A stretch of DNA of 64,000 bases from positions 20,656 through 84,655 of IMG/VR virus record IMGVR_UViG_3300021963_000083. The stretch is one strand, 5' to 3'. The position numbers and the translations under genes were made by a program. Position 1 is the stretch's first letter. Every line of letters begins with the position of its first letter. Below the pieces are notes generated by a model, which saw only the letters and a program-made list of their open reading frames with translations, did no database searches and was not told the DNA's origin. This document shows, piece after piece, positions 1 through 64,000 of this stretch. This DNA is from a virus.

Positions 1-333
1 AATCCAGAGGAGTCAGCTCTCGAAGGAGTGCTCTATATTGTGGTTTTAGTTAATAAAATTACTAATAAAAGAGAGTGCGTTAAGATAGGGATTACCAAAG
101 GTCGTAACTGGAAGGCAGCTATCAAAAGGTCTAGCGGCTTTATTGGTTATGATATTAGGATTCAAAAAATAGTTTCAGGAACTCTTGAGGAAGTATTTTA
201 CTTAGAGGACTACCTACACGAACTATGGGCAGACCACAGATATTATGATAGTCATCGGTTCGGTGGACATACGGAATTATTTACTATTGACAAGTTATCT
301 GATATACTTGCAAGCGTGCCAAATGAGCTTTAA
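1..333 (+). CDS. GIY-YIG/T5orf172-like nuclease, 5'-truncated by window edge
   Basis: The reading frame is open from base 1, so the true start lies outside the window; an internal GTG at 28 is the first possible in-window start. The visible part has LYIV near the start and KIGIT about 20 residues later, then a long helix region. This resembles the GIY-YIG fold as found in T5orf172/Mug113-type phage proteins, many of which are free-standing endonucleases. It lies just upstream of a ligase half-gene, a common place for homing-type nucleases between split genes. The family call rests on short motifs only, and the catalytic Arg/Glu cannot be placed with certainty. Confidence 0.45.
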   Translation, partial: NPEESALEGVLYIVVLVNKITNKRECVKIGITKGRNWKAAIKRSSGFIGYDIRIQKIVSGTLEEVFYLEDYLHELWADHRYYDSHRFGGHTELFTIDKLSDILASVPNEL

Positions 334-344
334 AAAAATACTTC

Positions 345-373
345 TTGACTTTGACCCCTATTATGAGTATAAT
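345..373 (+). promoter_or_regulatory. Sigma70-type promoter for the replication operon
   Basis: TTGACT at 345-350 and a perfect TATAAT at 368-373 are separated by 17 bp. The predicted start near 380 leaves a short leader before the ATG at 400. This is the only strong promoter in the first 9 kb, so it probably drives the ligase-helicase-primase-polymerase run. Confidence 0.75.
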
Positions 374-399
374 GGCTTTATCAAGAGCAGAGAGATAAT

Positions 400-1149
400 A
401 TGCAAATAAACATTCCAACAAATTGTCCATCATGCAACAGCTCTCTTGTTCTTATTAACGATCTTCTCTATTGTCGGAATACAGACTGTGGCTCAATGAG
501 TCGTAAGCGTGTCGAGCATTTTGCATCAACGCTTAAAATCAAAGGTCTGGGTCCAGCAGCAGTGGAGAAGTTAGAACTATCTAGTCCTCTAGATATTTAT
601 AACCTAAGCCTTGAGGATATTTCTGAAGGCTTAAACTCGGAGAAGTTAGCAGCTAAGCTGTTTGATGAGATTGAGCAATCTAAGTCTAAACAACTTAATG
701 ATGTGCTACCTGCTCTGGGTATTCCGCTAATCGGTAAAACGGCTACAGATAAACTTGCTAAGATTTGTGATGACATTGAGTCCATTACAGAACAAACGTG
801 TAGTGATGCTGGCCTTGGGCCGAAGGCTACAGAAAACCTTATCAATTGGCTAAATGATAACGACTGGTACTTATTCTTACCGCACAATCTTAGTTTCGGA
901 AGTACCAAGGCTATTAGTCAAGTAAGTAAAGGTGTAGTCTGTATCACAGGAAAGCTTAACAGCTTCAAGACAAAAGCGGAAGCCCAAGTCGAACTAGAAC
1001 GACTAGGTTATGTAGTTAAGTCCTCTATAACGAAGGATGTAACTATTCTAGTAAATGAGAGTGGTAAAGAAACCACAAAAACGCAAAAAGCCAGAGAGTC
1101 TGGTGTTTTTGTTATCACAGACCTAAATCTATTTATCAATGGAGAATAA
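400..1149 (+). CDS. NAD-dependent DNA ligase, C-terminal subunit (zinc finger, HhH, BRCT)
   Basis: The 249-residue product matches only the C-terminal half of bacterial LigA. It has a four-Cys zinc finger (CPSC at about residue 9, then CRNTDC), helix-hairpin-helix segments (IKGLGPAA, LGIPLIGKTA, AGLGPKA) and a BRCT domain from about residue 175 (VCITGKL...). The adenylation (KxDG) and OB domains are absent. The gene has its own promoter and start, so it is not an obvious deletion remnant. Phage T5 is known to encode its NAD ligase as two subunits, and I infer the same here, with the adenylation subunit to the left of the window. A degenerate, catalytically dead remnant is the alternative. Confidence 0.75.
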   Translation: MQINIPTNCPSCNSSLVLINDLLYCRNTDCGSMSRKRVEHFASTLKIKGLGPAAVEKLELSSPLDIYNLSLEDISEGLNSEKLAAKLFDEIEQSKSKQLNDVLPALGIPLIGKTATDKLAKICDDIESITEQTCSDAGLGPKATENLINWLNDNDWYLFLPHNLSFGSTKAISQVSKGVVCITGKLNSFKTKAEAQVELERLGYVVKSSITKDVTILVNESGKETTKTQKARESGVFVITDLNLFINGE

Positions 1150-1156
1150 TTAAATT

Positions 1157-1873
1157 ATGACTACCCCAAAATGGACCGAAGAACGCACCGCACAACTAGT
1201 TGATGGCGTTGCCGACGAGTCCCCAGTAAGCCGCGCAACTGTTGCGGAACTAGCCGATGAGCTAGAAACAAGCACTCGTTCAATTTCATCGAAGCTGCGT
1301 AAGCTAGGCTACGACGTTGAGTTGGCTTCTGCTGCTCCTCGTGCGTTCTCTGATGAAGTTACTGCCGAATTGCGTGATTTCGTTCTCGACAACAGCGGTG
1401 AATACACCTATGCTGAGATCGCAGAAAACTTCCCAGGCGACTACACTGCCAAGGCTATCCAAGGCAAGATCCTTTCGATGGAACTTACCAGCCACGTTAA
1501 GGAAGCTCCTAAGGTTGAGCATGCCAAGTCGTATACTGCTGAAGAAGAAGCACTTGTTCTTAACTTCATCCGTAGCGGCAAGTTCGTAGAAGAAATTGCT
1601 GACGCAGTTGGCAAGTCAGTTCAGTCAGTTCGTGGTAAGGCTCTAAGCCTGCAGCGCGCTGGTGAAATCGACGCAATGCCAAAGCAGCGTGATGTTAAGG
1701 GTCCAGCTGCTGATCCACTAGAATCTATCGGTGACGTAGCTGCTATGTCGGTTGCTCAGATCGCTGAAAAGATTGGCAAGACCGAGCGCGGTGTAAAGAC
1801 CATGCTAACACGTCGTGGCCTCAAGGCTGCTGACTATGACGGTGCAGCTAAGAAAGAGAAAGCTGCTGCTTAA
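1157..1873 (+). CDS. Protein of four tandem HTH/Myb-like repeats
   Basis: This 238-residue protein looks like four successive helix-turn-helix units, each with a tri-helical SANT/Myb or GcrA-like pattern. They start near WTEERTAQ, FSDEVTAEL, YTAEEEALV and LESIGDVAAM, and each ends in a recognition-helix-like segment (TRSISSKLRKLG, TAKAIQGKI, SVQSVRGKALSL, TERGVKTML). The third repeat resembles the single repeat of the 103-residue proteins at 57097-57408 and 60064-60375, so the three form a family. It is probably a DNA-binding regulator or architectural protein. Codons are more GC-rich than in its neighbours, which suggests high expression. A strong hairpin follows. No exact function can be given. 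Confidence 0.7.
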   Translation: MTTPKWTEERTAQLVDGVADESPVSRATVAELADELETSTRSISSKLRKLGYDVELASAAPRAFSDEVTAELRDFVLDNSGEYTYAEIAENFPGDYTAKAIQGKILSMELTSHVKEAPKVEHAKSYTAEEEALVLNFIRSGKFVEEIADAVGKSVQSVRGKALSLQRAGEIDAMPKQRDVKGPAADPLESIGDVAAMSVAQIAEKIGKTERGVKTMLTRRGLKAADYDGAAKKEKAAA

Positions 1874-1891
1874 GTTTTCTCTTTAAGTGAA

Positions 1892-1931
1892 AGCCGGAGC
1901 AGCTTAAATGCTGCTTCGGCTAAACTTGTTT
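1892..1931 (+). terminator. Strong hairpin after the HTH-repeat gene
   Basis: AGCCGGAGCAGC pairs with GCTGCTTCGGCT across a 6-nt loop (1892-1921), followed by AAACTTGTTTT. The U-tract is imperfect, so it may be a partial terminator or an mRNA-stabilising 3' hairpin that keeps the helicase lower than the HTH protein. Confidence 0.6.
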
Positions 1932-1944
1932 TAAGGAGATAACT

Positions 1945-3342
1945 TTGAACCTCGCTAGTGCACTTTTCAAAAGGATTCTCGAAACAGAAGACTTTGATAC
2001 TTGGTCCAGCTTAAGACGGCACTATCTGCCTAGTGAGTATCACGTAATTTATGATGTTATCGACAAACAAATCGACTCATACCATAAGTTACCAACGATC
2101 GAAGAACTTAAGCTGGCAGTTAGAGACGCACCTACCTTAGACAAAGTCTATGCTATTCAAGCAGTTGAGGTAGATGCAGAACCCTTTCTTCTGTTAGACT
2201 ATCTAAAGAACGAATTTACACAAAAAGAGACTCTATTCCAACTACATAGATATGTAGAAAACTCTATCTCGTTTGAGACGGCAGAAGAAACATTAGAGTC
2301 TCTATACGATATTATCTCTAGGATTGAAGATAAGGTAGAATTAAAAGCTATCGAAGACAATCTACAGAAGATGAACCTATTCGAGTCGGATAGTGAGATT
2401 GCCGAGTATATTCCTCTCGGACTTAACGCAGAGTTTGACAATAAAGTCCGCTTTAAAAGTTCAGACTATATTCTTATGGGCGGTAAGCGCGGCTCAGGTA
2501 AGTCAATTACCTGCTCTAATTTAGCGAATACTGTCTATAATCGTAATAAATCTGTGCTATTCTTCACTATCGAAATGCCGACTCGTGAAGTCCTTCAGCG
2601 TCAATGCGCTATTGGATCGGGTGTTCCACACTCTAAGATTAAGTATAGAACACTCGACAATTTAGAATGGTTTAAGGTTGCTCAATGGTGGGCTGATCGC
2701 TATGAAAATGGTGATGTTCACTTAGAAACCTATAAAAAGCATAGGGACTTTGATAAGTTTCATGCTGCCCTTCAGAAAGAAAATCTTAACTCAGTACAGA
2801 TAGATATTGTGTATGACCCTGTACTAACTCTACCGAAACTAAAAGCCGAGATCATTAAAAGAACTAGGAAACTAGGTAATGTTGGCTTAATTATCGTTGA
2901 CTATGTTAACCAGATTAAGAGAACAACTTCCTCAGAAGATCGCTTTGACTGGAAAGATCAGATTGTGGTTAGTACCGCTCTGAAAACTATTGCTGGTGAA
3001 CTTCAAATTCCTGTGTTCTCGCCGTATCAAATTGATGCTAGTGGTGAGGCCCGTTTCGCTAAGGGTATTCTAGACTCTGCGGATGCCGCATTTATTCTAG
3101 AAGCTGGCCCCGATTCCGTACAATTTACTTGTACTAAGATGCGTGGTGATGCTAAGATTAATTTCACATCTAAAACTGACTGGAATACACTGACTATCGG
3201 CCCAGCAAATGGAATGGAGATCACTGTAGAGTCAGCGGAGGAAACTCCAAAGAAGTCAAGTTTTAAGAAAAAGAAAGCACCAAGAGAGGATGAAGATACT
3301 AAACCTATTATGGATGGTATTTATGACGATCCTCCCTTTTAA
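1945..3342 (+). CDS. DnaB-type replicative DNA helicase
   Basis: This 465-residue RecA-fold helicase has Walker A GGKRGSGKS at about residue 178 and Walker B LIIVDYVNQ at about 314, spaced as in the DnaB/gp41 family. It should unwind duplex DNA at the phage fork together with the primase encoded next. The N-terminal about 150 residues are helical and would form the ring collar. The only suitable start is TTG at 1945, preceded by AAGGAG. The C-terminus ends in a Lys-rich then acidic tail, a typical primase or SSB contact. The primase gene follows after 14 bp. Confidence 0.9.
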   Translation: MNLASALFKRILETEDFDTWSSLRRHYLPSEYHVIYDVIDKQIDSYHKLPTIEELKLAVRDAPTLDKVYAIQAVEVDAEPFLLLDYLKNEFTQKETLFQLHRYVENSISFETAEETLESLYDIISRIEDKVELKAIEDNLQKMNLFESDSEIAEYIPLGLNAEFDNKVRFKSSDYILMGGKRGSGKSITCSNLANTVYNRNKSVLFFTIEMPTREVLQRQCAIGSGVPHSKIKYRTLDNLEWFKVAQWWADRYENGDVHLETYKKHRDFDKFHAALQKENLNSVQIDIVYDPVLTLPKLKAEIIKRTRKLGNVGLIIVDYVNQIKRTTSSEDRFDWKDQIVVSTALKTIAGELQIPVFSPYQIDASGEARFAKGILDSADAAFILEAGPDSVQFTCTKMRGDAKINFTSKTDWNTLTIGPANGMEITVESAEETPKKSSFKKKKAPREDEDTKPIMDGIYDDPPF

Positions 3343-3356
3343 CATGAGGCAGGCAA

Positions 3357-4190
3357 ATGATTGTTGATGAACTTTTAACAGCGCAAGGAATAGAGTTCAG
3401 ACCCAGTGGTAAAGATTATCTTATTAGGTGTCTTAGTCCAGATCATGAAGATAGAAACCCTAGTCTTAGAATTGATAAGACTACTGGTATCTTCAATTGC
3501 CTGTCTTGTGGTTACTCTGGTAATTTATTCAATCACTTCGGTGAAAAGCCAGACTGGCTACAGATTAGACGAGAGAGGCTAAAAGGCATGATCTCTGACA
3601 AACTTGTGGAAACATCGGGACTTAGTATCCCAGAAAATGCCGTGTCATTCAATCAGGAATGGCGCGGTATATCTGCCTCTACTTTCAACAGGTTTGAGGC
3701 ATTTCAACATAGTAACTCTGAATATATTGGTCGAGTAGTATTTCCCATACGAGGAATTACTAATAAGATCGTCGCATTTTGCGGTAGACACCAAGGTCAG
3801 GTAGACCCTAAGTATCTATTCCACCCTGCTGGCGCTAAATTACCATTATTTCCTATTGTTAAACCAATACAAGGACGAATAATCCTAGTAGAAGGTATCA
3901 TGGATATGATTAATCTTCACGACAAAGGACTGACTAATGCTGTTTGTGCATTTGGAGTCAACAAGGTTACAGTAGATAAAATAAATATCTTGAAAATTCA
4001 AGGAATTTCTGGTATAGATATATTCTTCGATAATGATGATGCTGGGCAGAATGGATCAACAGCATTAAAAGACTTACTAGAGCGTAATGAGCTGACTTCT
4101 CGTAATATTACATTCGGTAAAGTTAAAGACCCAGGTGAATTGACAGCCTTACAAGTGATCAAATTAAAGGAGACCTTATACAATGGCTAG
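3357..4190 (+). CDS. DnaG-like primase (CHC2 zinc finger plus TOPRIM)
   Basis: The N-terminus carries a CHC2 zinc-binding region: Cys and His in RCLSPDHEDRNPS, then CLSCGYSGN at residues 46-54. A TOPRIM domain follows, with VEGIMD at about residue 180 and the acidic FFDNDDAGQ at about 225. At 277 residues it is much shorter than bacterial DnaG and lacks a helicase-binding domain, as is usual for phage primases of the gp4-primase type. It makes RNA primers for lagging-strand synthesis. The stop overlaps the polymerase start by 8 nt, so the two are translationally coupled. Confidence 0.88.
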   Translation: MIVDELLTAQGIEFRPSGKDYLIRCLSPDHEDRNPSLRIDKTTGIFNCLSCGYSGNLFNHFGEKPDWLQIRRERLKGMISDKLVETSGLSIPENAVSFNQEWRGISASTFNRFEAFQHSNSEYIGRVVFPIRGITNKIVAFCGRHQGQVDPKYLFHPAGAKLPLFPIVKPIQGRIILVEGIMDMINLHDKGLTNAVCAFGVNKVTVDKINILKIQGISGIDIFFDNDDAGQNGSTALKDLLERNELTSRNITFGKVKDPGELTALQVIKLKETLYNG

Positions 4191-6471
4191 TGTAGCAATT
4201 ATTGAGACTAAACCAAGTCGTAGTGACTTCCATAAAAGTTTCAAGGAGGCATTTGAGTTTGATAGGTATTGCCTATGCTCAGATCCTTCAATCAAGAAGG
4301 TTCTTAAAAAGAACGTAGATATTGAATTCGATCCAGATAACTATGAATGGGTTATTTTGGTGGGGTCGGATGCGTGTAAGTATTACACTAAGAACGCTTC
4401 CGTAACAGATTATAGTGGTAAGATTGTAGAAGACAAGTTTCTTCCAGTCATTAATCCAGCTATGGTATCATTCAAGCCAGAGTCGGCTCGACTTTGGGAA
4501 GAATCACGAGATAATATTATTGGCTATGTAACTGGCGCGAAGCGAGTTGTAAAGTATTCCACAGATCGAATCTATGGTATTACTGACTCAGAGCATCTAA
4601 AGCAGTTTCTTCGCGATGCAATTGCCAGCCCCAACCCTTTTATCGGTCTTGACTCTGAAACTACAGCACTATATCCACGTGATGGGTATGTGCTAGGTAT
4701 TAGCCTTTCTTACGAACGAGATCACGGAGCATATATTGACTCCGACTGCATTGATGATGAAGCATCAGAGCTATTCCAGCAACTATTCAACAAGAAGACT
4801 GTAGTATTTCATAACGCTAAGTTCGACTTGGCCTTCATGACTTTTCACTTTGGCTGGAACTTTCCGGTATATGAAGATACTATGCTTCTACACTATTGCA
4901 TTGATGAAAACCCAGGTACTCACGGCCTAAAGCAATTGGCTCTACAACTCACCGACTATGGTGACTATGAGCAGCCCATGTATGAGTGGATTGACGAATA
5001 TCGTAAGAAGACTGGATGCTTGAAGGATGACTTCTCCTTTGATCTTATTCCATTCGATATTATCAAGAATTACGCAGCTATCGACGCTGTAGTAACATTC
5101 CTCATTTATGCAAAGCTAAAACCTGCTGTTACTAAGAATAAGAAGCTGAATCAAGTATATAATGGTATACTTATTCCGGCCTCTACCTTCCTAATTGAGA
5201 TTCAGGACAATGGCGTTCCATTTGATATGGCCCGCCTAAAGTTTGCTCAAGGTGAAATGCAGAAAAGCATTGATGAATCTATTGAAGAACTATATAAGGA
5301 ACCTAAAGTACGTGAATTCGAAGAAGCACAGGGGAAACCCTTCAATCCAAACAGTGTTATGCAGCTTCGTAGTTTCTTATTCGATTACCTTGGCTTGCAA
5401 CCTATTGGCAAGAAAACTAGCACAGGTGCTAATTCAACAGACGCTGAAGTCTTGCAAGAACTTGCCGACCAGCACCACGTACCGCAGCTAATTCTAAATA
5501 TTCGCCAGAAAAGTAAGATTAAGAACACATACCTTGATAAAATTATTCCACAACTCGATCGTGATGGTCGCCTACGTACTAATTTTAACATCCATGGTAC
5601 TACTAGTGGACGGCTCAGTTCTTCTGGCAAGCTTAACCTTCAGCAGCTTCCTCGTGATAACCCAGCTGTCAAGGGTAGTATCAAGGCATCGCCAGGACAT
5701 AAGATCGTAGCGGTCGACTTGACCACAGCAGAAGTCTACATTGTAGCAGTTCTGTCTGGTGATAAGGAGTTGATGGGTGTGTTCAAGAGTGGAGGTGACT
5801 TCCACTCTACAATGGCTAAGAAAGTATTCGGACTAGACTGTCCTGTTGCGGAAGTAAAGGCATTACACCCTCTACTACGTCAGGCTGCTAAGGCCATTAC
5901 CTTCGGTATTCTTTATGGGTCTGGGCCTTCTAAGGTTAGTGAGACTGTTAATAAGGAAGCCAAGGCTAATAATATGGACTACTACTTCAGTATTGAAGAC
6001 GCCCAAGAAGCTATTAAGTCTTACTTCAAAGAATTTAGAAAGCTGCGCGAGTGGCTAACTACTAATCAGGAGTTCATTTCTAAAAATGGATATACCTATT
6101 CTTACTTTGGCCGTAAGCGTCGTCTTCCTAATGTTCTTTCAACAGATGGTGGGATTAAGTCCCATGCTGTACGCTCAGGACTAAACTTCCTAGTTCAGTC
6201 TCCTGCTAGTGACGTCAATCTGCTTGCAGGTATTGAAATGCAGCAGCATATTAAAAAGACTGGCATGAAGGCTCGTATCTTCGCACTTGTTCATGACTCT
6301 ATTCTAGCAGAGGTGCCAGAGGATGAGATCGAGAAGTACATGGAAGACCTAGAAGGATTTATTAAAACGGACCGAGGACTATCTATTCCAGGTTGCTCCA
6401 TCGGATGTGATTTTGAGGTGGGTGATGATTATTCATTCGGAAAGTTTGAAAAGCAATACGGACTGGTATGA
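4183..6471 (+). CDS. Family A DNA polymerase with 3'-5' exonuclease and degenerate UDG-like N-terminus
   Basis: 762 residues. The exonuclease motifs are intact: LDSET at about 157, HNAKFD, and NYAAID. Polymerase motif B (RQAAKAITFGILYG) is canonical, with Phe at the ribose-selectivity position. Motif A reads VDLTTAEV instead of the usual DYSQIELR, and motif C reads HDS where most family members have HDE. Residues about 55-105 (VGSDACKYYTK ... LPVINPAMVSFKPE) resemble the C-terminal half of a family-4 uracil-DNA glycosylase, as in SPO1-type polymerases, but appear inactive. There is no 5'-nuclease domain; a separate gene at 13733 supplies it. This is the replicative polymerase. Confidence 0.92.
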   Translation: MASVAIIETKPSRSDFHKSFKEAFEFDRYCLCSDPSIKKVLKKNVDIEFDPDNYEWVILVGSDACKYYTKNASVTDYSGKIVEDKFLPVINPAMVSFKPESARLWEESRDNIIGYVTGAKRVVKYSTDRIYGITDSEHLKQFLRDAIASPNPFIGLDSETTALYPRDGYVLGISLSYERDHGAYIDSDCIDDEASELFQQLFNKKTVVFHNAKFDLAFMTFHFGWNFPVYEDTMLLHYCIDENPGTHGLKQLALQLTDYGDYEQPMYEWIDEYRKKTGCLKDDFSFDLIPFDIIKNYAAIDAVVTFLIYAKLKPAVTKNKKLNQVYNGILIPASTFLIEIQDNGVPFDMARLKFAQGEMQKSIDESIEELYKEPKVREFEEAQGKPFNPNSVMQLRSFLFDYLGLQPIGKKTSTGANSTDAEVLQELADQHHVPQLILNIRQKSKIKNTYLDKIIPQLDRDGRLRTNFNIHGTTSGRLSSSGKLNLQQLPRDNPAVKGSIKASPGHKIVAVDLTTAEVYIVAVLSGDKELMGVFKSGGDFHSTMAKKVFGLDCPVAEVKALHPLLRQAAKAITFGILYGSGPSKVSETVNKEAKANNMDYYFSIEDAQEAIKSYFKEFRKLREWLTTNQEFISKNGYTYSYFGRKRRLPNVLSTDGGIKSHAVRSGLNFLVQSPASDVNLLAGIEMQQHIKKTGMKARIFALVHDSILAEVPEDEIEKYMEDLEGFIKTDRGLSIPGCSIGCDFEVGDDYSFGKFEKQYGLV

Positions 6472-6976
6472 GTATAGGAACGAGCTTCCTTTAAATACCT
6501 TGAAGGCGTGGCGAGAAGAAATTCTCGCCACAGCCCGATTTGAACACACAGGATGGACTGGTGCGCCGAAGGAACCATATCGGCATTGGTGTTACGCGCC
6601 CGACTATGAAGGTCTATTTGTAAAAATATTTGAGTGCCTAAACGAATCCTTTAAAGAAGAAGGATTGAATCTAAAACCAGAACGATTATTACTAAATGTA
6701 TATAATCATGGGGATAGCTCATGGCTTCATACAGATACAGAAAAGCCAGGTTACTGGACTGCCATATTATTCATGAATGAATATTGGGATGTTAACTGGG
6801 GAGGAGACTTCGTTCTTGTTAAGAACAATGAAATATATAAGTCATTCGCACCCACCCCAGGAAAGTTTGTACTATTTCAATCTAATATCCTACACGGCGC
6901 TAGACCCGTATCTAGAGAAGCACAGTTTCCTAGGGCGGCACTAGCTATACAATGTTCAAACGATTCCAAGATATAA
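6425..6976 (+). CDS. 2-oxoglutarate/Fe(II)-dependent oxygenase
   Basis: The double-stranded beta-helix iron ligands are visible as WLHTDTE (His-x-Asp) near residue 99 and LHGARPVS (distal His) near 155, with an Arg after it suited to binding 2-oxoglutarate. Related phage proteins hydroxylate proteins or nucleotides; the substrate is unknown here. I chose ATG 6425 because GAGGTG sits 5 nt upstream; GTG 6407 is an in-frame alternative. It overlaps the end of the polymerase gene by 47 nt, and the next gene by 25 nt, so it belongs to the replication operon. Confidence 0.75.
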   Translation: MIIHSESLKSNTDWYEYRNELPLNTLKAWREEILATARFEHTGWTGAPKEPYRHWCYAPDYEGLFVKIFECLNESFKEEGLNLKPERLLLNVYNHGDSSWLHTDTEKPGYWTAILFMNEYWDVNWGGDFVLVKNNEIYKSFAPTPGKFVLFQSNILHGARPVSREAQFPRAALAIQCSNDSKI

Positions 6977-7449
6977 AGACAATAAAGTTTCCTGTATATG
7001 CTCTTCCATCTGTGGATTGGTATATGCAGGATGGTGTGCTGTTTATAGACGATGGCAAAGTACTAGATGATAAGAATATGCCGGGAGCTACTCTTGGCAT
7101 TAGAAGAATACAGTGTGGAAGAAAAGATCTATGTAGGCTTAAAAAAGCCTATACAGATTTTAATTCTATGATTAAGGGCAAGCACAAAATCTTCATAGAT
7201 AGTAATGGAAATCCATTCGTATATAAACGAACTATAAACAGTCCTCTTATTCACCATAGAGTAGATAAACTTGAACTAAAGGGAGATTGCTCCGTCATTT
7301 GGTTCAAGAATATTAGTCATCCAATGACTATACCTCGACCTCCATATGGTGATGCTAGATATGCTAGAATACTATATTACAAAGGGTTTCCTTGGCTAAT
7401 ATATGACTTCGTACTAGAAAGAGGTAAGGACTCGTATCGACGAGTATGA
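6952..7449 (+). CDS. Conserved-looking phage protein of unknown function
   Basis: 165 residues, no domain recognised. It is basic, rich in aromatic residues and predicted mostly beta (VDWYMQDGVLFIDD, FIDSNGNPFVYKR, CSVIWFKN). It overlaps the oxygenase gene and is followed by phoH after 6 nt, so it is cotranscribed and likely acts in DNA metabolism or with the oxygenase. Nothing more can be supported. Confidence 0.65.
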   Translation: MFKRFQDIKTIKFPVYALPSVDWYMQDGVLFIDDGKVLDDKNMPGATLGIRRIQCGRKDLCRLKKAYTDFNSMIKGKHKIFIDSNGNPFVYKRTINSPLIHHRVDKLELKGDCSVIWFKNISHPMTIPRPPYGDARYARILYYKGFPWLIYDFVLERGKDSYRRV

Positions 7450-7455
7450 GAAGAT

Positions 7456-8142
7456 ATGCGAAATAGTAAGAAGGGTCCAGGAAGGTTTGCTAAACAGCAG
7501 CACTCCATGGATTTCAAAGTAAAGAACATAACTGCACTAAATGATAGACAGTCAAAAGTATTACGTAGCGATAAGAACCTAGTTCTAACTGGTTACGCTG
7601 GGACGGGTAAGACCTTCCTGACTTCGTATATTGCATATCATGAAATGTTTGCAGGAAACTATGACAGACTAATCTATATGAGAAGTGCTGTGCCAACTAG
7701 AAACACTGGGTTCCTGCCTGGTACTCAAGAAGAAAAACTAGCTATATACGAGGCTCCATATATTGATATTGCCTCTGAGCTATTTGGCCGCGGTGATGCA
7801 TATGACATTCTCAAGAAAAAAGGATTAGTACACTTTACCTCTACTTCTTATGTTAGAGGCATAAATCTTAGAAATGCTGTAATCATAGTAGACGAGACTC
7901 AGAACATGACTTATCATGAACTAGACTCAATTATTACGAGACTTAATGATAACTGCAGAATTATGTTCTGTGGTGATATTAGACAGGCCGATCTTTATAA
8001 GAACGGACTCGAAGACTTCTATAGTGTTTTGAAGAAGATGGACGAATTTGATTTCGTTGATTTCAAGAAAGAAGATATTGTACGTAGTGATCTAGTTAGA
8101 AACTATATCATTAAGAAAGAGCAAATTCTAAATAAAATGTAA
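7456..8142 (+). CDS. phoH: PhoH-like P-loop ATPase
   Basis: Walker A GYAGTGKT lies at about residue 49 and Walker B VIIVDETQNM at about 151, followed by DIRQADL, the typical PhoH sensor region. The 228 residues cover the single PhoH ATPase core without the PIN domain of PhoH2 proteins. The family is widespread in marine and other large phages. A phosphate-starvation role is often cited but not proven, and an RNA/DNA helicase-like activity is plausible. The leader MRNSKKGPGRFAKQ is strongly basic. Confidence 0.88.
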   Translation: MRNSKKGPGRFAKQQHSMDFKVKNITALNDRQSKVLRSDKNLVLTGYAGTGKTFLTSYIAYHEMFAGNYDRLIYMRSAVPTRNTGFLPGTQEEKLAIYEAPYIDIASELFGRGDAYDILKKKGLVHFTSTSYVRGINLRNAVIIVDETQNMTYHELDSIITRLNDNCRIMFCGDIRQADLYKNGLEDFYSVLKKMDEFDFVDFKKEDIVRSDLVRNYIIKKEQILNKM

Positions 8143-8185
8143 GGCTAGTAAATAGCTAAGGGGATATATCCCGGGGATTGAATTA

Positions 8186-9487
8186 ATGAAGGCTATCATT
8201 AGCAACAAGATTTACATGACGGTAGAGCCTTCGATGTATAAGTACCTTGATAAGGAGCTTACATATCATATTCCGTCATATAATGAGCCAGAGAAATTTG
8301 TAAGTATTAAGAACTTAAAAGTCATAAACTACAATATAGCTGGTGGAAAAATGCTGGTAGCGTTTCCAGTTGGTCGTATAGATCTTATACCAAAAACTTT
8401 TGAAATAGTTGATAAACGAGCTTATAACTACTTGGAAGACTTTCCTAAGTTTAAGTTCGAACTAAGACCAAGCCAGCAAGAGATTCATAATGAAGTAGAA
8501 GATAACTGCATCATCAATGCAAAAGTTGGTTACGGTAAAACATTTACGGCTTTAGCTATCGCTGCTAAATTGCAACAGAAGACTCTTGTGGTAACTCACA
8601 CAGTCGCTCTTCGTAATCAGTGGGAAAAAGAAGTAGTAAATACTCTAGGAATAAAACCTGGAGTAATTGGAAGTGGTAAGTTTAATATGGATAGCCATGT
8701 AGTAGTGGCTAATATACAAAGTCTTATTAAGCACGTCGGAAGAATAAGCAGGGAATTTGGAACTGTTATTTTGGACGAAATGCACCACGTATCTAGTCCT
8801 ACTTTTTCTAAAGTTATAGATGCTATGTTCTGTCGTTATAAGATTGGGCTATCTGGTACTATTGAACGCAAAGATCAGAAGCACGTAGTATTTAAAGATT
8901 ATTTTGGTTCGAAGTTATTTAAGCCAGATAAAGAAAATACTATGGTTCCTGAGGTTCATGTTATCAACTCTGGGATATATTTCTCTGACAGCTCCGGAGC
9001 ATCTTGGGCAGAGAAAATTAATGTGTTAAAGGAATCCTATCTATACAAAGACTTAGTGGTTGCATTGGCAGATAAATACGCTAGTGAAGGGCACAAGGTC
9101 ATCATAGTATCTGATAGGGTTGACTTTTTAAGAGCATGTAATCATAACTCTACTTATCCCTCCGATTTAATTATTGGAGAAGTAAAGGATAGAGACGAGA
9201 TAATTAGAAAGATATTTGAAGATGAGATTGACCAAATATGGGGAACTCAAAGTCTAGTATCTGAGGGTTTGTCAATTAATCCTTTAAGCTGCTTAATACT
9301 TGCTACTCCACTTAATAATATGCCTCTACTAGAACAGTTGATAGGTCGTATTATTCGTGAGTATCCAGATAAACTGAAACCAGTCGTAGTGGACATTAGA
9401 CTAGAGGGTAATACTGTCAGTAGGCAATATAACAATCGTCTAGGTCACTACATGAAAGAAGGCTATGAGATAAAATTCATAAAATAG
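8186..9487 (+). CDS. UvsW-like superfamily 2 helicase
   Basis: 433 residues with SF2 motifs in order: Walker A AKVGYGKT at about residue 111, motif II DEMHH at about 197, motif III LSGTIER, and motif VI QLIGRIIRE at about 387. The small N-terminal domain followed by the DExH core matches phage T4 UvsW, an ATP-dependent branch-migration helicase that turns origin R-loop priming into recombination-dependent replication. Its presence fits the SbcCD (gp46/47-like) pair downstream. A GGGATATATCCC palindrome lies just upstream of the start. Confidence 0.85.
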   Translation: MKAIISNKIYMTVEPSMYKYLDKELTYHIPSYNEPEKFVSIKNLKVINYNIAGGKMLVAFPVGRIDLIPKTFEIVDKRAYNYLEDFPKFKFELRPSQQEIHNEVEDNCIINAKVGYGKTFTALAIAAKLQQKTLVVTHTVALRNQWEKEVVNTLGIKPGVIGSGKFNMDSHVVVANIQSLIKHVGRISREFGTVILDEMHHVSSPTFSKVIDAMFCRYKIGLSGTIERKDQKHVVFKDYFGSKLFKPDKENTMVPEVHVINSGIYFSDSSGASWAEKINVLKESYLYKDLVVALADKYASEGHKVIIVSDRVDFLRACNHNSTYPSDLIIGEVKDRDEIIRKIFEDEIDQIWGTQSLVSEGLSINPLSCLILATPLNNMPLLEQLIGRIIREYPDKLKPVVVDIRLEGNTVSRQYNNRLGHYMKEGYEIKFIK

Positions 9488-9490
9488 TTC

Positions 9491-9519
9491 TTGACTTTTA
9501 TCCTTATTTTTGGTAATAT
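9491..9519 (+). promoter_or_regulatory. Sigma70-type promoter inside the replication operon
   Basis: TTGACT at 9491-9496 and TAATAT at 9514-9519, 17 bp apart, directly after the UvsW-like gene. The -10 overlaps the first ATG of the next open frame (9518), which makes that gene's start uncertain. It probably boosts the ssDNA-binding gene. Confidence 0.55.
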
Positions 9520-9913
9520 GCTATTATACAGTTGGAAGAAAATACTAAGAAAGTCGGGTGGCAGCTCTAAAAGGATATTAACTATCCTAAAAGCTATAAC
9601 TCAACGGGAACTACCCAGACATGTATACGATCCAGTGTATAAGTATTATTATACTGACTTTTCGGGGAACAGTTTTCTAGTAAATCCAAGTGCTCTGCTT
9701 ATAAATAGATATAAGTGGAAAGATAAAGAAATAGCAGACTATATCGGTCTAGCTAGCTTTAGAAGCACCGGAGATTACATGGCAACTGGAAAAGTAACAT
9801 TAGACTTAGCCCATAGCCCCATGGGACAAGACGCAATCAACAACAACAGACTACTTCGTATTGACAGAGGTGAAATCCACTTCCTTTACGAAGATTACAC
9901 AGGAGAAAAATAA
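9518..9913 (+). CDS. Small phage protein of unknown function upstream of ssb
   Basis: About 131 residues if read from ATG 9518. The first part is basic; the middle (YDPVYKYYYTDFSGN...) is aromatic-rich. No family recognised. The start is doubtful because the 9491-9519 promoter overlaps the ATG: transcripts from that promoter would lack it, while read-through transcripts would carry it. Its stop overlaps the next start (TAATG), implying coupled translation with the ssDNA-binding gene. Confidence 0.5.
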   Translation: MLLYSWKKILRKSGGSSKRILTILKAITQRELPRHVYDPVYKYYYTDFSGNSFLVNPSALLINRYKWKDKEIADYIGLASFRSTGDYMATGKVTLDLAHSPMGQDAINNNRLLRIDRGEIHFLYEDYTGEK

Positions 9914-10548
9914 TGGCAGGTTTAGGCTTTGGTTCAGTTAAGGGTTCAGCTAAGAAAGAAAAAGCTGAATCATACAAAATGATTGATGGAGACAATTCAG
10001 TTCGTCTCTTCGGAAATATCCTAGCACGTTACGTGTACTGGATTAAGGGTACGAATGGTAAGAATCTTCCGTTCGAGTGCCTTGAGTTCAATCGTGAAAC
10101 TGAAACTTTCGATAAGGCTGAAAAAGATTGGGTTAAAGAATTTTATCCCGATATTAAGTGCGGCTGGTCATACTCAATGATGTGCCTTGATAATGGTGTT
10201 CCAAAGATCTTCAACTTCAAGAAGAAGCTCTTCGATCAGATTATGGCTAACATTGAAGACCTTGGTGATCCTACAGACCTCGACAATGGTTGGGTTCTAA
10301 AGTTCAGCAAGAAGAAGACTGGTCCTCTACCAATCAACGTGGAGTACACTCTACAGACCATTAAGTGTCAGAAGTCGAAGGGTCCAGCTACTCAAGAAGA
10401 GCGTGATGCTATTGAAGCATCAAAGACCATTGAAGAACTTCTACCTCGCGCAACCCCAGCAGCTCAGAAGGAACTTCTAGAGAAGCTACTAAGCGGTGAT
10501 GCGGACGCTATTGATGAGTCAGTAGAAGAAGAGCTCAACGTTCAGTAA
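9913..10548 (+). CDS. Probable single-stranded DNA-binding protein (gp32-like)
   Basis: 211 residues with an OB-fold-like aromatic core (SVRLFGNILARYVYWIKG, CGWSYSMMCLDNG, KIFNFKKKLFDQI) and an acidic C-terminal tail (DADAIDESVEEEL), the arrangement expected of a phage SSB whose tail contacts replication partners. Codons are markedly optimised compared with neighbouring genes, and a strong terminator follows; both fit an abundant DNA-covering protein. Identification is by overall pattern and context. Confidence 0.65.
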   Translation: MAGLGFGSVKGSAKKEKAESYKMIDGDNSVRLFGNILARYVYWIKGTNGKNLPFECLEFNRETETFDKAEKDWVKEFYPDIKCGWSYSMMCLDNGVPKIFNFKKKLFDQIMANIEDLGDPTDLDNGWVLKFSKKKTGPLPINVEYTLQTIKCQKSKGPATQEERDAIEASKTIEELLPRATPAAQKELLEKLLSGDADAIDESVEEELNVQ

Positions 10549-10554
10549 TCAAGT

Positions 10555-10590
10555 AAGCCCAGCTAATCTCGGTTAGCTGGGCTTCTTATT
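10555..10590 (+). terminator. Intrinsic terminator after the ssDNA-binding gene
   Basis: AAGCCCAGCTAA pairs with TTAGCTGGGCTT across a TCTCGG loop, followed by CTTATT. It probably limits read-through so that the SSB is made in excess over the nuclease genes. Confidence 0.8.
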
Positions 10591-10599
10591 CGGAGAATT

Positions 10600-11559
10600 A
10601 TGAGTAAATTACTAATAGCCGATATACACATTAAGCTAGGACAGAAGAATGTACCACGTGAATGGGCGTTAAAACGCTACGATATGTTCTTCGACCAAGT
10701 AGCTGAAGTGGAAGATGATGTGGATGAGATTATCATCCCAGGCGACTTGTTCGATAGGATGCCTACTCTAGATGAGTTATCCCTATACTTCAAGTTTATT
10801 TCGCAACGTACTAAGCGAACGATTATTAGTACAGGCAATCACGAAGCCACAAAGAAAGGTAGAAGCTTCTTCACGGAACTCAAAGGAGTTACAGAAAGAC
10901 TTAATCCTAATGTGGAAATAGTGGTTGATTATATTCACGAATCAGAAGAGTACTATGTAGTTCCTTATGAGTTCGTGAAGAATAAAAGCACGTGGGACGA
11001 CCTAGACCCTAGGTATGTGTTTACCCATGTTCGTGGAGAAATTCCCCCACACGTTAAGCCAGAGATTAATTTGGACTGGCTTGATAAGTTTCCTATAGTA
11101 TTTGCTGGTGACTTACACTCACACTCTAACACTCAGAGAAACATAGTATATCCTGGTAGTCCTATGACTACTTCCTTTCATAGAAATGAAGTACAGGCTG
11201 GATATATTATTATTAATGACGACTGGACTTGGACATGGAAGGCTTTTGATCTTCCACAGCTTATTCGTAAGACAGTCTCAGATCCGTCTGAAATGCTGCC
11301 TACAGATTTCCACCATACAATATATGAGTTGGAAGGCAATATTAAGGACCTAAGTAAAATCGAACATAGTGATCTACTAGATAAAAAGCTAGTAAAACGT
11401 AGCAGTGATACTGCTCTCGTCTTAGATAAAAAGATGACTATTTCCGAGGAACTAACAGAGTATCTACGGTATATTCAGGAACTACCTGATATTGAAATAG
11501 ATAACATTATGGAGGTGTTTAATGAGTACGGTGGTACTTCAATCAATCAAATGGGATAA
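10600..11559 (+). CDS. SbcD/gp47-like recombination nuclease subunit
   Basis: Calcineurin-type metallophosphoesterase motifs appear in order: ADIHIK (residue 7), GDLFDR (about 49), GNHE (about 83), THVRG and GDLHSHS (about 170-175). The 319 residues match the phage T4 gp47/SbcD/Mre11 class, which with the neighbouring SbcC-like ATPase resects double-strand ends for recombination-dependent replication. The first motif has DIH as in gp47. It overlaps the ATPase gene by 38 nt. Confidence 0.9.
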   Translation: MSKLLIADIHIKLGQKNVPREWALKRYDMFFDQVAEVEDDVDEIIIPGDLFDRMPTLDELSLYFKFISQRTKRTIISTGNHEATKKGRSFFTELKGVTERLNPNVEIVVDYIHESEEYYVVPYEFVKNKSTWDDLDPRYVFTHVRGEIPPHVKPEINLDWLDKFPIVFAGDLHSHSNTQRNIVYPGSPMTTSFHRNEVQAGYIIINDDWTWTWKAFDLPQLIRKTVSDPSEMLPTDFHHTIYELEGNIKDLSKIEHSDLLDKKLVKRSSDTALVLDKKMTISEELTEYLRYIQELPDIEIDNIMEVFNEYGGTSINQMG

Positions 11560-13324
11560 GTGCTTTAGCTTTGGTGAAGATAACTTCATCGACCTTAGCA
11601 CTGAGCCACTAACACAAATTATCGCCCCTAATGGTTATGGTAAGTCCTCTATCCCACTTATTATGGAGGAAGCCCTCTACAATAAGAACTCTAAAGGAGT
11701 AAAGAAAAGTGACATTCCTAATCGTTTACTTGATGGTAGTTATTCTGTTAAACTTCAGTTCTCCGTCGATAATGATATATACTTGGTATCTACTGAACGT
11801 AGTTCCGGTATTAAAATCCGTCTCTTCAAAAATGATGAAGATATTAGTAGCCACACTGCCACCAATACCTTCAAACAAATCGAAGAACTAATTGGAATAG
11901 ACTTTAAGACATTTCAACAGTTGGTATATCAATCGACAAATAGTAGTTTGCAATTTTTGACGGCTACTGACACTAACCGGAAAAAATTTCTAATAGATCT
12001 ATTTGACCTAAGCGAGTATACGAAGTTGTTTGAGGTTTTTAAAGAAGCCGCTAAACACTTAGGACTGGAAGTCAATACGTTAGAGAGTCGGATTGAAACT
12101 ATTAACAAGTGGGTTAGCAATAACTCTACGTTAGATTTGGTAAAATACGATTTAGAAGAAATTCCAGAACGGCCTGATTTCGGCACAGAAGTCGGGGATT
12201 TGAACTCCAAACTCTCAAATATAAAATCTCACAATACAGCAATTCAAAAGAATAATCTACTGAAGAAGCAGTTGAGTGAAATTGATATTGAGGAGCTACG
12301 TAGTGTTGATATTGTAAAAGAATCTTACGACGAATATCAAGGCGAGATTGGTGAATTAAAGTCTGCCAAGACTGCCGCGGATGCAGTCATTAAGAAGCTA
12401 AAAGGCCTAGAAGATAAGTGTCCTACTTGTCTACAGGACATTGATAGAAATTTTTATGATGATCTGCTAACAACTAATACTGCTGATTCTGCTACATACG
12501 CTGGTCGTATATCAATGCTAGAAACTGCGGTTGAGCAAATTAAAAAGAATAACCGTCTTTTTGATATGACTCAAGCAGAGATCAAAGAATGGGAACAGCT
12601 TAATAAAATGGTAGATCACACTATGGGTGATGATCTGCTTAGTGCTTCTGATATTGAAGAAGAACTGAAGATAATTAAGAATACCCTATCTAAAGTTGAT
12701 GCTGAAATTACTAAGCTGACAGCCGCTAATAATGAGGCTATCAAGCACAACAGTAAGATTGATATTTATCTGGAACAGAACGAGGCGTTTGCGGAACAGC
12801 TTAAAGAAGCTAAAGAGCAAGTCTGGGTTCTAAATGATAAGTATAAAAATCTTGAAGTATTAAAGAAAGCCTTCAGCACTAATGGTCTGATTGCCTACAA
12901 ACTAGAGAACCTCGTTAAGGACTTGGAAGTATTTACAAATGAGTACCTATCAGAACTATCAGACGGACGCTTTACGATTGAGTTCAGCATATCCAGTGAT
13001 AAGCTTAATGTTGTTGTCACAGATGAAGGCAAAGAGATCAGTATCAGTGCGCCTTCGAGTGGAGAAATGGCTAGGATCAACATTAGTACACTACTTGCCA
13101 TCCGAAAGCTCATGTCTAGCATCTCAAGGAACACCATCAACGTCCTATTTCTCGACGAGGTCATTAGCGTCCTCGACGATTACGGACGGGAACGTCTCGT
13201 TGAGGTATTGTTACAAGAAGAAGGCCTTAATACTTTCCTCGTTAGTCACTCCTGGACACACCCCTTGGTGGATAAATTAACCATCAAGAAGAAAGATAGC
13301 ATTAGCTGGATTGATCGTGGTTAA
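11522..13324 (+). CDS. SbcC/gp46-like SMC-family ATPase
   Basis: 600 residues in the Rad50/SbcC layout: Walker A APNGYGKSS at about 36, a long coiled coil, a zinc hook CPTC near 300, a second coiled coil, a signature-like APSSGEMARI near 508 and Walker B NVLFLDEVISVLD near 540. Pairs with the SbcD-like nuclease upstream to process DNA ends. The signature SSGE replaces the usual SGGE, a mild change. The coiled coil is short, as in T4 gp46. Confidence 0.9.
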   Translation: MSTVVLQSIKWDKCFSFGEDNFIDLSTEPLTQIIAPNGYGKSSIPLIMEEALYNKNSKGVKKSDIPNRLLDGSYSVKLQFSVDNDIYLVSTERSSGIKIRLFKNDEDISSHTATNTFKQIEELIGIDFKTFQQLVYQSTNSSLQFLTATDTNRKKFLIDLFDLSEYTKLFEVFKEAAKHLGLEVNTLESRIETINKWVSNNSTLDLVKYDLEEIPERPDFGTEVGDLNSKLSNIKSHNTAIQKNNLLKKQLSEIDIEELRSVDIVKESYDEYQGEIGELKSAKTAADAVIKKLKGLEDKCPTCLQDIDRNFYDDLLTTNTADSATYAGRISMLETAVEQIKKNNRLFDMTQAEIKEWEQLNKMVDHTMGDDLLSASDIEEELKIIKNTLSKVDAEITKLTAANNEAIKHNSKIDIYLEQNEAFAEQLKEAKEQVWVLNDKYKNLEVLKKAFSTNGLIAYKLENLVKDLEVFTNEYLSELSDGRFTIEFSISSDKLNVVVTDEGKEISISAPSSGEMARINISTLLAIRKLMSSISRNTINVLFLDEVISVLDDYGRERLVEVLLQEEGLNTFLVSHSWTHPLVDKLTIKKKDSISWIDRG

Positions 13325-13772
13325 CCCTCGACAAAAAGGCGCTATAGGAGAAAACAAAGTTAAGGAGTTCCTAGATTCTAGGACTCCTTATACTTTCGAA
13401 CGCACTCCTGGGTCAGGAAGCGGAAGCATAAAGGGAGACTTATACATTCCGAAATACAGGAATGTATTCTGCATAGAGGTTAAGAACTATGCGGAGTCTC
13501 CCTTTAATGATAAAATTTTAACAAACAAAACGAACGACTTTGTACTATGGTGGACTAAGCTACAGAAACAATCTGGAGTAATGAGACCGCTTCTTTTCTT
13601 TAGGTACAATCGTTCAAAGATATTCGTCGCTACAGATATAAAGCCAGCTAATGTTGAAAAATATATTGACATTCCGTGGCTAAATTGCTATGTTATGTTA
13701 TCAGACGAATGGATAGAAAGGGAAACAATTCAATGGCTAATTTTGCCAACAATAGGCGGTCAGAAAATCTGA
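13317..13772 (+). CDS. PD-(D/E)XK nuclease, possible Holliday-junction resolvase
   Basis: About 151 residues. It shows GAIGENKVKEFL, then ERTPGSGSGSIKGDLYIP and FCIEVKNYAE, giving the E...GD...EVK signature of Hjc/VRR-like nucleases. Related phage proteins resolve branched DNA before packaging. There is no ATG: GTG 13317 or TTG 13311 inside the end of the SbcC-like gene must be used, implying translational coupling. The exact structure specificity cannot be read from sequence. Confidence 0.7.
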   Translation: MVNPRQKGAIGENKVKEFLDSRTPYTFERTPGSGSGSIKGDLYIPKYRNVFCIEVKNYAESPFNDKILTNKTNDFVLWWTKLQKQSGVMRPLLFFRYNRSKIFVATDIKPANVEKYIDIPWLNCYVMLSDEWIERETIQWLILPTIGGQKI

Positions 13773-14566
13773 TGATCGTCGACACGATGAACCTCGCTTT
13801 CCGATGGAAACACGCGGGACAGAGTCGTTTCTCACACGACTATCTTAGTACAGTATTATCACTTGCCACGTCCTATGACGCTGGCACAATTATTGCTGCT
13901 GCTGACTGGGGTGGTTCTTCTTATCGCAAGGGAATCTACCCAGAGTACAAAGCTAATCGTAAAGAACTAGTAGAAAAGCAAACTGCTGAAGAGAAGGAAC
14001 AGGCCCGCCTATTCTTCGATGAGTATGAACGCACTTTAGAGGTTCTAGATCAGCATAAAGATATTCAAGTGTTTAGATATAAAGGTGTGGAGGCAGATGA
14101 TATTGCAGCGTATATATGCTCTAGGCTATATGACTATGGCTTTAATCAAGCTTGGCTTATCAGCTCTGATCGTGACTGGGATCTTCTTATTAGTGAGTAT
14201 GTTTCTCGTTTTTCTTATGTTACTAGAAAAGAGCACACGCTCGATACGTGGGATTATCCAGTAACACCAGACCAATACATTTCATACAAGGTTCTAACTG
14301 GAGACGCTGGAGACAATATTCTCGGTGTGCCCGGTATAGGACCAAAACGTGCAGCCGCTCTCATAGAACAATATGGTAGCGCGCTTGACATACACGATCA
14401 ACTCCCTCTGCCTGGTAAACAAAAGTTTATACAAGCACTAAATGACAGTAAGGATCTAATCCCCCTCAATTATGAACTAATGGATCTTGTTAGCTTCTGT
14501 CAAGAAGCTATAGGATACGACAACGTTCAAGATATTGGCCGCAGACTGGCCTTTGGAGAAAAATAA
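13733..14566 (+). CDS. 5'-3' exonuclease (flap nuclease/RNase H family)
   Basis: 277 residues. Acidic metal ligands are visible in MIVDTMNLAFR, GVEADDIAAY and SSDRDWDLL, and the helix-hairpin-helix segment GDAGDNILGVPGIGPKRAAALI binds DNA. This is the family of the Pol I 5'-nuclease domain and T4 RNase H, and it complements the polymerase, which lacks that domain, by removing RNA primers. I chose ATG 13733, preceded by AAAGGGAAAC; a longer frame opens at 13676. It overlaps the upstream nuclease gene by 40 nt. Confidence 0.88.
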   Translation: MANFANNRRSENLMIVDTMNLAFRWKHAGQSRFSHDYLSTVLSLATSYDAGTIIAAADWGGSSYRKGIYPEYKANRKELVEKQTAEEKEQARLFFDEYERTLEVLDQHKDIQVFRYKGVEADDIAAYICSRLYDYGFNQAWLISSDRDWDLLISEYVSRFSYVTRKEHTLDTWDYPVTPDQYISYKVLTGDAGDNILGVPGIGPKRAAALIEQYGSALDIHDQLPLPGKQKFIQALNDSKDLIPLNYELMDLVSFCQEAIGYDNVQDIGRRLAFGEK

Positions 14567-14568
14567 GC

Positions 14569-16533
14569 ATGGTTAGTACCCGCGCACAAATTATTACAAG
14601 ACGTACATATAATCGCCCACTTAATGAAGAGGGCACAGAATTTGAAACATGGGCACAAACAGTAGCACGAGTTATTGACCATCAAGAATGGCTGTGGACA
14701 CGAGCCGTAAATGGTCGTGAACTAACTGATATTGAATACGCAGAACTGTACGACCTAGAGCGACTTATGCTAGAGCGTAAGGTATCTATGTCGGGCCGCA
14801 CACTATGGCTCGGAGGAACTAAGGTTGCTAAGACTCGTGAAGCTAGTCAGTTTAACTGTAGCTTTACAGAAGTAGAAACAGCATACGATGTAGTTGACTG
14901 TCTATGGCTACTTCTACAAGGCTGTGGCGTTGGCTTCAAGCCTGTAATCGGTACTCTTAATGGCTTCTCAAAGCCTATTAGAAATATCGAAGTTGTTCGC
15001 AGCACCCGCACAGAAAAGGGAGGCAAGGAATACAATGAAGAATTTTGGGACGAAGAATCAAAAATCTGGGTCATCAAAGTTGGTGACAGCGCCGAAGCAT
15101 GGGCAAAGTCCATTGGAAAGTTACTCGCGGGTAAGTACCCAGCCAACACACTGGTACTGGACTTCTCGGAGCTACGTCCTGCAGGAGAACGACTAAAAGG
15201 TTACGGCTGGATTAGTAGTGGTGATACTGCGATCTCCAAGGCATATCTAGCTATTGCTAATATCCTTAATGGCCGCGCTGACTCGCTTCTAACCCGTATG
15301 GACATTCTAGATATTGTCAACTGGCTTGGCACTATTCTAAGTTCACGTCGTAGTGCTGAAATCGCACTATTCGAGTATGGACAGCCTGAATGGGAAGAAT
15401 TCGCTGTAGCTAAGAAAGACTTCTGGCTCTATGACCGTGCACATCGCACTCAGTCAAACAATAGCTTAGTATTCAACGATAAGCCTACTCGCCAAGAACT
15501 ATCAGATATCTTTGCACTAATGCAAGAAGCTGGCGGTTCTGAGCCTGGCTTTATTAACGCCGTAGAAGCACGTCGTCGTGCTCCTTGGTTCAAGGGTTGC
15601 AACCCTTGTGTAGAAATTTTATTAGGAAACAAAAGTTTCTGTAACTTAACGGAGATTGACATTGGAAAATTCAAAGGCGATACAGCCGGACTGCATTATG
15701 CAGTTAGACTTGCATCAAGGGCTAACTACAGACAAACATGCGTTAACTTGCGCGACGGTATCCTTCAAGAAGCTTGGCACCTCAACAACTACTTCCTTAG
15801 ATTGTGTGGTGTGGGACTTACCGGGATCGCTAAGCGCCCCGACATGGATTCCTACGCATACGAATACTTAAGCCGTACCGCTACAGCTAGTGCTGTTTCA
15901 ATGGCCGAAGAGCTGGGTCTTCCATATCCAAAGAATGTTACTTGCGTTAAGCCAAGTGGCACTTTATCGAAGATTATGGATACGACCGAGGGTGTGCATA
16001 AGCCACTAGGTAAGTATATTTTCAACAATGTTACTTTTAGTAAGTATGATCCTATTATTGATAAGCTTCGTGAGGCTAAGTACGTTGTTGTAAATCACCC
16101 GACAGATCCAGATGGCGTACTAGTAACCTTCCCTGTTGCTTATGAGGATGTTCCGTTTGATAATTTCAACGGAATGGAAGTTAACTTGGAGTCAGCTCTT
16201 GCACAGCTTGAGCGCTATAAGCTGCTTCAGACTAGCTGGACTCAGCAGAACACTTCGGTAACTATCAGCTATGACCCTACGGAAATTGATGATATTATTG
16301 ACTGGCTTCTAGCTAACTGGGATATTTATGTAGGAGTTAGCTTCCTATATAGGAATGACCCAACTAAAACTGCCAAGGATCTCGGTTATCTATATCTTCC
16401 ACAAGAAGTAGTAACCAAGGAAACCTACGACAAATATGTATCTACACTACTTCCAGTAAGTCTTGAGAATACTGAGAGTTTTGAAGAGCTTGTTCAGGAT
16501 GATTGCGCTACTGGCGCTTGTCCAATCAAGTAA
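14569..16533 (+). CDS. Adenosylcobalamin-dependent (class II) ribonucleotide reductase, monomeric type
   Basis: 654 residues. SQFNCSF carries the first redox cysteine, and NPCVEILLGNKSFCNLTEI carries the N-C-E active-site set with the thiyl-radical Cys. The protein ends in CATGAC, a CX4C pair like the C-terminal shuttle cysteines of the Lactobacillus leichmannii triphosphate reductase. A subset of RNRs of this monomeric kind reduce NTPs using B12. It supplies dNTPs without a host NrdB subunit but requires host cobalamin. It ends the rightward operon just before a bidirectional terminator. Confidence 0.92.
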   Translation: MVSTRAQIITRRTYNRPLNEEGTEFETWAQTVARVIDHQEWLWTRAVNGRELTDIEYAELYDLERLMLERKVSMSGRTLWLGGTKVAKTREASQFNCSFTEVETAYDVVDCLWLLLQGCGVGFKPVIGTLNGFSKPIRNIEVVRSTRTEKGGKEYNEEFWDEESKIWVIKVGDSAEAWAKSIGKLLAGKYPANTLVLDFSELRPAGERLKGYGWISSGDTAISKAYLAIANILNGRADSLLTRMDILDIVNWLGTILSSRRSAEIALFEYGQPEWEEFAVAKKDFWLYDRAHRTQSNNSLVFNDKPTRQELSDIFALMQEAGGSEPGFINAVEARRRAPWFKGCNPCVEILLGNKSFCNLTEIDIGKFKGDTAGLHYAVRLASRANYRQTCVNLRDGILQEAWHLNNYFLRLCGVGLTGIAKRPDMDSYAYEYLSRTATASAVSMAEELGLPYPKNVTCVKPSGTLSKIMDTTEGVHKPLGKYIFNNVTFSKYDPIIDKLREAKYVVVNHPTDPDGVLVTFPVAYEDVPFDNFNGMEVNLESALAQLERYKLLQTSWTQQNTSVTISYDPTEIDDIIDWLLANWDIYVGVSFLYRNDPTKTAKDLGYLYLPQEVVTKETYDKYVSTLLPVSLENTESFEELVQDDCATGACPIK

Positions 16534-16534
16534 A

Positions 16535-16575
16535 GAAAAAGCCCCGCTAGAGCGATCTAGCGGGGCTATTTTTTT
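16535..16575. terminator. Bidirectional terminator between convergent blocks
   Basis: GCCCCGCTAGA pairs with TCTAGCGGGGC across a 4-nt loop, flanked by an A-run on the left and a T-run on the right. It works in both directions and separates the rightward replication operon from the leftward tail genes; the tail gene stop lies inside its T-run. Confidence 0.9.
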
Positions 16576-17251
16576 AATAATTAGTAACATCTATGGCAAT
16601 TAGCCCACCATTATATACAGGTCCGCTGCTAGATAATCTCTCCCCTCTTATGCTCGAGAATTGGGCACTAACTCCCCCAGAGTATGTTCTTATAACAGGG
16701 AAAATCTTTACATCTGGTGCAGCCTTAGTAGGTGCTACAGCTGTATTATATACCGAACCATAGAGCAAGAAAGCAAACCTTCTATCTGTTGGTAAAGAAT
16801 AATTCTGAGTAGTACTTAAAGTTGTTATTGGTATAGTTGAAAAAGACCTCATTAGTTTTGGATAATTACTGCTAAAAGCTACTCCGCCAGTACTATTATA
16901 TATTTCTATACCGTATCCGGATGTAGATGGCGACAAAGAAGTATATTTTTTAAATAACCAATATTTAACGGTGGTCTGTGTACTTAGCTCGTTACTAGTT
17001 ATAGTTGTAGAAGTTGTACTTTGAGAGAATACAGCTTTAGGTATTACGAGACCGTCTTCGGTAGCAACACATATGGCATCGAAGGCGATAGGGTGAGATA
17101 CAGTTACTACAGTACCCCTATTAATACTAGTGGATAGTGGAGATTTGGGCGGAACAATTATTGTGCCTGAGTATAGCATATAATAATTAGCTACTGAGTC
17201 GCTTATTTGTATATACCCATTGTCATTTTTAGATTCAAAACCGTAAGCCAT
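16574..17251 (-). CDS. Tail-tip/fibre-associated protein
   Basis: 225 residues, beta-rich with many Ser/Thr/Tyr. The N-terminus MAYGFESKNDNGYIQI resembles the small distal proteins found at the end of many phage tail-fibre operons, and the pattern YGMQILDSNGNI recurs near the C-terminus of the upstream 915-residue gene. It is the last gene of the leftward late block. Likely a receptor-binding or fibre-cap component; no specific family is certain. Confidence 0.6.
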   Translation of the reverse strand: MAYGFESKNDNGYIQISDSVANYYMLYSGTIIVPPKSPLSTSINRGTVVTVSHPIAFDAICVATEDGLVIPKAVFSQSTTSTTITSNELSTQTTVKYWLFKKYTSLSPSTSGYGIEIYNSTGGVAFSSNYPKLMRSFSTIPITTLSTTQNYSLPTDRRFAFLLYGSVYNTAVAPTKAAPDVKIFPVIRTYSGGVSAQFSSIRGERLSSSGPVYNGGLIAIDVTNY

Positions 17252-17255
17252 ATTA

Positions 17256-20003
17256 TCACCTATAATCCATTAAATTTATTGTAGCCAAGAACCCGGATCC
17301 TCCGGATACAACTAGTAGTTTATTTATATAATCTATACTAACACTTCCAACAGCGAGTGGGTCTGTTCCTGAGCTTAGTTCTATTACTTGAGCTACGGTA
17401 TCGGATATTATGCTTGGTACACTTATTGAGGTGGAAGCAGTGACTGAGACTGAATACTTAACCTCTTTTACTGTATAAGTGCTCGTATCCATTACTATAT
17501 TTCCATTTGAGTCAAGTATCTGCATACCATACGCGTTCGCAGGAGGATCAGTAACTAAAACCGTTGAGGTAGTTAATACTGTTCCTGAAGTAGACCCAGA
17601 TCTTACTGCTAATGTATAAGTTTCTGTACCTTCCGTTAAAGCATCTGGTGAGGCTGTAATACTAAAGGTCCCTGTGTCAGAATTTACAGTGAAAGACCCA
17701 CTAACCGCAGAAAAGTCAGCAGTTGTGGCCCCATTTAAAGTCCAATATAAAGTAGTACCATTAGCCACTCCTACTGTTTCTAACACTAGAGGCATCGTAC
17801 TTCCTTCATACATGCTTATAAAGTTTGGCGTAAGTGAGTAGTCAAACCTCCGAGTAGTTACAGTAAAAGTATCTGATATAATTGCGCCTGTAGTTGTATA
17901 GATATATAATTGAGCACCTAGTGAAGTACTGTAGTTAGGGCTACTTGTGGCTCTAACTGTTATAGTATCATTATTTGTTACAGAACCGGGACTAGACGTA
18001 TATGCTAGCCCGTTTTTACTGTACGTACCATTGTTAATAGTTACTGTGGCTGATAATCCAGTATTTAAACCTGATACAGTTATAGTATTGGAAGTATAAA
18101 CCGTACTAAAAGCTGCATTGGTTATATCATCAAAGGTGAACTGATTTACTTGATTTCCAGAAGAAAATGTAGTTACTGAGAAAGTATCAGACAGAGTGCC
18201 AATAGTAACTACACAATTAACTGTAGTACCAGCACTAGCACTACTTGTCACTCTTGCAGAGACAACTATAGAACCCAAGGCATCTGTAGTTACCGTTTTA
18301 CTAGTAGCGAAAGTGCCTGATAGAGCTGAGGTACCAGCATCTACTGTTCCACCACTTGCTGTTACGGTTATACTATAATTTGGCTGTAATCCAGTAATAG
18401 TTACATTGTCAGTAGTATATACTGTATTAGTTGTGGCCCCGCCAACATCAGTGAAGCTAAATGCATCAGGTGTAGTATCACTAACGAAAGCCAGTGTAGT
18501 ACTGGTAAAAATATCTGATACTCCACCAATTGTTAGTGTAGTATTAGTAGCCGTACTATTACTTGCTGAACTAGTATGCCTTACTGATACTGTCTGACCG
18601 TTGGTTACTGTTCCGGATGTTGAAGTATAGGCGCCACCATTAATACTATATGTACCGCCACTGATAGATATGGCTGATGCCGCATTAATACCAGATACCG
18701 TTATAGTATTGGATGTTATAGTATCATTTAATGCGACGTTAGTTTGGTCAGTAAACGTGAAAGCATCTGGGGTAGTATCAGCAACAAAAGCTAGCGTAGT
18801 GCTTGTGAAAGTATCTGATACGCCACCAATAGTTAGTGTTGTATTAGTAGCTGTACTATTGCTTGCTGAACTTGTATGTCGTACTGAGACTGTCTGACCG
18901 TTTGTAATGGTCCCAGATGTGGCAGTATACGCTCCACCATTTATACTGTACGTGCCTCCACTGATAGATATAGCCGAAGCTGCACTTATGCCGGAGACAG
19001 TGATAGTATTAGAAGTAATTGTGCTACTTAAGGCAACGTTAGTTTGATCAGTGAATGTAAATGCATCAGGCGTAGTATCTGCTGGTGATGTACTAGTATC
19101 ATTTATTGTTATGGCTGAACTAGCTAGAACTGTGCCCGATACTGAACCACTTCTAATATAAACAGTTAAAGACTCAGGATTACTTTCTGTAAGAGAGTCT
19201 GCCGATATAGTAAAATTAAATAGTCCAAAAGTTGAACTGACAGCAAAGCTACCGTCGACAGGAGATACCAAGTCGGAACCACTAGAAGTATTCCAATAAT
19301 ATGTACCATCGGGGGCTGTAGTAGATAGAAAGGCGTATACAAGTTCGCCTTCGTTGAAGTTGGTTCTTACACTAGCAAAAGACGAGTCATAAAAGTTTAA
19401 AGTATACGTTGCTGCTGCGGCCGTAGTACTAGTGAATGTATCTGATACGCCACCAATAGTTAGTGTTGTATTAACAGCCGTGTTGTTGCTTCCGGAGCTA
19501 GTATGCGCTACTGATACGGTCTGGCCATTTGTAACTGTACCGGAGGAGCTTGTGTAAGCCCCTCCGTTTATACTGTAAGTACCTCCAGAGATAGATATAG
19601 CCGAAGCAGCATTTATGCCAGATACTGTTATAGTGTTGGATATAATAGTACTATTTAAAGCTACTCCAGTTTGGTCAGTAAAAGTGAACGCATCTGGAGT
19701 TGTGTCAGATGCGCCACTACTTATAGTTCCACTTAGTACACTAGAGTACCATATGGCTTGCTCTGTATCACGAGTACGAAACGTAACAGAATAGCTTGTA
19801 GCACCCGATATGGGAGTAAGAGTAGTAGTCGATCCGTCTGACCCAGTAGTAAAGTTTAAAGTACAGCCAGTAGGACTTAGGGATAGCCAGGTACCAGTAG
19901 TACCAAAGGTAGTACCAACGGTTACTAGTATAGTATCTGTGGGGCTTATATTTTGAACGACATTTGGATCGCCACATTCTACGAATACTGAATAAGTTGT
20001 CAT
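17256..20003 (-). CDS. Large repeat-containing tail fibre/adhesin with Ig-like and Calx-beta-like modules
   Basis: 915 residues, strongly Ser/Thr/Gly-rich and low in charge. Three 95-residue repeats begin DTTPDAFTFTDQT (residues 100-194, 309-403, 409-503), with two more diverged copies after them. Between copies 1 and 2 lies a Calx-beta-like module (LNFYDSSFASVRTNF..., ending LTVYIRSGSVSGTVL), repeated near residues 745-850. Such chains of beta sandwiches build phage fibres and bind host surface polymers. The start overlaps the preceding gene's stop by 4 nt. Repeat number is likely to vary between relatives. Confidence 0.7.
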   Translation of the reverse strand: MTTYSVFVECGDPNVVQNISPTDTILVTVGTTFGTTGTWLSLSPTGCTLNFTTGSDGSTTTLTPISGATSYSVTFRTRDTEQAIWYSSVLSGTISSGASDTTPDAFTFTDQTGVALNSTIISNTITVSGINAASAISISGGTYSINGGAYTSSSGTVTNGQTVSVAHTSSGSNNTAVNTTLTIGGVSDTFTSTTAAAATYTLNFYDSSFASVRTNFNEGELVYAFLSTTAPDGTYYWNTSSGSDLVSPVDGSFAVSSTFGLFNFTISADSLTESNPESLTVYIRSGSVSGTVLASSAITINDTSTSPADTTPDAFTFTDQTNVALSSTITSNTITVSGISAASAISISGGTYSINGGAYTATSGTITNGQTVSVRHTSSASNSTATNTTLTIGGVSDTFTSTTLAFVADTTPDAFTFTDQTNVALNDTITSNTITVSGINAASAISISGGTYSINGGAYTSTSGTVTNGQTVSVRHTSSASNSTATNTTLTIGGVSDIFTSTTLAFVSDTTPDAFSFTDVGGATTNTVYTTDNVTITGLQPNYSITVTASGGTVDAGTSALSGTFATSKTVTTDALGSIVVSARVTSSASAGTTVNCVVTIGTLSDTFSVTTFSSGNQVNQFTFDDITNAAFSTVYTSNTITVSGLNTGLSATVTINNGTYSKNGLAYTSSPGSVTNNDTITVRATSSPNYSTSLGAQLYIYTTTGAIISDTFTVTTRRFDYSLTPNFISMYEGSTMPLVLETVGVANGTTLYWTLNGATTADFSAVSGSFTVNSDTGTFSITASPDALTEGTETYTLAVRSGSTSGTVLTTSTVLVTDPPANAYGMQILDSNGNIVMDTSTYTVKEVKYSVSVTASTSISVPSIISDTVAQVIELSSGTDPLAVGSVSIDYINKLLVVSGGSGFLATINLMDYR
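18495..18779 (-). repeat. Ig-like 95-residue repeat, copy 3
   Basis: Encodes residues 409-503, joined to copy 2 by a 5-residue LAFVA linker. The same LAFV linker follows copy 3. Confidence 0.85.
18795..19079 (-). repeat. Ig-like 95-residue repeat, copy 2
   Basis: Encodes residues 309-403. It differs from copy 3 at only a few residues, while the DNA differs at many third codon positions. Confidence 0.85.
19422..19706 (-). repeat. Ig-like 95-residue repeat, copy 1
   Basis: Encodes residues 100-194 of the 915-residue fibre. It shares most amino acids with copies 2 and 3 but is separated from them by the Calx-beta-like module. Confidence 0.85.
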
Positions 20004-22981
20004 GCCGCTAGATTTCCTATCTTCACTCTAAGGTTCGCACCTTCAAAGATTTTTATAACTTGACCATCCATCTCTATTCTAGACAGAGAAGTATTAGTAG
20101 ATGTTCTTACACTAAAATTACTTGTGCCAGTAAGCGCTATACTTCCTATTTGTGCGGATCCAATCGCGGCGTTAGCAATAAAAGTGCTTGCATTACCTGC
20201 CGTAATCTGACCACTAATATTGGTTCCAAAAGTTGCACCATACGTAGCATTGAGATCACCAGTGTATCCGAGACCTCCAATAGTAACCTGACCACTACCC
20301 CCTCCACTTAGAGTACCATTGTTATTAATACTAATATTGGAGTTATTGATTGAAGAGGCCGCAGTAGTACTAGAAATTACTATCTCACCACTGGTATTTC
20401 TTATCTGGAATCCTACTGTGTTTGCATCTACGTAACCTAATTTAATTAAATCGTAAGTGCCGTTACTTACAGTAAGAGTACCTTTGCCTGCACCTTGTTC
20501 GGCACCATTTATTCTAAAGTTTGTACCGCCGACATATAGTCTATTACCAATTACACTATCGGCTTTAAATCTATCAGCGTTTACAGTACCAGTAGTAATT
20601 TGACTTCCGTCAATTATGGTTCTGCCGTAATTTGCTACAAAGTCTACGCCACCTCTATATGTGGCAAATACTATGTTGTCAGCACCGTATGCTGTACCTG
20701 TAGCGGTACTAGACTGAAGCGTAGTATTTGGAGTCGTGTCGTTTTTTACCCAGTAAATATATAATGTGCCTGAGGACCAAGTAGTATTACCTGCTGCAAT
20801 ATTAACTACTAATATTGCACCGTCATCTTTGGTATATGTTATAGTACCTGCGGTCCAGCTTAAAGTATTAGTGGCTTCATTTGCTTGAAACTGAATACCT
20901 GCTATATCTACGCCACGCATACCTATCTGTAGCTTATTAGCTGAAACGGTATTCGTAGCAAGAGACCCACCCTCTATCTTGGTAGCATCACTGCCATTTC
21001 TCCAATTAGCGAGAGTTGTTGATCCACTTATAAGAATCTTACCAGGATCAATAGTAGTTGCTCCAGCGTTAATTCTTGTAGTAGGATTAGTAGCACCTGT
21101 AGCGGCATCAGTCTGTACGGTTCCTATGCTTACACCAGTTGCCCCTACTGTGATAGTGCCCGGAAGACTTGTGGTAGTGTTAAATCTATCTCCAGTTAAG
21201 CTCCCTGCTTGTACTCTATCAGCAGTTATAGATCCTACTACAATATCTGAAGTTCCGACTGCTGCTGGAATAGCGGCTGATCTAACTACTGTGAAAGTTA
21301 ATCCAGTAATCGAACCAACACCTGTTGTTAATGTAGTACCATTAGCAGCTACTAGAGTGGCTGTAGTGGATCCATTAGTAGCACTTACTACATAGTTAGT
21401 ACCACTAGTATATCCAGAAATAGTGGCACCTCCTAGAGTACCAGTGATCGTCACAACATTACCTAGACTTAGTGGAGTAGAATTTCCTGTGAATGTAAAT
21501 ACTCCACCAGCTGCTACAGTTACTGAGGATTGATTGGTGGCCGCGCTATTTGTTGATGTGAACGCTGAAATATTGTTTGAAGTATCTACTGACTTTAAGA
21601 AGTAATAATAAGTAGTACCATTTGCTACGCCTGATCTAGTAAATCCGCCAGGGGCACCTTTTACAGCGTTAACTGTAGCTATTTTAGTAGCTGAAGCAGA
21701 GTTATTAGTTGTTGCTTCCCATATTTCTACAGCTGCTAAATCTGTATCCGTAGCTCCATCAGTATTTGTCCAAGATAAGAATATATTCTTAAAAGTAGCT
21801 ATAGCAGTTAGTGTCGTAGGTATTCCAGGTGCTACACTATCTGTGCCGGATATAAGGGCAACCGGGGCAGAATATGCACCTTTATTGTCACTCTTATCGG
21901 CAGCTCTCACTCTTACAGTATAGCTTGTACCTGCTGTTACTGGCCATTCGTAAGAGTTAGTAGCAGTCTGATAACCAATGTAAGTAGCGTCTCCTGCGGC
22001 TGTTAGTTTTATCTCTGGTTCATAGTAGGATAGATCCGCCTCAGTATTAGCCGTCCAAGTTGCTTTAAGTTTAACTTGAATACTTCCACCAGCCAGAGTC
22101 TCAGTACTCGTAGTAAGAGTTAATCCAGCTACTTGTCCTGGTGGGGTAGTGTCTACTACTGCTCCAATTAAGCGAGTAAACGTCTGTACAACAGAAGTAG
22201 TAAATACTACGCCAGAGCTATTTTTACCACTAATATTATAAGTAATACTAGCTGTAGCTGCTGATATAGCGCTATGGTCATTTATTATAGCATAAGATGC
22301 TGAGTCAACAGCCGTAGTCCCGGCAGTTATACCACTAGCCACGACTGATAATATTTTCCAAGTACCTGAGGAAGTGCCTACACCATCATACTCTAGAGTA
22401 GTTAACCCCTCTATTACTGATATATTTGTACCTGAATTTGTGTAGATTCCATTATTACCATTACTGTCAGTCATGATATTAACGGTTGGTCTACTTAAAC
22501 TTACTAGTATAGGAGATACGCCTGAGGTTCCGTCTGCTCCCTTAAATCTAGACCATACGTAGTCGACATAACTATTACTTTCAACAGCCGATGTTTTATT
22601 AACAGCTATACCTATATACGCTCTTGTTATACCTCCGGAATCATATGTTCCAGTAGTAAAGTCTGTGGCTCCGTCCGCACTATTAGCATAGGCTATCCAC
22701 ACGAAAGTCTGAGTAGTCTGTGTACCTACTAACTCCCAATATGCGTTAGATATTGTAGGAAGTGTTGGAGGCGGATTACCAGAGGAAGAAGTATTATTTA
22801 TGTATACCCATATTGAATTCTGGTCATATGCAAGATCACCCTTTTTATAGGTTACTCCTGCAGCATAGTTAGTTGCTTGTGCAAATAACTCTGCAAAAGA
22901 CGTTGACGTAAGATCAATTAGGGAGGTGCCTAAGACACCTCCCGTAACATTCTCTGGATGATAAATAGAGTTAAAGATCAT
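20000..22981 (-). CDS. Central tail fibre protein with fibronectin III domains
   Basis: 993 residues. The N-terminal about 260 residues are beta-rich (KGDLAYDQNSIWVYINN; WSRFKGADGTSGVSPILVSL). Two FN3 domains follow, starting near PPGQVAGLTL and APGIPTTLTA. A repetitive coiled/beta region after them (VGSITADRVQAGSLTGDRF, INADRFKADSVIGNRLYVGG) is typical of the J-protein C-terminal and central fibre of siphoviruses. It lies directly after the tail hub gene with a 4-nt overlap. Likely the shaft linking the tail tip to host-binding parts. Confidence 0.78.
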   Translation of the reverse strand: MIFNSIYHPENVTGGVLGTSLIDLTSTSFAELFAQATNYAAGVTYKKGDLAYDQNSIWVYINNTSSSGNPPPTLPTISNAYWELVGTQTTQTFVWIAYANSADGATDFTTGTYDSGGITRAYIGIAVNKTSAVESNSYVDYVWSRFKGADGTSGVSPILVSLSRPTVNIMTDSNGNNGIYTNSGTNISVIEGLTTLEYDGVGTSSGTWKILSVVASGITAGTTAVDSASYAIINDHSAISAATASITYNISGKNSSGVVFTTSVVQTFTRLIGAVVDTTPPGQVAGLTLTTSTETLAGGSIQVKLKATWTANTEADLSYYEPEIKLTAAGDATYIGYQTATNSYEWPVTAGTSYTVRVRAADKSDNKGAYSAPVALISGTDSVAPGIPTTLTAIATFKNIFLSWTNTDGATDTDLAAVEIWEATTNNSASATKIATVNAVKGAPGGFTRSGVANGTTYYYFLKSVDTSNNISAFTSTNSAATNQSSVTVAAGGVFTFTGNSTPLSLGNVVTITGTLGGATISGYTSGTNYVVSATNGSTTATLVAANGTTLTTGVGSITGLTFTVVRSAAIPAAVGTSDIVVGSITADRVQAGSLTGDRFNTTTSLPGTITVGATGVSIGTVQTDAATGATNPTTRINAGATTIDPGKILISGSTTLANWRNGSDATKIEGGSLATNTVSANKLQIGMRGVDIAGIQFQANEATNTLSWTAGTITYTKDDGAILVVNIAAGNTTWSSGTLYIYWVKNDTTPNTTLQSSTATGTAYGADNIVFATYRGGVDFVANYGRTIIDGSQITTGTVNADRFKADSVIGNRLYVGGTNFRINGAEQGAGKGTLTVSNGTYDLIKLGYVDANTVGFQIRNTSGEIVISSTTAASSINNSNISINNNGTLSGGGSGQVTIGGLGYTGDLNATYGATFGTNISGQITAGNASTFIANAAIGSAQIGSIALTGTSNFSVRTSTNTSLSRIEMDGQVIKIFEGANLRVKIGNLAA

Positions 22982-25900
22982 TGTTGTGTTATCCTATATC
23001 TTACCCAGTAGTACTGATTAATACTACTTACTCCCCCAGCCACTGGAGTTATTGAATCTACATATCGATTTTGTCCAGTTGCTACGGGAACTATAGCTAT
23101 GATACTAGCAGTACTTAGATTGTTGGTTGTTGACCTCCAAATCTCAGTTACCATGTTTTCTATCCCTGTGTTGGAGTCATTTTGCCAAGTGAGAGTAATT
23201 TGATTATACTGATTAGTCGTTGCTACAAGCGAGGTAGGTCCAGAAGTACTTGGGTAAATTACTTTACCAGGATTTGTAGTTGCTCCTGTACCTTCTACTC
23301 TTTTAATGTTTGATAGAGTATAAAAACTATCATCATATTCTTTAGCTACAATGTCTACTAGTCCATCCGGTTGATAATTCACTGATTCTACTCGGAAGTT
23401 CTTTCCTGGAGCTGTCCAGTCATACCTAGGATAAATCACTTGTATAATTGTACCCGCTAGTATCAAGAATCCGGAGGGCCTTATCGTCATACTAATACTT
23501 AGACCAAAACGAGACTTGTTTAAGAAACTATCGGCTAGTAATCTAGTATTATAGTAATTGGTTATTCCTGGTACGGATAGATTGCCTTTCTTGAATACAT
23601 TCCTATCAGTTTTTAAATAATCGGAATTAAAGAAACTAACATTACGAGCTTCGAACTTATTCGCTGGGTCAGCAAATGAGGCTGTTAATGAGTTGAAAGC
23701 GGATCTTGTACCCTCGTCGGATAGTTGAATCTTTCCAATTATATCATCAACAGTAATAGTTCTTATATCTAGTTCCCAAGCATTTGATTCATTGTATCTA
23801 TATCTTCTCTTGTCAGTAGTTAATAATACGCTTCTTCCAATATAATTATTGCTAGATGGTAGCGAAGCAAAGGATTCATAGGAATCTATTTCCTCTACAT
23901 CCAAAGAATACTTACCTGCGCTATATCTTAGTATACCACTAAAGTGGTCCAATAATGCATTCGTATTATCAAACAATGGTAGAGAAGTATCTAGGGTGAT
24001 ATTACACTGATTTCTAGTAACGTATCTCTGAGCATGTTCATCCCATCCTGACATTCTCCAGTAATTTACGTCATCACAATCATAAATAGAATAACCTGAT
24101 ATAGATTGTCCATCTGCGTTTATTCCCTTAATAGGATTTCCAGAAGTAGTAGGGGATAATGTCGCGCTTCCAGTTCCAGATACTCTTGTAAGAATAAATG
24201 AAGTCAGGGTGCTAGTCATGCCTGAAGGTGCTGTGGTAGGGCTCGACGCCCACGTATTATCTTGTGCTGTAGCATATACGCCCGCAGTATTAACTATAAA
24301 TAGTGAGCCTGCGCTATTATATACTACTTCATTTTGTTTCCATGATTTCCAAGAATTCCACTTATTGGTTAATTTACCTATAACATCAGTAAATTTAATA
24401 TAAGAGCCTGAAATTGAGCTGACAGTACCCTGCCATAGTATATTGCCAGTAGCAGGATATTTATATACATCACCAACTACTGGAGTACCTGCTGATGTTA
24501 ATACTGTTACATCGGATCTTGTATCACACTTTCTGGCGGATTCTGTAAAAGAAGGTAGAATTAGATCGTCTGTATAGTCTAATCCTTTGCCGTATGTTTG
24601 TGATGTTAGATAATCCAATGTTTGTATTGCTGGATTTATGCTTACTCGTCTATCCGAATATTTAGGGTAGATTCTTACATAATCAGATGCAACTGGAATA
24701 AAGTCCCAAATGCCATCAATAGCTGCTACTTTGTTAGTGCCATCATAAGCTGATATAACCCCTGATTGAGTAATTAGCTTTCCAGTACCCGCAATGTATC
24801 TGGTTATCTCTATATTATCGCCCACATAAAAAGTATTATCACTACTTGCTGTATTAGGCAATTTTACAGTATTTTTAGATGCTATAAGTAATGTACCTGT
24901 TGTACCATTTATTGTCTTTCCGCTTGTACTTGCTAGTGCCGTTGCTTCTGATCCGTATGACGCTGAAGTATAGTAACTAACCAATGATGTACTAGTAGGT
25001 GTGGAGCTGCCTTCCATTATAGCATATGGGAATGTATTACTTCCAGTTATATTATCATATACTGAATTATTTAAATAAACTATTTGATAAGTCTTTGTTG
25101 CAGATGCAGGATAAGTCATATCGTTATTTGCAGTGTAATTAAAGGTTACATATGTTCCTGCTGTCGAAGGTGTAGAACTTAATCTGGCTACTATAGCTCC
25201 ACCTAGAGTTACTCTATTTGCGCTATCTGAAAATTCTGAACCTAACTTGTTATAGTTGAAAGTATTCATGGTCCAAGTATTGGTACCACTTTTCATATAG
25301 AACTTTTTAATAAGTGGTTTACCGTTTGAATCATACATAAGACTAGGTGGAGTACTAAATCTAAATCTAACATTCTCAGATCCGTCTGGATTATAGAAAG
25401 TCCACTTATCAATAATTTGTACGTTTGAATTCAATAAAGTCTCTGTTCCATCATAGTTAGTGCCAGTCTTATAGTATAGTGATACAGTCTGACCCAATAC
25501 AAAGTTATCTGCAGATTCTCCAGTAACTTTATTATCATGAATATAACTATAATCATAGTTATAGCAGTCTAACAGCTTTCCTCTCACTACTACATTCATT
25601 TCTGGAATAGTGGTTTCGCCCTCTTTAATGATGAACTTACCAACTATATAAGCAGTGTCTAGTAGTCTGTGGTTTGGACCCCAGTATTCATAAGTATTGC
25701 TACCAGTCCAGTACGATTTTTGTATCTTGAATTTCTCTTCAAATGCTAGGCTTGATAGTTGAGCTGAGGCTTTCTGTCCTGGCTTGCCTGTAAATATATC
25801 TAGTGTTATTTCTTGTTGACTTGTTGGAGGAGCTAGTCTTAGCGAGTCTCCGTCTTTTAGTCCATATCCTGTTGGTGCTTGTGTAACTATTGGATTAGTA

Positions 25901-27429
25901 CCTAAATAATTAAAGCCTCTCCATTCTGTAACATAGTTAGCTATACCAGGCTCAGAGATAGATATGGCTTCTCCATCAGGCCCATAAAAAGTATATGGTG
26001 TGCCTATTAACTGTTCTCCACCAAGAGCATCACCTCTATCGGCTCTTCCTCTACATACTAATTCTACTGTATTTTCTGCAGACTGACTACCTCTAGCATC
26101 AGAGTCTGCTTTGTCGCTGCATAAAAGGCTGTTGCCATTTATGCTGACGTCGTATATTCCGCCAATCTCACCTTCTGATATAGCTGCTACTACATAGACC
26201 TCACTACTGTCTGAGGATAGTGTATCAGCGAATACAGGTATTAGGGTTTCAGGCTTTCTAACTCCATAAATTACTGGAATAGCCTTGGCTTGTATTTGGA
26301 AATCTAAGTTGGTAAAACGATCTTCTGGAACATTGTACTTCTTTACTTTTACACTGGCTCCAATACCTAGAACGCCTTTCTTCGATTTAATATCTTGTTT
26401 CTCTACCTGCACAACATATTTTGTGAGCATGTTAACCGAAGTTTCACCATGAATGAAACCCTTATCGTATGCATAAATAGGTTTTAGTGCAGAGTTAGGT
26501 TGTGGCGCTCCATTAGCATCCAGCGCTCTATGTGCCGAGTCAGAAGTTACTCTTCCTTTTACCTGGGCAAAATCTGCCCAGTGGCTAGAAAGATTCCAGC
26601 TTACTCTGATAGCGCCTTCTGAGTCTTCGAACCCTACACCACTTATGATGCCCTTGAATAGTAATACAGCTCCATCTTTTTTGGTAGTAGTATTTTGACC
26701 CACCATTATGCCATCTTTGAAATACGCTCTGTAGATAAATACTTCTCTGTTAATAAAGGAAGCATAGTCAGCTGCATTCTTATTTAAAAGAATACTAATA
26801 ATTTCTTCTGAGGCTAGTTTAAGCTGAGTAGATTGAGTAGCTGTAGTTAGATTTTCGTCGATTTTTGAGACTCTTAACACATTGCCGGATCTAAACGAGG
26901 TTATGTTAACTGTAATTCCGTTACCAGAAACACCTAAGTTAGAGGCACCTTTAACAGTTACTTTGTCTCCCTCTCTAAAGCCTTCAGCGAGTAAGTCGTC
27001 TAAAGAAATTGGTGCTGCATAAGTAATGTCCCATAATGCAAGTCCAGTAATAGGATCAATACCGGCGGAGGCTATAGTAGCAGTGCCAGTAATATCTGCA
27101 CCTAGACCATTCCCATCTAGTACTACTGTGGTATTAGATGGGGTTGCTCGTGTCTGCTCTTGAATAGCACCAACATTTAAAACCTTATTAGCTAGATATG
27201 TTTGTATGCCATTAGCTACGCCATCTAGACTGTTACTAGCATCATCAAAGGATACATTTATGCTGGCATCTGTTAAGTATGTGTATCTTTGTTCAGAAGT
27301 AGAGACCTGCCCGAATTCATCCGGTCTTGAAGGTCTTTCGAACTTTATAAGATGTGCATACTGAAACGGCTCGTTATTAACAAGCATAGTTTTCAGAGCT
27401 GTCGATACTGGTCTTTCTGTTGCGCTCAT
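22978..27429 (-). CDS. Tail tip hub/host-specificity protein (J-like)
   Basis: 1483 residues. Its position after the tape measure and distal-tail genes, and its N-terminal region with a baseplate-hub-like layout (SLLTDASINVSFDD-type strands, IPVIYGVRKPETLIPVF), match large siphovirus tail hub proteins related to lambda J. The C-terminus holds one FN3-like domain (SGPTSLVATTNQYNQITLTW). It forms the tail tip and contacts the receptor or starts DNA release. No peptidase motif was recognised. Overlaps its neighbours by 4 nt on both sides. Confidence 0.75.
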   Translation of the reverse strand: MSATERPVSTALKTMLVNNEPFQYAHLIKFERPSRPDEFGQVSTSEQRYTYLTDASINVSFDDASNSLDGVANGIQTYLANKVLNVGAIQEQTRATPSNTTVVLDGNGLGADITGTATIASAGIDPITGLALWDITYAAPISLDDLLAEGFREGDKVTVKGASNLGVSGNGITVNITSFRSGNVLRVSKIDENLTTATQSTQLKLASEEIISILLNKNAADYASFINREVFIYRAYFKDGIMVGQNTTTKKDGAVLLFKGIISGVGFEDSEGAIRVSWNLSSHWADFAQVKGRVTSDSAHRALDANGAPQPNSALKPIYAYDKGFIHGETSVNMLTKYVVQVEKQDIKSKKGVLGIGASVKVKKYNVPEDRFTNLDFQIQAKAIPVIYGVRKPETLIPVFADTLSSDSSEVYVVAAISEGEIGGIYDVSINGNSLLCSDKADSDARGSQSAENTVELVCRGRADRGDALGGEQLIGTPYTFYGPDGEAISISEPGIANYVTEWRGFNYLGTNPIVTQAPTGYGLKDGDSLRLAPPTSQQEITLDIFTGKPGQKASAQLSSLAFEEKFKIQKSYWTGSNTYEYWGPNHRLLDTAYIVGKFIIKEGETTIPEMNVVVRGKLLDCYNYDYSYIHDNKVTGESADNFVLGQTVSLYYKTGTNYDGTETLLNSNVQIIDKWTFYNPDGSENVRFRFSTPPSLMYDSNGKPLIKKFYMKSGTNTWTMNTFNYNKLGSEFSDSANRVTLGGAIVARLSSTPSTAGTYVTFNYTANNDMTYPASATKTYQIVYLNNSVYDNITGSNTFPYAIMEGSSTPTSTSLVSYYTSASYGSEATALASTSGKTINGTTGTLLIASKNTVKLPNTASSDNTFYVGDNIEITRYIAGTGKLITQSGVISAYDGTNKVAAIDGIWDFIPVASDYVRIYPKYSDRRVSINPAIQTLDYLTSQTYGKGLDYTDDLILPSFTESARKCDTRSDVTVLTSAGTPVVGDVYKYPATGNILWQGTVSSISGSYIKFTDVIGKLTNKWNSWKSWKQNEVVYNSAGSLFIVNTAGVYATAQDNTWASSPTTAPSGMTSTLTSFILTRVSGTGSATLSPTTSGNPIKGINADGQSISGYSIYDCDDVNYWRMSGWDEHAQRYVTRNQCNITLDTSLPLFDNTNALLDHFSGILRYSAGKYSLDVEEIDSYESFASLPSSNNYIGRSVLLTTDKRRYRYNESNAWELDIRTITVDDIIGKIQLSDEGTRSAFNSLTASFADPANKFEARNVSFFNSDYLKTDRNVFKKGNLSVPGITNYYNTRLLADSFLNKSRFGLSISMTIRPSGFLILAGTIIQVIYPRYDWTAPGKNFRVESVNYQPDGLVDIVAKEYDDSFYTLSNIKRVEGTGATTNPGKVIYPSTSGPTSLVATTNQYNQITLTWQNDSNTGIENMVTEIWRSTTNNLSTASIIAIVPVATGQNRYVDSITPVAGGVSSINQYYWVRYRITQQ

Positions 27430-28205
27430 GGTAATATTTCTTCCAATGATAGAGAGAATTGATAGAGATTATCAGTATCTAGATCATACTCCATCGTATC
27501 TCCTTTTTGAATTACTCTGAATTGTGGATTTATAAAATTAATAACAGCAGTAGCAGCTACAGCTCTTGAGATCGGAGGCTGAGTCCAGACACGTCTCTGA
27601 GTATTTAACGCTGGTGCTGTAGTTCCAGCCTGATATGTGCCGTTGTCTTCTACTCTTATTACTTTATAAGCTTTCTTGTGATTTACATCAGAAGAATCAG
27701 TAATAGTAAAGAAGTCTCCTGGACTAGGGCTTCCTGATATTGCTGAGAACCCATTTAACATAAGAGTAGGCGAACCTGCAGCAGTTGCTGATGCAACAGT
27801 TATAGCACTAAGATTGGCTAGTGTATATGCTGCGAAGGTAGCATTCTTCGGTTTAGCGTGCTGTGGTAAAATAACATAAAAAGGGTTTAATCTTCCTCTG
27901 CGACTCTCAAGAAATGAACCTACAGGATCAAACTCATCACGAGTTAGTGGATTGTAAGATATATCGAAGGACCACTTATGATAACTGGGAGAGGCGGTTA
28001 CGCCCCTCCCACTTATTGTTCTTGACACCTGTGTAGTGTTATCTGATGTAAACTTTACTTTAGTAAAGCCAGGACCAGCTACGCCGTCCGTAACTTTAGT
28101 AGACGTTGTGCTAAATTGAGAGCTATTACTAAAAGTAGCTCCTGCGCTATTGATACCAAAGTTTGGATCTGGTAACAAGTCTGAAAAGTTTGTAAAAGTT
28201 GCCAT
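27426..28205 (-). CDS. Distal tail / minor tail protein
   Basis: 259 residues between the tape measure and the hub, the position of Dit or lambda M/L-type proteins. Contains HKWSFDISYNPLTRDEFDPV and RRGRLNPFYVILPQH, a strand-helix pattern seen in phage distal tail proteins that bind the end of a substrate tube. Identification is mainly positional. Confidence 0.65.
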   Translation of the reverse strand: MATFTNFSDLLPDPNFGINSAGATFSNSSQFSTTSTKVTDGVAGPGFTKVKFTSDNTTQVSRTISGRGVTASPSYHKWSFDISYNPLTRDEFDPVGSFLESRRGRLNPFYVILPQHAKPKNATFAAYTLANLSAITVASATAAGSPTLMLNGFSAISGSPSPGDFFTITDSSDVNHKKAYKVIRVEDNGTYQAGTTAPALNTQRRVWTQPPISRAVAATAVINFINPQFRVIQKGDTMEYDLDTDNLYQFSLSLEEILP

Positions 28206-31200
28206 TAGAGTTTCCCTACTGAAGGACGAGTATAAACATTAACGTTTACATCTTCCATGAATGTCTTGCCACTAGCATTGGCTGCTTCGCGTAGCATCTT
28301 GATTATGTTACCCTTCTGACTTACAAGAACATCTTGGATGCCTTGTGAGTCGATAGCATTGATGGAGAAGTTGGCATTGATTGGCGATCCGCCTCCAACA
28401 TCATTAGCTGGTGTTACTGAGATTGGAGTTTCTGGAGTAATAACTTCAGGACCCTTCTCACCAACAACGAAGCCTCGGTTTCCATATCCTCTCATTAGCT
28501 CACCACCGTAAGCCGAGCCTACTGTGCGATAATTTGAGGCATTTGAGCCTGTGCCCTGTGAGCCACGTAGATAAGCTACTTCTCCGCCTGCGCTAGCATT
28601 TGGACCCTTAGCTAAGTCTACTGTATCTGAGCGCTTGCCTATTGATAGTGATGTTGGCATAGATGCTGCTTTTGGAGTATAGCTGCTTTCGTATTGAGTA
28701 CCAGAAATAATCGCTATCTGAGCAAGACCCATAGCACCTATCATACCTGCTAATATAGCTGCTGCAATAGGACCTACTTGTGCTGATGAAGCAAGAGCCC
28801 CAGCCACACCAGCTGCTGTTGACATAACTGCTTGTGCCATCATTAGCTTTTTGTTAGTATTGAACTGCTTTCTAGCTATTCCGTCCTTTTTCTTTTCTAG
28901 AGCATCTAATTTGGCCACGCTAGCGGCCGATTTACCATCTCTCTTTTCTTCTGCCGATATTTCTTTGTCTATGTTCTCTATCTTAGCTTTGGAAGTAGCA
29001 TTTAGTATGCTCATTACTCCACCAATAACAGAAGATATAGCAGAAGCTACAGCGGCTACCTTATCGCCGGCACTAGCACCTGCGTCAGCTAATACGGCGA
29101 AAGTATCTTGGAAAGAATTGGAAATATTGACAGCGGACTGACCTATCGCCAGTACTATCTCTCCTTGCGGACCAAGGGCCTGTAATGACTCTTTCATTTG
29201 ATTAACGAAAGCTCCGAGTCCTTCGGTAACAAATTCCGTTCTAGTCATTAGCCCGTCTTTTACATCAGCAGCCATGTTTCTTACATTATTATACATGGAG
29301 ATTAAGCCGTCGGGAGACTTTAATCCTTTTTCCATTGCTTTCTGTAAGTTTATACCTAAAGTATCTAAAGCCTTCTGTACAGTATCTACAGCATTAGTTT
29401 CGGCTCTATCTATAGACTCGTTAGTAACTTTGCCTAGCCTTGTACTGGCGTCTTTAAATGTAGCTATCTGAGTATCTACAGCGGCAAGTCTTGCAGTTAG
29501 ACCTTCTACTGAATCCTGCTGTGCGGTAACTACTATATCACCAGGAGCTTTTGTGCCTGCGGCAGCGGTAGTTGCTGCTGGAGCCTCTGCTTTCTTTGTT
29601 TTTGCTGCTGCTAGTTTATCCGCTATATCTTTTCTTTCGTCGGCTAATACCTTGGATCTACTTTCTATATCTGCTAGCATAGTATCTCGTTTAGCTTTTA
29701 GAAGAGCAAATTCTAGACGAATTATAGCTATTTTACCTTCGGCCTCTGCCTTTGCAATATCAAAAGCATCCTGAGCAGCCTGGACTTGTCTACGATACTG
29801 TACAGCTTCGGTATTTTCTATGCCCTTTCTCTTGGCCATGAGATCGAATACTGCGAGATTGTAGTCTTTCTGGGCCTTTATAGCCTCTGTAGCAGCCGAT
29901 ACTATTTGCTGCTCTATATTTAGAACTTCTTTCTTAAAATTTAGTCTATCTTCTTCGTTCTTAAAAGCGGCTAAAGCTATTCTCTGGCCTCTTTCTTCTA
30001 CATCGACTAATGCGTCTGCGGCATCGTATCTTTCTTTTTCTATATCACGAAGATTAGTATAATACTTTACTTGAGAGGAATTTCCACGTCCAGTCGCTCT
30101 CTTTATTTCCTGATCTAGAATCTGCTGTCTAATGTCCCACTCTTCTGACAGAGAGTCTCTCTTTTGCCGAGCAATTCTACCAATGTTGTCCAATTCTCTG
30201 GCGGTACTGTCATTAGCCATAGTTAGTAGACTTAAGGACTCTGCTTCTGACTTGGTTATGCTATCTTTTACCGCTCTAGTTTCTCTTTGTATTGCTAAAG
30301 ACTCTCTTTCGTTTTCTAAGTCTTTAATTTTACTTGCTACTGACCTCTCCAGGGCCGAATTGCCTTGCATTAGTGCGGCGGTTATTTGCTTTTGTAGTGC
30401 TACGCTCTGTGCGTCTCCTACTCTTAGTTCATCCTTCTTATCTGATATAGCGTCCGTTAATCTTTGCTGCTCTTTATTATAGTTTAATTTGGCCTGCTCC
30501 AAGCTAACTATTTTACCTTCTGCAGCTGCGACAGCTACAGCTTTTTTAGGGTCATTACTGTCAGTCTTAACTTGAGTACGTAATATAGAAAGTTGATCCT
30601 CTATATTTTGTTTCTCTTTTTCTGCTGTTATGTCCTTTAAGCTTTTAAGAAGTTCTAGAGTATCCTCTAGCTCTTTTAGTCTATTTCTCTGTTTTTGTAG
30701 ATCAATATCCAAAAAGCTTTTTTGTATTTTTAGCTGCTCTACTTGTAGCGCGATGATTGCATTCTCAGCTTTCATCTGTCTAGCAACATCGTCTCCGGTT
30801 ACGATACCCTGCTTTTGTATAACGTTTAACTGCGCCTGAGCTATTGCTAAGTTACCTTGAGCTAATATACTTTGTTCTTGAGCGTTTGCTAATAACTTAT
30901 TATAATCCTGTACCTGCTTTGAGATTAGAGGAGTTATAGCCGTCATTATCTTTGAGCGTTTGTCCTCAACTGGCCCTATTTGATTAGCTAAAGCACTGTA
31001 CTCTTTCGTTCCCTCATTATACTTAGCTTGTTCTGCCTTTAGATTTTGTAGTTTAAGATCTACGTCATCAAATACAGATAAATTAGCTTGTACATCTAAT
31101 GAGAAAATGTTTCTTGCATCGCCCTTAAATCCTGTGAGAGTTTCAGATAATCTCTTATTAAGATCAGTAGTTGATGTGCCTATAGATCCTGAATCTTCAA

Positions 31201-33514
31201 TTGCCGCATTTACTTCTCTGAAAGAAGTCTTGAACGACTTGAATTTATCTATGATCGTATCATAAGCGGTTGTAGGAGTTATGCTCTTAATAAAGTCGGT
31301 ATAGCCAGTATTAATACCAGATATAGATTTAGATAGAGAGTCAAATCCTGATTCTATTCTTTTTAATGCAGTACTTGTTATACCAGCTTGTTGTGCTATG
31401 GCAGCTAGTTTTTTATCTGTATCGAGCTTATTGAACTTCTCTGCACCCCCTTGAGCAGCATAAAATGCTTTAGCTACTCCAGGTAGTTGTTTCTCTAAAT
31501 TATCTAGATACTGTGCGCCTGCTTCTGCATCATTCGACAGGTATAATCCACTAGCCTCGTTTTGGAAAGCTTGAGCTGCTTGTGTGCTTGAGGATACGCC
31601 GAGTCTGTTCGCGTTATTTAGAAGTTTTTGCTTATTCTGTAAATTTCTAACTTCCTCAGCATCACCTTTATTAGTGGCTTCTATCAGCTTCTTTTGTAAC
31701 TCTAATCTTTCATTTACCTTCTCTTTTGCTGAGGAGTCTTCCTTTTCTGATTTTCGTCTAGCCTCATAAACAGCTACGTATGCGTCGGCTAGTTCATAGA
31801 TTGTAGCTGATTGGTTTTTAACTGCAGCTACGGCTCTATCAGCCGCGCTAGCTGTGCTTGCTTCTATTTTCTTTAATCCATCTATTTTTTTAGAAGTAGA
31901 ATCTAGTACAGTATTGAATTCTTCGAAGGCTTTAATTGTATCTTCTGTTTGTCCGGTTAGTTTGTTAAATAACGGTCTTCCTATAAATTCCCAGAGTATA
32001 CTTACAACGGCAATAACTTGACCTATTACTGGAAGGAAGTTTAAGAATCCAATTGCGGCTACTTTACCGGCCGCAGCTATACCCTTACCAGTAGCTGTGG
32101 CTGTATTAAGTAAGCCTTTTAATGATTTTTCTGAAGTCTTAGCTGCATTATAATTGACTGTAAACGAGTTACTTAGTGCTCTTACTGTTTCACCTAATTT
32201 TTGCTTACTATTAGCTAAGCCCACTCCCTCCGAGGCTGCGAAGCCCTGTGCTTTAGCTTCTTCAAGTAATACTTTCGACTGAGTTTTCTGTATTGACTCT
32301 AAACTTTTTCTTCTAGCTATTTCAGCTTCTTGTACTTTCTCTTTATTTTTAGCATTTCTATCCATCGAAGCTTTTTCTCTGGCTTCGGACTCTTCTCTGG
32401 CAGCCTTATACTGCTCCGTAGTAGCCTGACCCTGCTTAGCGGCAAGTATATAGTCATTAATAGCTTTTCTTTTACCGCCAGCTAGTGTTTTCTGTCCTTC
32501 TAATTCTGTTACGGCGGCTTTCTTATTATTTTCCGCTGCCTTTAAAGCTGTCTTAGATGCGTCCTGCAATCCAGGAATAATTTGTCCACGTATACTACTT
32601 ACGAATAGAGTAGAGAATCCAAGTAGTATCATCTGACTAGAGGATAAGAAAGATACTAATGGTTTTAGTAGAACATTTATTATGCCTAATCCTGATTTTA
32701 TTAAGTTATCAAATGTTGATGCTAACTGGTTATATGGATTTGGGTCTACTTCTTCTGCTAATCCACCGAATTTTAAAGTACCCTGCTCAACCCAAGCATT
32801 TAGTAGTGCTTGTTGTTTTTGCATTTGAGTCATACTGCCAGCAGTTATATTATTCTGTCTAGCATACTTTTCGGAAGCTTCTGTTATCTTGGTGGTTAAT
32901 CCAAGTTCGTCGACTAGTTCTGGCTCCATCTTAGTGACGGCTAGTATCATACGATTTAACGAATCCGGAACATCTCTACCGAGGGCTAATGAGGCTTCAT
33001 AAGCTACTTTTGTAAGTTTTTCTAAATCGGCTGAGCTTATACCTGAGGTGGAACCTTGTGCTGTAGCTCTCATAGCTTCGGTCGTACTGATTGAGTCTTT
33101 TGTTATATCTTTTAGTCTTGAACTAAGTACACTAAGTGTCTTACCAGTTCTTGCTCCTTGAGCTTCTAATCCTTGTAATAAAGATTCTGCTTGTGCTGCA
33201 TTATTTAATGCACTAAAAGCGGCCGACACGGCGAAGGCGTTCGCTGCAAGTGCTGCGTATGCGCCAACTAAACCATTATTCCCATCTCCGATAGTCTGGC
33301 TTAATTTAGCGAAACTTTTAGTAGAATTAGCAGTACCAATTATACCTTTATTCTGCTTAGAATAGTGATCGTCCGCCTGCTTTCCAGCAGCAACTTGTGC
33401 GTTGCCTAAGCCAGTTACAGCTTTACCAGCTTTATTGATTTGCTTTTCAGCTAATGCTAAGGATCCGTCTTCACGGACCTTGAATGTCATTGTAAATGTT
33501 GCGTCGTTAGCCAT
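28205..33514 (-). CDS. Tail tape measure protein
   Basis: 1769 residues. Starts with a short folded segment (MANDATFTMTFKVREDGSLALAEKQIN), then very long helical and coiled-coil stretches rich in Ala/Lys/Gln/Glu, with hydrophobic segments near residues 70-95, 285-310, 490-515 and in the 1540-1630 region (ISSVIGGVMSILNA; AAGVAGALASSAQVGPIAAAILAGMIGAMGLAQIAI). These features and the size are diagnostic. By the usual about 0.15 nm per residue the tail would be near 260 nm, so a long-tailed siphovirus. No lysozyme or peptidase motif recognised. Confidence 0.95.
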   Translation of the reverse strand: MANDATFTMTFKVREDGSLALAEKQINKAGKAVTGLGNAQVAAGKQADDHYSKQNKGIIGTANSTKSFAKLSQTIGDGNNGLVGAYAALAANAFAVSAAFSALNNAAQAESLLQGLEAQGARTGKTLSVLSSRLKDITKDSISTTEAMRATAQGSTSGISSADLEKLTKVAYEASLALGRDVPDSLNRMILAVTKMEPELVDELGLTTKITEASEKYARQNNITAGSMTQMQKQQALLNAWVEQGTLKFGGLAEEVDPNPYNQLASTFDNLIKSGLGIINVLLKPLVSFLSSSQMILLGFSTLFVSSIRGQIIPGLQDASKTALKAAENNKKAAVTELEGQKTLAGGKRKAINDYILAAKQGQATTEQYKAAREESEAREKASMDRNAKNKEKVQEAEIARRKSLESIQKTQSKVLLEEAKAQGFAASEGVGLANSKQKLGETVRALSNSFTVNYNAAKTSEKSLKGLLNTATATGKGIAAAGKVAAIGFLNFLPVIGQVIAVVSILWEFIGRPLFNKLTGQTEDTIKAFEEFNTVLDSTSKKIDGLKKIEASTASAADRAVAAVKNQSATIYELADAYVAVYEARRKSEKEDSSAKEKVNERLELQKKLIEATNKGDAEEVRNLQNKQKLLNNANRLGVSSSTQAAQAFQNEASGLYLSNDAEAGAQYLDNLEKQLPGVAKAFYAAQGGAEKFNKLDTDKKLAAIAQQAGITSTALKRIESGFDSLSKSISGINTGYTDFIKSITPTTAYDTIIDKFKSFKTSFREVNAAIEDSGSIGTSTTDLNKRLSETLTGFKGDARNIFSLDVQANLSVFDDVDLKLQNLKAEQAKYNEGTKEYSALANQIGPVEDKRSKIMTAITPLISKQVQDYNKLLANAQEQSILAQGNLAIAQAQLNVIQKQGIVTGDDVARQMKAENAIIALQVEQLKIQKSFLDIDLQKQRNRLKELEDTLELLKSLKDITAEKEKQNIEDQLSILRTQVKTDSNDPKKAVAVAAAEGKIVSLEQAKLNYNKEQQRLTDAISDKKDELRVGDAQSVALQKQITAALMQGNSALERSVASKIKDLENERESLAIQRETRAVKDSITKSEAESLSLLTMANDSTARELDNIGRIARQKRDSLSEEWDIRQQILDQEIKRATGRGNSSQVKYYTNLRDIEKERYDAADALVDVEERGQRIALAAFKNEEDRLNFKKEVLNIEQQIVSAATEAIKAQKDYNLAVFDLMAKRKGIENTEAVQYRRQVQAAQDAFDIAKAEAEGKIAIIRLEFALLKAKRDTMLADIESRSKVLADERKDIADKLAAAKTKKAEAPAATTAAAGTKAPGDIVVTAQQDSVEGLTARLAAVDTQIATFKDASTRLGKVTNESIDRAETNAVDTVQKALDTLGINLQKAMEKGLKSPDGLISMYNNVRNMAADVKDGLMTRTEFVTEGLGAFVNQMKESLQALGPQGEIVLAIGQSAVNISNSFQDTFAVLADAGASAGDKVAAVASAISSVIGGVMSILNATSKAKIENIDKEISAEEKRDGKSAASVAKLDALEKKKDGIARKQFNTNKKLMMAQAVMSTAAGVAGALASSAQVGPIAAAILAGMIGAMGLAQIAIISGTQYESSYTPKAASMPTSLSIGKRSDTVDLAKGPNASAGGEVAYLRGSQGTGSNASNYRTVGSAYGGELMRGYGNRGFVVGEKGPEVITPETPISVTPANDVGGGSPINANFSINAIDSQGIQDVLVSQKGNIIKMLREAANASGKTFMEDVNVNVYTRPSVGKL

Positions 33515-33929
33515 TTCCCTTCTTTTTGACGGAATCCCGTGCTTTTTTCATTTGCTCTGCCGATCTCTGTATTAAATGAGCATCAAGGCGAACTAGAGCT
33601 TCTAGAAAAATATCTTTCTCTGTTACCCCGACTACATCCATGTGTAGTGGTAATGATGTATAATCTTTACCCATATAACCTATATCGGGGTAAACTCTAT
33701 CGCCGAGCCTGTTAAAGACTTCGATTGCTTGCTGCAATGGTATCGGGAAATCTCCGTATTCAGGAGGACATTTATCTTCGGAAGGATCCTGACCCATCTG
33801 GTCACAGAGGGTCAGGTATTTATCCTTCGTCATCCCGATATCAAGGTTCTTGTGCCACTTTTCCAGCCTTTCCCACATCTGCTCCCTTTGTTCCTGAACG
33901 AAAGTTCTCAAGATCGAACACCGTATCAT
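33507..33929 (-). CDS. Tail assembly chaperone, C-terminal (T-like) part, probably made by frameshift
   Basis: 140 residues if read from ATG 33929, but it overlaps the upstream chaperone frame by 89 nt and has no convincing start signal. It sits in the +1 (equal to -2) frame relative to that gene. The upstream stop context is CCT-TGA (33841-33846), where slippage of the proline tRNA into CTT would join the two frames. This is the place and logic of the lambda G-GT frameshift. The unique part is basic at its end (KKARDSVKKKGNG) and precedes the tape measure with an 8-nt overlap. Confidence 0.65.
   Translation of the reverse strand: MIRCSILRTFVQEQREQMWERLEKWHKNLDIGMTKDKYLTLCDQMGQDPSEDKCPPEYGDFPIPLQQAIEVFNRLGDRVYPDIGYMGKDYTSLPLHMDVVGVTEKDIFLEALVRLDAHLIQRSAEQMKKARDSVKKKGNG
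33841..33846 (-). promoter_or_regulatory. Candidate +1 frameshift site CCT-TGA
   Basis: In the G-like frame the last codons are GAA CCT TGA. A +1 slip of the P-site tRNA from CCT to CTT reads CTT GAT ATC in the T-like frame. A CCC-UGA site of this kind is used for +1 frameshifting by Listeria phage PSA. Confidence 0.45.
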
Positions 33930-34293
33930 TTACCCAGGTATCAAACTCTGATGAGTTAGTAACTAGTAGCTTGGCGTTGTCTTGTGAGTAAGGAAGGAGA
34001 TCTTCTGGATTAACTGAAGATAAGTTAACTAGAATGAAGTCTTCGAGATACTTATACTTAAATCCTTTCCAGTTCTTGATTGTAGCCTTAGTGAACTCTG
34101 AAATGAATTTTTCTTCATTTAGTTCTTCTACTGGCTTACGTGTAGCCTTATCATATTTAGTAATTAGGCAGCGCTTACGTAGCGCTGTTAATTCTGGGCG
34201 AGAGAGGTTTACTACCTCTACTTCGAAGCCTTCGTAGCCTGGATATTCTACCCACGCTGACTTTGTATCGACCATTAGTTCACTTAAATTCAT
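33841..34293 (-). CDS. Tail assembly chaperone (lambda G-like)
   Basis: 150 residues directly upstream of the tape measure region and after the tail tube genes, the conserved place of G-like chaperones. Sequence such as RPELTALRKRCLITKYDKATRKPVEELNEEKF, and the acidic helical body, fit this class. The end of the gene contains GGGAAAG (a lambda-type slippery heptamer, minus strand 33868-33874) and stops at CCT-TGA. It should coat the tape measure during tail assembly. Confidence 0.72.
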   Translation of the reverse strand: MNLSELMVDTKSAWVEYPGYEGFEVEVVNLSRPELTALRKRCLITKYDKATRKPVEELNEEKFISEFTKATIKNWKGFKYKYLEDFILVNLSSVNPEDLLPYSQDNAKLLVTNSSEFDTWVNDTVFDLENFRSGTKGADVGKAGKVAQEP

Positions 34294-35217
34294 TTATGCT
34301 CCTTTGTAAAGAGGTTTTACAATTGTTGAGTTGGAATTGAGTCTAAAATCGTAGACTCTGTTAATAAGCTCCTCAAAATTCAATCTTCTTGTAAATACTG
34401 TAGAAGGTAAGTTGAATTGTAATATTGGAGTTGTTGTTGAATATGACTGCTCGTATATTTCTATATTAACGGCTGCAGTCGTACTTGAATCTGATATTGA
34501 ATCTACGTTATCAGACGTAATAAATTGAGTTACTGAACCAGAGAAAGTTCTTTTCTCTAATACATATGAAGTAAGATATTTAATAGTATTCTCTGCTAGA
34601 GACTCCTGTAAGGTGTTCCCATCGTACCATTTTATATCATTTTTTAAATCCATGTTAATGGACGCTATACTATCTAATACTGTACCACCTATTGTGACTC
34701 TCATAGTATCAATAGTAGCGTACTTATTGCCTACTCCATATGTTGGAGTAAATACTGTGCCTGGTATTGCTGTTGGTACATTTCCATGCTTAGAAATCTT
34801 AGACGCAGTACCAGAAACTGACATAGTTATAACAGATCTCATTTCTAAATTAAAAGTAATGGATTCTATAACGCACTTAGCAATCTTATATATAACATTG
34901 TCCGATTCTATATACATATCGAAATTAGTTATAGTGCCAGTACTATATTCTCTAGCTAATGTTAACACTATTGGTGTTGTAGTAATATTTAATACAGGAG
35001 TAGTAAAACTAAAATTGGCCACATTAGCACTATTAACTACAGCGTATTCATGTAGAGATGTTTGGCTGTGCAGTGTTTTTCTAGGGGCGCTTTGCTCGTC
35101 AAATGTCTGAGAAGCACTAATGTCGGAATATATTTCTATAGAGTGCTTATTGGTAGCAGTACCAGTAGCATCTAACTCTACAATATACAGTTTTGCGTTT
35201 TTCTTAAGGTTGTACAT
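34294..35217 (-). CDS. Second tail tube-like protein
   Basis: 307 residues with beta-rich content and strand patterns like the larger tail tube protein upstream (YKIAKCVIESITFNLEMRSVITMSVSGTASKI compares with YRIANACVNEATVNFEIDGIATVSWSG). This indicates a paralogue. It has its own promoter (35269-35297). It may be a minor tube or tube-initiation protein. The start ATG 35217 lies about 12 nt after a 9-bp hairpin and lacks a clear Shine-Dalgarno. Confidence 0.68.
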   Translation of the reverse strand: MYNLKKNAKLYIVELDATGTATNKHSIEIYSDISASQTFDEQSAPRKTLHSQTSLHEYAVVNSANVANFSFTTPVLNITTTPIVLTLAREYSTGTITNFDMYIESDNVIYKIAKCVIESITFNLEMRSVITMSVSGTASKISKHGNVPTAIPGTVFTPTYGVGNKYATIDTMRVTIGGTVLDSIASINMDLKNDIKWYDGNTLQESLAENTIKYLTSYVLEKRTFSGSVTQFITSDNVDSISDSSTTAAVNIEIYEQSYSTTTPILQFNLPSTVFTRRLNFEELINRVYDFRLNSNSTIVKPLYKGA

Positions 35218-35229
35218 ATCTTACACGAA

Positions 35230-35257
35230 GGGGGAGCAAAATTTCTTCTGCTCCCCC
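35230..35257 (-). other. 5' leader hairpin
   Basis: A 9-bp perfect stem (GGGGGAGCA / TGCTCCCCC) with a 10-nt loop lies 5 nt downstream of the predicted start of the 35.27 kb promoter and 12 nt before ATG 35217. No U-run follows, so it looks like an mRNA-stabilising or translation-tuning leader rather than a terminator. Confidence 0.6.
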
Positions 35258-35268
35258 GAGTTTCTATA

Positions 35269-35297
35269 ATTATAGAATGGTTGGTCCTTAATGTCAA
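35269..35297 (-). promoter_or_regulatory. Leftward promoter for the second tail tube gene
   Basis: Reading leftward, TTGACA (35297-35292), 17 bp, TATAAT (35274-35269): a full consensus sigma70 promoter in the gap between two tail tube genes. Confidence 0.85.
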
Positions 35298-35310
35298 GAA
35301 CTATTTTTTA

Positions 35311-36732
35311 TTAGGCTACGTAACGAATTTTTGTTAGTTCATCTGTGCCACTAATAGTTGTTGGCAGGGCGGTGAAGTTTACTTCGAATGCGATTACATC
35401 GTCAATATTAATGCTAGGAATTTCTAAGTGACACTGGCCCATTTCGAACATAATACCTGGAGAGGCCGGATACCCAGCAGTATTGCCCTTTCCACCTACA
35501 AAGAATTCTAGATCGAACTTGTTAGTAACAGTTGTGGTAGCACCTAGAAGATCCTGATAAAGATCTATACTTCCGTTTGTTGCCTCGTCCAGGTAGCAAG
35601 TGAATGATCCTGAAACAGAGCGAGTACCTGTTACGTGCTCAAGTGGCTGATTAACAACACCAATTACTTCTGGTGTTAGGAAACTCATGTTATTACTAAT
35701 CGTGATGCTTCCTCCAGTTAGAGTAACTGCGTAAGTCTTAGCGTTAGGTGTTACACCAACAGCGTTTAGAGCAGTTAGACGGTTACGAATCATGTTACTT
35801 GTTGAAGTAACACCATTAGTGATTAGGGTATAACCAGCAGCTGAGAAGTCTACAGAAGCTACTTCTGAGATTGTTCTACCCATTCCTGACCAAGAAACTG
35901 TTGCGATACCGTCAATTTCAAAGTTAACAGTAGCTTCATTAACACAAGCATTGGCAATTCTATAAATTGTTGTGGCTTCACTTGCAGGGAATACGCCGTT
36001 TGTTGCCCCATCCTGGATGGCTTTATTGGCACCTAGAACAAAATAAAGGTCAAAAGTACCTAGTCTTGTTTTATTTGACCCGGTTGTAAAGAAGTCCAGT
36101 TCTGTTGCTGTTGTAGCGAAGGCAGTAGAAGCTACCTTACCAGAAGTTGCGGTTACTGCTGTTGTACCTGCTGGTGCAGCATAGCTTACTGTGGTATTTG
36201 TTACGGCTGTAACTACGAAGGTATTTGTACCAGTAACTGCAGGGCTACTGTTAGTATAGGTTACTCCAGATACTGAGATTGGATCTCCGACCTTGAAGTA
36301 TGTTCCTCCTGCTGATGCAGCTGTTGTAAATGTAAGTGTAACTACGCCTGAAGCCAGTGCAGCGCCTGTACCAAAAGGAAGACCTGCGGTTTGACCTGCT
36401 GTTGCTGTGTAGTTAGTTTCTGCAAACATAGAGTGCCATAGAATTTCTTCTGGTGCACGAACTACGGTAGCTAGAGTTGGGCGAGCATATGTATCGAAGC
36501 TCCACTCAGCTGGTGCTAGTGAGTCATTGAATGAGCGCTGACCACGACGGCTTCTGCCAGTAGCATCTGCCATTTCATTTAGCGTAATCTGACTTGAATT
36601 TGTTGATTGACTGAATGAGTAACCACTTAGAACTGGGATTTCCCATACGTTGAATGTTGAGGTACCTACAGCCTGAACTGCGTATACCTTTGTATCTCTA
36701 TTGAAGAAGAGGTTTGAATCACCTACTGCCAT
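35311..36732 (-). CDS. Major tail tube protein with Ig-like insertion
   Basis: 473 residues, well adapted codons, beta-rich. MAVGDSNLFFNRDTKVYAVQ...SFSQSTNSSQITLNEM is typical of large-phage tail tube subunits. A Gly/Ser/Thr-rich segment around residues 120-205 (LTFTTAASAGGTYFKVGDPISVSG) looks like an inserted Ig-like decoration domain. Followed by a strong promoter and a second, shorter paralogue. Position between tail terminator and chaperone supports the call. Confidence 0.78.
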   Translation of the reverse strand: MAVGDSNLFFNRDTKVYAVQAVGTSTFNVWEIPVLSGYSFSQSTNSSQITLNEMADATGRSRRGQRSFNDSLAPAEWSFDTYARPTLATVVRAPEEILWHSMFAETNYTATAGQTAGLPFGTGAALASGVVTLTFTTAASAGGTYFKVGDPISVSGVTYTNSSPAVTGTNTFVVTAVTNTTVSYAAPAGTTAVTATSGKVASTAFATTATELDFFTTGSNKTRLGTFDLYFVLGANKAIQDGATNGVFPASEATTIYRIANACVNEATVNFEIDGIATVSWSGMGRTISEVASVDFSAAGYTLITNGVTSTSNMIRNRLTALNAVGVTPNAKTYAVTLTGGSITISNNMSFLTPEVIGVVNQPLEHVTGTRSVSGSFTCYLDEATNGSIDLYQDLLGATTTVTNKFDLEFFVGGKGNTAGYPASPGIMFEMGQCHLEIPSINIDDVIAFEVNFTALPTTISGTDELTKIRYVA

Positions 36733-36754
36733 TTTAATCTCCTAAAGTACTTCA

Positions 36755-37201
36755 CTAGTACTTTACCTGTAGGGTCATCTCTCCGACTCCAAGTGGTGCG
36801 AGAGCTCCCTGATCTGTATCTATGTCTGTTATAATAATATCTCTTGTGTGACCACTGTTACCGGAAGAGTCGACGTATGCCAACCTGCCATTTCTGTCTA
36901 TGATTAATTCGACATCTTCCAGTAACTTTTCAAGAGCCATCGTTGAATCTTCTTCGTTAACGTAAGCACGAAGGATGACGTCTAGGTATCTATCCTTAGC
37001 TCCTCCGCCTTGGTGGACGATAGATTCTGCTCCGGCGACTAAACATATACAAGGAAATTCTTGGATCTCGTCCCAGAATCTCATTTTAGGATATGCCTGT
37101 TCGCCTAAATCTGTTGAATAACCATTAGCATAGCTAACGGTTTTTAGCTTGTCCGTAAGAGCTTCTACAATTGAGCTTCTACGAGTTCTATTTGTAACCA
37201 T
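36755..37201 (-). CDS. Tail terminator (gpU-like)
   Basis: 148 residues. Pattern SIVEALTDKLKTV...KMRFWDEIQEFPCICLVAG...YLDVILRAYVNEEDSTMALEKLLEDVELIIDRN matches gpU/tail-completion proteins that cap the tail tube at the head-proximal end. It sits between the neck gene and the tail tube gene and starts 1 nt from the upstream stop. Confidence 0.7.
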   Translation of the reverse strand: MVTNRTRRSSIVEALTDKLKTVSYANGYSTDLGEQAYPKMRFWDEIQEFPCICLVAGAESIVHQGGGAKDRYLDVILRAYVNEEDSTMALEKLLEDVELIIDRNGRLAYVDSSGNSGHTRDIIITDIDTDQGALAPLGVGEMTLQVKY

Positions 37202-38602
37202 TTAGGCTCTCCTTGTGTAGAATCGACCTATTGCCATTGCCTGTACGATTTCTCGTACGGATTTGTCAACCAAAGTTCTTGGATCTCTTGCTGGAGTGTT
37301 CCATGGCGGCGCTCCTTTTGTCCTATCAAATACATCGTATGGATCTCTTTGATAATCAAATACAACGCTTGGGTATCCATCTTTTGTAGTCTCTACATTA
37401 ACTATTCGGGTACTGTTTGCAAAACGACCAGTTCTATATACCAGTCCTGGTGCTCCCATGTTATTGGCCACTTGTTCTGGTAGTCTTTTATTAATGATAG
37501 CTATTAATGATGCCCAATTAGTTTTTGGTCTAGCCGTTGCCTCCTCTTTAGGGGCAGATAACTTATTACCTTTAAGTGACTCTTTTTCGGCACTAGTGCT
37601 TGATCGTCCTGTTATTTTTGATTGGGCCTGGCTTTTAGATGAAGTAGCTTTGCTTATTTTTGAGGTCTTGGCTCCACTATTTTTAGCTGCGGTACCTAGT
37701 CTAGAAACTGCTATTTCTACGGCACTGCTGGAACTTTTTGTAGTAAATAGATTTGTACTTTTTAATAAGTACCTTTCCACTTCTTTACTTAATGCATTAA
37801 GAGTAGCTTTTTCCCTGCTAGAATCTCTTTGGTTTCTAAAGGCTGATTCTTCGTTGAGCTTCAAAGTAGTAGTAAATTGCTTTATTAAATTACCTGCCTC
37901 TTTTTTCGCATAGCTAGCTACTTGTATCTTTAATTCTGCTCTATCTTCTTTACTGGCTTTTATTCCAGATAATGCTGTCGAAGCTCCCTTTATAGAAGAT
38001 AGCTTCTTAAGTATTTCAGCCTTTCTTCTAATACTTACTGATCCACTCTTGTCATGACCTAACTGAAATAGACCACTACTTCTTACCTCGTTTCCGTATT
38101 CGTTTATGTATTTATTACCATATAAGGCTTTATCCACAGATTCGGAGTCATCAGCAAAAAATACGTCTAAATGAATCTTATCTCTTAGTCCTGGTAATTT
38201 ACGTGCTCTAACTTGGTTAATAGATCTAAATACATCTATATTTCCTGACCCAGATTTTTTCTTACCACCAGTAGCTATAACTACAAAAGACTCGGCCGTA
38301 CTACCTTTGGAGAATCTTAAAGAAGCCTCTCCCTTAAACTTACGCATTGAATCGTATAAATCTTTTACATAATCTTTTAATAGTGCATGTAGGACTTGTT
38401 TGCGTCTGGCTATTTCACCAGCAGTAGGATTTCCTACAGTCATTATTAGATTATCTAACTGGTATAGAGCCTCTTCGTTTAGACTATTAAGATCTACACT
38501 AAATTCATGTTTATAAGAGTTTAAGGTCTCTCTTAAAGTACTATTAGCCTCTATCTGTTTGGTTATATTACCTACTATAATAGATAGATTGCGACTAGAC
38601 AT
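37202..38602 (-). CDS. Neck / HK97 gp10-like protein with long N-terminal extension
   Basis: 466 residues. The C-terminal part (LVYRTGRFANSTRIVNVE ... YDVFDRTKGAPPWNTPARDPRTLVDKSVREIVQ) has the RTGRF-type pattern of gp10-like tail-completion proteins. The N-terminal about 330 residues are basic and helical with a Ser/Lys-rich linker (SKISKATSSKSQAQSK), far longer than usual gp10 (about 120-150). Overlaps the connector gene by 8 nt. The extension's role is unknown; it might be a fused head-tail joining protein. Confidence 0.6.
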   Translation of the reverse strand: MSSRNLSIIVGNITKQIEANSTLRETLNSYKHEFSVDLNSLNEEALYQLDNLIMTVGNPTAGEIARRKQVLHALLKDYVKDLYDSMRKFKGEASLRFSKGSTAESFVVIATGGKKKSGSGNIDVFRSINQVRARKLPGLRDKIHLDVFFADDSESVDKALYGNKYINEYGNEVRSSGLFQLGHDKSGSVSIRRKAEILKKLSSIKGASTALSGIKASKEDRAELKIQVASYAKKEAGNLIKQFTTTLKLNEESAFRNQRDSSREKATLNALSKEVERYLLKSTNLFTTKSSSSAVEIAVSRLGTAAKNSGAKTSKISKATSSKSQAQSKITGRSSTSAEKESLKGNKLSAPKEEATARPKTNWASLIAIINKRLPEQVANNMGAPGLVYRTGRFANSTRIVNVETTKDGYPSVVFDYQRDPYDVFDRTKGAPPWNTPARDPRTLVDKSVREIVQAMAIGRFYTRRA

Positions 38603-39173
38603 TACGGTACATATCTAATATTCTAATAATATGTACTGGCCACTCCGTAGCTAGGCTCGATCCTTTGCTAGTGCTATTATCAATAGAGGTATTACCAAGT
38701 GTACGCTTTTCTTTATACTCTTCTTTGACATACATATGTATTAAGTCTAAGCAGGCCATTCTTAGATCGAGAGGTACAGTAGCGTAGCCAGCTGTATAAG
38801 TTACTTTTACAGCGCCATAGCCTTCAGGCCAGTATGCTGATTTTCCGTGTATGTATATGCAGTCTACATCAGGGTCCACGTAGTATTCTACAGGATCCAT
38901 AGTCACATATGCTTTATCGTAGTCTTCTCTAGTCTGTACGCTCACTACTGCTTTTATTGGCCATTCATTTAATTGTAAGGAAGCCTGGCCCTGTTGTACA
39001 TTAAATGTTTCAACACGTGGAGTAGTGTAGTAGTCTATAATAGAGTGTCCCACGAAAGTTCTTACAAGAACATTTACAGAGTTGATAATGTACTGTAGTT
39101 CAGTATCTGCGTCTGTTTTAGTAATCTTCTTATAAGTTTTGTAATCTTCTAAAGTTACTAATGGTGCTCCCAT
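38595..39173 (-). CDS. Head-tail connector (gp6-like)
   Basis: 192 residues. LVTLEDYKTYKKITKTDADTELQYIINSVNVLVRTFVGHSI and later YTAGYATVPLDLRMACLDLIHMYV match phage gp6/gp15-type head-tail adaptors that attach under the portal. Follows the capsid gene by about 60 nt and is coupled to the neck protein gene. Confidence 0.85.
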   Translation of the reverse strand: MGAPLVTLEDYKTYKKITKTDADTELQYIINSVNVLVRTFVGHSIIDYYTTPRVETFNVQQGQASLQLNEWPIKAVVSVQTREDYDKAYVTMDPVEYYVDPDVDCIYIHGKSAYWPEGYGAVKVTYTAGYATVPLDLRMACLDLIHMYVKEEYKEKRTLGNTSIDNSTSKGSSLATEWPVHIIRILDMYRNV

Positions 39174-39235
39174 GGTGTCTCCTAATAAGAAAGGGGGCTG
39201 CTGGTAGCAGCAACCCCCTCCCAGTTAATGTAGAA

Positions 39236-40600
39236 TTAAGCGTACTTAAGACCGATAACTGACTTAGCGTTTGGAATGATTTCCTTGAAGCCAAGACGCT
39301 GAGTTGTTGCAAGAACCTTGTGCTGATTTTCAACTAGGTACTGGCTCTCAACTGTTACGCCACGCTGACGTGGAACAACGAAGTTACGTGTGTTAACTGC
39401 TAGCGCGTGGTACTTACCAGTTGCTGCTGCTGGGAATTCGTCGCAAACCATTACGGATGAACCGAAGATCTGACCTACTTCACCAGTTAGCTTTGTAGCC
39501 TGCTGGTTAACTAGGTTGAAGTCCTGGAATTCAGCATCTTCTAGTAGTTCGAAGTAGCACTGCTGTGAAACGATGTATGCAACGTCATTTGGACGTAGAC
39601 CATACTTGCCCATGTTCTTACGTAGGCCTAGTAGAGCAGCTGCGGTTAGCGGTGTTGCTGTACCAGCGGCTGTTACTGTGCGGCTCTGTGTAGAAGCGTA
39701 CTTTAGAAGACCTGATGCAGCTGTTGCTGAAACTGAAGGATATGCACCATCAGCGTGTCCACCAAGAAGGATTAGGTTTTCAACACCACGTGCGTGCTGA
39801 CGGATCATGCCTTCGCGTAGTAGTGGAAGAATTGGGATAATTCCATCTTCTTCTGTTTCGTTACCTAGGTAGCTCTTAGCAATCATCTTGATTGTGCGTA
39901 GTTCGATTTCAGTTAGTGCTATACCATCTTCTGAACCTACTGCAACGCCACGTGAATCAAGAGTACCAGCTGGTGCTGTACCTGGAAGCGCAGCATTACC
40001 TGTGATAGTTGCATAGTTGGTGTCTGGCATGATCGGTAGAACCATGCTTGCAGTTGTCATCGCGATTTCACGGAACATAGGAGCTAGGATTAGTTCTAGC
40101 TGGATATCACGTTCGATATTGATTGAAACTTCGCGCTCGAAGTTATCGCTTGATACAGCAACGGATGACATTGTGTTGACCTTCTGAAGAAGATTCTTTG
40201 CAAACTCTGTGTTATATCCCTTTCCAGTGATACGACCTAGTAGGAATGCATCGTCCATTTCCTGGGCGAATTGCTTCTGCCATTCGTTGCTGTTGCCGCC
40301 ACGGTCAGCGAATACACGCTTGCTGTTAGCAATGTTCTGTAGTTCAGCTGACTTTTCAGCTAGTTCTGTACGTAGACCTTCGAGCTTTGTATTTAGGTCT
40401 GTGTTGTCATCCTTGAAGCGCTTTTCTAGTTCTGCGAATAGCTTTTCTTCTGAAGATGCGATAACTTGTGCTACGATCTTTTCGTTAGCAGCCTTTTCGT
40501 CAGCAGCCTTCTGTGCAGCAGCTGCATCAGCGGCAGCCTTTGCTGCCATTGCGTCTGCAATGCCTTTCTGAATCTGTGCGTTAATTGTTTCGTCGTCCAT
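39236..40600 (-). CDS. Major capsid protein translated from an internal start (predicted)
   Basis: ATG at 40600 (MDDETINAQIQ) is preceded on the minus strand by GAGGAAAATTAAA, the best ribosome site in this region, in frame with the fusion. The 454-residue product is a normal HK97-type capsid protein: an about 110-residue delta/scaffold helix region followed by the capsid fold. Codon adaptation rises sharply from here to the stop, which fits separate, abundant synthesis. Whether capsids use this product, protease cleavage of the fusion, or both is undecided. Confidence 0.6.
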   Translation of the reverse strand: MDDETINAQIQKGIADAMAAKAAADAAAAQKAADEKAANEKIVAQVIASSEEKLFAELEKRFKDDNTDLNTKLEGLRTELAEKSAELQNIANSKRVFADRGGNSNEWQKQFAQEMDDAFLLGRITGKGYNTEFAKNLLQKVNTMSSVAVSSDNFEREVSINIERDIQLELILAPMFREIAMTTASMVLPIMPDTNYATITGNAALPGTAPAGTLDSRGVAVGSEDGIALTEIELRTIKMIAKSYLGNETEEDGIIPILPLLREGMIRQHARGVENLILLGGHADGAYPSVSATAASGLLKYASTQSRTVTAAGTATPLTAAALLGLRKNMGKYGLRPNDVAYIVSQQCYFELLEDAEFQDFNLVNQQATKLTGEVGQIFGSSVMVCDEFPAAATGKYHALAVNTRNFVVPRQRGVTVESQYLVENQHKVLATTQRLGFKEIIPNAKSVIGLKYA

Positions 40601-41875
40601 TTTAATTTTCCTCGACGCCATTTCAGCGCCCTCTGATGAGCCTCCGGTTTCAGCGAGAGGCTGACCACCTAGAGCATTTTCGAATTGTTTTCTAAAAGTA
40701 AGATAGTCGCTTTGACTATCGAATGATTTAGCTACAGAGAATGTAGCGTCTTGATTACAAGGTATAGAAACTACTGATACCTCAAGTAATTCTGCATCTT
40801 TAACGATTAAGCCATCAACTGACTTATCGTATTCCGCATCTTTAATTAAAAAGCCTACAGAGAATGTCGAAAGAACTCCTTCTTTGACTAAGTTGTGAAT
40901 ATCTCCAGCACTCTTGCTGATGATTCCCTTGATCTTTAGTCCTGTATTATCTGTAAGTATTTCTACAACCTTGCCTATTGGTTTATCATAATTATGATTG
41001 AATAGTAAGATTGGATTGGTTTGAAAGTTTTTTAGGCCTCCCTTAGTCCATGCAGTAGATAAGATTCTATCAGCTGAACGGTCAATAGCGTTTGTGCTAG
41101 CATAACCTGCTATAATAAGCTCACCGTCACTATCTTCGTGCATGTCCTTGATGGAGGAATCAAGCTTAAATATTTTATTCACACTATTCTCCTCTGGAGC
41201 AGGCACATTTTCGATACCTTTTCTCTTAACTTTAGTAAGCGTAGAAAAACGATGACCTACAAGAGTATCAGTTTCTACTTCATCCTTATATATCCGAATG
41301 AGTGCCGCGGGGTCTTCTTTAGTTGCATCTATGGAGAAGCTGCTATCAGGAATACCTAAAGTGCCTTCTCTCATAATGTGCTCTATACGGCCCATTGCCT
41401 TTCCGCCAGAAGAGTTCCACTCTACAAAATCACCAAGTTTTAAATCTTTTGGACCTGCTGTTTCATGTACGTCTTCTAGACCGTCCTCGTCTTCATCTTC
41501 AGAGTATTCTTTAGTATAGTCTAGGGATTTACCTTCTAGCCTATCTAGCGTCTCACTCTTGGCTCTAGCCCATGTCTGGCCGGGGTCTCCACCCCAAAGT
41601 GCCCAAGCAACTCTACCGTTAGAAGGAAAACCAGGCTCTCCAGGACTAAATCCTTCGCCTTGTTTATCTACTTCGTGTCTGCTGAAAAAGCTATGCATCC
41701 TACGTACAGTACTTGGTGATAGTTCTTGCTTATTTACAAGTTGCCTTGCACGAGCTAGACCTACCGGAGTACCTCCGTCGAATCCATCCTTTCTCCAGTC
41801 GAGAGCTTTTTGTGCCTCTTTTGCCATGCCATCGGTAGGAGTTAAATCAATATCTTCTCCACCTACTCTCGCCAT
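39236..41875 (-). CDS. Fused Tudor-like domain, prohead protease, scaffold and HK97-type major capsid protein
   Basis: 879 residues in one frame. Residues 1-100 (RKDGFDGGTPVGLARARQ ... GRVAWALWGGD) are a small domain often found in phage head genes. Residues about 145-215 resemble an HVA1/Tudor-like SH3 fold. Residues about 240-395 are a U35/S78 prohead protease (FNHNYDKPIG His, STFSVGF Ser). Residues about 430-520 are an Ala/Lys/Glu-rich helical scaffold, and the rest is HK97 capsid (IELRTIKMIAKSYL..., QHKVLATTQRLGF). A Shine-Dalgarno GAGGAAA precedes an internal ATG at 40600, which would release a 454-residue capsid protein. Confidence 0.85.
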   Translation of the reverse strand: MARVGGEDIDLTPTDGMAKEAQKALDWRKDGFDGGTPVGLARARQLVNKQELSPSTVRRMHSFFSRHEVDKQGEGFSPGEPGFPSNGRVAWALWGGDPGQTWARAKSETLDRLEGKSLDYTKEYSEDEDEDGLEDVHETAGPKDLKLGDFVEWNSSGGKAMGRIEHIMREGTLGIPDSSFSIDATKEDPAALIRIYKDEVETDTLVGHRFSTLTKVKRKGIENVPAPEENSVNKIFKLDSSIKDMHEDSDGELIIAGYASTNAIDRSADRILSTAWTKGGLKNFQTNPILLFNHNYDKPIGKVVEILTDNTGLKIKGIISKSAGDIHNLVKEGVLSTFSVGFLIKDAEYDKSVDGLIVKDAELLEVSVVSIPCNQDATFSVAKSFDSQSDYLTFRKQFENALGGQPLAETGGSSEGAEMASRKIKMDDETINAQIQKGIADAMAAKAAADAAAAQKAADEKAANEKIVAQVIASSEEKLFAELEKRFKDDNTDLNTKLEGLRTELAEKSAELQNIANSKRVFADRGGNSNEWQKQFAQEMDDAFLLGRITGKGYNTEFAKNLLQKVNTMSSVAVSSDNFEREVSINIERDIQLELILAPMFREIAMTTASMVLPIMPDTNYATITGNAALPGTAPAGTLDSRGVAVGSEDGIALTEIELRTIKMIAKSYLGNETEEDGIIPILPLLREGMIRQHARGVENLILLGGHADGAYPSVSATAASGLLKYASTQSRTVTAAGTATPLTAAALLGLRKNMGKYGLRPNDVAYIVSQQCYFELLEDAEFQDFNLVNQQATKLTGEVGQIFGSSVMVCDEFPAAATGKYHALAVNTRNFVVPRQRGVTVESQYLVENQHKVLATTQRLGFKEIIPNAKSVIGLKYA

Positions 41876-41877
41876 TA

Positions 41878-42186
41878 TTAAGCTCCTTTAGTCTTTTCGA
41901 CTGCTGGCTTAACTGCTGGTGCCGGTGCTTCTACTGGAGCCTCTACTGGAGCTTCTGTAGACTGGGCTGGAGCTGAAGGAGTAGTTGGTACTGATGTGGA
42001 ACCATCATACTGCTTAATATCTCCAACCATATTTAATAAACGTGACCATGATCCGATTCCTCTTTTTACGAGTTGGAATCTAATTGGAACATCATTAGCG
42101 TTTTTATATTCTTCTGCAGTTAGTACTCTACCTTTAGAGGCAAAATATGCACCAATCTGCTCTACGATATTTGTTCGTCTAGTCAT
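41878..42186 (-). CDS. Small head-region protein with Pro/Ala-rich tail
   Basis: 102 residues. The first 60 are folded and basic (TNIVEQIGAYFASKGRVLTAEEYKN); the last 40 are Pro/Ala/Glu repeats (PVEAPVEAPAPAVKPAVEK). No known family. Between portal and capsid-fusion genes with tight coupling on both sides. Could be a minor head or scaffold-associated protein. Confidence 0.6.
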   Translation of the reverse strand: MTRRTNIVEQIGAYFASKGRVLTAEEYKNANDVPIRFQLVKRGIGSWSRLLNMVGDIKQYDGSTSVPTTPSAPAQSTEAPVEAPVEAPAPAVKPAVEKTKGA

Positions 42187-43373
42187 TAGTTGTTTCCTGT
42201 GTTATCATCTTGAGGTGGTGCGCCCCCTTGTGAAGGATCTACTGCACTTCCTGCTATATTTTGAGGTATACGTATACCATCATTTCCAGGCAGTACATCC
42301 CTACCCAATCCGATTCTAGCTTCATTGGCAGTAATAATACCGCCATTGACTAGTGTTGAGTAGAAGGCTGCTTCGTCTCTTAACTCTGGCTGTAGAGCGG
42401 GTATTCCGGATACGTTCTCTATAATCTCAAATCCAAAGAACATTTGTAACGCAGAGTTCACCTTCTTAATAATAGGAATGATGGTCTCTAAGTAGTATAG
42501 TCTATGGTTTGGTCTAAGATTAGCGTTATTACCGCTATCAACTAGGACAGGTGGTACGCCTAAAGCCTTTAAAATTACTTTTTCGTTGGTGTCTATTGAC
42601 CCAGCGAAATCTAAATCTTTAAAACTGACAGTAGTTAGTGGATCTACCACCATACCGCCGTCTAGAATTAATGGACTTCTTCCGCCAGACTGAGGTCTGT
42701 AAGAAGTCTTCCAATCTTCTTTCATTCTTTCTTTAATACGGTGACTTAGTACGTCCGGACTTCTAATCACTAGGCCCGGTACTGCTCCGTTTGTAAAGAA
42801 GTTATCTTGAAAATCTCTCATTGACTTCATAAGCTTCATTGTTCGTAAAGCTGGTTTCAGTCGAGATGCGCCTCTATAAAGTGAGATAGCGCTATTATCT
42901 TTGATATGAATAATTTCATTAACATTGAAATCTATAGTCCCTTGGAACGTATATTTTTCAACATATGTCTTTTCGTCTGAGTAGATAGTTACCTTATTCG
43001 CTGGTAGCTGATATAAGTGCTGACCGTCCCAATATAGGAAGATGTTACCATCAATAATCAGGTCCATAATCATATTTCGTCTAAACGAGTGAATGTCTTG
43101 GAAAGGGTTAGGCTGAACATTTAGTAATGTTTCTACCGTTTTCTTCTTTACTCCGCTTACTTTAGGAAATCCAATCTTGTCAGATCCTACTTTGAAATTT
43201 ATCTCAGCGGCATCGTCAATAATCATATTAACTGCGCGATTAACAATTTCTAAGTTTTCATAATAATAAATGTAAGTGCGTTCTGGCTCAGTGCTAGGAC
43301 TTTGTGACTCCATATAGGAGATCCAGCGCTGACCAGGATTTAGTTTTTCAACTAGCCAACTTCCTAGTTTCAT
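42186..43373 (-). CDS. Portal protein (HK97-like)
   Basis: 395 residues. ENLEIVNRAVNMIIDDAAEINF, NLYWDG-type strands, NEIIHIKDNSAISLYRGASRLKPA, and LKALGVPPVLVDSGNNANLRPNHRLYYLETIIPIIKKV are typical phage portal segments including the stem and wing. The C-terminus is a disordered Gly/Pro/Asn tail. It forms the 12-fold DNA channel that docks TerL. Overlaps the HNH gene by 26 nt. Confidence 0.92.
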   Translation of the reverse strand: MKLGSWLVEKLNPGQRWISYMESQSPSTEPERTYIYYYENLEIVNRAVNMIIDDAAEINFKVGSDKIGFPKVSGVKKKTVETLLNVQPNPFQDIHSFRRNMIMDLIIDGNIFLYWDGQHLYQLPANKVTIYSDEKTYVEKYTFQGTIDFNVNEIIHIKDNSAISLYRGASRLKPALRTMKLMKSMRDFQDNFFTNGAVPGLVIRSPDVLSHRIKERMKEDWKTSYRPQSGGRSPLILDGGMVVDPLTTVSFKDLDFAGSIDTNEKVILKALGVPPVLVDSGNNANLRPNHRLYYLETIIPIIKKVNSALQMFFGFEIIENVSGIPALQPELRDEAAFYSTLVNGGIITANEARIGLGRDVLPGNDGIRIPQNIAGSAVDPSQGGAPPQDDNTGNN

Positions 43374-43740
43374 ATTTCTCCTTTTGGATCATTACCCAAT
43401 TTTTCTGCTTATCAGCAGTAAAAAGTGCTGGATCCTTACCATAGACACTATGAAGCCTCAGGTGATGTTCGTGGCACAGCGTTACAGTTTGGTTGTAGAC
43501 CTTATCTTCTTCTTCAAGTATAAATTCGTCTCTGATTTTCAAGATGTCATCTACTACTTTAACTGTATAACCCTTCGACTTACACCATTTATTAAACAAT
43601 GGAGTCATTGTATAATAATGATGAAAATCGAGAGATTCTGTTGCCCCACAAATCTCACATTGAGAGCCTTTTTCATATCTAGACTTTGCTCTATCCCTCA
43701 CATATTTGATAGGGTCTCGAAGCAGAGTTGTTCCGGACAT
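43348..43740 (-). CDS. HNH endonuclease
   Basis: About 130 residues from ATG 43740. CEICG ... LDFHHYYTM ... VTLCHEHHLRLH gives two Cys pairs and the H-H-x-H pattern of HNH nucleases. Such nucleases next to terminase and portal genes support cos-type or headful packaging in HK97-like phages, and a homing role is the alternative. AAGGAGACAAAA before ATG 43740 and the promoter at 43766-43794 exclude the longer frame to 43794. Confidence 0.82.
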   Translation of the reverse strand: MSGTTLLRDPIKYVRDRAKSRYEKGSQCEICGATESLDFHHYYTMTPLFNKWCKSKGYTVKVVDDILKIRDEFILEEEDKVYNQTVTLCHEHHLRLHSVYGKDPALFTADKQKNWVMIQKEKYETRKLAS

Positions 43741-43765
43741 TTTTGTCTCCTTTTCTTCTTTTGTA

Positions 43766-43794
43766 ATTATATTATTTTGAGGGGATAAAGTCAA
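43766..43794 (-). promoter_or_regulatory. Leftward promoter for HNH-portal-capsid operon
   Basis: Leftward TTGACT (43794-43789), 17 bp, TATAAT (43771-43766). The predicted start near 43759 gives a 19-nt leader to ATG 43740. This is the main visible internal promoter of the head module. Confidence 0.85.
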
Positions 43795-43827
43795 GGTGCA
43801 AATTACAATAGGTACGAAAATAACTCA

Positions 43828-44019
43828 TTAAGTAAAGAAACCTGCATTTATATTCTGCGTCAGTTCCTGAATCATTTGCGTATTGCCTACTTTTTTAGCA
43901 ACTCCATCTACATCTGTAAGATACTGTTCAGCATAATTACCGTTTCTAACAAAGTATAGTGCATTAGGCACTAACGTTGTTGGTAATACTGTTACTTTAA
44001 AAAATCTTATATCTGCCAT
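43828..44019 (-). CDS. Small virion-associated protein of unknown function
   Basis: 63 residues. MADIRFFKVTVLPTTLVPNALYFVRNGNYAEQYLTD: a short beta protein often seen near terminase and tail genes of aquatic phages. No function assigned. Confidence 0.6.
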   Translation of the reverse strand: MADIRFFKVTVLPTTLVPNALYFVRNGNYAEQYLTDVDGVAKKVGNTQMIQELTQNINAGFFT

Positions 44020-44020
44020 T

Positions 44021-44227
44021 TTACCACCCTACTGTTTCCCAATTATAGATTTCAACACTAAATATAGCTTGAGGGATTATAGTGCTTGGCCCGCTGGAAG
44101 GATAGACCTGGTCTGGATTCTCTAGCACTCTTTTACCTGAGTGCAGCCAATCTACTTGTGCTGGAAATACGTAAGTAGCCCAGTTTATTTTTGCTGCAGG
44201 CTCTAGCCTTTCCAGTAGTTCTATCAT
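44021..44227 (-). CDS. Small protein of unknown function
   Basis: 68 residues, no motif recognised. It overlaps the stop of the upstream gene by 4 nt and is tightly packed, so it is likely expressed. Aromatic-rich (INWATYVFPAQVDWLH). Confidence 0.55.
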   Translation of the reverse strand: MIELLERLEPAAKINWATYVFPAQVDWLHSGKRVLENPDQVYPSSGPSTIIPQAIFSVEIYNWETVGW

Positions 44228-44541
44228 ACTACGCTTTCCTTGACTGTGACTTTCTTAGGTATACCCTTAAAAGTTAGCCCAGTCACAATGTACTCAAAGT
44301 TAACATAATATATTCCTGGGGCTAAAGAATCTGTATTGGATAGAGTAAATAGATAACCTTGAGTCACTTCTGGACTAGTATAATCTGCAACAGTAAACGT
44401 TTTGAGTACTGCGGCTGATTCTAATGGTACTTCGCCTCTTTGAGACGCTTTTAGTACTGCGGTTACTCCTGAAATAAGTGACTTAGTGCCAGTTACTACA
44501 GCGGGAATAACCAGGCTCTCACCTTGATATATAACGTACAT
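44224..44541 (-). CDS. Ig-like small structural protein downstream of TerL
   Basis: 105 residues predicted as a single beta-sandwich (YVIYQGESLVIPAVVTG ... GIYYVNFEYIVTGLTFKGIPKKVTVKE). Small proteins of this sort near terminase genes may be head decoration or fibre parts. Function not known. Confidence 0.55.
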   Translation of the reverse strand: MYVIYQGESLVIPAVVTGTKSLISGVTAVLKASQRGEVPLESAAVLKTFTVADYTSPEVTQGYLFTLSNTDSLAPGIYYVNFEYIVTGLTFKGIPKKVTVKESVV

Positions 44542-45830
44542 TAAAAACCTCCTGCGCTAGTTTTATAGCTATAAAGCGCGTACCTAATAGCGTCGGCCAT
44601 GTGGGACGCGTCATTATGTAGTGGCTTTTCTTTTTGTAAACTTTGATTTGGATCCCACTGATACTGATCAATTGAATACAGAGTATTCTTTAAATTGGGA
44701 TCCACAATAATTCTATCATTATCCGCTAGGGAGGCTACATAGCCTATACCATCTAAAACGGATTTTTTCGCATTTGTAGTGGGAATATCGTATTCCTGCG
44801 CGAAGTCATAACGCTGCTGCTGGTTAGCAGAATCAATATAAATATAATCTATATTCCACTTATCCATCAGAGCTTTAATATTTTTAGCGTGTCCAGAGGT
44901 AACTTCCTCGTTATCTAGGTATTCATCTAGTATATAGAACTTTTCATCTTCCCAATTGAACGCTATGACACACATTGCTGTTGGGTCACGGAAGCCAAGG
45001 TCGAGTCCTGCGAATACGTCGCATTTCTTAAGATTTAAATCCTTAGTATCACGAACACACTCTTCTTTGATCTGCCAGCATTTACCTTCGAAGGTAGAGA
45101 AGTCAGCTTCATATTCCTGTCTGAACTCTGCGTCTGACATTGATCTGCGTGCCTCTTGAACATCTTGTTCCGACATTCTAGGATTATCCTTATAAGTGGC
45201 CTTAACAGAGAACCACTCTGGGAATTCATTAGTAAATCCTCTATCAAATAGCTTTGAAAACCAGTTATTCTTACCACGAGGTGTAGAAATAAATAGTGCC
45301 TTTGAGTTTGGCTTATCTAGTGTAGGTCTTAGTGATACGTTGAACGCATCTAGTCCATCTGTAAGCGCGGCTTCGTCAAAGATAATTAGATCATAAGAAC
45401 GACCTACGCAGCTATCAACCTGATTAATAGAACCGATTCTAATTGTGGATCCGTTAGATAGCTCAATAACTCTATCTTTTGCGTTATCCTTAGCTACCTC
45501 TAGATTGAACCTCTTAATAAGCGATCTTTGTAAATCAAAAGAAATACTCGATAGATTATAGTTTGGCGCCATGATTAGTACATTGGAGCCAGGTACTAAT
45601 GAAACTACCTGGCCCACAACGTTTGCTATGTAGGTCTTGCCTTGACGACGTGATAGAGCAGCACACCCAAAACGATACTTAGGGTTATTTATACCATTTA
45701 TAAGAGCTATCTGAGAGGGTAAAGGATCTATCTCTAACTCTTTTAGATAGTTTCCAATGGGTACGCGCATAAACGCATTTGGATATTGAACTATAACGTC
45801 TTGTGGTATGTCTGCTCTACTTACTATCAT
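44541..45830 (-). CDS. Terminase large subunit
   Basis: 429 residues. ATPase domain: Walker A SRRQGKT near residue 61, Walker B LIIFDEAA near 148 and motif III LFISTPRG. Nuclease domain: GLDLGFRDPTA, YIDSANQQQRYDF and NDASHMADAIRYA provide the RNase H-like acidic residues. It cuts and pumps DNA into proheads. Separated from its small subunit gene by about 8.3 kb of lysis and curli-like genes, which is unusual. Confidence 0.95.
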   Translation of the reverse strand: MIVSRADIPQDVIVQYPNAFMRVPIGNYLKELEIDPLPSQIALINGINNPKYRFGCAALSRRQGKTYIANVVGQVVSLVPGSNVLIMAPNYNLSSISFDLQRSLIKRFNLEVAKDNAKDRVIELSNGSTIRIGSINQVDSCVGRSYDLIIFDEAALTDGLDAFNVSLRPTLDKPNSKALFISTPRGKNNWFSKLFDRGFTNEFPEWFSVKATYKDNPRMSEQDVQEARRSMSDAEFRQEYEADFSTFEGKCWQIKEECVRDTKDLNLKKCDVFAGLDLGFRDPTAMCVIAFNWEDEKFYILDEYLDNEEVTSGHAKNIKALMDKWNIDYIYIDSANQQQRYDFAQEYDIPTTNAKKSVLDGIGYVASLADNDRIIVDPNLKNTLYSIDQYQWDPNQSLQKEKPLHNDASHMADAIRYALYSYKTSAGGF

Positions 45831-45842
45831 ATTATTCCTAAA

Positions 45843-47903
45843 CTACTTTGAGGTTGCTCTATATATTCCATCCCAATTAGTGGGAGGATTACTCTTGTAT
45901 TCTTTAATTCTTTCCAGCATCATATCGTAATACTGGGTCATTTCATCTTTCCAGCATTTCTTTAGATCATTTGCGTACTTTTCCGCAACTTGCCAATTAC
46001 CCAGACGATATAGCTCTAAGAACTTGACATGCTGTTTCTCAGCTAATGGGTCATGGAACGGTAACACGGTAAATATTGTGGCGGGCTCGGTCTTACCTTT
46101 TACTGCGAGTAGATCGAGCTCAACGACTTGGTATGTTTCTCGCACATACTTAGCCGTTTTTGGTCCAATGACGATTTTGACACCGTAAGGCTTGGATTGA
46201 CCTTCGAGGCGAGCAGCAAGATTAACGCCATCGCCAAGACAGGTATAATCAAAACGCTGATCAGAGCCCATATTGCCAACAACCACGGTATCAGTATTAA
46301 TACCGAGGCCCATACCAAAAGCTGGTATACCTTCTTTCGTAATTTCTGCATTAAATTCCTCCAGGGAGCTCATCATCTGGAAGGCAGTCTTCACAGCATC
46401 CAGTGCGTGGTCTTGATTATTAACAGGTGCATTCCAGAATGCCATCTGAGCATCTCCGATGTACTTATCTAGTGTGCCCTTGTTCTCAAGAATTGCTTTA
46501 GTCATAGCAGTCATGTAGCGGTTCATGATCTGCGTGAGCCCCTGCACATTCTTACCATAGTGTTCAGAAATTGTAGTGAATCCGCGAACGTCTGTGAACA
46601 TGATTGATAGTTCTTGTTCAGTGCCACCAAGTTGTAGTAGTTCTGGCTGACGTTGTAGCTGAGCAACTAAGTCTGGGCTTAGATAAGTACCAAACTGCTT
46701 CTTAATCTGTTGTTTCTGTAAATACTCACTGATAAACTTAACGGTATAGATGTGTAAGTAAATTACCAATGCTGCAAGAATGTTGAAGGAAATATCAAAC
46801 AATATCATACTATGGGTAAACAGATAGATTGGAGCGTAAACATACCCAACTAGCAATATACCAATCCAGACTATTGAATACCTTACTCTTGACAGTATTA
46901 TAATCGACAACGAAAGTACCACGAATGCCACAAGATCAACAAGACCTACCCAATTCGGAATTGATACTGAATCTCCCTTTATTAGAGTTTCAAGCAGACT
47001 GGCTTGTAGCTGATGGGGGTGCTGCGCGCCTGAAGGAGTTGCTACAGGATTATTCAATCCAGCTGCAGTCACTCCTAGAATCACGATTTTACCTTTCAAA
47101 TCAGGTAAAGGATCAGCACCAATTTCTACTGACTGGAATCGGTAATTAGGATTAATGAATGTTCTTCCATATTCATCTGTTTTAATTGTTTCAAAAGAAG
47201 GAATTCGTAATGCTTCAACACCCGTCTGATTTACCTTTGCCTGATACGAAGGATCTCCGGCAGCAACACGCAGCATCTCTAGAGCAAATGCGGGGTAGTA
47301 TTCCCCGGATGATTGCGCTAGAAGAGGAACTCGCCTTACGACCCCGTCAGTCTCAGGTAGAGTTGATGTTACTCCCACACCGGCAGCGGCTTCTTGAAGA
47401 AGTGGGATATTACTTAGAACGCATGGATATTGAGGAAGAAATTCAGTTGCTTCTCCATCGCCGACTATTGCTACTCCAGTACGGCGGGTTGTTAAAGCAC
47501 TCTTTGAACCAGAGCAATCCGTGGTTACGGTTTGACTTAGGACTGTTGGAGTGCCTGTGAGACTTTCTGAAAAAGCTTTGTCTCCGCCGAAGCGATCGGC
47601 TTCAGGATAAAGTATTGTGCTGCCAACGATACCAGCGCCAGCGCTATAAATATCTGAATTAATTTTAGCATAAACACTCCTCGGGAAAGGCCATTGTCCA
47701 TACTTTTCAATTGCCTTTTCACCAATATTTGCGACTACAATCTGTTCTGATTGTACTGGACTATCTAGCATAAGATAGTCGTAGTACTTTAATTTCATGC
47801 TGTCGACTAAGAACGGATTCATCAACTTTACTGATAACAATAGCAGTACTGTAGCTACTGCTAGCCACGGTGATAATAGAATTTTACTCGCCTTGTTTAA
47901 CAT
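45843..47903 (-). CDS. CHASE2-domain membrane adenylate cyclase
   Basis: 686 residues from ATG 47903, chosen because GGAGGA lies 10 nt upstream (47930 is a longer alternative). One N-terminal TM (WLAVATVLLLLSVKL), an extracytoplasmic CHASE2 sensor (about 40-300), three TM segments (about 320-400), then a class III cyclase domain: IMFTDVRGFTTISE (metal Asp), DKYIGDAQMAFW (Lys for adenine and second metal Asp) and FDYTCLGDGVNLAARL. The Lys plus Thr pair predicts ATP use, that is cAMP production. It overlaps the FecR-like gene by 20 nt. I know of few phage cyclases, so this is an unusual signalling gene. Confidence 0.88.
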   Translation of the reverse strand: MLNKASKILLSPWLAVATVLLLLSVKLMNPFLVDSMKLKYYDYLMLDSPVQSEQIVVANIGEKAIEKYGQWPFPRSVYAKINSDIYSAGAGIVGSTILYPEADRFGGDKAFSESLTGTPTVLSQTVTTDCSGSKSALTTRRTGVAIVGDGEATEFLPQYPCVLSNIPLLQEAAAGVGVTSTLPETDGVVRRVPLLAQSSGEYYPAFALEMLRVAAGDPSYQAKVNQTGVEALRIPSFETIKTDEYGRTFINPNYRFQSVEIGADPLPDLKGKIVILGVTAAGLNNPVATPSGAQHPHQLQASLLETLIKGDSVSIPNWVGLVDLVAFVVLSLSIIILSRVRYSIVWIGILLVGYVYAPIYLFTHSMILFDISFNILAALVIYLHIYTVKFISEYLQKQQIKKQFGTYLSPDLVAQLQRQPELLQLGGTEQELSIMFTDVRGFTTISEHYGKNVQGLTQIMNRYMTAMTKAILENKGTLDKYIGDAQMAFWNAPVNNQDHALDAVKTAFQMMSSLEEFNAEITKEGIPAFGMGLGINTDTVVVGNMGSDQRFDYTCLGDGVNLAARLEGQSKPYGVKIVIGPKTAKYVRETYQVVELDLLAVKGKTEPATIFTVLPFHDPLAEKQHVKFLELYRLGNWQVAEKYANDLKKCWKDEMTQYYDMMLERIKEYKSNPPTNWDGIYRATSK

Positions 47904-48975
47904 TGATGATGGTTCCTCCAGCCGGGTCATTTATTTCAATTAGGAATGACTTTCCATTACTATCTATAAAGAGATTTTTATTCTCATCTTTCTTGAATCT
48001 TACGTCAATGGTAGTTCCTAATGATCTTACGAGACGAATAGAATCACCAGATAAAATAGTGGCAATCTGAGTTACAGTATCTAAACCGAATGTAGTGCCA
48101 CATAACTTAGTCTCTTCTCTAGTGATACAGTTATCAATCCCTAAACTATTGTCAAGAAAGTCTTCTTTGAGAAAGTCAGCATCTATTGTATTAATATCTA
48201 GATCTGAACTTGCAAGCGTGTCTTCTGCAAGATCATCTTTTGCTAAGAAGTCTATATCTAGTTCACTTAGGTCAAGAATGTTCTCTCTTCTGTCACTACC
48301 ATCTTGATCATACTGCATTTCTTGTGCAGGAGACACGATTAGCATATTGTCAATCATATCTAGCGTTAGGTTAAGAATAACAGGTTGTGATGGTCTGCTG
48401 TCCATCGTAGATACCATAGTAGCTTGGAACGCTTTAGTAAGAATAACTGATCCGGCAGCATTAGACACTGTAATTTCCCCTACCGAACCATCAGGTTCCG
48501 GAAGTAGAATGACCAAGCTTTTACCGAAGTCATCTACTGTTGTAGCGAAATCCGTACCGCGTACCGCGATGGTAGCGGTTGGAGTTCTAAGACTAATATT
48601 ACTCTTGCTTATTCTGCCGCTCTGTCCTGTTGCGAATCTTGCTGTACCACTTGCGAACTTAAGAGCCATTCTTGAAGTAGAGGGTTTGCCACTATATACA
48701 AAATCGTCAATCACAAGCTTAGAATGCTCAGTGACCTTAACAATAGAGTTATCTATAAATGTAATTTCAACTCTACCATTACCAGTTTGCACCTTATCTA
48801 ATTTGGCAATAGGTAGCTGAGGTCGTGTAGCAACCTTAGTGGTTTTCTTCACGACCTCACTTATACCTCGGTTTTGTGTAACTTTACCTATATTAGCATG
48901 GGCCACCGGCGTTACACTGATTAATAGTAATAGTGCTGCCGTTGCTTGTGCTATTGATCTTAAGTGTGTCAACAT
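47884..48975 (-). CDS. FecR-domain exported protein
   Basis: 363 residues. A signal peptide (about 1-27, TAALLLLISVTPVAHA) is followed by a FecR domain (VEITFIDNSIVKVTEHSKLVIDDFVY, RMALKFASGTARF, ISLRTPTATIAVRGTDF). The C-terminal half is highly acidic with DL/DI repeats (LDLSELDIDFLAKDD) and two Cys. In bacteria, FecR-like proteins are frequently encoded beside CHASE2 cyclases, as here. Its first 83 nt overlap the curlin-like gene in another frame, and its end overlaps the cyclase gene. Likely periplasmic partner of the cyclase sensor. Confidence 0.82.
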   Translation of the reverse strand: MLTHLRSIAQATAALLLLISVTPVAHANIGKVTQNRGISEVVKKTTKVATRPQLPIAKLDKVQTGNGRVEITFIDNSIVKVTEHSKLVIDDFVYSGKPSTSRMALKFASGTARFATGQSGRISKSNISLRTPTATIAVRGTDFATTVDDFGKSLVILLPEPDGSVGEITVSNAAGSVILTKAFQATMVSTMDSRPSQPVILNLTLDMIDNMLIVSPAQEMQYDQDGSDRRENILDLSELDIDFLAKDDLAEDTLASSDLDINTIDADFLKEDFLDNSLGIDNCITREETKLCGTTFGLDTVTQIATILSGDSIRLVRSLGTTIDVRFKKDENKNLFIDSNGKSFLIEINDPAGGTIINVKQGE

Positions 48976-49591
48976 TAGTTGTACTCTGTTGGTTTATTGC
49001 TACTGTATTAGTGTTGCCTGTAAGAAGCATTTCAATGTTCTTCCCAGCAGTGCCGTTCTGTACGGTAGTAATAGTATTACCATCGCCTGCTATTGTCTTG
49101 GTGTTCACAACATCATCTGCGTTTATAGTAGATGTAAGTGTATTGGTGTCGCCAGTGACTGTGATAGTCTGAGTTGCATTCGTAGCAGAAGCCGCTGTAC
49201 CTTGGTTAAATGTGAGATTATTTGAATCCCCAGTAACTTCAAGGGTCTTGGTTGAACCAGCTACACTAGCGGCATCACCTTGATCATATATTAATTCGTT
49301 ACTATCTCCTGTAACAGTAACATTCATATCAACATTATCCGCCTGAACAATAGAGCCTTGTATAGAGTTGTTATTGCCTTCTTGAGTTGTTGTTATTGTT
49401 TGACTATTTCCCTGAAGAACTACACGATTTTGTTCTGTTCCAATAGTATTGCCCTGCCCCTTTTGAGTAACAGTAATTACACTACTATCACCGACCTGGT
49501 CAATAAAGATTGAGTTAGTAGTTGATTGTGCCATCACTGCTGTACTAGCTAGTGATGACATTGCTACAAGTATTAATGAATTCCTTCCCAT
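48893..49591 (-). CDS. Curlin-like (CsgA/CsgB-type) amyloid subunit
   Basis: 232 residues. Signal peptide to about residue 22 (SSLASTAVMA), then about nine 20-25-residue beta repeats rich in Asn, Gln, Thr, Gly: DQVGDSSVITVTQKGQGN, TTTQEGNNNSI, VTGDSNELIYDQ, VTGDSNNLTFNQ, VTGDTNTLTST. This is the S-x5-Q-x-G-x2-N style of curlin, with some repeats changed to TVTGDSN. It ends in QCNAGGPC, two Cys not normal for curlins. Adjacent csgG and csgF make an exported amyloid fibre the best reading. Confidence 0.78.
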   Translation of the reverse strand: MGRNSLILVAMSSLASTAVMAQSTTNSIFIDQVGDSSVITVTQKGQGNTIGTEQNRVVLQGNSQTITTTQEGNNNSIQGSIVQADNVDMNVTVTGDSNELIYDQGDAASVAGSTKTLEVTGDSNNLTFNQGTAASATNATQTITVTGDTNTLTSTINADDVVNTKTIAGDGNTITTVQNGTAGKNIEMLLTGNTNTVAINQQSTTNVDTLKINSTSNGSTITINQCNAGGPC

Positions 49592-50382
49592 TACTCCCTT
49601 CCAACATAGTTAAAGTATCCTTTCTCTATTCCTTGTTTTATTAATTGTAAAACTGCTTCTTCAATGGCCATCTTTACGGCCATAGTATTTGCTTCATTTT
49701 CAGTCATGCCTACTTCGGCCTCGACTAACTTTGTGCCTACATCTACAAACTTAAATAGTGACAAGTCCCTTCCGACGGACAATACCGTTTTAGAAACCTG
49801 TACATTAAGAATTACTTCTCCCGTGTTAGTGTTAACGGCACGTAACGCTACTACCACTTGATCCTTTCTATACATGGTTGTGCCACCAATGCCTAAGTAC
49901 CTAGCACCAGCACCTCCGGTTTGTATATTGGTGTCATATCCTATGATGCCTCCCTGAATGATAAGGCCTGCGAATAACATTGGTTCGAGTTTATTTACAC
50001 CCTCACCTAAATACTCTTCTCGAGTTTGGCGAACAATTTGACGCTCCTTTGCAAGATCATCAACTCTATTACGCTCCACTACCCTAAACCACGTTCCCCC
50101 ACCAGCATCTTTTAATGCTGCAATAAGGAGTGAAGTTCCTCCTTGAGTTACTGCGGTTGAAAGATCTGCTCCGGCTGCCGAAGCTTTACGCTGACCAGTT
50201 AGGTCTGGAAAATCATATACTGCAACAACAGCTTGTCTTTCTGGGGGAGGTAGACTTCGCAAGTCTTTAGACTGCGTATTTACTACGGCTGCCTTTTCCC
50301 TGATGTCAAGAATTCCGGTCCCGGTGGACACACAGCCGCCTAATAACAGGGGCGCTAGCAAGACTACGTACTTCATTACCAT
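49591..50382 (-). CDS. csgG: CsgG-like curli secretion pore lipoprotein
   Basis: 263 residues. Lipobox LLLGGC (Cys17). Core segments match CsgG closely: VYDFPDLTGQ, LSTAVTQGGTSLLIAALKDA, WFRVVERNRVDDLAKERQIVRQ, IIGYDTNIQTGGAGARYLGIG, VVVALRAVNTNTGEVI, VSKTVLS, and VEAEVGMTENE. CsgG forms a nonameric outer-membrane pore for curlin export. The constriction loop differs from E. coli: by hand alignment the Tyr/Asn/Phe eyelet is replaced by small residues. Coupled to csgF (overlap) and to the curlin gene (adjacent). Confidence 0.95.
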   Translation of the reverse strand: MVMKYVVLLAPLLLGGCVSTGTGILDIREKAAVVNTQSKDLRSLPPPERQAVVAVYDFPDLTGQRKASAAGADLSTAVTQGGTSLLIAALKDAGGGTWFRVVERNRVDDLAKERQIVRQTREEYLGEGVNKLEPMLFAGLIIQGGIIGYDTNIQTGGAGARYLGIGGTTMYRKDQVVVALRAVNTNTGEVILNVQVSKTVLSVGRDLSLFKFVDVGTKLVEAEVGMTENEANTMAVKMAIEEAVLQLIKQGIEKGYFNYVGRE

Positions 50383-50819
50383 TTGAATCCGCTCGTTGGA
50401 ATTATAATTTCTGTTTGATTACCTTGAGCATCAACGATAACCAATTTTATCTCAGTGTCAGTCTTTTCATACTTAATAACATTACCTTCGAGGGTAAATT
50501 CTCCGGATTCTCCACCCATTTCACCAAACAGGTTATTAGTTAACTGTTGAGCTAACTGAGAATATATACGAGATTGTAAGTTGTTTAGAAAGCGATTGAG
50601 AATAGAATTCTTTTCTTCAAGAGCCTGTGCCTTTAGGTCAGCTTCTATCTTATCTTGGATAGCTTTCTTACGTAGAGTTTCTTGGTTTTCAATGGTCAAC
50701 CATTGCGCTCCGGCATTGTTACCCGAGAAAGATGGATTCTTGAATTGAAATACTATATCACTTGCATGTGCAGGAGTGCTTACTAAGAGTAGTGACAGTA
50801 TGATTATTCTTTTCGGCAT
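50376..50819 (-). CDS. csgF: CsgF-like curli assembly factor
   Basis: 147 residues. Signal peptide (LLLVSTPAHA) then SDIVFQFKNPSFSGNNAG, equal in pattern to the CsgF N-terminal peptide that lines the CsgG pore (FQFxNPxFGG). A helical middle (LNRFLNNLQSRIYSQLAQQL) and a beta C-terminus follow. In E. coli CsgF moors curlin fibres to the surface. Overlaps csgG by 7 nt. Confidence 0.92.
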   Translation of the reverse strand: MPKRIIILSLLLVSTPAHASDIVFQFKNPSFSGNNAGAQWLTIENQETLRKKAIQDKIEADLKAQALEEKNSILNRFLNNLQSRIYSQLAQQLTNNLFGEMGGESGEFTLEGNVIKYEKTDTEIKLVIVDAQGNQTEIIIPTSGFKW

Positions 50820-50829
50820 TTGTTCTCCC

Positions 50830-51132
50830 TTAGTTACTATCTTGTTTTTTAGTGATTTTGTTGATCTCTTTCTCTGCCTCTAGTCTTTCGTGTTCGATTG
50901 ATTTACCGCGCAAATAGAGTACAGTATCTACTTTTTGCTTTAAACGAATTAAATCGTTGTCAAGCATACGAATACGATCAATTAATCCAATTAATGTAGA
51001 GTTTGCTTGGCTCAACACTGGATCGACTTCCTCAGTTGCCCACTGCCAAACATAAAATACAAAGTATCCCATACCGGCGGCGGCAATGACTGGGAAACCA
51101 TACTCACTGATTAGTGCACCAATATCTCCCAT
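50830..51132 (-). CDS. Membrane protein with coiled coil, holin-like, paralogue B
   Basis: 100 residues. One TM near the N-terminus (GFPVIAAAGMGYFVFYVWQW) then a heptad-like helix (LIGLIDRIRMLDNDLIRLKQKVDTVL) and a charged Lys/Glu tail. Same plan as the next gene upstream (GFPIAAALAAGYFVF), so they are duplicates. Resembles single-TM BhlA/holin-type phage proteins. Directly upstream of csgF (10 nt gap). Confidence 0.6.
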   Translation of the reverse strand: MGDIGALISEYGFPVIAAAGMGYFVFYVWQWATEEVDPVLSQANSTLIGLIDRIRMLDNDLIRLKQKVDTVLYLRGKSIEHERLEAEKEINKITKKQDSN

Positions 51133-51413
51133 TAATCTTTCCTAGCGTCATCTTTGCCGTCTGCTCTAGAAATACGGTCAATGTCAGGTCTAAGACCTAG
51201 TGCATTGGATACAACTGTATCAATACGTATAACGTCGTGATTCATAGTTTTAACACGATTGTCTAGTCCCGTAATGATGCCCTTCATGCCACTGATACTG
51301 CTAGTGACACCAGCAAGGATGAACTTAAGTGTTAAAAACACGAAATACCCAGCAGCTAATGCCGCGGCAATAGGAAATCCTACGTCGGCTATAAGTTTAA
51401 AGAACTCTTCCAA
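51132..51413 (-). CDS. Membrane protein with coiled coil, holin-like, paralogue A
   Basis: 93 residues. N-terminal TM (GFPIAAALAAGYFVFLTLKFIL), then GITGLDNRVKTMNHDVIRIDTVV and a charged end. Paralogue of the 100-residue gene directly following (1-nt overlap). The two may form a heteromeric membrane complex; holin or spanin-like roles are possible but unproven. Confidence 0.6.
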   Translation of the reverse strand: MEEFFKLIADVGFPIAAALAAGYFVFLTLKFILAGVTSSISGMKGIITGLDNRVKTMNHDVIRIDTVVSNALGLRPDIDRISRADGKDDARKD

Positions 51414-51426
51414 CTTTTAGCTCCAC

Positions 51427-51491
51427 GACTAATTTTATAGTCCCTTGGGTATGTAACCCACTTGTTAACATACCATAGAGAATATGTTAAC
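51427..51491 (-). promoter_or_regulatory. Clustered inverted repeats upstream of the curli-linked block
   Basis: GTTAACATA (51464-51472) and TATGTTAAC (51483-51491) form a perfect 9-bp inverted repeat with a 10-bp spacer. GGTATGTAAC (51448-51457) is a third near-copy, and GACTAATTTTATAGTC (51427-51442) is another palindrome covering a TATAAA. They sit in a 113-bp gap just before the start at 51413. Candidate operator; no good -35 is visible. Confidence 0.45.
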
Positions 51492-51526
51492 CTATTTATT
51501 AAATTTCATTTAATTTAAACCTTAGA

Positions 51527-52717
51527 TTAGAGTTGAGCAGCAAATTTACGGGTAAGAGATTTTCTTTCCTCTAGGCCAATTGTACCACCATTAATTTTTT
51601 TAGTCAAAGCCAGGATAACCGCATCACTAACTCCTAGATCACATACTGACCATAGTTTGTTGCGTTCGAAGAAGAATAGCGCTGACTCAAAGGCTAGTTC
51701 TCCTGCTACTAGATCTGGATTATCCATAATCTCTGGGCGACCGCAGAATTTTGCAAATGCGGTATAATTATCTTTTCCGGTTAACTGAAGAGCGCCGCGT
51801 CCACGATACTTGTATCCGTCTCCAGAAGACTCAGGACCATTACCCATTCTATTGGCATATACTTTATTAGCAATCTTTTCTGGATTACGAGCATAGCCTG
51901 CTGTAGAAGCAATAGTTGGGAAGTACTTGCGGAAAGTACTATTTAATCCTTTATCTGAATAGTTTAGGTTTTCTGAGAAAGCCTTGAAATGTCCACTTTC
52001 GTGACAGGTCTGAGCAAAGAAGTGAGCCGCTCTAGCAGGAGTCATTTTGAAATGGGCCATCGCCGCTTTCATAGTTCCTGGGCCAAAAGCTCCGTCTGCT
52101 GTTACACCACATTTTTCTTGTAGTGCTGCAATAGGATTCTTTGATTTAACGGCTGTGGCTACTGCAGCTACTGCTACTGTTGCCGCTACAGGCGCTGCTG
52201 ACATGACCTTATCTTTTAGTTCCAAAGGAACGGTGGAAGGGTCGAAGTCCGCGACTGGCGTATAAACGGTGCCGCCTTTTGCTGATTTAGTAGCAATTAG
52301 GCGCTGTCCTCTATTATTACCATTGCGCTTTAAAGAGGCATGAACCCATCCTGAGTTAGCTCCTTCTTTAGCGCTATAAAATTCTAAGATGACCTGGTCG
52401 AATACTAAATGATCCGCTACCCAGTCTGCTAGCTCTTTATTGGAGATACCAGGTACCTCGAAGTCAATAGCCTCACCATTACAGTGCTGCGAAGTCTTTG
52501 AACCCTTAACCTTAGCATTTACGGCTGGAGACCTGTAACAAGAATTTACTTTTACTGGCTTTCCGTAGTGTGAACGAACCTTCTCAAGAATATTTTCACA
52601 TACGTGTCTCATATTCTCAATATGTTCTTGAGTTGGCATATTGGAAAGTCCTAGCTTCTTAGCCGTAGGAGATGCAGTTAGCTCTTCTAGGGTAAAATGT
52701 TCCGTAATTTTGGTCAT
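51527..52717 (-). CDS. Two-domain endolysin (M15 peptidase plus GH19 glycosidase)
   Basis: 396 residues. The N-terminal peptidase M15 domain (about 1-150) has SQHCNGEAIDF (zinc His and Asp) and GWVHASL (third zinc His). A hydrophobic Ala/Val segment follows (APVAATVAVAAVATAV, about 175-195) and may anchor the enzyme. The C-terminal GH19 chitinase/lysozyme domain begins near KNPIAALQEKCGV, with the catalytic Glu in TCHESGHF and YRGRGALQLTGKDNY. It cuts both peptide cross-links and glycan strands of the wall. Modular fusions with two catalytic domains are uncommon in Gram-negative phages. Confidence 0.9.
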   Translation of the reverse strand: MTKITEHFTLEELTASPTAKKLGLSNMPTQEHIENMRHVCENILEKVRSHYGKPVKVNSCYRSPAVNAKVKGSKTSQHCNGEAIDFEVPGISNKELADWVADHLVFDQVILEFYSAKEGANSGWVHASLKRNGNNRGQRLIATKSAKGGTVYTPVADFDPSTVPLELKDKVMSAAPVAATVAVAAVATAVKSKNPIAALQEKCGVTADGAFGPGTMKAAMAHFKMTPARAAHFFAQTCHESGHFKAFSENLNYSDKGLNSTFRKYFPTIASTAGYARNPEKIANKVYANRMGNGPESSGDGYKYRGRGALQLTGKDNYTAFAKFCGRPEIMDNPDLVAGELAFESALFFFERNKLWSVCDLGVSDAVILALTKKINGGTIGLEERKSLTRKFAAQL

Positions 52718-52989
52718 TACTTCACCTTTTTAGCTAGTTTAGTTACCTGAGTCGCTGTCTTCTTTAGCTCGGTCTTAGCAATGGTTAAATCAGCTACATC
52801 TACTTTACCATCCTTATTAAGGTCTAGTGCGAGTTGTGCGTCTTTAACATCTAGCTTGCCGTCTTTATTGAAGTCTAGCATTTCTTTAGCTTGTGCTTCG
52901 AATGAGCCGTTTAATTTATTTCCTAGTGCGATGCCTACTAAAATACCGGCTAGAAACGCTAGGACTGCTGCTATAATAATTGTTGTCAT
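52717..52989 (-). CDS. Membrane-anchored protein with paired EF-hand (dockerin-like) calcium loops
   Basis: 90 residues. An N-terminal TM (IIIAAVLAFLAGILVGIALG) is followed by two 12-residue calcium loops, DFNKDGKLDVKD and DLNKDGKVDVAD, both with perfect D-x-N-x-D-G-x-[LV]-D-x-x-D spacing, then a Lys-rich helix. It overlaps the endolysin start by one base. A calcium-sensing or cohesin-binding partner in the lysis cassette is suggested but not shown. Confidence 0.75.
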   Translation of the reverse strand: MTTIIIAAVLAFLAGILVGIALGNKLNGSFEAQAKEMLDFNKDGKLDVKDAQLALDLNKDGKVDVADLTIAKTELKKTATQVTKLAKKVK

Positions 52990-52999
52990 TTATATCTCC

Positions 53000-53386
53000 T
53001 TAGAACGGACCGTGGTCTTCGTCATCATCGTCTTGTGTTATTTCTACGGCATCAGGGAGTGCAGGCATCTTAAAATCTGCGTAATTAGTTGTTCCCATCT
53101 GTTGCTGCTTGATATTTGGATCGAAAGTTTCAGTCTTCATACCCATCATAGTAGCAAAGGAGCCTACAAACGCACCTATAACCATACTAAATGCTGGACC
53201 TATAATTTTAAAGATCTCGTTGTTGTCTATCATCGCGTTAGGTAGAAATAATCCTACTAGTAGAACCAGGACAACGCCAAGCATTACGGAAGCTAAAGTC
53301 ACCGCCATCAGCCATAGAACACGAAGCTGTACGACCACTTTTGTGTCTTCTATACTCTGCGACACAGGCTTACTCCGGAAGAACAA
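53000..53386 (-). CDS. Candidate holin, two transmembrane segments
   Basis: 128 residues with two TM segments (VLWLMAVTLASVMLGVVLVLLVGLFL at about 28-53; IIGPAFSMVIGAFVGSFATMMG at about 62-83) and an acidic C-terminal tail (QDDDDEDHGPF). Position two genes upstream of the endolysin makes it the best holin candidate. Confidence 0.6.
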   Translation of the reverse strand: MFFRSKPVSQSIEDTKVVVQLRVLWLMAVTLASVMLGVVLVLLVGLFLPNAMIDNNEIFKIIGPAFSMVIGAFVGSFATMMGMKTETFDPNIKQQQMGTTNYADFKMPALPDAVEITQDDDDEDHGPF

Positions 53387-53531
53387 CAGTTTCTTCCTCT
53401 ACGGGTGCTTCTACTACTGCCGGTACTTCTTCTACCACTGCAGGTGCTTCTTGGGCTAAAGGCACTTTATAGACTAGCTTGTCGCCTTCGTATCCCATTT
53501 TTTGATTACGCTTAATATATTCAATAACCAT
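53370..53531 (-). CDS. Small Val/Pro/Glu-rich protein
   Basis: 53 residues from ATG 53531: a basic N-terminus (IEYIKRNQKMGYEGDKLVYK) then an Ala/Pro/Val/Glu repeat (APAVVEEVPAVVEAPVEEE). It starts inside the end of the TM-GAF-like gene (11-nt overlap) and ends inside the holin candidate start (17-nt overlap), so coupled translation is likely. Function unknown. Confidence 0.55.
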   Translation of the reverse strand: MVIEYIKRNQKMGYEGDKLVYKVPLAQEAPAVVEEVPAVVEAPVEEETVVLPE

Positions 53532-54174
53532 TGTTTAGGTATCCTGTAACACTCTTTGCTAATACGGAAGTTCTACGAAGAGTAACCTCATCAGCTGTCG
53601 TGTTGCTTTCTGAAAACCCAACGACCATTATGCCGATAGGATAGTTCAGTAAATTTACTAGTGGACATACCACTGCTTTGTTTAACTTGTGCGCTTTGAA
53701 ATATCTACGAGTAGAAGTATCTACTGGTGAATACAGCACTATACACTCCGGTTTGTCTATACGTTGCCAAACCTGACGTAAGCTTCTATTCATAGCTGAG
53801 ATGGGTTCATCTATATCGGGCTCGTGCCCATCATCATCCGAGGGATCTACATAATAAGTTGTTGAGACATTAGTAAAAGGTATCCCTGTTAAATCATGTC
53901 GCCCATTATGAAATTGCTTAATAATAACATTATCAGCTTTCGTATATACCCTAAGGTCTTCTATGCTTTTATTTATAATGTCTGTACTATGCAATTGAGC
54001 TTTGAATCTTGCTGCTTGTTGGTCGGGTGTAACTACTAAGCTCTGTATCGTGTTATAGCTCTTCACGCCTACATAAGAGGCAAAGACTATAAATACAGCC
54101 ACCATAGTAGCTACTGGCTTCGCGGACAGGGAATCTATAAGTGCTTTGACAGCCTTACTTAGATCCTTTATCAT
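53521..54174 (-). CDS. Membrane-anchored GAF-like domain protein
   Basis: 217 residues. One TM (VATMVAVFIVFASYVGV, about 21-38) followed by a GAF-like fold (VYTKADNVIIKQFHNGRHDLTGIPF ... IGIMVVGFSES). Proteins of this plan are common in lysis and late regions of large phages, with unknown ligand. It overlaps the terminase small subunit gene by 20 nt. Confidence 0.6.
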   Translation of the reverse strand: MIKDLSKAVKALIDSLSAKPVATMVAVFIVFASYVGVKSYNTIQSLVVTPDQQAARFKAQLHSTDIINKSIEDLRVYTKADNVIIKQFHNGRHDLTGIPFTNVSTTYYVDPSDDDGHEPDIDEPISAMNRSLRQVWQRIDKPECIVLYSPVDTSTRRYFKAHKLNKAVVCPLVNLLNYPIGIMVVGFSESNTTADEVTLRRTSVLAKSVTGYLNNGY

Positions 54175-54583
54175 TTGTTAATAGTTTTTCCATCAACTGT
54201 CCATAGTTTCCTTGGCCAAAGTTAGCAATATTAACTGTGGGGCCACCATTTCCATTCTCCTGCTTCAGCTCGTCCATTCTTATCTTATGAGCAAACTGTA
54301 ACAGCTCTAGTAAGTCCTTCGAGGTATACATACCGGACTCTTCTGCTTCTTCAAGTTTAGCGTCAATCATCCGGTCGAGAACCTGTCCCAACTTATGTCT
54401 ATTTCTAAAGCCCCTATCAAGATAGACGCCCGTTATATAGTCTTTAACATCCTTGCGCTCTAATAGCTGAATAACTTGATATTCAGGAACTTGAAGCTGG
54501 TTAGCCGTTTCCTGTGCGGAACCATATTCAAGATAGGCGTTTGCAATGTCAAGACATTCTGGAGTAAGTGCGATTTGTGTCAT
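54155..54583 (-). CDS. Terminase small subunit (probable), leaderless
   Basis: 142 residues from ATG 54583. An HTH near ETANQLQVPEYQVIQLLERKDVKDYITGVYLDRGFRNRHK and a helical oligomerisation part (LGQVLDRMIDAKLEEA, KDLLELLQFAHKIRMDEL) fit TerS. The -10 of the promoter ends 7 nt before ATG 54583, so the mRNA would begin at or 1 nt before the start codon and lack a leader. The longer frame to 54619 would start inside the promoter and is rejected. First gene of the leftward late operon. Confidence 0.75.
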   Translation of the reverse strand: MTQIALTPECLDIANAYLEYGSAQETANQLQVPEYQVIQLLERKDVKDYITGVYLDRGFRNRHKLGQVLDRMIDAKLEEAEESGMYTSKDLLELLQFAHKIRMDELKQENGNGGPTVNIANFGQGNYGQLMEKLLTNDKGSK

Positions 54584-54590
54584 AATGTGC

Positions 54591-54619
54591 ATTATAACAG
54601 CAAGGGGATTGTGGGTCAA
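54591..54619 (-). promoter_or_regulatory. Late operon promoter, leftward
   Basis: Leftward TTGACC (54619-54614), 17 bp, TATAAT (54596-54591). It is divergent from the rightward promoter at 54674, with about 55 bp between the -35 boxes. Confidence 0.88.
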
Positions 54620-54673
54620 GCTATTTTTAGGCTAGGTGCCGGTATAGGCGATTCAACTCGCAAAATATTTATC

Positions 54674-54702
54674 TTGACTTTCGTTCGTGGATGATGTATA
54701 TT
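54674..54702 (+). promoter_or_regulatory. Rightward promoter giving a leaderless mRNA
   Basis: TTGACT (54674-54679), 17 bp, TATATT (54697-54702). ATG 54709 is 6 nt after the -10, at the predicted transcription start. Confidence 0.75.
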
Positions 54703-54708
54703 AACAAA

Positions 54709-54834
54709 ATGGAAATAGAAACATTAAAGAGCATTTCAGAGGCATTGCTGCCGCTGGACGATATTAACGAGCAGTGGGAGCAATCCTGGAAAGCAATAGA
54801 GGAGTTTTTAGATGAACTACATATTAGCAGGTAA
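54709..54834 (+). CDS. Small protein of unknown function (41 aa), leaderless
   Basis: 41 residues, acidic and helical (MEIETLKSISEALLPLDDIN). Its ATG coincides with the predicted transcription start. It overlaps the next small frame by 23 nt, whose GAGGAG ribosome site lies inside it. Confidence 0.55.
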   Translation: MEIETLKSISEALLPLDDINEQWEQSWKAIEEFLDELHISR

Positions 54835-54946
54835 TCGTCCAGGCTGGAGTCTAGAAGGTCTGAGAAGAGAAGATAGAGGTGAATACAGCTTCTTTTATAG
54901 GGGCGACAAGTGTGTACGAGTAATCGCGACCTGGCTACTCGCCTAA
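54812..54946 (+). CDS. Small protein of unknown function (44 aa)
   Basis: 44 residues, MNYILAGNRPGWSLEGLRRED start, preceded by GAGGAG 9 nt upstream. Overlaps the 41-residue gene in another frame. Basic, with one Cys; no family recognised. Confidence 0.5.
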   Translation: MNYILAGNRPGWSLEGLRREDRGEYSFFYRGDKCVRVIATWLLA

Positions 54947-54990
54947 TGTTTGGTTTCCGCGACGCGATTTTTTAAAATGGAGAAAAGTTT

Positions 54991-55407
54991 ATGTTAGAAT
55001 GTTTAATTTTGGGCGACTCGATTGCAGTCGGTACAAAAATGTTCGCCCCTCAGGAGTGCGTCTCCTATGCTAAGGGCGGATTTAACTCTTGGCAGTGGAA
55101 TCGGCGTTGGGGTACGAGTCCTGTCGAGGCTAAAACGGTGGTGATTAGTTTGGGAGCGAATGATCACGCGGGTGTGAAGACGGAAGCGGAGCTGCTGAAG
55201 CTTCGTAAGCGAATTCGGGCGTCTAGAGTGGTGTGGATTATGCCTCCTTGTAACGCGAGATTCTGTAAGTTGGGCGTAAATACGGTGGTTCGTAGCGTGG
55301 CGGTGAGCTACGGGGACAGAACGATCTCGACGAGTTACTTGCAACCGGATAAAATCCACCCTAGCTGGCGTGGATATAAAGAATTGGTGAGGTTGGCTGG
55401 TATTTAG
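54991..55407 (+). CDS. SGNH-fold hydrolase (GDSL esterase-like)
   Basis: 138 residues. Block I GDSIAVG with the nucleophile Ser, block III GAND (oxyanion Asn), and block V DKIHPS with the Asp-His pair, all in order. The domain is minimal in length. In phages, SGNH proteins may deacetylate or cleave surface glycans or lipids. No signal peptide, so cytoplasmic or virion-associated. GGAGAAA precedes ATG 54991. Confidence 0.85.
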   Translation: MLECLILGDSIAVGTKMFAPQECVSYAKGGFNSWQWNRRWGTSPVEAKTVVISLGANDHAGVKTEAELLKLRKRIRASRVVWIMPPCNARFCKLGVNTVVRSVAVSYGDRTISTSYLQPDKIHPSWRGYKELVRLAGI

Positions 55408-55550
55408 CACCTTAGTCGGTGTTTTTACCCAAAGTGGTACGTGCGGAGTAGTCTGAGCGTGTTAGGAATCAACTAGTCTAACAACCCCCATACCATACCC
55501 GCCCCCTCCTGTCAAGCATTATTTTTATTTTATTTTTTTTATTTTTTATA

Positions 55551-55579
55551 TTGACAAGGCAAGCGGTCATTGGTATAAG
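55551..55579 (+). promoter_or_regulatory. Rightward promoter, conserved-leader type
   Basis: TTGACA (55551-55556), 17 bp, TATAAG (55574-55579), followed at 55581 by the leader GTGCATCAAGACAGAAGGA shared with other early genes. An upstream T-rich tract resembles an UP element. Confidence 0.8.
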
Positions 55580-55607
55580 GGTGCATCAAGACAGAAGGAC
55601 TAAGACT

Positions 55608-55790
55608 ATGGTTGAATATGTTGTTTCTCTTATCGTTTACTTTGCATCTATCGCTGGCGTGTTTGTGTGCTTGTGGGGCATGGTTCAGATGCGGGATGAC
55701 CGCAAGATGGTTTGGTTTTTTACTCTGACCTCATTTGTTTTTATGTTTACAATGTGGCTTGGCGTTACTATGTTTCAGAATATGGCATAA
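55608..55790 (+). CDS. Small membrane protein, two TM segments
   Basis: 60 residues from ATG 55608, chosen for its GAAGGAC leader site. Two TM helices (VVSLIVYFASIAGVFVCLWGMV; MVWFFTLTSFVFMFTMWLGVTMF) joined by RDDRK. Possibly an early membrane-acting or superinfection-related protein; function unknown. Confidence 0.65.
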   Translation: MVEYVVSLIVYFASIAGVFVCLWGMVQMRDDRKMVWFFTLTSFVFMFTMWLGVTMFQNMA

Positions 55791-55795
55791 GGAAA

Positions 55796-55999
55796 ATGGA
55801 CATGGAATTTGAATCTTGGCTTGCCGCCGTTGACAAGGCTTTCAATCGCATTACTGGCATGAGCCGCGATTGTTGGCCTGACCAAGATTATTGGTCAATG
55901 TATGATGCAGGCGACACGCCAACGGAAGCGGCCATTGCCGCAATCGAAAATGAATATGGCGAGGAAGGCTTAGAAGCCTTCGGCCTTCAACTAGCATAG
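55796..55999 (+). CDS. Small acidic protein of unknown function
   Basis: 67 residues (MDMEFESWLAAVDKAFNRITGMSRDCWPDQDYWSMYDAG...). Starts 5 nt after the upstream stop with AAGGAAA. Acidic, Trp-rich. Similar small proteins with a DYWSMYDAGDTPTEA stretch occur in plasmids and phages; function unknown. Confidence 0.6.
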   Translation: MDMEFESWLAAVDKAFNRITGMSRDCWPDQDYWSMYDAGDTPTEAAIAAIENEYGEEGLEAFGLQLA

Positions 56000-56012
56000 A
56001 AGGGAAAGAATA

Positions 56013-56153
56013 ATGGTTACGCCAATACAAGCGGCCCCAATGGGCAAGACCTATCGCGTATCATCCGAAAGCGCATGGCCCTTGCGAGGACTGGACGGCA
56101 AGACCTTTGCCGAACGGCGCAAAGAAAAAGACAATGGCCCTAGCAAAAGCTAG
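56013..56153 (+). CDS. Small basic protein ending inside a terminator hairpin
   Basis: 46 residues, preceded by AAGGGAAAG. The last codons (GGC CCT AGC AAA AGC TAG) are the left arm, loop and right arm of the GGCCCTAGC/GCTAGGGCC hairpin, so coding sequence and terminator are the same bases. Function unknown. Confidence 0.5.
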   Translation: MVTPIQAAPMGKTYRVSSESAWPLRGLDGKTFAERRKEKDNGPSKS

Positions 56154-56160
56154 GGCCTAT
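56136..56160. terminator. Hairpin terminator overlapping a stop codon
   Basis: GGCCCTAGC / GCTAGGGCC with an AAAA loop. The U-tract is weak rightward (TATTGG); leftward it is followed by ATTGTCTTTTTC. It may stop both the operon and the short leftward transcript from the promoter at 56190-56219. Confidence 0.65.
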
Positions 56161-56189
56161 TGGCGCCAAAAATTTTGCACGCTACCTTA

Positions 56190-56219
56190 AATGTAGCACG
56201 TGCGACTAGGGCCTGTCAA
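56190..56219 (-). promoter_or_regulatory. Leftward promoter facing the operon end
   Basis: Leftward TTGACA (56219-56214), 18 bp, TACATT (56195-56190). The transcript would run about 50 nt through GGCGCC at 56162 into the 56136 hairpin. Confidence 0.55.
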
Positions 56220-56253
56220 TAGCATTTATTTTTTATTTTTGCGATTTTTTCTG

Positions 56254-56282
56254 TTGACACTATGGCAAGGCATTGGTAAAAG
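56254..56282 (+). promoter_or_regulatory. Rightward promoter, conserved-leader type
   Basis: TTGACA (56254-56259), 17 bp, TAAAAG (56277-56282), then the leader GTGCATCAAGACGGAAGGA at 56284 and ATG 56310. Confidence 0.8.
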
Positions 56283-56309
56283 AGTGCATCAAGACGGAAG
56301 GAAAAACAA

Positions 56310-56792
56310 ATGGCTTATGTAATTTTTGACCTCGACGGCACTGTGATTGATTCGACGCATCGCCAAGCGACTAAGGCTGATGGCTCGCTTGACCTTGACC
56401 ATTGGATTGAGCGCAACAAGCCAGAAATGATTATGCGCGATTCGCTTTTGCCATTGTCTCGCGTTATGCGTATCATCAAAGCAAACGGCCATAAGGTTAT
56501 CGTTTGCACTGCCCGCTCTTATCAAATTGCTGATGAGGAATTTTTGGCAATGCATGGCCTTGACTATGACGTTTATTTGTCACGCGCTGCTAAAGGCGAT
56601 ATGCGTGACGATGCCAGCCTTAAGGTTCAATTGCTTAATGATTACTTCACTGGCCTAGGCTTTCGGTCGGTTGAAGCTGCCAAGCCAATGATGTTTGACG
56701 ATAACCTAAAGGTTATTGATGCAATGATTGCAATTGGCGTAACTTGCTATGATGCAAAATATGCTAACCACCGCCTTGCAAAGCGCGCTTAA
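56310..56792 (+). CDS. HAD-superfamily phosphatase, polynucleotide 3'-phosphatase-like
   Basis: 160 residues. HAD motif I FDLDGTVID (residues 6-14), motif II VCTARS near 70, motif III Lys near KVQLLNDY, and motif IV MMFDDNLKV. Size and the CTARS step match the phosphatase half of T4 polynucleotide kinase. It could restore 3'-OH ends of nicked RNA or DNA. A 5'-nucleotidase role is the alternative. Followed by a strong terminator, so it is a single-gene transcript. Confidence 0.78.
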   Translation: MAYVIFDLDGTVIDSTHRQATKADGSLDLDHWIERNKPEMIMRDSLLPLSRVMRIIKANGHKVIVCTARSYQIADEEFLAMHGLDYDVYLSRAAKGDMRDDASLKVQLLNDYFTGLGFRSVEAAKPMMFDDNLKVIDAMIAIGVTCYDAKYANHRLAKRA

Positions 56793-56795
56793 GGA

Positions 56796-56830
56796 ATAGG
56801 CGGGAGCAATCCCGCCTATTTTTTTTTTAT
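56796..56830 (+). terminator. Intrinsic terminator after HAD phosphatase
   Basis: ATAGGCGGGA / TCCCGCCTAT with a GCAA loop followed by nine or more T. Confidence 0.92.
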
Positions 56831-56838
56831 TTTTCCTA

Positions 56839-56868
56839 TTGACAAGGCCAGGCCCACTATGGTATAAT
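56839..56868 (+). promoter_or_regulatory. Rightward promoter of convergent pair 1
   Basis: TTGACA (56839-56844), 18 bp, TATAAT (56863-56868). No ORF starts nearby. It faces a leftward promoter at 56924-56953. Confidence 0.85.
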
Positions 56869-56869
56869 G

Positions 56870-57000
56870 GGCTGATGCCCAAAATTCGCGCCAAAAGCGC
56901 CGAAAATTTTGCCCGCTACTACCATTATAGCACGCGCGGCTGGGTGCTGTCAATAGGGAAAATGAAAAAATGCGATGAACGGTTCGTCGCATTTTTTGGC
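56870..57000 (+). ncRNA. Candidate short noncoding transcript between promoter and hairpin terminator
   Basis: From the predicted start near 56875 to a hairpin TGCGATGA/TTCGTCGCA with a 3-nt loop (56971-56991) and ATTTTTT. About 120 nt. The beginning contains the tandem elements CGCGCCAAAA and GCGCCGAAAA. An alternative frame in frame with the downstream HTH gene also runs through here, so noncoding status is inferred. Confidence 0.4.
56924..56953 (-). promoter_or_regulatory. Leftward promoter of convergent pair 1
   Basis: Leftward TTGACA (56953-56948), 18 bp, TATAAT (56929-56924), then GGTAGTAGCGGGC and GGCGC elements. About 55 bp from the facing -10 at 56868. Confidence 0.85.
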
Positions 57001-57018
57001 GTTTGGTGTTTTTTTCTC

Positions 57019-57047
57019 TTGCAAGCTTTGCCGATTGCGTCTAATAA
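57019..57047 (+). promoter_or_regulatory. Weak rightward promoter for the first HTH paralogue
   Basis: TTGCAA (57019-57024), 17 bp, TAATAA (57042-57047), followed by TTCATCAAGAGGGG, a variant of the conserved leader. Confidence 0.5.
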
Positions 57048-57096
57048 TGGTTCATCAAGAGGGGATGGGCCTCTCCTGATAACGAAAGAAAATTTT

Positions 57097-57408
57097 ATGA
57101 CTAAGGTTGTTGAAAAGAATTACTCTGAAGCCCAAGAATCGGCTTTGCTTGCGGCTGGCGTTATTGATAACGCAAAGGCTTTGGAATTTGCCGAAAAATT
57201 CGGCAAGGATGTTCGCTCGATTCGCGCTAAGGCGGTTCGCATGGGCATTTATAAGGCACAGCCCAAGGTTTCCAAGACTGGCGGTAAAATCGAATCCAAG
57301 GAAGCGATTGCTGCCGATATTTCGGAAATCATTGGCAAGAGCCTTGAAGGTCTGGAAAAGGCCCCTAAGCTGGTTCTGCAAATTTTGCGGGAAAAGCTTT
57401 CGGCTTAA
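57097..57408 (+). CDS. HTH-domain protein, paralogue 1 (103 aa)
   Basis: 103 residues from ATG 57097. The body SEAQESALLAAGVIDNAKAL ... KFGKDVRSIRAKAVRMGIYKA is a single HTH like the third repeat of the 1157-1873 protein. The C-terminal half (IAADISEIIGKSLEGLEKAPKLVLQIL) is helical. It is of the same length as, and mostly identical in sequence to, the protein at 60064-60375. Probably a DNA-binding regulator; the promoter array around it is a plausible target. It is transcribed as its own unit with a strong terminator. Confidence 0.72.
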   Translation: MTKVVEKNYSEAQESALLAAGVIDNAKALEFAEKFGKDVRSIRAKAVRMGIYKAQPKVSKTGGKIESKEAIAADISEIIGKSLEGLEKAPKLVLQILREKLSA

Positions 57409-57430
57409 CCGATAAAATCTAAAGCCTAAC

Positions 57431-57460
57431 GGCGGGGAGAAATCCCCGCCATTTTTTTTT
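57431..57460 (+). terminator. Intrinsic terminator after HTH paralogue 1
   Basis: GGCGGGGA / TCCCCGCC with a GAAA loop followed by ATTTTTTTTT. Confidence 0.92.
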
Positions 57461-57480
57461 GTTTTTTGCAATTTTTCCTA

Positions 57481-57509
57481 TTGACAAGGCCCGACCAATA
57501 TGGTATAAT
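57481..57509 (+). promoter_or_regulatory. Rightward promoter of convergent pair 2
   Basis: TTGACA (57481-57486), 17 bp, TATAAT (57504-57509). Closely similar to pair 1 (TTGACAAGGCC ... ATGGTATAATGGG). No ORF follows before the facing promoter. Confidence 0.85.
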
Positions 57510-57554
57510 GGGGTGATGCGCTGAAGGCGCCAAAGCACCGATAGGTGCGCCGAA

Positions 57555-57583
57555 ATTATACCAGATTTCCGCGTGCCTGTCAA
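57555..57583 (-). promoter_or_regulatory. Leftward promoter of convergent pair 2
   Basis: Leftward TTGACA (57583-57578), 17 bp, TATAAT (57560-57555), followed by TTCGGCGCACC. The two -10 boxes are 45 bp apart with AAGGCGCC and GTGCGCCG between them. Confidence 0.85.
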
Positions 57584-57640
57584 GCAAAAAAATTCGATTG
57601 AACAAACTTTTTTAATCGGTTTTTTCCATCAATAAATCGC

Positions 57641-57669
57641 TTGCAATAGGGGCAGGGATTGGCTATAAA
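57641..57669 (+). promoter_or_regulatory. Rightward promoter for the three-TM protein
   Basis: TTGCAA (57641-57646), 17 bp, TATAAA (57664-57669). An ATG at 57675 is 5 nt after the -10; the better-supported start is 57696. Confidence 0.65.
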
Positions 57670-57695
57670 GAGGCATGGAAACGAAAGGAAACGAA

Positions 57696-57983
57696 ATGAA
57701 AAAAATGTTCAATAAAATCAAGGAGATGCCAAAATCCGAATTGTGCGGCTGGCTTGGCATGATACTTGTGCAATCGGCAACATTGCCTACCACAATTTCG
57801 GTTCTGCTAGGCTATAGCGACAAATTGCCGCCTATTTCTATGGTTCTGCTAGTCTGGGCTGGCTTGGCGCTTTACTTTGTCCGCGCTTTCAAGAATAAAG
57901 ATGTTCTTTATATGGTATCTAACGGATTCGGTTTTTTCGTTAATACTATTCTACTCGCCCTAATCGTTTATCCTCAATACTAA
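57696..57983 (+). CDS. Three-TM protein resembling PQ-loop/SemiSWEET transporters
   Basis: 95 residues from ATG 57696, preceded by AAAGGAAACGAA. Three TM helices (GWLGMILVQSATLPTTISVLLG; ISMVLLVWAGLALYFVRAF; LYMVSNGFGFFVNTILLALIVY). The size, three-helix plan and a LPTTISVL stretch where PQ-loop proteins carry PQ suggest SemiSWEET-like half-transporters. The signature residue differs, so this is a resemblance only. Alternative start 57675 would make a leaderless mRNA. Confidence 0.6.
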   Translation: MKKMFNKIKEMPKSELCGWLGMILVQSATLPTTISVLLGYSDKLPPISMVLLVWAGLALYFVRAFKNKDVLYMVSNGFGFFVNTILLALIVYPQY

Positions 57984-57997
57984 GGAAAGGAAAGAAA

Positions 57998-58276
57998 ATG
58001 CCTGTTACTTTCAACTCTGATACTGTCGCGTTTCTTATTCATGAGATTGACGACATTTTATCCCATGCCGATATTACTGCGGGCATGTGCGATGATTTGT
58101 CTAACTTTCTCAATGGGTTGGTCGATATAAATAAAGCTGGATCAATCGTTATTGTTCCCGATGATGATAATATCGGGGACGATTGGGACGATGATTTGGA
58201 CGGCTACCCGCCCGATGATGACGGCCCGAATTATGACGGCGGCGAGCTTGTAGGCTGGACTGTTGCCGATACCTAA
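57998..58276 (+). CDS. Acidic small protein of unknown function
   Basis: 92 residues, very acidic in the second half (PDDDNIGDDWDDDLDGYPPDDDG). Preceded by AAGGAAAGG. DNA-mimic proteins are similarly acidic and small, so inhibition of a DNA-binding host protein is possible but not shown. Ends just before a strong UUCG hairpin. Confidence 0.6.
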   Translation: MPVTFNSDTVAFLIHEIDDILSHADITAGMCDDLSNFLNGLVDINKAGSIVIVPDDDNIGDDWDDDLDGYPPDDDGPNYDGGELVGWTVADT

Positions 58277-58281
58277 AGACT

Positions 58282-58310
58282 GGGTGTGTTACTTCGGTAA
58301 CACACCCTAG
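58282..58310. terminator. UUCG-capped hairpin
   Basis: GGGTGTGTTAC / GTAACACACCC with a C(TTCG)G loop, 11-bp perfect stem. No T-run rightward (TAGCGCCG), so it may act as an mRNA 3' stabiliser or as part of the leftward transcript. Confidence 0.65.
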
Positions 58311-58337
58311 CGCCGAAAATTTTTGAACGCTACTCTA

Positions 58338-58367
58338 AGTATACCACGCAAGCGTATGGGCTGTCAA
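58338..58367 (-). promoter_or_regulatory. Leftward promoter facing the acidic-protein gene
   Basis: Leftward TTGACA (58367-58362), 18 bp, TATACT (58343-58338), then AGTAGCGTTCAAAAATTTTC and GGCGC, the same post-promoter elements as at 56190 and 56924. Confidence 0.7.
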
Positions 58368-58433
58368 CCCACAAAATGAAAAAATATGAAAAAAGTTATC
58401 CACAGCTTTCGCATTTTTTTATGTCGATTTTGT

Positions 58434-58462
58434 TTGACGGCATGGGCTGGATTTGGTAAAAG
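58434..58462 (+). promoter_or_regulatory. Rightward promoter, conserved-leader type
   Basis: TTGACG (58434-58439), 17 bp, TAAAAG (58457-58462), then GTGCATCAAGACGGAAACAA at 58464 and ATG 58496. Confidence 0.78.
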
Positions 58463-58495
58463 AGTGCATCAAGACGGAAACAAGGAAAAAACGAA

Positions 58496-59221
58496 ATGGC
58501 TGCTAAAAAATTCTTCGTCATCATTGACACGGAAACCACGCAATCGGGCATGGTTGCCGATATTGGCATTATTGTGTCTGACCGCAAGGGCAATATTCAT
58601 CATGAGGCTGGAATCCTTATTGGCGATTTTTTCTCTGACCGCGAGGCTCACCCGTTGTTTCATATCTATGGCGACAAAAACGACGTTTTTTCTGCCGAAT
58701 CGCTGCCTAAGCGTTACGCGAATTATGAACAAATGTTGCAAGATGGTCGTCGCGTTTTGGCAAGCGTTGGCGCTGTCAATCGTTTCTTGTCTAAAGTAAA
58801 GGCAAAGTATAACCCGACAATGACCGCCTATAACTTGGCTTTTGACTCTAACGTCATGGACAAAAGCGGAATTGTCGCAAACGAATTGTTCCCCGAATCG
58901 TTTTGTTTGTGGCACGCTGCTGTTGCCAAATGGGGCAATACTAGGGCGTTTAAGCAATTCGCGCTAGAAAATCACTTTTTCGGCAACCGAACAAGTAAAA
59001 CGGGCCACATGGGAATTAAAACCAACGCAGACGTTATGGCGAAATACTTGCTAGGCATGGGTTTGCCTGACGAGCCACACACTGCGCTAGAAGATGCCAA
59101 GTATTATGAGCTGCCTATACTTACCGCTCTGGTCAAGAATACTTCACCAAAAGAGTATATGTCGCCACCACCTTACAATTACCGCGCTTTTGCTGTCCGC
59201 GACCACTTCAAGGTCAAGTAA
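58496..59221 (+). CDS. DEDD-family exonuclease (RNase T/DnaQ-like)
   Basis: 241 residues. Exo I IDTETT (residues 10-15), Exo II YNLAFDSNVMD near 112-122, and Exo III with HTALEDAKY near 198-206: the His five residues before Asp indicates the DEDDh subgroup. No polymerase domain, so a free-standing DNA or RNA exonuclease. A single-gene transcript with conserved leader and terminator. Phages use such enzymes for host DNA or RNA degradation or proofreading support. Confidence 0.85.
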   Translation: MAAKKFFVIIDTETTQSGMVADIGIIVSDRKGNIHHEAGILIGDFFSDREAHPLFHIYGDKNDVFSAESLPKRYANYEQMLQDGRRVLASVGAVNRFLSKVKAKYNPTMTAYNLAFDSNVMDKSGIVANELFPESFCLWHAAVAKWGNTRAFKQFALENHFFGNRTSKTGHMGIKTNADVMAKYLLGMGLPDEPHTALEDAKYYELPILTALVKNTSPKEYMSPPPYNYRAFAVRDHFKVK

Positions 59222-59240
59222 AGGCCAAGTAAAACTAAAG

Positions 59241-59272
59241 TCCGCTCAAGTAAAACTGGGCGGATTTTTTTT
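59241..59272 (+). terminator. Intrinsic terminator after exonuclease
   Basis: TCCGCTCA / TGGGCGGA (two G-T wobbles) with an 8-nt loop followed by TTTTTTTT. Confidence 0.85.
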
Positions 59273-59293
59273 TGTCTGGGGCAATTTTTTCGC

Positions 59294-59322
59294 TTGACAC
59301 AAGAAAAAAATCCTGTTAAAAT
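59294..59322 (+). promoter_or_regulatory. Rightward promoter without a gene
   Basis: TTGACA (59294-59299), 17 bp, TAAAAT (59317-59322), followed by GCCCTGCGGGCGCCG. Runs about 90 nt into the next promoter. Confidence 0.75.
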
Positions 59323-59409
59323 GCCCTGCGGGCGCCGAAATTTTTGTTCACGTTTTGTTCCATGCCGCGCTAGGGCGAGAATTATTTTTCGGATGGCGAT
59401 TTTTTCTAT

Positions 59410-59438
59410 TGACAAGGCCGCTGGACTCTGCTATAATG
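59410..59438 (+). promoter_or_regulatory. Rightward promoter of convergent pair 3
   Basis: TTGACA (59410-59415), 17 bp, TATAAT (59433-59438), followed by two GCGCCGA elements and the facing promoter. Confidence 0.85.
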
Positions 59439-59470
59439 GGTTTGATAGCGCCGAAATTGGCCTGGCGCCG

Positions 59471-59499
59471 ATTTTAGCAGGATTCGCCGCGCTTGTCAA
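59471..59499 (-). promoter_or_regulatory. Leftward promoter of convergent pair 3
   Basis: Leftward TTGACA (59499-59494), 17 bp, TAAAAT (59476-59471), directly followed by CGGCGCC. The two -10 boxes are 32 bp apart. Confidence 0.82.
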
Positions 59500-59548
59500 G
59501 AGAAAAAATTTTCTGGACGCAATTATTCTGGGCGCGATAAATGATATT

Positions 59549-59695
59549 ATGTTAAATGAAAAAACGTATTGGAATCAATCACTTAGGGCGGCTGGGGCTG
59601 ATAAATGGCGTTATGTTAAATGCGTGATACGATATATCATCACCAATGATATGTTATATCATCTCATGAGGCTTATTGATAATGATTCGCAATAG
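59549..59695 (+). CDS. Weak 48-codon ORF
   Basis: MLNEKTYWNQSLRAAGADKW... Downstream of the 59410 promoter but no Shine-Dalgarno and no family. Protein-like composition is the only support. Could be chance. Confidence 0.22.
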   Translation: MLNEKTYWNQSLRAAGADKWRYVKCVIRYIITNDMLYHLMRLIDNDSQ

Positions 59696-59708
59696 CAGCG
59701 CTATTGCG
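59688..59708. other. 9-bp perfect hairpin with three-base loop
   Basis: CGCAATAGC-AGC-GCTATTGCG. No U-run on either side. It ends in GCGCC and lies within the leftward transcript of the 59750-59778 promoter. Confidence 0.6.
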
Positions 59709-59749
59709 CCAGAGTGCAAAATAAACAAGTGCTAAAATTACGTGCGCCA

Positions 59750-59778
59750 ATTATAGTGCGAAAATTACAGGTTGTCAA
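59750..59778 (-). promoter_or_regulatory. Leftward promoter, GGCGC type
   Basis: Leftward TTGACA (59778-59773), 17 bp ending TTTTCGCAC, TATAAT (59755-59750), then TGGCGCACG. Confidence 0.85.
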
Positions 59779-59845
59779 GCGATTTTTTTTTTGGTTAGCG
59801 AAAAAATTTATTTTAACCTATTTGGTTAAAGCGCGCAGCGCCAAA

Positions 59846-59874
59846 AGTATAGTGCAAATTTGACCCGCTGTCAA
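59846..59874 (-). promoter_or_regulatory. Leftward promoter, GGCGC type
   Basis: Leftward TTGACA (59874-59869), 17 bp ending AATTTGCAC, TATACT (59851-59846), then TTTGGCGCTGCGCGC. Confidence 0.82.
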
Positions 59875-59917
59875 GTGAAAAATTTGCATGTGGCCGGAGC
59901 AGATGCAAAAATTGCAC

Positions 59918-59946
59918 TTGACCGGCCCACCCCTTTCCGCTATAAA
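59918..59946 (+). promoter_or_regulatory. Rightward promoter upstream of HTH paralogue 2
   Basis: TTGACC (59918-59923), 17 bp, TATAAA (59941-59946). The transcript carries GGAAGGGAGAGGG and ATG 59970, which is in frame with the HTH gene and would add 31 residues. Confidence 0.7.
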
Positions 59947-60003
59947 GGATGGGTCGGAAGGGAGAGGGAAATGCAAATTATTTCAACGCTGAAAAAATTG
60001 TTC

Positions 60004-60032
60004 TTGACTTCTCTGTCCGATCTAGGTATAAT
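60004..60032 (+). promoter_or_regulatory. Main rightward promoter of HTH paralogue 2
   Basis: TTGACT (60004-60009), 17 bp, TATAAT (60027-60032), then ATCATCAAGACACGGAAGGG, a variant of the conserved leader, and ATG 60064. Confidence 0.85.
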
Positions 60033-60063
60033 CAATCATCAAGACACGGAAGGGAACATTGAT

Positions 60064-60375
60064 ATGACTAAGGAAGTTGTGAAGAACTACTCGGAAGCGC
60101 AAGAAGCCGAAATGCTGGCTGCTGGCGTTATCGACAACGACGCTGCGATTGAGTTCGCTGCGAAGTTCGGTAAGGACGTTCGTTCTATCCGCGCTAAGGC
60201 TGTCCGTATGGGCATCTACAAAGCTAAGGACAAGGTGTCCAAGAGCGGTGCTCCTATTGAGCGCAAGGAAGAAATTGTTGCGGACATCGCAGCAATCATC
60301 GGCAAGAACCTCGACGGCCTCGAAAAGGCTCCTAAGCAGGTTCTCGTTGCGTTGCGTACTCGCTTGAGTGCGTAA
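60064..60375 (+). CDS. HTH-domain protein, paralogue 2 (103 aa)
   Basis: 103 residues from ATG 60064. Same fold and length as 57097-57408: KNYSEAQEAEMLAAGVIDND..., FGKDVRSIRAKAVRMGIYKA, then AIIGKNLDGLEKAPKQVL. The two proteins are highly similar while codons differ (this copy is more GC-rich), so the duplication is old or one copy was acquired. Two promoters, at 59918 and 60004, could give two N-terminal forms. Likely a DNA-binding regulator of unknown targets. Confidence 0.75.
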   Translation: MTKEVVKNYSEAQEAEMLAAGVIDNDAAIEFAAKFGKDVRSIRAKAVRMGIYKAKDKVSKSGAPIERKEEIVADIAAIIGKNLDGLEKAPKQVLVALRTRLSA

Positions 60376-60577
60376 CTAATAGGAAGGGGCGAGAGGGCAG
60401 ATAGCTTTCACACCCCCTTCCGAAAGCCTACAGTACACGACCGGCTCCCGCCGAGTACCAGTTATTCACCCTAGGTTGTATATAACTGAGTCTCCACACG
60501 GATCGGCTAAGTACGAAATAAGCCTGCTACCAGCCCATCTGGTAGCAGGCTTTTTTGCGTCCGCCTGCGGCGCCAAA
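60376..60577 (+). other. Untranslated 3' region of HTH paralogue 2
   Basis: Starts with a GGAAGGGG/CCCCTTCC stem (60382-60421) enclosing a 24-nt loop and ends in the strong terminator at 60521. About 100 nt between them (60422-60520) show no ORF and no promoter. It may be a structured 3' UTR or processed sRNA. Confidence 0.45.
60521..60556. terminator. Strong, probably bidirectional terminator
   Basis: AGCCTGCTACCAG / CTGGTAGCAGGCT with a short loop, TTTTTT on the right and an AAATA tract on the left. It would stop the HTH transcript rightward and the three tandem leftward transcripts from 60.58-60.79 kb. Confidence 0.88.
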
Positions 60578-60606
60578 ATTATAGTGGAAAATCGACGTGA
60601 AGTCAA
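60578..60606 (-). promoter_or_regulatory. Leftward promoter, tandem unit 1
   Basis: Leftward TTGACT (60606-60601), 17 bp, TATAAT (60583-60578), TTTGGCGCC follows. About 20 nt to the terminator stem. Confidence 0.85.
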
Positions 60607-60668
60607 GACAAATTTTTAGCAGCCCTGCGCGTTCCACCGCGCAAACTCGCACCCGCCCAGGGGCGCCG

Positions 60669-60697
60669 ATTATAGTGGCAAATCAATGCAAAGTCAA
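60669..60697 (-). promoter_or_regulatory. Leftward promoter, tandem unit 2
   Basis: Leftward TTGACT (60697-60692), 17 bp, TATAAT (60674-60669), CGGCGCC follows. Confidence 0.85.
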
Positions 60698-60760
60698 GTC
60701 AAATTTTTTAAGCCCTGCCACATCTACACCCAGAAACATCCAAATCGCCAAAAGGCGCCG

Positions 60761-60789
60761 ATTATAGTGGCAAATCAACACCCTGTCAA
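60761..60789 (-). promoter_or_regulatory. Leftward promoter, tandem unit 3
   Basis: Leftward TTGACA (60789-60784), 17 bp, TATAAT (60766-60761), CGGCGCC follows. It is divergent from the rightward promoter at 60833, with about 44 bp between the -35 boxes. Confidence 0.85.
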
Positions 60790-60832
60790 GTACAATTTTT
60801 ACCAAGCCTCGCGACTCCGTCGCAAATTGGTC

Positions 60833-60861
60833 TTGACTTGCGAGGCCAAACGCAGTATAGT
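60833..60861 (+). promoter_or_regulatory. Rightward promoter for the 86-aa gene
   Basis: TTGACT (60833-60838), 17 bp, TATAGT (60856-60861). AAGGAGAGAACC precedes ATG 60887. Confidence 0.82.
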
Positions 60862-60886
60862 GTATCTTCAACCTAAGGAGAGAACC

Positions 60887-61147
60887 ATGCGTAAGATTTT
60901 CATTCTAGATGACATTGAAGTAGTGCTCTATCAGAGTGCTATTGCTATTCCTGAAATTTTCCTTAACTACGACGTAAATAAGATCGAGCTTCACGTCGAC
61001 GACGTAGATCGTCCGACTGTTTGGGAGATCGTATTCGTCGAGTCTGACGATAGTGAAGTAGTAATCGGTGAAATCACCCTTATGGAGGATTTTTCTGCGT
61101 ACTTTGACCTATTTGACGATGATGAGGGAATTATCGACGAAAGTTGA
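60887..61147 (+). CDS. Acidic protein of unknown function (86 aa)
   Basis: 86 residues, strongly acidic (VDDVDRPTVWEIVFVESDDSEVV ... DLFDDDEGIIDES), predicted beta-rich. AAGGAG gives a strong ribosome site, and a terminator follows, so it is an independent early gene. A DNA-mimic role is possible by charge only. No family recognised. Confidence 0.65.
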   Translation: MRKIFILDDIEVVLYQSAIAIPEIFLNYDVNKIELHVDDVDRPTVWEIVFVESDDSEVVIGEITLMEDFSAYFDLFDDDEGIIDES

Positions 61148-61171
61148 GATAAACCCAGATAAGTTGACATA

Positions 61172-61205
61172 AAGCCCGTTGGACTAGTTCCGGCGGGCTT
61201 TTTTG
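61172..61205 (+). terminator. Intrinsic terminator
   Basis: AAGCCCG / CGGGCTT with an inner GGA/TCC step, followed by TTTTTTG. Confidence 0.9.
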
Positions 61206-61329
61206 TTGTCTAAAATCAACTTGGCGCCGACAAAAACGAAGATTTTTTACGTGCGGCGGACCTTTTGCACACTTTTGCGTACTTTTTCAACCTCAGGGGA
61301 AGTTTATTCCAAACCACAGCAAGCAGACA

Positions 61330-61366
61330 AAAAAATAGCCCACTACAGTTTAGTAGCAGGCTAACG
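61330..61366 (-). terminator. Leftward intrinsic terminator
   Basis: Reading leftward, AGCCTGCTAC pairs with GTAGTGGGCT (two G-U pairs) across a 6-nt loop, followed by ATTTTTTT. Marks the end of the predicted noncoding transcript. Confidence 0.8.
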
Positions 61367-61902
61367 ATCTTCGTCGTAATTCTAGTAGTATTTAAGTGTA
61401 ATAGTAACGCTACGGCGGGCTAGAGTGGGCTGACGCGCGACTAGTATGGTATGGACAAGTTTGCGTTGAAAGGGTTATAAACCAGTATAAATTTAAAAAT
61501 AAGTAGGAACAGTTGTTGACCAACAAAGAGGCTTAAAATGACCTTTGTAGCTTGTTTGTATTGCAAATACAATTGTAGCCGTTAAATCGGATATTATACT
61601 GTTTTAGTTGAGCATAAACAGTTGTCTCAAACTTTGTTGCGTGTTTGGTGTATCTTCGATACTTATTGGTGAACTTCGTTCGGTTACTTGTTCTTAGGTT
61701 GATGCTTTAGTTTGAGACTTCGTCTCTGTGTGCTTGCTTTATATTAAACAGTATAAAATAGATTCTTAAAATCTTCTCCGGTACTGTTGTAGAAAGACTA
61801 CCGCTTACGCTCCCGTCTTTCTGACAACAACCCTGGAGGTTAAACTAGTGTGTAATAAACTGTATAAGTAAATATAAGCTATTACCAACTAACTATGTTA
61901 GT

Positions 61903-61931
61903 ATAATATCATGACTTTTGCGAAAAGTCAA
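61903..61931 (-). promoter_or_regulatory. Leftward promoter inside the hairpin region
   Basis: Leftward TTGACT (61931-61926), 17 bp, TATTAT (61908-61903). Its spacer contains the perfect hairpin TGACTTTT-GCG-AAAAGTCA, which overlaps the -35. Confidence 0.7.
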
Positions 61932-62016
61932 GAGTTATTTTTCTAAGGTATGGTTTAAACTTATTGTATCCTAGCGTTTGGAAACTTCGTTTCCCTGGTT
62001 GGGCTGTGATGAACTC

Positions 62017-62045
62017 TGTATAACACGGCCTGGGCTTGAAGTCAA
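62017..62045 (-). promoter_or_regulatory. Leftward promoter for the candidate ncRNA
   Basis: Leftward TTGACT (62045-62040), 17 bp, TATACA (62022-62017). It is divergent from the rightward promoter at 62062. Confidence 0.7.
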
Positions 62046-62061
62046 GTGCTAAATTTATGTC

Positions 62062-62090
62062 TTGACTTTAGCTTGTTTATGTAGTATAGT
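62062..62090 (+). promoter_or_regulatory. Rightward promoter giving a leaderless mRNA
   Basis: TTGACT (62062-62067), 17 bp, TATAGT (62085-62090). ATG 62098 is 7 nt after the -10, so it is at or 1 nt after the predicted start site. Confidence 0.82.
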
Positions 62091-62097
62091 GTCAACT

Positions 62098-62694
62098 ATG
62101 TTTAAAGATGCAGAAATATCTAACGAGAATTACTTCAATAGGCCCTTTGCCTACAGAGACTTTACACAGTCTGAATTTAAAGATTGCGAGTTCGAGGACT
62201 GTGGCTTTACAAAGGCGGACTTCCTAGGCGCGATCTTCGTCGGTTGCGACTTCTTTAGGTGCGACCTTGATATGGCGTATCTAACTGGCGTGCGCTTCGA
62301 GCACTGTCGTTTTATAGAGTGTAGCTTCAATGAAGCCTACATCTTTAGGTCGCAGTTCAAAAACTGTGAGATTACTCTATGCACGATGCGTGACGCGATG
62401 CTGTCAACTGTAGACTTTCCTGGCACGGACTTCGACTCTGTGAGCTGGAATGGCACTATAATCCATAGTGCTCCTATAATCATAGATGGGATAGAGTATC
62501 CTATTGTAGCACTAGACAATGGCTATATGCACGTCGGGTGTGAGTTCAATACTATGGATTGGTTTTATACTACAGAAGAGCAGTATAGTGCTAGAATGGA
62601 AGGGCTTCGCGCTCGCCGCTTCTGGAAGCAGAATAAGAAGTGGATATTTGATATGTTAGTAGCAAGGAAATTATATGTATACCCTGAAAATTGA
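62098..62694 (+). CDS. Pentapeptide-repeat protein
   Basis: 198 residues from ATG 62098. Residues about 15-120 form pentapeptide repeats A/C-[DE]-F-x-x (DFTQS EFKDC EFEDC GFTKA DFLGA IFVGC DFFRC DLDMA YLTGV RFEHC RFIEC SFNEA YIFRS QFKNC), giving a right-handed beta-helix. A C-terminal basic helix (RARRFWKQNKKWIF) follows. Some members mimic DNA and protect or inhibit gyrase. The longer frame from 62062 begins in the promoter and is rejected. No Shine-Dalgarno, consistent with a leaderless mRNA. Confidence 0.85.
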   Translation: MFKDAEISNENYFNRPFAYRDFTQSEFKDCEFEDCGFTKADFLGAIFVGCDFFRCDLDMAYLTGVRFEHCRFIECSFNEAYIFRSQFKNCEITLCTMRDAMLSTVDFPGTDFDSVSWNGTIIHSAPIIIDGIEYPIVALDNGYMHVGCEFNTMDWFYTTEEQYSARMEGLRARRFWKQNKKWIFDMLVARKLYVYPEN

Positions 62695-62872
62695 ATCAGT
62701 AAATGATGACTTTCTAAGAGCTGTACAGGCCGTTATTCAAGAGAATAAACTATGGCGTTATCGCGAAGTCACAGTAGGACTCTACAGTACTAGTGTAGAA
62801 GTAAGTACTATGAGTATAAAAGAACTTAATTATCTAATAAATGTTCTAAGGGAACTTGAGCATAATGAATGA
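62675..62872 (+). CDS. Small protein of unknown function (65 aa)
   Basis: 65 residues (MYTLKIESVNDDFLRAVQAVIQENKLWRYREVTVGLYS). Overlaps the pentapeptide gene by 20 nt and the next gene by 8 nt, so coupled. No family recognised. Confidence 0.6.
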   Translation: MYTLKIESVNDDFLRAVQAVIQENKLWRYREVTVGLYSTSVEVSTMSIKELNYLINVLRELEHNE

Positions 62873-63089
62873 CAGGATACAAGATGAATCAACGGCGTAC
62901 TTTCATTATTATAGTGAATTCTCCCGAGATAGAACCACCAGTATAGTTAAAGAAACTGAAGACGGCGAGTTATATATAGAACTATCCGATGAACTCCTGG
63001 AACGAATGGGCTGGACAGAAGGAACAGCACTAGTCTGGATAGTAGAGGATGATAGAATTATTCTACGCGAAGAAAAGGAACAATTATGA
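62865..63089 (+). CDS. Small protein with AbrB/MazE-like C-terminus
   Basis: 74 residues from ATG 62865. The C-terminal GELYIELSDELLERMGWTEGTALVWIVEDDRIILRE has the swapped-hairpin pattern of AbrB/MazE DNA-binding domains (L-P-x-x-L-x-x-x-G-W-x-x-G-D). It is normally found as antitoxin or regulator; no toxin gene adjoins. Overlaps both neighbours by a few bases. Confidence 0.55.
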   Translation: MNDRIQDESTAYFHYYSEFSRDRTTSIVKETEDGELYIELSDELLERMGWTEGTALVWIVEDDRIILREEKEQL

Positions 63090-63265
63090 AGTATGCAATT
63101 AAGGTATATTTACCAGACAATAGCTGGGTCTACGTAAGTGAGGGGCCGGTTGATGAAATGCGTGTATGGACTACTGACTCTCTAGAGAAAGCGGAAGCCT
63201 ACAGACAGGTCTGGGTAATTGATGGTAACGAGGAAGAAGTCGAGATAGTTGAATATCAACCTTGA
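63086..63265 (+). CDS. Small protein of unknown function (59 aa)
   Basis: 59 residues (MKYAIKVYLPDNSWVYVSEG ... EEEVEIVEYQP), AAAAGGAAC before the ATG. Predicted beta-alpha, acidic C-terminus. It ends inside the 63262 promoter. Confidence 0.6.
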   Translation: MKYAIKVYLPDNSWVYVSEGPVDEMRVWTTDSLEKAEAYRQVWVIDGNEEEVEIVEYQP

Positions 63266-63290
63266 CATCTTCGTGTCAATCCGCTATTAT
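63262..63290 (+). promoter_or_regulatory. Rightward promoter with palindrome over the -35
   Basis: TTGACA (63262-63267), 17 bp, TATTAT (63285-63290). TTGACA-TCTTCG-TGTCAA forms an inverted repeat, a possible operator. Confidence 0.75.
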
Positions 63291-63311
63291 CATTGCATAA
63301 GGAGAGAAACG

Positions 63312-63491
63312 ATGACATTTGATGATATGCTAGACCGAGTTTATGATGACCATGACCTAGTTGAGTGGGTTGAGAATGTTAGCCGCGAGACGCTGGAGCT
63401 TCAGTACATGGAACTCGTTGCTCGCTATCGACTCAAGTTTAAAGAATTGCGTGATCTATCTAAGTGTATACAGGAGGTTCACTATGGTTAA
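63312..63491 (+). CDS. Small helical protein of unknown function (59 aa)
   Basis: 59 residues from ATG 63312 (AAGGAGAG upstream). All-alpha and acidic at first (MTFDDMLDRVYDDHDLVEWV), ending in a basic segment. The longer frame from 63249 is rejected because it begins before the promoter. Confidence 0.6.
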   Translation: MTFDDMLDRVYDDHDLVEWVENVSRETLELQYMELVARYRLKFKELRDLSKCIQEVHYG

Positions 63492-63684
63492 AAATATAGT
63501 TGAAAACCTATCCGACATGGAGCGAGAATGGCTGTCAGGATGGCAGGGGGTAACAGGTGCAGCATTTAATTGTGTTGCTACTGATTTACTCCGCAAAGGT
63601 CTTTTGAGAAGCAACGTGGACTGGAACTTATCTCCTCTAGGAGTAGAAGTTCTTAATTACATAAAGGAACATGACAATGTCTAA
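63484..63684 (+). CDS. Small HTH-like protein of unknown function (66 aa)
   Basis: 66 residues from ATG 63484, AGGAGG before it. Winged-helix-like outline (AAFNCVATDLLRKGLLRSNVDWNLSPLGVEVLNYI). Overlaps neighbours by 8-14 nt. Confidence 0.6.
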   Translation: MVKNIVENLSDMEREWLSGWQGVTGAAFNCVATDLLRKGLLRSNVDWNLSPLGVEVLNYIKEHDNV

Positions 63685-63877
63685 GCATTTTATTACTGTT
63701 ATGGAAGGCATGAATGGCTTCTTCGGAGTCCATGTATGGCTTAATGAGGAAGAAGAAGATATTGGCCCCTTCTGGGAACCATATGAGCGTAGCCTTCTCA
63801 CTCATCCGACTCGTGAAGAAGCTGAAGTAGAAGCCCAACAGTGGGCAGAAGATATGGAGATGGAATACCGTGCTTAA
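63677..63877 (+). CDS. Small acidic protein of unknown function (66 aa)
   Basis: 66 residues from ATG 63677 (63671 is a close alternative). Aromatic and acidic (MEGMNGFFGVHVWLNEEEEDIGPFWEPYE ... EAEVEAQQWAEDMEMEY). No family recognised. Confidence 0.6.
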   Translation: MSKHFITVMEGMNGFFGVHVWLNEEEEDIGPFWEPYERSLLTHPTREEAEVEAQQWAEDMEMEYRA

Positions 63878-64000
63878 TATTTATTTTGATAATCTTTCAC
63901 CACAAGACGCGAAGGCACTCTTTGATGCGTTCGCTGATAAAAGCTATCTGTCTAATGCAGAGTGCAATCTAAACGGGCATAATTCAAGTGTTCGTCTAGA
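63870..64000 (+). CDS. Small protein, truncated at the right window edge
   Basis: Frame open from GTG 63870 to the end (MLNIYFDNLSPQDAKALFDAFADKS...). It overlaps the upstream gene by 8 nt. The remainder is outside the window. Confidence 0.5.
   Translation, partial: MLNIYFDNLSPQDAKALFDAFADKSYLSNAECNLNGHNSSVRL

What the first reader, a model, noticed from the sequence alone, without database searches (positions are those of the whole stretch)
61330..62045. Hairpin-dense gene-free element bounded by leftward promoters and terminator
About ten hairpins lie in roughly 480 bp. Four share the same CTTCG core (C-GAA-G triloop on the other strand) but have four different stem sequences, so pairing rather than sequence is kept. 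Others have GCA or GCG triloops. Two consensus leftward promoters and one U-tract terminator frame it, and there is no ORF. Options are a large ornate RNA (570-680 nt), or a single-strand-active replication or transcription element: C-GAA-G triloops are exceptionally stable in ssDNA, and hairpins with 3-nt loops are the promoters of N4 virion RNA polymerase.
Basis: partly seen in the sequence, partly recalled or inferred. Interest (0 to 1): 0.85.

Follow-up and report, generated by a model that had tools for sequence, protein, structure and literature searches.

The report
New hairpin-rich phage RNA gene
A T5-like virus of bacteria seems to carry a gene for a long RNA that makes no protein; related viruses keep the gene and its repeated hairpin loop while the hairpin stems change, which suggests a working RNA of unknown partner.

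Summary
Window 61336-62045 contains four C(GAA)G triloop hairpins with different stems (0 of 2000 shuffles reach four), a leftward promoter, a U-tract terminator and no ORF; it is the longest ORF-free stretch of the 84.7-kb record. A sister record (G002) and two more distant T5-like phage records (G018, G019) carry the same element beside a neighbour gene of the same family where covered. All have a leftward promoter with 17-bp spacer, a long 5' hairpin (unrelated in sequence between lineages), 2-4 perfect C(GAA)G hairpins on that strand only, and a CGAAG hairpin beside a terminator. In that last hairpin 4 of 6 base pairs change on both sides. It is most likely a 430-600-nt noncoding RNA. Rfam has no match. 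Sister phages G002 and G019 also carry a true GOLLD RNA and tRNA arrays, so this would be a second large RNA. Loop kept, stems swapped, several copies: this suggests multivalent binding of one partner, like a CsrB-type decoy; that step is inferred. The N4-promoter reading has no support. No expression data were available.

The parts
61336..61899 (-). proposed noncoding RNA gene, transcript from the inner promoter (about 565 nt)
   Evidence: promoter and terminator, homologues with the same layout
61903..61931 (-). inner leftward promoter TTGACT-17-TATTAT with TG before the -10
   Evidence: counterparts in L113 1789-1761 and L112 6604-6576; compared
62016..62045 (-). possible outer leftward promoter TTGACT-17-TATACA (would give about 680 nt)
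   Evidence: read by eye; kept in L003; not listed by the scan
61980..61994 (-). C(GAA)G hairpin GGAAACGAAGTTTCC, only in the longer transcript
   Evidence: unchanged in L003
61776..61838 (-). long 5' hairpin with GC-GUAA-GC tip and 4x4 internal loop
   Evidence: unrelated-sequence hairpins at the same place in L113 and L112
61714..61726 (-). C(GAA)G hairpin GAGACGAAGTCTC; its 3' arm could instead pair with 61624-61632 (GUCUCAAAC with GUUUGAGAC)
   Evidence: the alternative 9-bp pairing is read by eye, no covariation test possible
61671..61681 (-). C(GAA)G hairpin GAACGAAGTTC
   Evidence: L112 has GTGAACGAAGTTCAC in matching context
61650..61662 (-). C(GAA)G hairpin GTATCGAAGATAC, replaced by ATCTCGAAGAGAT in L003
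61415..61444 (-). conserved block CTAGTCGCGCGTCAGCCCACTCTAGCCCGC, identical in L003 and L113, partial (ACTCTAGCCC) in L112
61364..61377 (-). terminator-side CGAAG hairpin, bulged in the window; perfect in L003, L113 and L112
61336..61363 (-). intrinsic terminator of the RNA
   Evidence: counterpart in L113 1321-1294
60887..61147 (+). P0002, acidic 86-aa protein, convergent neighbour in G000, G018 and G019 (G002's contig ends before it)
62098..62694 (+). P0001, pentapeptide-repeat protein, divergent neighbour in the window and L003
   Evidence: homologues 4-7 kb away from the element in G018 and G019

Best explanation
A noncoding RNA gene of a T5-like phage group, read leftward from its own sigma70-type promoter (61931-61903) to an intrinsic terminator (61363-61336), about 430-600 nt in the four versions seen. 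The RNA has a long 5' hairpin, a string of short hairpins capped by C(GAA)G in A-rich linkers, a conserved linear block, and a CGAAG hairpin next to the terminator hairpin. Shown: layout, synteny and loop conservation over changing stems. Inferred: that it is transcribed. Inferred and most likely in my view: the repeated loops are copies of one binding site, so that each RNA holds several molecules of one partner (a phage or host RNA-binding protein) and acts as a decoy or scaffold, as CsrB does for CsrA. I put about 0.85 on 'noncoding RNA gene' and about 0.4 on the multivalent-binding mechanism.
For: Syntenic elements in L003/G002, L113/G019 and L112/G018. Leftward promoters with 17-bp spacers in all. 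CGAAG counts on the RNA strand 4, 4, 4 and 3, CTTCG 0 in all four; perfect C(GAA)G stems 3, 4, 3 and 2, each reached by 0 of 2000 shuffles. Terminator-side hairpin: 4 of 6 pairs changed on both sides, whole structure 89.6% of cells paired against 26-42% when slid. 5' hairpins of -28, -54 and -40 kcal/mol with unrelated sequences. Longest ORF-free stretch in G000 and G018, second in G019. RNA strand folds at z -3.5 to -6.3. CsrB as a many-site protein decoy: passages of PMC7652899.
Against: No transcript data. Only four versions in three lineages, two of them close sisters. The other strand folds well too (z -2.2 to -5.3). L112's own terminator was read by eye and not listed by the scan. The window's terminator-side hairpin is bulged, and two CGAAG copies (L113 position 253, L112 position 289 of the RNA) have no real stem. 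No partner protein is known. CsrB-type loops carry GGA, not GAA. The covariation count has four rows and its structure was drawn from these same rows.
Confidence: 0.5

Rival explanations
1. An ornate structural RNA that folds or assembles on its own, as GOLLD and ROOL do; the C(GAA)G loops make RNA-RNA contacts (a GAA triloop can complete a GNRA-like fold with one base from elsewhere).
For: Sister phages G002 and G019 also encode GOLLD; size and 5' hairpin with internal loops; GNRA-like role of a GAA triloop in the ATP aptamer, passage of PMC12550061.
Against: Most of the sequence between the three lineages is not alignable, unlike the universally conserved 3' region described for GOLLD (PMC12286853, passage); no closing 5'-3' helix seen; no Rfam match.
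Confidence: 0.2
2. A base-pairing regulatory RNA: the conserved block (61415-61444) pairs with an mRNA, tRNA or rRNA, and the hairpins are stabilisers.
For: 30-nt block identical in window, L003 and L113 while flanks differ.
Against: No 13-nt match in the own records beyond one terminator-like run; pairing runs with E. coli rRNA, phage tRNAs, tmRNA and GOLLD no better than shuffles; does not explain the repeated loop.
Confidence: 0.13
3. A DNA-level element: hairpins extruded on the - strand serve replication, DNA entry (like the T5 injection stop signal) or a hairpin-dependent polymerase (like N4).
For: d(C-GNA-G) loops are very stable in ssDNA (recalled, no call); T5 has a gene-poor injection stop signal at the end of its terminal repeat.
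Against: Kept promoter and terminator on the same strand; only GAA among GNA loops (12 of 12); no CGAAG hairpin of >=6 bp in the T5 stretch 8900-10936; T5 A1 family not found in G000-G002 and PF00940 not found, both with silent controls, so weak.
Confidence: 0.1
4. A leaderless small-peptide gene or mere decayed sequence.
For: In the block CTTATTTTTAAATTTATACTGG the four window-to-L113 changes fall at third positions of one frame (read by eye).
Against: No ATG, no Shine-Dalgarno seen; frame stops early in L113; block absent from L112; two of the four changes also fit an A-U to G-C pair swap (all by eye).
Confidence: 0.04

Closest known systems
GOLLD RNA (Rfam RF02032) and ROOL RNA
   Same: Large, hairpin-rich noncoding RNA in tRNA-rich phages; function unknown; true GOLLD present in sister phages G002 and G019
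   Different: No Rfam match; shorter; lies about 8-19 kb from GOLLD on the opposite strand; repeated C(GAA)G hairpins with swapped stems
CsrB/CsrC/RsmZ decoy RNAs
   Same: Several short hairpins with one conserved loop on differing stems (mechanism: PMC7652899, passages seen)
   Different: Loop is a GAA triloop rather than a GGA-bearing loop; partner unknown; fewer hairpins
ICP1 ~800-nt noncoding transcript
   Same: Highly expressed RNA from an orf-less gap in a lytic phage (PMC7567579, passage seen)
   Different: Other phage group; no sequence comparison made here; ICP1 has no tRNAs, these phages have many
T5 injection stop signal (AY543070 9140-10149)
   Same: Gene-poor stretch in a T5-like phage
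   Different: No CGAAG hairpin among those of >=6 bp; no DNA match of window 60900-64000 to the phage collection, which holds T5

Membership tests
GOLLD / ROOL / OLE RNA | match to the Rfam covariance model | tested here: not met
   none at gathering score, none of them among matches up to E 10, nor for L113 and L112 up to E 5
GOLLD / ROOL / OLE RNA | large gene-free RNA locus in a tRNA-bearing phage | tested here: met
GOLLD / ROOL / OLE RNA | homo-oligomer or nanocage | not testable with these tools
   needs purified RNA
CsrB-type decoy RNA | several hairpins with one conserved loop on varied stems | tested here: met
CsrB-type decoy RNA | GGA in the loops, CsrA binding | tested here: not met
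   loops are GAA; CsrA binding itself not testable
N4 virion RNA polymerase promoters | phage encodes a single-subunit T7/N4-type polymerase | tested here: inconclusive
   PF00940 absent in 6 records, controls also silent; no ORF over 1769 aa in G000
N4 virion RNA polymerase promoters | start site a fixed distance after each hairpin | not testable with these tools
   needs transcript ends
T5 injection stop signal | at the end of a long terminal repeat, with A1/A2 genes | tested here: inconclusive
   A1 family not found in 9 records, control silent; A2 not searched; ends of the genome unknown

The most novel reading that the evidence does not exclude
A phage-made decoy RNA of a new family: repeated C(GAA)G hairpins, whose stems are exchanged like cassettes between phages, titrate a so far unknown loop-reading RNA-binding protein of the host or phage, beside GOLLD and tmRNA in the same phage group.
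Probability: 0.3. Interest if true: 0.82.

Novelty: new variant of a known kind. Interest (0 to 1): 0.62.

Why it matters
Large phage RNAs such as GOLLD and ROOL have no known function. Here is a candidate second RNA in GOLLD-bearing phages whose anatomy points to a testable mode of action: one loop, many copies, interchangeable stems. It gives a defined bait (a C(GAA)G hairpin) with which a partner could be fished out, and a loop mutant as the control.

Tried and rejected
Homologue hunts. All 8 viral-contig scans: P0001 (2 loci), P0002 (19, 1), terminase (26, best 80 kept), a two-block RNA pattern (27: the 2 own-type records plus 4 chance hits inside a capsid gene), the 16-mer tip of the 5' hairpin (45: 2 own-type plus 7 chance hits), neighbour-protein paralogues (55: the scan that found L112 and L113), P0002 family (69: nothing new), 3'-end pattern (72: the same 4 records). 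Both genome-contig scans gave nothing. Phage collection: no match for window 60900-64000 (10), L113's element (75) or P0002 (77); two short trivial matches for L112's element (76). A covariance model of the terminator side, R1, was run on 83 records: strong in 3 of 83 (all already known carriers and training rows), two further weak matches inside two of those carriers (E 0.009 and 0.07) and one weak match in G060 (E 0.09), taken as chance. Most of these records are fragments, so absence says little.

Structure of P0002: mean pLDDT 53, not used. Pairing of the conserved block with rRNA, tRNAs, tmRNA and GOLLD: no better than shuffles (89). A Myb/SANT-like gene (named from the look of the sequence) sits just upstream in L112 and L113 but gave no tblastn match in G000 or G002 (111), so it is not a required partner. 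T5 injection stop signal and N4 promoters: see rivals. PMC2864571 was opened for GOLLD and held no mention (113).

Full report
WHAT THE WINDOW IS. The window is part of an 84,655-base virus record, G000. Its terminase and DNA polymerase are closest to phages of Vibrio, Aeromonas and enterobacteria with genomes of about 103-121 kb, at 44-48% identity in the rows listed; I call these T5-like from recall. A sister record, G002 (25 kb), matches the right end of G000 (94-97%) and its left end (92%), so about 12.7 kb missing from G000 lies between them (inference from those coordinates, about 97 kb in all). In that gap G002 has 18 tRNA genes and a GOLLD RNA (RF02032, 210.8 bits); G000 has 8 tRNA genes in its first 20 kb. 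Both records have a permuted tmRNA that also matches the alphaproteobacterial family, which suggests, but does not prove, an alphaproteobacterial host.

THE OBSERVATION. The hairpins are real and far beyond chance: four C(GAA)G stems of at least 4 bp in 716 bp against a shuffle mean of 0.018, 0 of 2000 shuffles reaching four. The stretch is the longest without an ORF of 60 aa in G000, 914 bp against 307 bp for the next. A leftward promoter (61931-61903) and a leftward terminator (61363-61336) frame it. An outer promoter near 62045-62016 is plausible by eye only.

HOMOLOGUES. A close sister, L003, shows the element at 90% identity with local replacements: the hairpin GTATC-GAA-GATAC has become ATCTC-GAA-GAGAT and the terminator-side hairpin GCGCAC-GAA-GTGCGC. 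This may be block exchange rather than point-by-point compensation. The promoter-overlapping hairpin with GCG loop is broken there, so that one is not a kept feature. Outside the replaced spots the element is no better conserved than the genes beside it in this pair, so this pair alone does not show constraint.

The useful relatives are L113 (G019) and L112 (G018), found through a neighbouring protein. Their long flanking matches align at roughly 66-78%, and each has a gene-free stretch just beyond a P0002 homologue (65-68% identical). L113 has a leftward promoter TTTACA-17-TATAAT and a terminator; L112 has TTGCAA-17-TATAAT with TG before it, and a terminator hairpin followed by TATTATTTTG read by eye. 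The 3' part of L113's element, or rather query 573-781, aligns with the window at 81%; a 30-nt block is identical in window, L003 and L113, and its core ACTCTAGCCC also occurs in L112.

LOOP KEPT, STEMS CHANGED. On the RNA strand the four versions (window, L003, L113, L112) hold CGAAG 4, 4, 4 and 3 times and CTTCG never. Perfect C(GAA)G stems of >=4 bp number 3, 4, 3 and 2 (12 in all), on eight different stem sequences; no other C(GNA)G hairpin occurs. For each version 0 of 2000 shuffles reach its count. The terminator-side hairpin, aligned in all four (A5), has 4 of 6 pairs changed on both sides; of all 12 pairs 89.6% of cells pair, against 26-42% when the partners are slid. The window row is bulged and counts against. 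Four rows are few and the structure was drawn from them. The 5' hairpin is present in all three lineages with unrelated sequences.

RNA OR DNA. Promoter, terminator and loops all lie on one strand in all lineages, and the only GNA loop used is GAA. I therefore favour a transcript. Folding energy does not decide: the RNA strand has z -3.8, -3.5, -6.3, -3.9 and the other strand -3.1, -2.2, -3.4, -5.3 for window, L003, L113, L112.

HOW IT MAY WORK. Several copies of one loop on interchangeable stems, spaced by A-rich linkers, is what a multivalent binding RNA looks like; CsrB, which sequesters CsrA through many sites, is the model (PMC7652899, passages). The partner here would read C(GAA)G. Alternatively the loops make RNA-RNA contacts as in an ornate assembly; a GAA triloop acts as a GNRA-like fold in the ATP aptamer (PMC12550061, passages). 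GOLLD-bearing relatives make this rival serious. Neither is shown.

DISTRIBUTION. The element was found in five viral records (G000; G001, identical over the element; G002; G018; G019). In 83 records searched with model R1, three known carriers were strong and nothing else was convincing. GOLLD was found in G002 and G019; G018 has tRNA genes from its first 200 bases on, so GOLLD may lie beyond that contig's end. No match in Rfam at gathering score over the element, in the phage collection beyond two trivial hits, or in genome contigs by protein family or pattern. Paper searches listed nothing that by title or start of abstract describes this RNA; they cover open-licence PMC papers only.

VERDICT. 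A real and conserved candidate noncoding RNA gene with no known family, with a loop-based binding mechanism as the best guess and no expression evidence yet.

Noticed in passing
L102:2824-3269 (-) in G002; L147:2891-3379 (-) in G019: True GOLLD RNAs (RF02032, 210.8 and 179.5 bits) in the sister phages; the G019 copy has a tRNA gene (L147:3233-3306) inside the matched stretch.
   Followed up: partly
L005:1026-1382 (+) in G000; L101:8284-8604 (-) in G002: Phage-borne permuted tmRNA matching Rfam tmRNA_permuted and alpha_tmRNA; ARAGORN gives the tag ANDNNAYEGLALAA for the G002 copy.
   Followed up: no
window 45843-47930 (-) and 47884-49591 (-): A CHASE2 plus nucleotide-cyclase protein in the phage, beside a FecR-like and a curlin-like repeat protein (the last two named from the look of the sequence only).
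   Followed up: no
window 60578-60606, 60669-60697, 60761-60789 (-): Three near-identical leftward sigma70 promoters in tandem, 11-12 of 12 matches, about 90 bp apart; what they drive is unclear.
   Followed up: no
window about 60811-60823; L112:5650; L113:647: A further hairpin upstream of the P0002 gene: GCGAC-GGA-GTCGC on the - strand in the window (by eye) and a 7-bp C(GAA)G hairpin in both relatives.
   Followed up: no
window 62039-62068: Palindrome in which the -35 boxes of a leftward and a rightward promoter face each other (the leftward one by eye); a possible operator.
   Followed up: no
window 57091-57408 and 60064-60375 (+): Paralogous small proteins (75% identical) in the early region; served as the bait that found L112 and L113.
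   Followed up: partly
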